Virus record (IMG/VR): IMGVR_UViG_3300021185_000822
Coordinates: 1-22,575 of that record
DNA: 22,575 nucleotides
Source of the DNA: a virus
Strand: one strand, 5' to 3'
Made by a program: the position numbers and the translations under genes. Below the pieces are notes generated by a model, which had not been told where the DNA came from, made no database searches, and saw nothing but the letters and a program-made list of their open reading frames with translations. Shown piece after piece: positions 1 through 22,575 of the stretch (positions are counted from its first letter, which is position 1; each line of letters begins with the position of its first letter).

Positions 1-2064
1 ATCTTTGAGGCTAAATCTAGCGTAATATCTTTCGTTGAAGATCGTTACAAACGTTCTGAGGATTCACGTTATGCTGACGAAGAGCGGTGGCTTAAAGCTT
101 ATCGCAACTATCGTGGCCTATATAGCAAGGACGTACAGTTCACTGACACAGAAAAGTCTCGTGTGTTTGTTAAGGTTACTAAGACTAAGACACTTGCAGC
201 ATATGGTCAGATCGTAGACGTACTATTTGGTAATAACAAGTTCCCTCTGTCGGTTAATCCCTCTGTACTTCCTGATGGCGTAGCTGAGTCTTTGCATATC
301 AATGTAGATCCTAACGCTGCTGCTGCAGGTAAGGCTCTTGATCCTGTAACACAACAGCCTTCTCCTAAGCCTTATCTGCTTGACGGTGAAAACAAGCTAC
401 AGCCTGGTGAAACTCTTGTTGATCTATCTAAGCGCCTTGGCCCTGTAGCTAACAAGCTAGAGTCTGTGTCTGATAGGATTGTGGAAGGTGACGGTACTTC
501 CCCTACAACAGTCACTTTCCATCCTGCATTGATAGCAGCTAAGAAGATGGAGAAGAAGATCCACGATCAGCTACAAGAGTCTGGCGCTTCTACGCACTTA
601 CGCTCTATGGCGTTTGAGATGGCTCTACTTGGCACGGGTGTTATGAAAGGCCCATTTGCTGTAGATAAGGAGTATCCTAACTGGAATGAAGAAGGTGAGT
701 ATGACCCTCTAGTTAAGACAGTTCCAGAGTGTAGTCATGTTTCTGTATGGGACTTTTATCCTGACCCAGAAGCTAAGTCTATGACTGATGCAGAGTATGT
801 AGTGCAGCGTCACAAGATGTCACGCACACAACTACGTGCTTTAAAAGGGCGTCCCTACTTTATGGATGACTCTATTGGTATGGCAGTTGATAAGGGGCCA
901 AACTACGTTCAGAAATACTGGGAAATGAGTATGGAGGATGATGACACACAGCCATCCTCTGAGCGTTGGGAAGTACTAGAGTTTTGGGGCTTTGTGGATA
1001 CAGATGTTTTAGAAGAGCATGGTGTATCTATTCCTAAGGCACTCAAGGAGTTTGATGAAGTAAACTGTAACGTGTGGATCTGTAACGGTGAAGTACTACG
1101 CTTTGTGCTTAACCCATTCAAGCCTACACGTATTCCATACTACGCCGTACCATATGAGCATAACCCTTACTCCTTCTTTGGTGTAGGTATTGCTGAGAAC
1201 ATGGATGATACACAGACGTTGATGAATGGCTTTATGCGTATGGCTATTGACAACGCTGCTCTATCTGGTAACCTGATCATTGAAGTAGACGAGACTAACC
1301 TTGTACCGGGCCAAGACTTAAGTGTGTATCCCGGCAAGGTGTTCCGCCGCCAAGGTGGTGCTCCAGGGCAGGCCATCTTCGGCACCAAGTTCCCTAACGT
1401 AGCACAAGAGAACATGCAACTCTTTGATAAAGCACGAGTACTTGCTGATGAGAGTACTGGCTTCCCTAGCTTTGCGCATGGTCAGACAGGTGTTAGTGGT
1501 GTAGGGCGTACTGCTTCTGGTATCTCTATGCTTATGAGTGCTGCTAATGGCAGTATTCGTACTGTAGTTAAGAACGTAGATGACTATCTGATTCGTCCCT
1601 TAGGTAAGTCCTTCTTTGCATTTAACATGCAGTTTGACTTCGATGAGTCTATTCGTGGTGATTTAGAAGTACATGCGTCTGGTACAGAGAGCTTGATGGC
1701 TAACGAAGTACGGTCACAGCGTTTGATGCAGTTCTTGCAGGTTGCACAGAACCCAGTACTAGCTCCCTTTGCTAAGATGGATTACGTCATTCGTGAGATT
1801 GCTAAGTCTATGGATCTTGACCCAGACAAGGTTACTAACTCCATGCAGGACGCTGCTATCCAAGCTGAGATCCTCAAAGGCTTTCAGCAGCCAGCACAGC
1901 CACCCATGGGGCCAGAGGGTGTCCCAGCACCTGAAGGACAGGAACAGGCACCACAGAGCCCTCAGGGCGGCGTACAGGACACATCAGGTGGTGGCGGTGG
2001 TCAGATAGGTATGGGTACAGCACCAACACCAGGTGAGCAAGGATTTAGTGGCAATGTCGCTTAA
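1..2064 (+). CDS. Portal (head-tail connector) protein, 5' end missing
   Basis: The frame is open from the first base of the window, so the gene begins upstream; 687 residues are visible. An internal GTG at 163 is not the start, because residues before it (EDRYKRSEDSRYADEERWLK) read as normal helical protein. The dodecameric portal sits at one capsid vertex, nucleates assembly and passes DNA. Support is the position first in a portal-scaffold-capsid order, the size (near P22 gp1 or T7-type portals), the long acidic/helical central region and the segment around 1480-1590 (GVSGVGRTASGISMLMSAAN), typical of podovirus portals. The last ~70 residues are low-complexity Pro/Gln/Gly, probably a flexible tail. 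The stop overlaps the next gene by 11 bases. The portal call is secure; the exact portal family is not. Confidence 0.85.
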   Translation: MFEAKSSVISFVEDRYKRSEDSRYADEERWLKAYRNYRGLYSKDVQFTDTEKSRVFVKVTKTKTLAAYGQIVDVLFGNNKFPLSVNPSVLPDGVAESLHINVDPNAAAAGKALDPVTQQPSPKPYLLDGENKLQPGETLVDLSKRLGPVANKLESVSDRIVEGDGTSPTTVTFHPALIAAKKMEKKIHDQLQESGASTHLRSMAFEMALLGTGVMKGPFAVDKEYPNWNEEGEYDPLVKTVPECSHVSVWDFYPDPEAKSMTDAEYVVQRHKMSRTQLRALKGRPYFMDDSIGMAVDKGPNYVQKYWEMSMEDDDTQPSSERWEVLEFWGFVDTDVLEEHGVSIPKALKEFDEVNCNVWICNGEVLRFVLNPFKPTRIPYYAVPYEHNPYSFFGVGIAENMDDTQTLMNGFMRMAIDNAALSGNLIIEVDETNLVPGQDLSVYPGKVFRRQGGAPGQAIFGTKFPNVAQENMQLFDKARVLADESTGFPSFAHGQTGVSGVGRTASGISMLMSAANGSIRTVVKNVDDYLIRPLGKSFFAFNMQFDFDESIRGDLEVHASGTESLMANEVRSQRLMQFLQVAQNPVLAPFAKMDYVIREIAKSMDLDPDKVTNSMQDAAIQAEILKGFQQPAQPPMGPEGVPAPEGQEQAPQSPQGGVQDTSGGGGGQIGMGTAPTPGEQGFSGNVA

Positions 2065-2242
2065 GCGAATAGTTAACGATAAAGAAGTATGGGATGCGTT
2101 TCTTGAAGAGCTTGAGGATCGCATCTCAGGAAACCATAGAAGTATGGAGAATCTCTCAGATACTGCTGAGATATACCGCCACCAAGGTGCTATCAAAGCG
2201 CTGAGACAACTTAAGTACTTGAGGGATTATGTGAATGGCTGA
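2054..2242 (+). CDS. Small protein of unknown function after the portal
   Basis: A 62-residue protein starting MSLKRIVNDKEVW. I chose the ATG at 2054 over the in-frame GTG at 2033 because an AAGGA sits about 10 bases upstream of the ATG and the overlap with the portal is then only 11 bases. It is charged and predicted mostly helical (acidic N-terminal half, basic Arg/Lys-rich C-terminal half ending LRQLKYLRDYVNG). It has no signal peptide or membrane segment. Its stop overlaps the start of the 864-residue gene by 8 bases, so the three genes are probably translationally coupled. Position suggests a role in head assembly or packaging, but I do not recognise the family and assign no function. 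Confidence 0.7.
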   Translation: MSLKRIVNDKEVWDAFLEELEDRISGNHRSMENLSDTAEIYRHQGAIKALRQLKYLRDYVNG

Positions 2243-4829
2243 CTTAGACCAACAAACAGAAGAGGCACTGGGTTGGGCTGCAGAAGGTAAGAAACTGGCA
2301 GTAGACATTCCAGAGGTATCTTTTAAGGATGCTGCTACTTTTGTTGCTGAGATGACACCTATTGTTGGTGACGTTATGGCGGCTAAGGAAGTCTATGATG
2401 AACTACAGAAAGATGAGCCTAACTATTACTTAGCGGGTGCGCTGGGCGGTGCGGCTCTTGTAGGTCTTGTTCCTGGTATAGGTGACGTTGCTGCTAAAGC
2501 CATCAAGAAAGGTGCTAAAGAAGTATTTGACGTAGCTAAGCGTGTAGAGGTTGACCCTAACGCTATGGGTTCTGGTCTAGGAAATGTTAGGTTAAAGCCT
2601 AAGCAAGATGATGTAGCAGAAGCAGCCTCTATCTTAGAAAGTGATGAAGCTCTTTCGGCATGGCAACAGGCTAATAAGATACCAGAGAATAAACGTCAGG
2701 CAAATACAGAAGCAGCTAAAGCCGCTGCAGAAGATCTATATCAAGGAAACATTACATCTAAAGAAGCTCGTGCTATAATCAAAGAAGATCTACCTATTAC
2801 TTCTATGTACACAGCAGAGACTATGCCATCAATGCCCACCGTTGCACAGGTAGCAGGCTCTTTAGGTAAAAAGGTACAAAAGACAGGTGTTGTAGGAGTA
2901 AAGGGCTTTGACATCCCTGCAGGTACTCGTGTAGGTTCTAGGTTGGACATACCAGCGTACAACAACTATGACACTTGGGTTGTATCTATTCACGATGGAA
3001 AGAATGATGCTAAAGGTTCTGTACTAGGTTATGGTCAAGCTGTTCGCCTTAAAAACATTAAGTTCGGTTCTGAGTCACAGGATGCCTTAGATATTGCTAG
3101 AGGTAAAGCACGTTTAAGAGGTGCTAAAGCAGGAACAGACACTCCAGAAAAACCTATGGGTAAAGCTACTATCGCTCGTGTATATGGTGACTATGTGCCA
3201 GAAGATCCTTATACCTTGCAGGAACAGGCACGTAACCTTTTATCTGACCCTGAGTGGACACAAGTAGGTATGAACCCCTACAGGCAAAGTAACTTCTATG
3301 ATAAGAATACAGGGCTTCCTGTCTTTGAGGCAGATGAGGTTATTCAAGTAGGCCCATTGGTTTTAGCTAAAGGTGTAAAAAAACCGACTAAAACACAACT
3401 AAAACAACTTGCTGTTAGAACCAAGGATGGCAAACTTAGATTATTTAACGAGGGCGGAGCAGTAATGGATGAACAAATGGAAATGGCCTTCGGTGACGCA
3501 GGTGAGCGTGTAGATCCTGTGTCAGGCAATGAAGTACCAACAGGCTCCTTACCAGAAGAGGTACGTGATGACATCCCTGCTCAACTGAGTGAAGGCGAGT
3601 ATGTTGTACCTGCTGATGTAGTACGCTTCTTTGGTGTTAAGTTCTTTGAGGATCTACGCACAGAAGCTAAGACGGGTTTCAATGCCATGGAAGCTAATGG
3701 CCGTATCGGTGGTGAACCTATTGGTGAGACAGGCATGGAGATGGGTGGTGACGAACTTCCGTTTGACATCTCTGAACTACAGATAATTGATGACGGTGAG
3801 CCAGAACAACCTATGATGAATAAGGGTGGCTTCATATCTGGATATGCTGAGGGTGGTTTTGCTGATACAGGTGACCTCCCCCTAACAGAAGAGAACTACC
3901 TAGGCACAGGTATGGAGCAGCGCCAGTACAGTAACGCTGCAGGCAATATCATTACTATCCTGTTCTTCAATGGTATGCCTATGAGCGCAGTACCTGATGG
4001 CTACTCTCCGTATACTCCCGAGGCTGTACCTAGTGAAGCTAAAGCAGCTGTGGATAGTGGTGACGATGGCGGTTTTGACCCTATCGCAACAGACCCTGAG
4101 CCTATCGACTACAAAGGTTTGTCAGCAGCAGAGTTACGTGATCTAGTTGACGCACAAAAAGATACAAGTAGAACCGCTATCTCATTAGGTTTAGGTATGC
4201 TTAACCCTCTTATGGGTATGGCCTTTAAAGCAGCTACGTGGCATCAATCAAAGCTAGTCACTCAAGAGCTTGAACGCCGTATGGAAGATCCTTCCTTAGA
4301 TGCTAAGCAAAAGGCTTTCTATACAGATCTTACAGAGACTATGACTGCAGATCAGCCTGGTTTGTTTGAGCGTCTGTTTGGTAAGACAGAAGAAGCTAAG
4401 AAGCCTGAGGTAACACCTCCTGCAGCACCTCCTGTAATGACCCCTGCTGAAGTAGAAGCAGCTATGACTGATGCTCCAGGTGTAACAGAACCTTACAGCT
4501 ATACACCTGAGGCAGGTTACACCCCAGCTGCAACAGCTGCAGAAACAGCAGAAGTTAAAGCAGCTAATGAGCAGATTAAAATAGACGAAGCTGTCCGTAC
4601 TAGCCTTGATGTTGCTAAGAAAGGCCAGCAAAAAAGACAACGTGCAGCAGACGAAGCAGGCGCTAAAGCTAGTGCAGCAGGTTCTATGTATAGAGATAAA
4701 ACAGAAGACCCTTTCAAAGACACCGTACAACGTGCAGATGAAGCAGCCGAGAGAAATAAGGCTGATGGACTTGGAGCGCAAACTAAGAGAGGTAGCACAG
4801 CAGGAAGTAAGTCTGGCTACTTTGATTAA
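2235..4829 (+). CDS. Large virion-associated protein with polyvalent-protein-like modules
   Basis: 864 residues, start ATG 8 bases after GAGGGA. Segments in order: 30-100 contains a Gly/Ala-rich hydrophobic stretch (YYLAGALGGAALVGLVPGIG) resembling pre-toxin TG-type or membrane-active segments. 215-380 is a globular region ending NFYDKNTGLPVFEADEVIQV, a pattern I associate with large polyvalent phage proteins. 435-480 carries DIPAQLSEGEYVVPADVVRF, a module I associate with structural proteins of marine phages. 528-545 has the paired Gly motif MNKGGFISGYAEGGF. 640-680 has a second hydrophobic patch. 720-864 is Ala/Glu/Lys-rich, probably disordered or coiled coil. Placement between portal and scaffold suggests a packaged protein, possibly ejected with the DNA. 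This role is inference; no catalytic site was identified. Confidence 0.7.
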   Translation: MADLDQQTEEALGWAAEGKKLAVDIPEVSFKDAATFVAEMTPIVGDVMAAKEVYDELQKDEPNYYLAGALGGAALVGLVPGIGDVAAKAIKKGAKEVFDVAKRVEVDPNAMGSGLGNVRLKPKQDDVAEAASILESDEALSAWQQANKIPENKRQANTEAAKAAAEDLYQGNITSKEARAIIKEDLPITSMYTAETMPSMPTVAQVAGSLGKKVQKTGVVGVKGFDIPAGTRVGSRLDIPAYNNYDTWVVSIHDGKNDAKGSVLGYGQAVRLKNIKFGSESQDALDIARGKARLRGAKAGTDTPEKPMGKATIARVYGDYVPEDPYTLQEQARNLLSDPEWTQVGMNPYRQSNFYDKNTGLPVFEADEVIQVGPLVLAKGVKKPTKTQLKQLAVRTKDGKLRLFNEGGAVMDEQMEMAFGDAGERVDPVSGNEVPTGSLPEEVRDDIPAQLSEGEYVVPADVVRFFGVKFFEDLRTEAKTGFNAMEANGRIGGEPIGETGMEMGGDELPFDISELQIIDDGEPEQPMMNKGGFISGYAEGGFADTGDLPLTEENYLGTGMEQRQYSNAAGNIITILFFNGMPMSAVPDGYSPYTPEAVPSEAKAAVDSGDDGGFDPIATDPEPIDYKGLSAAELRDLVDAQKDTSRTAISLGLGMLNPLMGMAFKAATWHQSKLVTQELERRMEDPSLDAKQKAFYTDLTETMTADQPGLFERLFGKTEEAKKPEVTPPAAPPVMTPAEVEAAMTDAPGVTEPYSYTPEAGYTPAATAAETAEVKAANEQIKIDEAVRTSLDVAKKGQQKRQRAADEAGAKASAAGSMYRDKTEDPFKDTVQRADEAAERNKADGLGAQTKRGSTAGSKSGYFD

Positions 4830-4868
4830 ACCAAACTATCCCCCACTACCATATAACTATAAGGCTAC

Positions 4869-4882
4869 CCAGCTACGGCTGG
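4869..4882 (+). promoter_or_regulatory. Small hairpin with UACG tetraloop before the scaffold gene
   Basis: CCAGC-TACG-GCTGG forms a 5-bp GC-rich stem closed by a C-G pair around a UNCG-class tetraloop, a very stable RNA fold. It lies in the 74-base gap between the 864-residue gene and the scaffold gene, about 10 bases before the AAGGAG at 4892. It has no run of T after it, so it is not a normal intrinsic terminator. It could be an mRNA stability or processing element, or a weak attenuator. The fold is seen in the sequence; the role is inferred. Confidence 0.45.
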
Positions 4883-4903
4883 CCCCAACATAAGGAGTAA
4901 TAA

Positions 4904-5833
4904 ATGTCGGAAGCCATTCAAACGGACTCATTGTCCCATAAGCGTAACCTTTCTCGTGTAGAACGTGATGAGGCTGAACTAAAAGAACTGCTCAAGCAAG
5001 CAGGGGTAACGCAAGATGAAACAGAAGAAGAAGCTGTTGAAGCGGAACCCGATAGCTCAGAGTCTAGCGAACCCCAAGTTCAGGCAGAGAGTAGTTCCAA
5101 ACAAGAAGAAGAACCACAAGCTAAAGCACAAGAAGATGAAGATCTAACTTCAGAAGAGAAGAACTTCAAGAAGCGTTACGGTGATCTACGGCGTCACACT
5201 CAAGCGAAAGAGAAAGAGTTTCAGGCACAGCTTGATAAGCTAACTTCTCAGCTTGATGCGGCTACAAAGAATGAGCTTGTACTACCTAAGTCAGAAGATG
5301 AAGTAGAGGCTTGGGCTAAGAAGTACCCAGACGTTGCAGGTATCGTAGAGGCTATTGCTGATAAGAAAGCTAGTGAACGTTCATCTGAGCTTGACGGGCG
5401 CTTAAAAGAGATTGAAGCTTTACGTACAACAGCTAAGCGTGAGAAGGCAGAAGCAGAGTTATTGTCCTTTCACCCAGACTTCCAAGAGATTCGTGCTGAT
5501 GATGCGTTCCACTCTTGGGCAGAGAAGCAGCCTAAAGTAGTACAGGATGCTCTGTATGAGAACAGCGAAGATGCTAAATCTGTTGCACGAGTTATTGATC
5601 TTTATAAGTCAGATCAAGGTATTAAGACTAAGAAGGTGTCTAGCTCTGATAAAGCAGCTGCATCCTCAGTCAAAGCTAAAGGACGTGTAGCACCCGACAC
5701 AGATGATTCATCTAAGTATATCACTGAGTCGCAGGTAGCTAAAATGTCTATCAAGGAATACGAGAAGCGCATGGATGAGATCTTTGATGCTCAGCGCTCT
5801 GGTAAGTTTATTTACGATGTATCAAAGAAATAA
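4904..5833 (+). CDS. Capsid scaffolding protein
   Basis: 309 residues, ATG 6 bases after AAGGAG. Scaffolding proteins direct capsid protein into a procapsid and leave before or during DNA packaging. Evidence is position directly before the capsid gene, size close to P22 gp8 (303 residues) and T7 gp9 (307), and composition: a very acidic Glu/Gln/Ser-rich N-terminal third (residues ~35-80), a charged coiled-coil stretch (~85-125 and ~155-190), and a short C-terminal helix with basic residues (YEKRMDEIFDAQRSGKF and a KK end), as expected for a capsid-binding tail. No protease motif is seen. Sequence alone would not prove the function, but context makes it likely. Confidence 0.8.
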   Translation: MSEAIQTDSLSHKRNLSRVERDEAELKELLKQAGVTQDETEEEAVEAEPDSSESSEPQVQAESSSKQEEEPQAKAQEDEDLTSEEKNFKKRYGDLRRHTQAKEKEFQAQLDKLTSQLDAATKNELVLPKSEDEVEAWAKKYPDVAGIVEAIADKKASERSSELDGRLKEIEALRTTAKREKAEAELLSFHPDFQEIRADDAFHSWAEKQPKVVQDALYENSEDAKSVARVIDLYKSDQGIKTKKVSSSDKAAASSVKAKGRVAPDTDDSSKYITESQVAKMSIKEYEKRMDEIFDAQRSGKFIYDVSKK

Positions 5834-5834
5834 G

Positions 5835-5868
5835 TTGACAATGCTTGTATCGTAAGTAAAACTATAGG
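5835..5868 (+). promoter_or_regulatory. Candidate promoter upstream of the capsid gene
   Basis: A perfect TTGACA lies at 5835-5840, right after the scaffold stop. Downstream are AT-rich -10 candidates (AACTAT at 5860, ACTATA at 5861), at a rather long spacing of 19-20 bases. The same stretch ends ACTATAGG (5861-5868), which matches the -6 to +2 core of T7/SP6-class phage promoters, although the upstream recognition half matches poorly. Either a host sigma-70 promoter or a phage RNA polymerase promoter would make sense for boosting capsid expression. No RNA polymerase gene is in this window to decide between them. Confidence 0.4.
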
Positions 5869-5908
5869 CATGTACATTGTCAGGCATAAACTGCTTGTAC
5901 ATGCTTTT
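5868..5908 (+). terminator. Hairpin with T-tail after the scaffold gene; possible terminator or leader hairpin
   Basis: GCATGTACA (5868-5876) pairs perfectly with TGTACATGC (5896-5904), followed by TTTT. The 19-base loop contains a smaller GCA/TGC stem. A 9-bp stem plus U-run fits a modest intrinsic terminator or attenuator for the scaffold transcript. Because it starts at the putative initiation point of the ACTATAGG candidate, it could instead be a stabilising 5' hairpin of the capsid mRNA. The stem is only moderately GC-rich, so termination would be partial. Confidence 0.45.
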
Positions 5909-6070
5909 CACTAAGCACTAGCCACACGAAGAACTACCTCTGAGTATAGGCCCAGCGTTTGAAGGATGGCCCTCCTGATAACACAGCTGACTACCCTAAT
6001 ACAACGAGCCTCTTTTAATGTGGATATGTAGTGTCTAAATCTCACGCCATATCTATAAAGGAGAATTATT
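5909..6070 (+). other. Non-coding leader of the capsid gene
   Basis: The remainder of the 237-base gap between scaffold and capsid genes. No plausible gene was found in it. It carries TAATACAAC at 5998-6006, which resembles the recognition half of a T7 promoter but lacks the TATAGGG initiation half. It ends with a strong AAAGGAG (6057-6063) placed 7 bases before the capsid ATG. The long untranslated leader is unusual in this otherwise tightly packed region. Confidence 0.5.
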
Positions 6071-7126
6071 ATGGCTATTGGAACCGCTGGTGGTGGTTTT
6101 GACGGGAACTTTTCCCCGATTATCTACTCCAAACAAGCACAGATCGCACTGCGCCGCTCTGCTGTTACTAACGCAATCACTAACAACTCTTACTTCGGTG
6201 AGATTGCAAACCAAGGCGACACTGTTCGCATCCAAAAAGAGCCAGACGTAACAGTCAACGCTCTGCAGCGTCACACAGGTATCTCAGTAGAGAAGCTTGA
6301 TGACTCTGACTTCTCGCTCACCATTGACAAAGCTAACTACTTTGCTTTCAAAATGGATGACATTGAAGAGCAGTTTGCAAACGTAGACTTCACATCTTTG
6401 GCCGCTGATCGTGCTGCATATAAAATGGCAGACGCAATGGACACAGACGTACTGTCGTACCTCTCAGGTCACACAACTGCAGGCGCTTACATCACTGGTA
6501 CATCTGGTGACGCACAGCATCCAACAGCAGGTAACTTGACTGGTGAATTACTCACTGCAAACCACTTGGACGCAACTGACTTCGGTAACTTGACCATCTC
6601 TGGTACAGCTACTGCAGGTGATTCCGTACCATTGGCACCACGTTTGCCAGGTGCAACTGCCCTGTCAGCTACAACTGTTTCCCCTTTGACTGTACTTGCA
6701 CGTATGGCTCGTAAGATGGACACACAGAATGTAGACGCACGTGGTCGTTGGGTTGTTCTTGACCCAGTGTTTGTAGAAATGCTGAAAGACGAAGATTCAC
6801 GTATGTTGAATGGTGACTTCGGTGGTTCAGGTCTGCAAAACGGTCTGGTGTTGAACAACATTCACGGCTTCCGTGTTTATGTGTCCAACGCATTGCCTGC
6901 TAAAGGCACTGGTGCTGGTACTTCTGGTACAACTGCACAAGACGCTAACTACGGTGTTATCGTAGCTGGTCAGGACGATGCTGTTGCTTCTGCTGAGCAG
7001 ATCAACAAAGTTGAGAACTACCGTGACCCAGATAGCTTTGCTGACATTGTTCGTGGTATGCACCTTTATGGCCGCAAGATTCTGCGTCCAGAGGCACTTA
7101 TCACAGCACGTTACAACGCTGCCTAA
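6071..7126 (+). CDS. Major capsid protein
   Basis: 351 residues with an ideal ribosome site (AAAGGAG, spacing 7). It follows the scaffold gene and precedes the connector genes. It begins MAIGTAGGGFDGNFSPIIYS, continues with a segment on making the shell contact arm (NAITNNSYFGEIANQGDTVR), and has a central region about binding of subunits (ALQRHTGISVEKLDDSDFSL). These, with the mixed alpha/beta pattern and length, fit an HK97-fold coat protein of the type found in P22-like and other podoviruses. No N-terminal delta domain or protease site is apparent; the separate scaffold gene agrees with that. Codon choice differs from neighbours (more TTG Leu, GCA Ala, AAC/GAC/TTC), consistent with high expression. 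Confidence 0.85.
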   Translation: MAIGTAGGGFDGNFSPIIYSKQAQIALRRSAVTNAITNNSYFGEIANQGDTVRIQKEPDVTVNALQRHTGISVEKLDDSDFSLTIDKANYFAFKMDDIEEQFANVDFTSLAADRAAYKMADAMDTDVLSYLSGHTTAGAYITGTSGDAQHPTAGNLTGELLTANHLDATDFGNLTISGTATAGDSVPLAPRLPGATALSATTVSPLTVLARMARKMDTQNVDARGRWVVLDPVFVEMLKDEDSRMLNGDFGGSGLQNGLVLNNIHGFRVYVSNALPAKGTGAGTSGTTAQDANYGVIVAGQDDAVASAEQINKVENYRDPDSFADIVRGMHLYGRKILRPEALITARYNAA

Positions 7127-7141
7127 ATCACTTAGTCTGTC

Positions 7142-7167
7142 GGGCTGGTCTCTTACGAGGCTGGCCC
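7142..7167 (+). terminator. Strong hairpin after the capsid gene
   Basis: GGGCTGGTCTC-TTAC-GAGGCTGGCCC folds into an 11-bp stem (three G-T wobbles) with a 4-base loop, 15 bases after the capsid stop. It is the most stable intergenic fold I see here. The following TTCGGCACACTT has no proper U-run, so it may be a leaky terminator or an RNase-resistant 3' end that keeps capsid mRNA abundant relative to downstream genes. The placement mirrors the terminator after the capsid gene of T7-like phages, which is analogy only. Confidence 0.6.
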
Positions 7168-7196
7168 TTCGGCACACTTATCATTAGGATGTCTCT

Positions 7197-7919
7197 ATGG
7201 CTAACTTTGTATCTTTAGTTAATCAAGCATTACGCCGTGTCAATGAAGTTGAACTTGATATTGGTGGTGATGGCTTTAGTGATGCTCGTAACTTACAGGC
7301 ATTAGCTAAGGACGGAATTAACTCTGCTATACGTGAGTTACTGCAGAATAGTCAAGAGTGGCCTTTTACACTTACAACATATACGCAAACCCTTACCCCT
7401 GGTATAGGTGTGTATGACTTTGCCTCAGATGCTTCTAAGATTGACTGGGACACTATCTACCTTAAGCGTTTATCTTCTAAGGGTAATACACCTGCTAGAT
7501 TATCTGTGATCACTTATGAGGACTACATTCGTAAGTACCGCTCAGGTGAAGATGTTAGTGGTGTAGATGGGTATAGTATACCTAACATTGCTTACCAGAC
7601 GCAGGACATGAAGTTTGGTATCACACCGCTACCAGATGATGCCTATGAGCTAGAGTATCGCTACTGGTCATACCCTAGTGACCTAATCTCTTATAACGAT
7701 GAGTGCATAGTACCTGATCGCTTTAATACCGTGATAGTTGATGGTGCGGTTATGTATCTCATGCGCTTCCGTGCCAATGAACAGAGTGCTGCATTACACC
7801 AGCAGAAGTTTGAGGATGGTATGGATAACATGCGCCGTTTACTTCTTGACTTACCTTTATACGTTAGATCCTCTGTAATAGCAGGTAGATACTTCAACAA
7901 GCAGACTGGTACTAATTAA
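7197..7919 (+). CDS. Head-to-tail adaptor / tail tubular protein A-like
   Basis: 240 residues, ATG 7 bases after TAGGA. The protein would form the ring beneath the portal that links head to tail (role of T7 gp11 or P22 gp4). Evidence is an N-terminal helical region (FVSLVNQALRRVNE and AINSAIREL-type helices), a central WPF-TLTTYTQTL beta segment followed by a YDFASDASKIDWD stretch, and a C-terminal helix bundle (FNTVIVDGAVMYLMRFRANE), which is the layout of this adaptor family. Length and position directly after the capsid gene fit. The stop overlaps the next start (TAATG), indicating coupled translation with the nozzle-like protein. Confidence 0.75.
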   Translation: MANFVSLVNQALRRVNEVELDIGGDGFSDARNLQALAKDGINSAIRELLQNSQEWPFTLTTYTQTLTPGIGVYDFASDASKIDWDTIYLKRLSSKGNTPARLSVITYEDYIRKYRSGEDVSGVDGYSIPNIAYQTQDMKFGITPLPDDAYELEYRYWSYPSDLISYNDECIVPDRFNTVIVDGAVMYLMRFRANEQSAALHQQKFEDGMDNMRRLLLDLPLYVRSSVIAGRYFNKQTGTN

Positions 7920-9466
7920 TGGCTGATAACCTACGTACCTTTGCTACGCCTTGTATGGGTGGCTTGGTGGTTAACCAAGATCCGCTTACACAGGGCGGTC
8001 AGATGCCGGGGTCAGCATTACGTCTGATTAACTATGAGCCTGCCTTGAACGGCGGGTATAGACGTATCTCAGGGTATGCCAACACATACGGTGAAGTACC
8101 TGGTGAAGCTAATACTCCTGTGCTAGGTGTACACGTATCTGCTGATATTAATGATGGTATCTTTGCAGCACGTAAGCCTGATGCAGGTAATGACTACCTC
8201 CATAAGTGGAACGACACTACGGAAGCTTGGGATGCTGTTACTAGCGTAGGTTCTCCTACTATGGTTGGTGTATCTAAGGTACGCTTTGAAAGCTTTAACT
8301 GGGGTGCTCCTAAGTTTGCTATGGCTGATGGTATTAACTCTGCATCTACATGGGATGGTACTACACATGTTCAGCTTAACACGGGTCAAGCGCCCAGCGC
8401 ACCCAGCCTAGTTGCAGCATTTAACAATCATTTATTTCTAGCTGGTGATCCTTCTGAGCCTTACAACCTTTACTTTAGCGCCCCCGTAAATGAGAATGAC
8501 TGGACACCTGCTTCTGGTGCTGGCGTTATTAACGTAGGCTTTGAGGTTGTTCAGCTTAAGACATTCCGTAATGAGATGTATATCTTTGGGCGTAATAACA
8601 TTAAACGCTTAGTGGGTAATAACATTGCTGACTTCACCCTACAAACAGTTACTGCTAACCTTGGTTGTGTTGCCCCAGATAGTGTAGCAGAGTTTAACGG
8701 TGAGATACTCTTCTTAGCACCTGATGGTATTCGCCCTGTAACTGGTACTGACCGCATTGGTGATATTGAGTTAGCTACGCTGTCTAAGCCTATCCAGTCT
8801 ATCTTTGAGGATTACACAGCTAACGAAGATCTTGCTACAATGACTACTGTAGTACTAAAAAAGAAGTCACAGTTTCGTTTATTCTTTACTAATCAAGACT
8901 CACTTGGTATTATTGGCGCTATTCGGCGCAGTGGACAGGGTGGCGCAGGCTTTGAGTTTAGCCAGCTAGTAGGTGTATCAGCCTACTGTGCAGACAGTGG
9001 CTACATTGGTGATGAAGAGTTTGTGATACATGGAGATAGTGTTGGTTATGTTTTCCGTCAAGAAGTAGGTAATGACTTTGATGGTAGAGACATCTTTAGC
9101 TTATTCCAGACTCCCTTCTATTACATGGATGACCCTGCAGTACGTAAGTCCTTCTATGACATTGATACGTACATGCGCTCAGAGGGTGAAGTAACGGTTA
9201 ACATGGCTGTTGATTATGACTACAGTAACCCTTCCGTAACTATTGGGCCTGACTATACGTTGTCTACTGCAGGCGCTGCAGCTTACTACGATAAAGCTAC
9301 CTACGACACCACAGACATTTACGATGGCAACCCATCACCTGTAGAGAGTACGACTATATCAGGCTCAGCTAAGTCCATCTCAGTTCGCTACGTTGCAAAC
9401 AATACAAAACCTAGTCATACTATTCAGGCTATTACACTAACATACGGCCTTGGTGACAGGCGCTAA
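7919..9466 (+). CDS. Tail tube / nozzle-like protein (tail tubular B or P22 gp10-like)
   Basis: 515 residues, beginning in a TAATG overlap with the adaptor gene and lacking its own clear ribosome site. It is mostly beta strand. Near residues 35-50 is a GGYRRISGYANTYG motif typical of proteins at the base of short phage tails, then repeated WD/WN-rich strands (YLHKWNDTTEAWDAV, STWDGTTHVQLN, NHLFLAGDPSEPYNLYFS) that suggest a propeller-like core. Later comes NEMYIFGRNNIKRLVG and GEILFLAPDGIRPVTGTDRI. Position, size (T7 gp12 is ~790 residues, P22 gp10 ~470) and pattern favour a P22 gp10-like stabilising or nozzle subunit. Which family is closer cannot be settled by eye. Confidence 0.7.
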   Translation: MADNLRTFATPCMGGLVVNQDPLTQGGQMPGSALRLINYEPALNGGYRRISGYANTYGEVPGEANTPVLGVHVSADINDGIFAARKPDAGNDYLHKWNDTTEAWDAVTSVGSPTMVGVSKVRFESFNWGAPKFAMADGINSASTWDGTTHVQLNTGQAPSAPSLVAAFNNHLFLAGDPSEPYNLYFSAPVNENDWTPASGAGVINVGFEVVQLKTFRNEMYIFGRNNIKRLVGNNIADFTLQTVTANLGCVAPDSVAEFNGEILFLAPDGIRPVTGTDRIGDIELATLSKPIQSIFEDYTANEDLATMTTVVLKKKSQFRLFFTNQDSLGIIGAIRRSGQGGAGFEFSQLVGVSAYCADSGYIGDEEFVIHGDSVGYVFRQEVGNDFDGRDIFSLFQTPFYYMDDPAVRKSFYDIDTYMRSEGEVTVNMAVDYDYSNPSVTIGPDYTLSTAGAAAYYDKATYDTTDIYDGNPSPVESTTISGSAKSISVRYVANNTKPSHTIQAITLTYGLGDRR

Positions 9467-9480
9467 GAGAGGAATAAAAC

Positions 9481-10923
9481 ATGTCAGGCTATACACGCCA
9501 ATCTGTTGCAGACATTGTACCTACCGCTGTAGTACGTGCAGCGCCTATCAACTCAGAGTACAACAAACTACGCGATGCTTTTGCACACAGCACTACGGGA
9601 ACTACAGGCCATAAGCATGACGGTACATCTGACGAGGGTTCATACGTACCTCTGATTGCTGACCTAGATGCCTTGAATAAAATACAGGTAAGCCAAGTAG
9701 ATAATCGCTTTGGTGTATTTGTTGAAGTATCTAATGTATCTACTGAGCAGTTACGCTTCCAAGACGGTCTTGTTGTACCTGTAGTAGATAACGATATTGA
9801 CCTTGGTACTTCTTCATTGGAGTTCAAGAATGTTTACGTAGACGGTACAGCCTTCATTGACACAGTAAGTATTGGTGATAATGACTACACCACTATTACA
9901 GACAATGAGTATACTGTATCTGCTGGTAACCTGCTGTTTGACGTAGCTGGTAACATTAACTTAGATGCTGATGGCGGTGATGTAGCACTTAAAGATGGCG
10001 GTCTTACTTATGCTACCTTTACAAGCAACTCAGGTAACCTTACACTTAAGAGTGGAACAACTACTGCAGTAACCTTCACAGGTGCTAACGCTGACCTTGC
10101 TGGTACTTTGGATGTAACAGGTAATGCTACGTTTGATAGTGATGCTACTATTGATGGTAACACTATCATCGGTTCTTCTAATACAAACACTGTAGCGGTT
10201 AACGCTAAGATCACTACTGCTCTCGTACCTACAACTAACGGTGTTAATGCACTTGGTGGTGCTTCTGCTTACTGGGGTGACAGCTACCTAAAGAGCGTTA
10301 CTACTACAGGTAACGTCACTATCGGTGGTGACTTGACAGTTAACGGTGGTGCAGACTTTACTAACACTACACTAGACAACGTAACAGATCCGACTACTGC
10401 ACAACAGGCTGCAACCAAGAATTATGTAGACACAGCTATTAACAACCTCATTGGTGGTGCTCCTGCTACGCTAGATACCCTTGATGAGATTGCTGCAGCT
10501 ATCAATGACGATGACAATGTTTATACTACTCTAACAAACAGCATCGCAACTAAGCTGTCCCTATCAGGTGGCTCCATGACTGGTGCTATTGCTATGGGTG
10601 GCAATAAAGTAACAGGTGCTGGTGCGCCGACTACAGGTTCTGACCTCACTAATAAAACATATGTAGATAGCATTCTAGGTTCAGCAACCGCCGCAGCAGA
10701 TAGTGCAGCAGATGCACAGAAGCTTGCTATTAACCCAGAAGACTCACAGTACACACTCTCTGACAACACAACAGTAGGTTTCTCTGCTTTACATTACTCA
10801 GAGAAAGCAGCAGAGACTTATACTAACCTAGTAACTCTTGCTGGTGTTGTAGGCGCTACTGTAGGTGACTACGGGTTTATCAACAACTCACCGACTTCCA
10901 CGGCAGATTACGGAGCATTATAA
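9481..10923 (+). CDS. Tail fibre protein with YVD-type repeats
   Basis: 480 residues, ATG 7 bases after AGAGGA. The N-terminus (about 1-70) with GHKHDGTSDEG resembles virion-attachment domains of aquatic phage fibres; the HxHDGT motif could bind metal. Residues ~100-295 are short Asn/Thr/Gly-rich beta repeats (for example NLTLKSGTTTAVTF, GTLDVTGNATFDSDATIDGN) as in trimeric beta-helical shafts. Residues 302-316 (TDPTTAQQAATKNYVD) and 381-396 (GAPTTGSDLTNKTYVD) are two copies of the phage tail-fibre repeat seen in T4-like and P2-like fibres. Residues 400-460 are Ala-rich helical with ALHYSEKAAE. It lacks an obvious receptor tip and ends at ADYGAL, so it may be a proximal fibre carrying the later adhesins. 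Confidence 0.8.
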   Translation: MSGYTRQSVADIVPTAVVRAAPINSEYNKLRDAFAHSTTGTTGHKHDGTSDEGSYVPLIADLDALNKIQVSQVDNRFGVFVEVSNVSTEQLRFQDGLVVPVVDNDIDLGTSSLEFKNVYVDGTAFIDTVSIGDNDYTTITDNEYTVSAGNLLFDVAGNINLDADGGDVALKDGGLTYATFTSNSGNLTLKSGTTTAVTFTGANADLAGTLDVTGNATFDSDATIDGNTIIGSSNTNTVAVNAKITTALVPTTNGVNALGGASAYWGDSYLKSVTTTGNVTIGGDLTVNGGADFTNTTLDNVTDPTTAQQAATKNYVDTAINNLIGGAPATLDTLDEIAAAINDDDNVYTTLTNSIATKLSLSGGSMTGAIAMGGNKVTGAGAPTTGSDLTNKTYVDSILGSATAAADSAADAQKLAINPEDSQYTLSDNTTVGFSALHYSEKAAETYTNLVTLAGVVGATVGDYGFINNSPTSTADYGAL

Positions 10924-11766
10924 ATGTCAACTCAAATACAACGCCGTAGAGGCACAACATCAGAGCATTCTACCTTTACAGGTGCAGCTGGTGAAATAAC
11001 TATTGATTCAACAAAGAATACAGTAGTCGTACACGATGGTTCCACACAGGGCGGGATTCCTCTTGCTAAGGAGTCAGCTTTAGCTTCCACAGTGGGTGCT
11101 CTCACTGATGTAACCATTACTTCTGTAGGTGCAGGAGAGCTACTGAAGTACAGTGGCTCTGAGTGGGTAAACAACACTCTAGCAGAAGCAGGTATTGTAG
11201 CTACAGGTGACATTGGCTCTACTGTACAGGCTTACGATGCTAACCTTGCAGGCTTTGCTACAGCACTCACACTGCCCGTAGCTGATGGTACAACAGGACA
11301 GTTCCTCAAGACAGACGGTGCAGGTAACGTAACCTTCGCTAGTATCCCTACCATTAACACACTGAATGACATTGGTAACGTAACTATTACGGGTGCATCT
11401 ACTGGTGAGTTTTTACAGTGGAGCGGTTCAGCTTGGATTAACGCTGTAGTAGAAGCCTTCGACGTACAGACACAAACTACTACTGCTACAACGCAAGTAA
11501 CTGTTGCATCTTATAACGCAACAACGTATGATGGTGTTAAAGTTGTCATTACTATGCACGACTCTGTAGCCACTGAGCGTAGCATTACTGAGATACTTAT
11601 CACACATGATGGCACTACTGCTGTAGCTACTGAGTATGCACAGGTTAATACTGCTACTGCGTTGGCTACGTTTGATGTAGACATCTCTGGTGGTAACGTC
11701 CGTATCCTAGCTACACCAGCAAGCACTAATAGCACAGCGTTTACAGTTAAAGCTATTACTCTGTAA
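10924..11766 (+). CDS. Fibre/adhesin with Mtd-like N-terminal domain
   Basis: 280 residues; ATG directly follows the fibre stop, with CGGAG 8 bases upstream. Residues 1-48 (IQRRRGTTSEHSTFTGAAGE, then DSTKNTVVVHDGSTQGGIPL) match the N-terminal attachment domain of the Bordetella phage major tropism determinant and many fibre-tip proteins. Two related beta segments follow, at 60-86 (LTDVTITSVGAGELLKYSG) and 147-175 (LNDIGNVTITGASTGEFLQW). Residues 120-140 hold GTTGQFLKTDGAGNVTF, a common fibre connector. Residues 180-280 are a Thr/Val-rich beta-sandwich-like domain. There is no C-type lectin fold pattern, so it is not an Mtd orthologue. Likely a trimeric fibre element that docks on the phage tail. 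Confidence 0.7.
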   Translation: MSTQIQRRRGTTSEHSTFTGAAGEITIDSTKNTVVVHDGSTQGGIPLAKESALASTVGALTDVTITSVGAGELLKYSGSEWVNNTLAEAGIVATGDIGSTVQAYDANLAGFATALTLPVADGTTGQFLKTDGAGNVTFASIPTINTLNDIGNVTITGASTGEFLQWSGSAWINAVVEAFDVQTQTTTATTQVTVASYNATTYDGVKVVITMHDSVATERSITEILITHDGTTAVATEYAQVNTATALATFDVDISGGNVRILATPASTNSTAFTVKAITL

Positions 11767-11777
11767 GAATGTATAGA

Positions 11778-11819
11778 CAACTATGGAAGGTGAAGTAGAT
11801 GTCAAACAATAAAGACTTC
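11778..11819 (+). repeat. 42-bp exact direct repeat, copy 1 (start of gene A)
   Basis: This stretch, beginning CAACTATGGAAGG and ending AAAGACTTC, contains the ribosome site and first seven codons (MSNNKDF) of propeller gene A. It is identical base for base to 14271-14312 at the start of propeller gene B. Homology stops abruptly on both sides. Confidence 0.95.
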
Positions 11820-13724
11820 AAAGTAAAGAATGGTATTCAACCCACGGTCTATCACGAGGCTGTGGGTACAGTTGTGTCTGGTAGTGTGGGATATAGTCTT
11901 AGCTCTGCCCGTTATGATAGTAAGAGTTTTAGTGTTGCTAGTCAGGACGCTAACCCAACAGGTGTCGCATTTAATAGTGATGGAACCAAGATGTACATTA
12001 CTGGAAATACGAATGATAATGTTTTCCAGTATACACTTAGTACGGCCTTTGACGTTAGCACGGCATCTTATGATAACGTATCTTTGAGCGTTACGCCTCA
12101 GACAACAGTTGCTACTGATCTTACCTTTAAGCCAGATGGCTCTGTTCTTTACGTTTCAGGAACTACAGCAGTATATCAATATACTTTAACAACAAGTTAT
12201 GATTTAAGTACTGCATCCTACGCATCAAAAAGTTTAACAGTTAGTGGACAGCAGGCCAGCAACCAGTCTGTAAAATTCAATGACGGCGGCACTTCTGTGT
12301 TTATTGTAGGGACTAGCCCTAGGACGGTATTCCAGTACACGTTAAGCACTGCTTGGGATTTATCAACGGGTAGCTACGCATCAAAGAGCTTTAGTGTCGA
12401 AACACAGGATACTCAGCCTTCTAGCTTGGCCTTTAGCACAGATGGTAACAAAATGTTTATTTCAGGTAGGACTGCTGACGCCGTGTACCAGTATTCCCTG
12501 TCTAGCTCATTTGATGTTTCAACAGCTTCTTACGATGATGTTTCTTTAGATGTATCTGGCCTAGAGACAAACCCGTTTGGGCTAGTCTTTGGTGATAGCG
12601 GTACTAAGATGTATGTAGTCGGCCTTACTAATGACACCATCTACCAATACTCCACAGTTCAAACCACAGCATCCCTAGACCTATCCACAGGTTCAGTCTT
12701 TGACTACACCCCAACGTCTGACGTACAGGTAACACTAACCAACCCTGCTGCTAGTGGGACATCTAGTGGTGCTACGTTGTTGTTGGAAGGGGCTGGCTCT
12801 GCTGGTTTCGATATAGCTAATGCGTCCAGTCAGAGCAAGACTTTTGATTCAAGTGAAGATACGGGTGTAAATACTTTGTTCTTCAAGTCAGACGGTACAA
12901 AGCTATATCTAGGCGGCAACCAAAACGACACTGTATATCAATACACATGCTCTACCGCATTTGATATTACAACAGCAACATACGATAGTAAATCATTTAG
13001 TGTTACATCTCAGGAAACAGCTATTGCAGGTCTCTTCTTTAAATCAGATGGGACTAAAATGTATGTTTGTGGTGACGTTGGTGATGCTGTATTTGAATAC
13101 GATTTAAGCACTGCTTGGGATGTATCCACCGCTTCGTATAACAGCGTAAGTTTGTCAATAAGTGGACAGACTAGTGGCCCCGCTGAGTTGTACTTCAAGT
13201 CTGACGGTACTTCATTTTACGTTTGCTCAAGTAACAACGGCAAAGTGTTTCAATACAATATGACAACAGCATGGAGTGTATCTACCGCAAGTTATGCCAG
13301 TAAAAGTTTAACGCTTACAGGTCAAGGCAGTAGCCACTATGGCATAGCCTTTAATGACTCAGGAGATAAACTATTTGTTTGTAATCTAGCTGATGATAAA
13401 GTCTATCAATATGCGCTAACTACTGCATGGGATTTAGCAACAGGCTCTTATGCTAGTATAAGTTATGACCCTTCTCTGTCAAACCCAAGATCAATAAACT
13501 TCTCAGCAGACGGGAAGATTATGTACATTCTACCTACAAGTGGTGTGATCTACCAATACAACTCAGCTACACCAGCCACCATCACATACGACAGCACCCT
13601 ACAGTGGTCTGGCGGTACAGCACCTACGTCACCCGCTATAGGTGAAACAGACGTACTAACATTCAACACGACAGACGGTGGCACTACATACCAAGCTGTA
13701 CAAGCTATAAACGGTGCAAAATAA
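11799..13724 (+). CDS. Propeller-repeat tail protein A (two five-blade modules)
   Basis: 641 residues, ATG behind AAGGTGA. Residues 1-38 are a head segment (FKVKNGIQPTVYH) shared with gene C. Residues 39-286 hold five ~50-residue repeats of the form YxSKSFSVxSQ...FxxDGTKMYVxG...VYQYxLSTAWDVSTAS, resembling four-stranded propeller blades of YVTN/NHL style. Residues 293-335 are a beta linker (DLSTGSVFDYTP). Residues 346-589 hold five more blades. Residues 601-641 (WSGGTAPT...DVLTFNTTDGGTTY) form a small C-terminal domain common to A, B and C. No enzyme motif is visible. Position within the fibre cassette suggests a receptor-binding or tail-decoration protein. Function is inferred; the repeat structure is seen directly. 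Confidence 0.8.
   Translation: MSNNKDFKVKNGIQPTVYHEAVGTVVSGSVGYSLSSARYDSKSFSVASQDANPTGVAFNSDGTKMYITGNTNDNVFQYTLSTAFDVSTASYDNVSLSVTPQTTVATDLTFKPDGSVLYVSGTTAVYQYTLTTSYDLSTASYASKSLTVSGQQASNQSVKFNDGGTSVFIVGTSPRTVFQYTLSTAWDLSTGSYASKSFSVETQDTQPSSLAFSTDGNKMFISGRTADAVYQYSLSSSFDVSTASYDDVSLDVSGLETNPFGLVFGDSGTKMYVVGLTNDTIYQYSTVQTTASLDLSTGSVFDYTPTSDVQVTLTNPAASGTSSGATLLLEGAGSAGFDIANASSQSKTFDSSEDTGVNTLFFKSDGTKLYLGGNQNDTVYQYTCSTAFDITTATYDSKSFSVTSQETAIAGLFFKSDGTKMYVCGDVGDAVFEYDLSTAWDVSTASYNSVSLSISGQTSGPAELYFKSDGTSFYVCSSNNGKVFQYNMTTAWSVSTASYASKSLTLTGQGSSHYGIAFNDSGDKLFVCNLADDKVYQYALTTAWDLATGSYASISYDPSLSNPRSINFSADGKIMYILPTSGVIYQYNSATPATITYDSTLQWSGGTAPTSPAIGETDVLTFNTTDGGTTYQAVQAINGAK
11913..12656 (+). repeat. 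Five-blade module A1
   Basis: Codes for five tandem blades starting YDSKSFSV, YDNVSLSV, YASKSLTV, YASKSFSV and YDDVSLDV. Four of the five end in the TLSTAWDLST-type signature; the last is cut short at YQYSTVQ and runs into the linker. Blades are conserved as protein but differ at many synonymous sites. Confidence 0.85.
12834..13565 (+). repeat. Five-blade module A2
   Basis: Codes for five blades starting SKTFDSSE, YDSKSFSV, YNSVSLSI, YASKSLTL and YASISYDP. It is a second copy of the module inside gene A, separated from A1 by the linker. Three blades carry a Cys after the KMYV strand (MYVCGD, FYVCSS, LFVCNL), not seen in A1. Confidence 0.85.
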
Positions 13725-14305
13725 TGGGACACGAGGCGTTTGGCTATCAGTGGATAAGAAAGTCCACTGGAGAGTTCTATAGAGGAATACATCGGGGTAA
13801 TCCTGAGGACAACTACTCAGGCAGTGGTGTACTTTTTAACAAGAAGTTTGGTGGAAGACGCAAGACAGAGTGTAAAGACCCTGAGGATTGGGTACGTGAT
13901 GTTTTGTTTATGGGTACATACGATGAGTGTTTACTTTGGGAATCTCTTGTAGTTACTGAACGAGTGTTAGAAGACCCAACGTGTTTAAACTTTGTTGTCG
14001 GAGGTAATAGAGGTTCTATTGGTAGAGAGATTACGGAAGAGACTCGTGCTAAAATGTCTAAGTCTCAGTCGGGTAGAAAGCATAAACCTGAAACGTTAGA
14101 GCTTATGTCGCAAAACAATACAGGCTCTAATAATCCTAGATACGGTGTAGCGGTGTCTGAGGAGACTAGAAAACGAATAAGTGCCGCAAGTAAAGGCCGT
14201 AGACACTCAGAAGATGCTAAACGAAAACAGTCAGAAGCTAGGAAAGCTTGGTGGGCTAAACGTAAAGAGGCAACTATGGAAGGTGAAGTAGATGTCAAAC
14301 AATAA
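13724..14305 (+). CDS. Free-standing homing endonuclease, GIY-YIG-like with NUMOD3 motifs
   Basis: 193 residues; ATG overlaps the stop of gene A (TAATG) with no clear ribosome site. Residues 7-21 (GYQWIRKSTGEFYRG) align by eye with the GIY...YIG core. They are followed by YSGSGVLFNKKFG and a helix with a possible catalytic Glu (LLWESLVVTERVL, residues 70-82) and CLNFVVGGN, the usual order in phage GIY-YIG enzymes. The first Tyr position is Trp and the YIG Ile is Arg, so activity is uncertain. Residues 104-125 and 145-173 (SEETRKRISAASKGRRHSED) are NUMOD3-type DNA-binding repeats; the C-terminus is Lys/Arg/Trp-rich. Such enzymes cut alleles lacking the gene and spread by repair. It ends inside the 42-bp repeat, overlapping gene B by 14 bases. 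Confidence 0.75.
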   Translation: MGHEAFGYQWIRKSTGEFYRGIHRGNPEDNYSGSGVLFNKKFGGRRKTECKDPEDWVRDVLFMGTYDECLLWESLVVTERVLEDPTCLNFVVGGNRGSIGREITEETRAKMSKSQSGRKHKPETLELMSQNNTGSNNPRYGVAVSEETRKRISAASKGRRHSEDAKRKQSEARKAWWAKRKEATMEGEVDVKQ

Positions 14306-14312
14306 AGACTTC
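14271..14312 (+). repeat. 42-bp exact direct repeat, copy 2 (end of endonuclease, start of gene B)
   Basis: Identical to 11778-11819. Here it supplies the last codons and stop of the endonuclease (ATMEGEVDVKQ, in another frame) and the ribosome site and first codons (MSNNKDF) of gene B. The two copies bracket gene A plus the endonuclease gene. Confidence 0.95.
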
Positions 14313-15431
14313 GTAGTGAATGGCCCTGTCGCTGTAGGCAAGGATACCAAGGTTACAGTAGGTAGTATTACATCAAGTGACATTGACCTAAGCACAGGCA
14401 ACTACTTTGATGACACACTAGCTGCTAATACGACATACACGATTAGTAATGCTGGGGATGTGCAAGCGTTTCAGCTAGAGGTTACTGGTGGCGCAGCTAA
14501 CAATGACGCTTGGGACTTTATCGGAAGCTCAACATTTGTTCAGAGTTTTAGCGTTAGCGCAAAAGTAAGTAAACCCCAAGACGTTGCCTTTAAGCCTGAC
14601 GGCACTAAAATGTATGTCTTAGATAGTACAGCTGATGATGTAACTGAATATGATTTAAGTACAGCTTGGGATATCTCCACTTCCGTGCATTTACAGCAAC
14701 AAAGTGTAATTTCTCAAGACACCACCCCAAGAGGCTTTTTCTTTAAACCTGATGGTACTAAGATGTATCTTACTGGCCATACTGATTTTGTGTACGAATA
14801 TAACTTAACTACGGCTTGGGACATAACTACGTTGAGTTATCTTCAAAGTTTTGATGTTAGTAGCCAAGACACAATAGTAAGAAACATCTTCTTTAGAGAT
14901 GACGGTATTAAAATGTACATGATTGGTGATTCATCTAACAGTGTACACGAATACGATTTAAGCACAGCTTGGGATGTTTCCACGTTAAGCCACCTTAGAA
15001 GCGATGCTTTAGCTGCCACGGAAGATGACGTTGGTGGTTTATTCTTTAAGTCTGATGGTACGCTTATGTATGTAATGGGGAATGGTCGAAATGACGTAGC
15101 AACATACGAGTTAACAACCGCTTGGGATGTTTCTACCTCTAGCATTGTTAATTTTACAAGCGTATCAGCTCAAGATACTATACCTTTCGGCTTATTCTTT
15201 AAACCTGATGGTAGTAAGGCGTATGTTTGTGGTAACACTGCTGACGAAGTACACGAGTACGATATAGGGGCGTATGCTGATTTATCTATCACATGGCCTA
15301 GCTCAATAGAGTGGGCTGGTGGTGTAGCACCTGCTGCCCCTGCTAATGGTGAGACAGACGTATATACATTCACGACTGACGATGGTGGCACGACATACAC
15401 TGGTGTTAAGTCAATAGATAACGCAAGCTAA
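14292..15431 (+). CDS. Propeller-repeat tail protein B (one five-blade module)
   Basis: 379 residues; the ribosome site AAGGTGA lies inside the upstream endonuclease gene, so translation is probably coupled. It starts MSNNKDF as in A. Residues 31-68 (DLSTGNYFDDTLAANTTYTI) correspond to the linker that lies after the blades in A and C, but here it precedes them. Residues 83-325 carry five blades (SFSVSAKVSKPQDVAF first, FTSVSAQDTIPFGLFF last). Residues 335-379 are the shared C-terminal domain (ITWPSSIEWAGG...DVYTFTTDDGGTTY). The blades are more divergent than those of A. Likely a tail adhesin paralogous to A. Confidence 0.8.
   Translation: MSNNKDFVVNGPVAVGKDTKVTVGSITSSDIDLSTGNYFDDTLAANTTYTISNAGDVQAFQLEVTGGAANNDAWDFIGSSTFVQSFSVSAKVSKPQDVAFKPDGTKMYVLDSTADDVTEYDLSTAWDISTSVHLQQQSVISQDTTPRGFFFKPDGTKMYLTGHTDFVYEYNLTTAWDITTLSYLQSFDVSSQDTIVRNIFFRDDGIKMYMIGDSSNSVHEYDLSTAWDVSTLSHLRSDALAATEDDVGGLFFKSDGTLMYVMGNGRNDVATYELTTAWDVSTSSIVNFTSVSAQDTIPFGLFFKPDGSKAYVCGNTADEVHEYDIGAYADLSITWPSSIEWAGGVAPAAPANGETDVYTFTTDDGGTTYTGVKSIDNAS
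14538..15266 (+). repeat. Five-blade module B
   Basis: Five blades with FFFKPDGTKMY-type cores and EYDLSTAWDIST-type ends. The blade starts are degenerate compared with A and C (HLQQQSV, HLRSDAL, IVNFTSV). The third blade is nearly identical at DNA level to a blade of module A2 over 35 bases (14949-14983 against 13095-13129, two mismatches). Confidence 0.8.
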
Positions 15432-15448
15432 TAGAGGAGAGTGAATCT

Positions 15449-16579
15449 ATGGAAGCGTTTAAGATTAAGAACGGCATTAGTGCCACACGGTATTTAGGCA
15501 GTAACGGTACTGAGACTGCTGGAAGTGAGGGGTATAACCTTGCTGGTGCTAGTTATGATAGTGTTAGTTTTAGTGTTCTTAGCCAAACAGGTACTATGCA
15601 AGGTTTTCGTTTTGGGGACAGCGGGAGCAAAGTTTATGTTGCCAGCCCATCCGATGCAACGATATATCAATATAATCTATCAACAGCTTATGACATTTCC
15701 ACAGCATCATATGCTAGTAAATCTTTCTTGGCATCATCGCAATCAGCAAGTTCATATGCTGTAGATTTTAAGTCTGACGGTACTAAGATGTATATTCTTG
15801 CGATGACCAATGATTCAGTTTATCAATACAGTTTAAGTACGGCATGGGATGTGTCTACGGCAAGTTACGATAGTGTTAGCTTTAGTGTAAATTCTCAAGA
15901 AGCTACACCCGCACATGTGGAGTTTAAGGTAGATGGTACATCTTTTTATGTCGTTGGTGTAGGTAATGACACGATTTACCAGTACGACATGACAACTGCT
16001 TGGGATTTAAGCACTGCGTCGTATGCCTCTAAAAGCATGTCCACAGGGCTAACTAATCCATATCACTTTACATTTAAACCAGATGGCACAACAATCTTCG
16101 TTGCTGAAAACGCTGATATTATAACACAGTTTTCACTTACAACTGCGTGGGATATTTCAACAGGTAGTACAGATAGTATTACATTAGATGTATCCTCTGA
16201 GGTAACAGGTGATATCGCCATTCAGTTTAACGGGGATGGGACAAAACTTATAGCAGGCGGTGATATAGCAGATGCTTTACACCAATACTCCACAGTATCA
16301 TACACCCAAACCCTAGACCTATCCACTGGTACTACATTTAGCTTCACCCCTAGTGGTGCAACTACTGTGTCGTTCACTAACCCACCAGCATCAGGTAATG
16401 CTATAGGTTTCTCTTTAGAGATTAATGGTGACGGTAGTGCTATCACATGGCCTAGCTCAGTAAAGTGGGACTTAGCTACAGCACCAACAGCTACAGCAAC
16501 AAAAGAGTTATACACGTTTGTTACAACAGATGGTGGCACAACGTATTACGGTAAGAAAGCAGCGGAGAACTTGGCATGA
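15449..16579 (+). CDS. Propeller-repeat tail protein C (one five-blade module)
   Basis: 376 residues, ATG 9 bases after AGAGGAG. Residues 1-35 (MEAFKIKNGISATRYLG) resemble the head segment of A. Residues 36-282 hold five blades (YDSVSFSV, YASKSFLA, YDSVSFSV, YASKSMST, TDSITLDV). Residues 289-328 are the linker (DLSTGTTFSFTPSG), placed after the blades. Residues 331-376 are the C-terminal domain (ITWPSSVKW...LYTFVTTDGGTTYYG). Twenty bases encoding ITWPSS (16440-16459) are identical to gene B (15286-15305). The stop overlaps the next start (ATGA). Probable receptor-binding or decoration protein. Confidence 0.8.
   Translation: MEAFKIKNGISATRYLGSNGTETAGSEGYNLAGASYDSVSFSVLSQTGTMQGFRFGDSGSKVYVASPSDATIYQYNLSTAYDISTASYASKSFLASSQSASSYAVDFKSDGTKMYILAMTNDSVYQYSLSTAWDVSTASYDSVSFSVNSQEATPAHVEFKVDGTSFYVVGVGNDTIYQYDMTTAWDLSTASYASKSMSTGLTNPYHFTFKPDGTTIFVAENADIITQFSLTTAWDISTGSTDSITLDVSSEVTGDIAIQFNGDGTKLIAGGDIADALHQYSTVSYTQTLDLSTGTTFSFTPSGATTVSFTNPPASGNAIGFSLEINGDGSAITWPSSVKWDLATAPTATATKELYTFVTTDGGTTYYGKKAAENLA
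15554..16294 (+). repeat. Five-blade module C
   Basis: Five blades closer in sequence to module A1 than to B; the fifth again ends YQYSTV-like (HQYSTVS) and runs into the linker, exactly as module A1 does. Confidence 0.85.
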
Positions 16580-18594
16580 GTAATACTAAAACAGTAATGG
16601 GCCAAGCGTCTAACCAGTTTGCACCTGGTCCTGATGTTACTGAGGTGTTTAATACCTATTTGTGGAAAAGCTCTACTTCAGGTGCAACCATTAACGTAGA
16701 AAATGGTATTGATATTGCTACTGAAGGTGGTATGTTCTGGGCTAAGTCAAGATCACAGAACGATACAGCTCAGATTTATGATACAACACAGAGCGGAGAT
16801 AAGTATCTCGTCCCAAGTGAGACTAGTGCATTACAAACAGAGACTGGAGCCATAGCATTTAACACGGATGGGGTAGATGTTGCGGAAAACGCATACATAA
16901 ACTCTAGTTTTGCTGCTAGAACTTATGTTGGTTGGACATTCCGCAAAGCCCCTAAGTTCTTTGACATAGTGGAATTTGAAATAACTCGGGATGGAAGTAA
17001 TAACCTAACATCTACTTCTTCTAACGTAACTATAACCAACGGTGAAGTTACTGTTGACCATAATTTAGGAGTTGCACCAGCAATATGGTTTCAAAAGTGT
17101 CTTACAACGACAGCGGCTTGGTATGTAAGAAGTACAATATCTGGTACTGTTGGCGGATATGGGCAATTACATAGAACTAGTGCTTGGGCTGGGGTAGGTA
17201 ATTGGACTTTCCCTGCGACTGACACGCAAGTTGGCTTTGGTAATTATGGCTTTTTCCCATCAGGTACACATACATACGTTGCCTACCTCTTCGCACACAA
17301 CAATGGTGACGGTGAGTTCGGCCCTGATGGTGACCAAGACATTATCAAGTGTGGTAGTTATACAACTGATGGTAGTGAGGAAGCTACTATTGATCTTGGC
17401 TGGGAACCTCAGTGGGTTCTATTTAAAAGAACAGATAGTTCAACAGGGGGTGATTGGAACTTATTTGACACTATGCGAGGGCTTACTGCTGACACTTTGG
17501 GGGATGGCGCAAAGTTACTTGAACCAAACACGTCTGATGCAGAATTAGCTACAAGCAGAATAGCAGTAACGCCTACAGGGTTTAAGGTAGACAATTACGG
17601 AGCAAGTCGTGACTTCATCTACATGGCAATCCGCCGTGGCCCTCTTGCTCCACCTGAGAGTGCGACTGAGGTGTTTGCTATTGATAGCGAAAGCACAACT
17701 GCACCAACTCCACCAAGTTACAATACGGGGTTTGCTGTTGATATGTTTTTGTCTAGACGTGACGTAACTACGAGTGGTAGTTGGTATTTATATGATAGAC
17801 TACGAAAATCTGACGTTGGGTTGATACCTAACGCAACAAACGCAGAGTTAGTTTCAGGTGGATCATACAGCACAAACGATAGAAATGATGGTATCGGCTC
17901 CTATACAGGGACTGTATATTCAAATAAAGCATATGGTTATATGTGGAAACGTGCGCCTAACTTCTGTGACGTTGTGGCCTACACGGGTAACGGAACAGCA
18001 GGACGTACTGTAAGCCATAACCTTGGTGTTGTACCTGAGATGATCTGGGTGAAGAAGCGCAGTGGTGTAGACCCTTGGTGTGTTTATCACACTGGTTTAG
18101 ATGTTGATGGTGACGGTAGGCCTGAAACAGACTTTATACGTTTTAGTACAAGTGCTGCCTCTGATAGTAATACGCTTTGGAACGATACTGCACCGACTAG
18201 CACTGAATTTACTTTAGGCACAAACCAAGACTGTAACCACTCAGGAAACACTTTCATAGCCTACCTCTTCGCAAGCCTCCCCGGTATATCGAAGGTGGGG
18301 AGCTACACGGCTGATGGAAACGCACAGAATATTGACTGTGGCTTTACGTCAGGTGCTAGGTTTGTGCTGATTAAACGAACTGATACTTCTGGCAACTGGT
18401 TTGTACTTGATACAGCTAGGGGTATTGTCTCTGGAAACGATCCTCTACTAGAGTTAAATTCAACAGGGGCAGAAGATAACCAGTACGATAACTTAGACCC
18501 TTATAGCGCAGGGTTTACGGTTGCCGCCTATGGTGGGACATCACCTTACTTGAACATATCTGGCGGTGAATACATCTTCTACGCAATCGCATAA
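16576..18594 (+). CDS. Tail adhesin with internally duplicated domain
   Basis: 672 residues, ATG 7 bases after CGGAGA and overlapping the stop of gene C. The protein is two copies of a ~320-residue unit. Copy 1 is about 22-352 and copy 2 about 365-672. Matching landmarks are YVGWTFRKAPKFFDIV (117) with YGYMWKRAPNFCDVVAYTG (453), DHNLGVAPAIWFQK (161) with HNLGVVPEMIWVKK (481), YVAYLFAHNNGDG (234) with FIAYLFASLPG (560), and CGSYTTDGSEEATIDLG (259) with VGSYTADGNAQNIDCG (574). It is beta-rich and aromatic, without a catalytic motif I can name. The motifs resemble domains common in marine phage fibres. Last gene of the adhesin cassette; likely a receptor-binding protein. Confidence 0.7.
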   Translation: MSNTKTVMGQASNQFAPGPDVTEVFNTYLWKSSTSGATINVENGIDIATEGGMFWAKSRSQNDTAQIYDTTQSGDKYLVPSETSALQTETGAIAFNTDGVDVAENAYINSSFAARTYVGWTFRKAPKFFDIVEFEITRDGSNNLTSTSSNVTITNGEVTVDHNLGVAPAIWFQKCLTTTAAWYVRSTISGTVGGYGQLHRTSAWAGVGNWTFPATDTQVGFGNYGFFPSGTHTYVAYLFAHNNGDGEFGPDGDQDIIKCGSYTTDGSEEATIDLGWEPQWVLFKRTDSSTGGDWNLFDTMRGLTADTLGDGAKLLEPNTSDAELATSRIAVTPTGFKVDNYGASRDFIYMAIRRGPLAPPESATEVFAIDSESTTAPTPPSYNTGFAVDMFLSRRDVTTSGSWYLYDRLRKSDVGLIPNATNAELVSGGSYSTNDRNDGIGSYTGTVYSNKAYGYMWKRAPNFCDVVAYTGNGTAGRTVSHNLGVVPEMIWVKKRSGVDPWCVYHTGLDVDGDGRPETDFIRFSTSAASDSNTLWNDTAPTSTEFTLGTNQDCNHSGNTFIAYLFASLPGISKVGSYTADGNAQNIDCGFTSGARFVLIKRTDTSGNWFVLDTARGIVSGNDPLLELNSTGAEDNQYDNLDPYSAGFTVAAYGGTSPYLNISGGEYIFYAIA

Positions 18595-18624
18595 CACACG
18601 GCAGTACATAAAGGAGAACACAAC

Positions 18625-19194
18625 ATGTATGCTAAAATTAACGGTGGAACAGTAACAAAGTTCCCATACACATTCGGTGACTTACGCAAGGATAACCCTA
18701 ACGTGTCGTTCCCTAAGAACATCACACAGGGTGTCATGCAGAAGTTTGGCATGGTAGGTGTCCTAGAGGGTGCTAAACCTACTCCTACAGCCTATCAGAC
18801 AGTACAGCGCAATGCTCTACCCACACGTCCTGTCATTGGTCAGTACACAGAAGATGATGCACCTATGCCTGACATGGTTGGTGAAGACATTATCGCTGGT
18901 TACTGGATGATTGAGTACACAGCAGTAGACATGTTTGCTGATACAACTGACGAAGATGATGTAGTTACCACTAAGGCTGAGCATGAGGCTGCATATCAGG
19001 CTACCCTTGATGCTAAAGCTGCTGAGACTGTACGTGCTAAACGTGATACTTTACTTGCTGAAACAGACTACTTAGCATTGACAGATAACACATTGGATGA
19101 TATAACTACTGCTTATAGACAGGCTTTACGTGACATCACAGATCATGCTAACTTTCCTAACTTGGAAGATGCTGACTGGCCTACTAAGCCGTAG
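18625..19194 (+). CDS. Tail assembly chaperone-like protein
   Basis: 189 residues, ATG 8 bases after AAGGAG. The C-terminal part (KRDTLLAETDYLALTDNTLD, then TAYRQALRDITD) is the signature of the phage tail assembly chaperone family often found next to tail fibre genes, where it is thought to help fibre folding or attachment. The N-terminal part (MYAKINGGTVTKFPYTFGDL) is also typical of such fibre-linked proteins. A Glu/Asp-rich linker lies at ~105-125. The gene follows the last adhesin and probably serves it. Confidence 0.7.
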   Translation: MYAKINGGTVTKFPYTFGDLRKDNPNVSFPKNITQGVMQKFGMVGVLEGAKPTPTAYQTVQRNALPTRPVIGQYTEDDAPMPDMVGEDIIAGYWMIEYTAVDMFADTTDEDDVVTTKAEHEAAYQATLDAKAAETVRAKRDTLLAETDYLALTDNTLDDITTAYRQALRDITDHANFPNLEDADWPTKP

Positions 19195-19213
19195 CCTATA
19201 AGGAACGTTTTCA

Positions 19214-19468
19214 GTGTCAGAGATTAAGTTAACTACAGAAGAGCTAGAAGAGATGCTAGATCGTTCAGCTAAGCGTGGGGCTAAGTTAGTCCTGCGCGAG
19301 TTGGGCTTGCAGGATGAGACAGCTGCTGTAGACATTCGTGAGATTCGTAGCTTGCTTGACACTTGGCGTCAGACGCGCTTGAGCATATGGAATACGTTTG
19401 TAAAGATAACAACCATTGCTGTGTTTACCTTCATCGGGGCTGCAATATGGATGAAGATAGGTAATTAA
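19214..19468 (+). CDS. Small membrane protein with coiled coil; holin candidate
   Basis: 84 residues, GTG start supported by AAGGAA (19200-19205) 8 bases upstream. Residues 5-58 are charged and helical (TTEELEEMLDRSAKRGAKLV); residues ~62-82 (FVKITTIAVFTFIGAAIWM) form one membrane-spanning helix near the C-terminus. Similar small proteins between tail and late genes of phages are often holin-like, but one helix with a cytoplasmic-looking N-terminus could also be a virion or membrane-remodelling protein. No endolysin is visible in the window to support a lysis cassette. Confidence 0.55.
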   Translation: MSEIKLTTEELEEMLDRSAKRGAKLVLRELGLQDETAAVDIREIRSLLDTWRQTRLSIWNTFVKITTIAVFTFIGAAIWMKIGN

Positions 19469-19482
19469 TAAGGACTACTATA

Positions 19483-22179
19483 ATGGCTAAACGATTTGGT
19501 GGGTTTACACCTGAACAGATGGGTAAGATTATACCTGAGATGCAGGGTATGCAGGCTGATGAGCAGGCTAAGTTCTTAGCATCACAACCTGGTGCTGCTG
19601 CACGTGTTGGTAAGATGGCTGAGCTAGCGCAGAAGCGTATTGGTATGGCAGCTGGCGGTATGGCTAAAAAGAGGGGTTATGCTCCTGGTGGCCTTACTGG
19701 TGCTCCACCTCCTACAACCTTTGTAAATGATTACTCAAACCCCGACACGTTGGCACAATACCATGCCGACAAGGCACCTGGTGGAGTCAATTACGAGAGC
19801 GCGAGTTCGCAAGCAGCAGAAAACACACCTAACACTACTGGTGGGTTTGATATGAGTCAGCCTGCTACTACTGTTCAGCCTACTGGTGCGCAGCCTTTTA
19901 CTAGCTATACACCTATAGAAGGTCTACCTACTGCACCTGAGGGTTTAACAGAAGCTGACTATGCACCCTTCCTAGAACAGATAGCTGGTGGATCAACAGG
20001 TGCAGGTGCTGAGAATAACATCCCTGGCATTACTAAAATGCTATCCTCTGGTAACGTACCACAAGACCCTACAGACTATGAAATAACTGGTAGTAGTAGA
20101 AACTGGACTATTACGTATGCTGATGGGACTACACTAAAGTCTCCCTACAGGAAACGTGCAAGCATAGAGAATGAAGCAGCTAATATAGCTAATGTTTTAC
20201 AGCAGTATAAAGAGTCTGATCCCTACAAAGCCAGTGCTGCTGCTCAAGAGCAGTACACTCAACAGCTAGACATGTACAGACAGGGACAGTATACACAAGC
20301 AGGCGAAGCACTTACTGATGTAGGAGCTTCACTAGACACGGCACAGACTGCTTTATCTCAAGAGCAGGGTACATTAAACTCTCTGTCGCAACAGCTGTCT
20401 AACCTTCCTGCTGATGACCCTCAGCGTGAAGTAATGCAGAAGCTCGTAGACGATCAACAGATCAAAGTTACTGTAGCTAAAGCTAATCTATCACAGGCTA
20501 GTGCAAACGTAGCACGTGTAGGTACACCTAGCACTACAGAACTACAGGCTGCTGCTCTTAGTGATCCTATGTCTATGACTACTAAGGCTGATGTAGCCCT
20601 TACCTCTGAGGCACAGAAGGCTGAGGGTATGATTGCTGCAGGTACAGGTCAGGCTGCTGCATTGGCTGATACTGCTGCACAGACAGAGGCTAACATAGCC
20701 GCTAATGCACCTCTAGCAGAAGAGTTTGAAGCTGCAGGTATGACACCTAAAGAGGCTGCTGCTGAAGTAGCTAGTGTCATGTCTAAGCTTACTGCTGTAA
20801 CTGGTAAGCCTAGCACAGAAGCATTAGCAGAAGCAGCTACTATGAGTCCACAGCAACTAGCACAGTTGGGCTTAAGCGTAGAGCAACTAGATAGAGCACA
20901 ACGTGTAGAGGGTGTAGCACCCTTAGAAGTCACACCAGAGATGGAAGTAACCAGTGCTGTAGACTTTGCACGTGCTAAAGCTGAGACTAACTTTACTGCT
21001 GCTACAGGTGTGCCATCTACTGAGGCTACTGTACAGGGACAACTTACAGGTCTGTTAGAACAGTTTGAGGGTGGTGAGACACCAGCATGGGCTGCAGGAG
21101 CTATGAGGGCTGCTACAGCTACACTAGCTGCACGTGGCTTAGGTGCATCAAGTATGGCTGGTCAAGCTATTGTACAGGCTGCTATGGAGTCTGCTCTACC
21201 TATCGCACAGATGGATGCACAGACACGTGCAAGCTTTGAAGCACAGAACTTGTCTAACAAGCAACAGGCTGCTATGTTTGCTGCTGAGCAACGCTCTAAG
21301 TTCTTGGGTATAGAGTTTGACCAAGAGTTCCAGTCACGTGTACAGAATGCTGCACGTATCGCTGATGTAGCACGTATCAACTTCACAGCTGAGCAACAGG
21401 TTGCACTAGAGAATGCTCGTATGGCTCAGACTGTAGACATTGCTAACCTTGATGCTAAGAACGCTAAGGTCATGGCAGATGCTGCAGCTATGTCACAGTT
21501 AGATATGGCTAACCTTAACAACAGACAGCAGGCTAACGTACAACGTGCTCAGGCTTTCCTTGACTTTGATATGTCTAGCATGAGTAACCAACAGCAAGTG
21601 GCTATGTTTAAAGCGCAGAGCCTAGCTAGTGTATATACATCTGATACTGCAGCTGCTAATGCTGCTAGACAGTTCAACGCTGCTAGTGATGATCAGGTTG
21701 ATATGTTCTTCTCTAACCTACAGAACAACATTAATCAGTTTAACAATGATCAGTACAACTCTATGGAGCGCTTTAACGCAGGTGAAGCAAATGCTCTTAG
21801 CCAGTTCAACGCTGCCCAGCAGAATACTCGTGACACATTCAATGCACAGAACCAGCTAGTTGTAGCACAGGCTAACGCACAGTGGTCACAGGCTATTACT
21901 ACCATGGATAATGCTGCACAGAACCAAGCAAACCGTGATGCTGCACAGGCTGCTAATAACTTTACCATGACAGGTTACAACAATGCCATACAGCGTGAGC
22001 GTGATACTCTGGCTTGGGCTTGGCAATCTGCAGAGAATGATAAAGACAGGGATGCTAAGATTGCTGTAGCTAACATAAGCGAAGGTGCAGATGATGACAG
22101 TGGTTCGGCTCTTAGCGCTGCTGCAGGTACGTTCATGGGTGCTATTGCTTCTAACGCTGCAGACATCATCTTCTCTTAA
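19483..22179 (+). CDS. Large helical virion protein, probable internal/ejection protein
   Basis: 898 residues, ATG 8 bases after AAGGA. Residues 55-75 hold a Gly motif (MAAGGMAKKRGYAPGGLTG) and 75-200 a Pro/Thr/Gly-rich linker. Residues 225-480 are Ala/Gln-rich helix, probably coiled coil. Residues 530-580 (AWAAGAMRAATATLAARGLG) are amphipathic or hydrophobic helix. Residues 588-800 carry loose repeats, NLSNKQQAAM, NLNNRQQANV and SMSNQQQVAM, and then QFNAASD, QFNNDQY, RFNAGEA, QFNAAQQ and TFNAQNQ. Size, Ala/Gln richness and late position fit an ejected internal virion protein (roles of T7 gp15/gp16 or P22 gp16/gp20). A tail needle or tape-measure-like role is less likely. No lytic transglycosylase motif was seen. 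Confidence 0.6.
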   Translation: MAKRFGGFTPEQMGKIIPEMQGMQADEQAKFLASQPGAAARVGKMAELAQKRIGMAAGGMAKKRGYAPGGLTGAPPPTTFVNDYSNPDTLAQYHADKAPGGVNYESASSQAAENTPNTTGGFDMSQPATTVQPTGAQPFTSYTPIEGLPTAPEGLTEADYAPFLEQIAGGSTGAGAENNIPGITKMLSSGNVPQDPTDYEITGSSRNWTITYADGTTLKSPYRKRASIENEAANIANVLQQYKESDPYKASAAAQEQYTQQLDMYRQGQYTQAGEALTDVGASLDTAQTALSQEQGTLNSLSQQLSNLPADDPQREVMQKLVDDQQIKVTVAKANLSQASANVARVGTPSTTELQAAALSDPMSMTTKADVALTSEAQKAEGMIAAGTGQAAALADTAAQTEANIAANAPLAEEFEAAGMTPKEAAAEVASVMSKLTAVTGKPSTEALAEAATMSPQQLAQLGLSVEQLDRAQRVEGVAPLEVTPEMEVTSAVDFARAKAETNFTAATGVPSTEATVQGQLTGLLEQFEGGETPAWAAGAMRAATATLAARGLGASSMAGQAIVQAAMESALPIAQMDAQTRASFEAQNLSNKQQAAMFAAEQRSKFLGIEFDQEFQSRVQNAARIADVARINFTAEQQVALENARMAQTVDIANLDAKNAKVMADAAAMSQLDMANLNNRQQANVQRAQAFLDFDMSSMSNQQQVAMFKAQSLASVYTSDTAAANAARQFNAASDDQVDMFFSNLQNNINQFNNDQYNSMERFNAGEANALSQFNAAQQNTRDTFNAQNQLVVAQANAQWSQAITTMDNAAQNQANRDAAQAANNFTMTGYNNAIQRERDTLAWAWQSAENDKDRDAKIAVANISEGADDDSGSALSAAAGTFMGAIASNAADIIFS

Positions 22180-22189
22180 GGATAAAGAC

Positions 22190-22575
22190 ATGCCCAATTA
22201 TAACACACAAGGTATTACAAGTTCTGCAGGTAGTGATCCTCGTAACTTAGGTGGCTCAGAAGGCTACGGTAACCCAACCGCATCTACCTCATCAGGGCTT
22301 ATGAGTAGTACATCTAACCCTACAGCTAACGATGATAATAATGATGAGCCTAGCTTCTTTGAGAGCATTGCTAATCTGTTCTCTGGTGCTGGTGCAGACT
22401 TACCTAGTGGCGGTAGTTCTGATGATGATGGCGACTCAGGCATATCCTTCTATGATAGCCCTATGTTTACACCCTATGATGGCGGATCGGATGATGACAC
22501 TACACCACAGGGAGGTCTCCCGTTTGAGACTACAGCAGCAGATCGTGCATTGTATGAAGCTCTAGGTGTAGAAGT
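22190..22575 (+). CDS. Acidic Gly/Ser/Asp-rich protein, 3' end cut by the window
   Basis: ATG at 22190, 7 bases after AAGGA and 10 bases after the previous stop; the frame stays open for 128 codons to the window end. It begins MPNYNTQGITSSAGSDPRNL and is rich in Gly, Ser and Asp, with acidic clusters (NDDNNDEPSFFESIANLFSG and SSDDDGDSGISFYD). It looks disordered at the N-terminus, as in many virion proteins that are threaded or exposed. The short amphipathic helix FFESIANLFSG may be a membrane or protein contact. Family unknown; probably another virion component by position. Confidence 0.65.
   Translation, partial: MPNYNTQGITSSAGSDPRNLGGSEGYGNPTASTSSGLMSSTSNPTANDDNNDEPSFFESIANLFSGAGADLPSGGSSDDDGDSGISFYDSPMFTPYDGGSDDDTTPQGGLPFETTAADRALYEALGVE

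Follow-up and report, generated by a model that had tools for sequence, protein, structure and literature searches.

Introduction

The mobE gene of T-even phages lies at the nrdA/nrdB junction, where its start overlaps the upstream stop by one nucleotide (UAAUGA), an arrangement that has been read as translational coupling (PMC2988022). Promoters of the downstream genes are embedded in the coding regions of segG, segA, segE, mobB and mobC, which favors retention of these endonuclease genes (PMC2988022). The putative endonuclease gene described here resembles mobE in that its start overlaps the upstream stop by one nucleotide, and it resembles segG, segA, segE, mobB and mobC in housing a predicted control element that belongs to the gene downstream. 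It was noticed in a viral contig of 22.6 kb, called the window below.

Results

The phage and its adhesin operon

The phage is an HMO-2011-type marine phage. The capsid protein of the window is 83-89% identical to those of Roseobacter phages CRP-2, CRP-603 and CRP-207, and 58% identical to that of Puniceispirillum phage HMO-2011. No tRNA genes were found in the window. The operon of interest encodes, in order, an Mtd-domain tail protein, adhesin A, the endonuclease, adhesins B and C, a DUF7483 protein (D) and a tail chaperone. Its features are as follows.

10924..11766, + strand: Mtd_N-domain tail protein, upstream of A
11778..11819, + strand: exact 42-bp repeat, copy 1, leader plus start of A
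11799..13724, + strand: adhesin A, 641 aa, propeller-like repeats, left neighbor of the endonuclease
13713..13724, + strand: last 12 nt of A, GGTGCAAAATAA, left edge of the transferred tract, with the TAATG stop/start overlap
13724..14305, + strand: endonuclease gene, 193 aa, ATG start, NUMOD3 repeats and predicted GIY-YIG-type catalytic domain
13736..13996, + strand: predicted GIY-YIG-type catalytic domain, residues 5-91 (AlphaFold model, VIA-align, profile and family alignments)
14021..14182, + strand: NUMOD3 motifs, predicted DNA-binding part
14271..14291, + strand: leader of B with Shine-Dalgarno-like GGAAGGTGAAG, within the last codons of the endonuclease and missing from empty A|B junctions
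14271..14312, + strand: exact 42-bp repeat, copy 2, endonuclease end, leader plus start of B
14292..15431, + strand: adhesin B, 379 aa, right neighbor of the endonuclease, which overlaps its start
15449..16579, + strand: adhesin C, 376 aa
16576-16579: C/D stop/start overlap ATGA, the site taken by a related endonuclease in contig L011
16576-18594: DUF7483 protein D, followed by the tail chaperone

The label "adhesin" for A, B and C reflects weak beta-propeller and tail-fiber profile matches; A and B are paralogues. The three proteins (window 11799-16579) are composed of propeller-like repeats of about 52 residues. In an alignment of B relatives, invariant residues cluster at both ends and the middle is variable. 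Elsewhere in the tail region, many relatives of the gene at window 7919-9466 carry about 80 additional in-frame residues near residue 99 (L006:212-451, L187, L189, L190, L193, L195), which the window gene lacks.

Domains and predicted fold of the endonuclease

The preliminary description had seen here a NUMOD3 protein with a GIY-YIG-like core between paralogous adhesins, and domain and structure comparisons agree. The two NUMOD3 motifs of the 193-aa protein score 58.4 bits, well over the cut-off of 20.4, and the protein matches PHROG 314, "homing endonuclease", at E 3e-20. The GIY-YIG core of the window protein falls below the threshold of every sequence model. Pfam reports NUMOD3 only, both for the window protein (E 0.1) and for four relatives (E 1), and a distant relative, L012, scores 22.2 bits against SegE_GIY-YIG (PF19835), for which the cut-off is 25. 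The AlphaFold model is confident over residues 1-90, with block means of 82-96. The best structural partner found by VIA-align for residues 1-92 is I-TevI (1ln0), with Z 7.2 over 79 of 92 residues; 1mk0 is another of the best partners. All of the top seven VIA-align matches are GIY-YIG-type enzymes (I-TevI at 7.2 and 6.8, PD-T4-3 at 5.5-5.8, UvrC at 4.0), with Z values that are themselves moderate, and the next row stands at Z 3.1. Foldseek alone returned no significant match for the model (best E 0.35), and the profile of the endonuclease family matches I-TevI weakly in a search against PDB (E 0.012). The catalytic domain is predicted to be of GIY-YIG type from VIA-align and the family profile match, Foldseek having contributed nothing significant.

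Residues Y8, Y19, E73 and N89 of the window protein correspond to Y6, Y17, E75 and N90 of I-TevI. The two tyrosines are invariant in a 14-member alignment that includes canonical members, and in the family alignment N89 is invariant and E73 nearly so. Motif A reads GYQ...YRG, a degenerate GIY-YIG signature. Family and profile alignments gave no clear counterpart of the motif-B arginine, Arg27 of I-TevI, and equivalents of I-TevI Arg27, His31 and His40 were not identified in the window protein. Because of the degenerate signature and the missing clear counterpart of the arginine, the activity of the enzyme could be altered. A role in a defense system was considered and rejected, as PADLOC matched "homing endonuclease" models alone.

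Empty and occupied A|B junctions

Relatives of the endonuclease, of A, B and C, and of the upstream tail gene were gathered from IMG/VR, and their junctions were read. The A|B junction is readable in 42 contigs, nine with the endonuclease and 33 without; the contigs are metagenomic and include near-duplicates (L004, L005, L197 and L198 share nearly one gene), so the nine occupied contigs represent fewer independent events. Relatives with an uninterrupted A|B junction, whose absence would have counted against the preliminary description, do exist, and the edges of the insertion lie at TA^ATG.

The empty A|B junction is a bare stop/start overlap, TA^ATG, without a leader; in a few contigs it is shifted by two bases. 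Genes of this operon generally overlap in this way, whether the endonuclease is present or absent. The empty junction of L115 reads GGGGCTAAATA^ATGGCTAAC (or, with a longer B side, GGGGCTAAATA^ATGGCTAACGATAAAGACTTC), and the occupied junction reads GGTGCAAAATA^ATGGGACAC...CTATGGAAGGTGAAGTAG^ATGTCAAAC, with the insert placed exactly at the ^ of TA^ATG. In the window, the TAA of A (13722-13724) shares one nucleotide with the endonuclease ATG (13724-13726), giving TAATG, and the endonuclease stop (14303-14305) falls 14 nt into B, whose ATG begins at 14292. The bases of the leader serve as endonuclease codons, TMEGEVDVKQ-stop, overlapping the Shine-Dalgarno and start of B. The endonuclease thus does end in the leader and start of its neighbor, as first described, with the refinement that the leader belongs to the insert, since empty A|B junctions have none.

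Short flanking tracts travel with the endonuclease on both sides (co-conversion). On the left, GGTGCAAAAT at the end of A is found in seven of seven distinct occupied junctions, whereas all 26 empty ones lack it. On the right, the first 45 nt of B in L009 (occupied) and L039 (empty) are identical from nucleotide 10 on, and differ only as ATGTCAAAT versus ATGGCTAAC, inside the first nine bases.

The 42-bp repeat mentioned in the preliminary description is real, its two copies being exact. It is nested in a 53-nt repeat of 92% identity, and this leader repeat is the only self-match of the adhesin region with at least 40 nt and at least 85% identity.

Predicted 16S pairing for B is -6.8 kcal/mol behind the insert, against a mean of -5.4 in empty junctions. 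The endonuclease start of the window has a predicted Shine-Dalgarno energy of -3.0 kcal/mol, and in L003, L004 and L198 the endonuclease's own Shine-Dalgarno is not weak (-6.8); these energies assume that the host has the standard anti-Shine-Dalgarno. A T4-style hairpin masking the ribosome-binding site was rejected, since predicted RNA structure is unremarkable at the endonuclease start (z -0.4), the B start (z 0.9) and the A start (z 0.7). The endonuclease has its own reading frame between complete genes A and B. An intron or intein was likewise rejected, because the flanking genes are complete and Rfam gave no match to an intron family.

Transfer and selection

The endonuclease gene has been transferred between divergent phages. 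Its DNA in the window is 88% identical to that in L003, 85% to L004 and L197, and 91% to L008, and the range with L198 included is 85-91%, while tail-core and chaperone genes of the window are only 65-84% identical to those of L003, L004, L197, L198 and L008, and A/B of these five are about 68% identical to the window's. L162 and L151, by contrast, lack the endonuclease, yet their cores are 89-95% identical to the window. The gene is also under purifying selection. With codons that overlap B left out, dN/dS is 0.06-0.2 in most pairs with a computable dS; low values outside the overlap imply that the protein is selected as a protein. Identity above that of the core, absence from near relatives and purifying selection together indicate that the 13724-14305 reading frame encodes a mobile, free-standing homing endonuclease that is probably active.

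Related endonucleases at other junctions

Related endonucleases occupy the Mtd|A junction in L204 and in the contig fragment L165, and the C|D junction in L011. At Mtd|A, the first endonuclease codons, MSNTKD, duplicate the start of A itself (compare L152, ATGAGCAATACTAAAGAT), and in L204 the last codons are the same leader, here ahead of A. At C|D, the last codons of the L011 endonuclease, AAGDIA, duplicate the end of C (compare L039, GCAGGAGATATAGC[ATGA]); the A|B junction of L011 is empty. Each of these occupied junctions is rebuilt so that both neighbors keep an end and a start. In L008, the endonuclease ends not in the leader but in a copied A-type 3' end (GATGGAGCTTCGTA^ATG), which gives B a GGAG. 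The window protein shares 54-58% identity with family members at other junctions; the switches of site are therefore old.

The shared leader

The exact 25-mer ACAACTATGGAAGGTGAAGTAGATG was found in 15 viral contigs, always at the adhesin locus. In seven of them it follows this endonuclease, in one it follows an HNH/endonuclease VII-like gene, and in the other seven it precedes A with no endonuclease. The HNH/endonuclease VII-like gene (L097:3655-4145, equal to L251:3968-4462; PHROG 1035, E 4e-20) lies downstream of the Mtd-domain gene and upstream of A; there the leader bases end the HNH gene in another frame, reading GNRQLWKVK-stop. The bare leader ACAACTATGGAAGGTGAAGTAG precedes A without an endonuclease in the window (11767-11798), L119, L126, L143, L173, L176 and L082/L242; the commoner leader before A is GACAAGGGGAAAGGTGAACC.

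The leader ACAACTATGGAAGGTGAAGTAG before A may be the footprint of a lost endonuclease, or else a native allele that endonucleases later entered. No gene of the L097 HNH type was found in other phages of the group. Its other relatives (L252-L257) have no window genes nearby, and the leader is absent from the HNH gene ends read in L252, L253, L254 and L256. The footprint idea thus has one occupied example.

A wider reading can be offered tentatively, and we hold it to be somewhat less probable than its negation. One endonuclease lineage would hop from one paralogous stop/start junction to another within a single adhesin operon, rebuilding the ends of both neighbors each time. It would carry a portable ribosome-binding site and start codon, and would hence be hard to delete. 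Its right-hand end would be held in common with the unrelated HNH/endonuclease VII-like gene at Mtd|A in L097, in another frame, and the bare leaders of the window and its gene-free relatives would be footprints of lost endonucleases.

Discussion

Proposed mechanism and alternatives

We consider it very probable that the gene is a free-standing GIY-YIG/NUMOD3 homing endonuclease that spreads among co-infecting HMO-2011-type phages through cutting of empty adhesin junctions and repair copying. The edges and the gene-free alleles are read directly from the contigs, and the family occupies three junctions of the one operon. The enzyme would cut an empty adhesin junction in a co-infecting phage, and repair would copy the endonuclease gene into the cut. 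Because the gene lands at stop/start overlaps, insertion would leave no gene broken. Since its ATG overlaps the stop of A, the endonuclease is probably made in small amounts, through re-initiation. Translation of B would now proceed from the leader GGAAGGTGAAG and the start codon within the last 11 codons of the endonuclease.

The alternative that survives best, though we judge it unlikely, is a remnant that no longer cuts and is kept since its removal would take the ribosome-binding site of B as well. The leader of B does lie inside the endonuclease gene, and a degenerate GIY-YIG motif with no clear counterpart of the motif-B arginine would suit such a remnant. It accounts poorly for the low dN/dS over the non-overlapping part of the reading frame and for the spread of the gene between divergent phages.

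The preliminary description supposed that the enzyme could shuffle A, B and C. In a related reading, less likely still, it is kept for promoting recombination among them and so diversifying receptor binding. Its position at junctions between paralogous adhesins, the homology offered by the 42-bp repeat and the known co-conversion of flanks by homing (PMC2988022) favor the idea. Two tests of enzyme-driven shuffling were negative, however, and it was rejected. Among gene-free pairs with core identities of 88-96%, identity of A is just 66-71%, the same as in endonuclease-bearing pairs, and in one gene-free pair with a 99% identical core A stands at 83%. Nor do endonuclease-bearing genomes show a surplus of high-identity paralogue tracts, the window having the leader repeat only. 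Cassette changes at the B position also occur in gene-free phages: in L163, L167, L173, L177 and L200, a D-like protein (compare 16576-18594) replaces the propeller-like adhesin. The adhesins vary regardless of the endonuclease; it is the endonuclease gene that moves among the paralogous junctions (Mtd|A, A|B, C|D).

Vertical inheritance as an ordinary phage gene of the operon, with overlaps that merely reflect the compact packing usual there with or without the gene, is highly improbable. Against it stand the patchy presence of the gene, its three different positions, its identity above that of the core and its failure to follow core relatedness; the pairwise identities point to a discordant gene tree.

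Comparison with known systems

A mobile homing endonuclease at this locus affords a base-resolved view of how a selfish gene can enter a tightly packed operon harmlessly: the upstream stop provides its start, and its coding sequence conceals the predicted ribosome-binding site of the downstream gene. The three occupied junctions and many gene-free alleles make it possible to test how targets are chosen, how deletion is escaped and how sites are switched. The results also weaken the view that an enzyme of this kind drives shuffling of adhesins here.

The free-standing seg and mob genes of T4 are the known kind with the same logic. Like SegA-SegG and Seg-like genes, the window gene is intergenic, on the same strand as its neighbors and within an operon, with a predicted GIY-YIG-type catalytic domain, and its product shares about 33% identity with Seg-like proteins from, for example, phage Ac42. 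Unlike them, it lies in the tail-adhesin operon of an HMO-2011-type phage, is a variant without a clear motif-B arginine, belongs to a family found at three junctions of one operon, and has the predicted Shine-Dalgarno of the downstream gene in its last codons. The fold predicted for residues 4-92 resembles the catalytic domain of I-TevI (1ln0/1mk0), with equivalents of Tyr6, Tyr17, Glu75 and Asn90; I-TevI is intron-encoded, whereas the window endonuclease is free-standing. MobE differs in being of HNH type, and nrdB downstream of it has a separate promoter in the spacer, whereas here the downstream start lies within the endonuclease frame. In segG, segA, segE, mobB and mobC a promoter is embedded, whereas the element here comprises a predicted ribosome-binding site plus start codon, brought by the insert. 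As far as the openly searchable literature shows, a ribosome-binding site and start codon forming the end of an endonuclease gene are new, as is one endonuclease family at three junctions of one adhesin operon.
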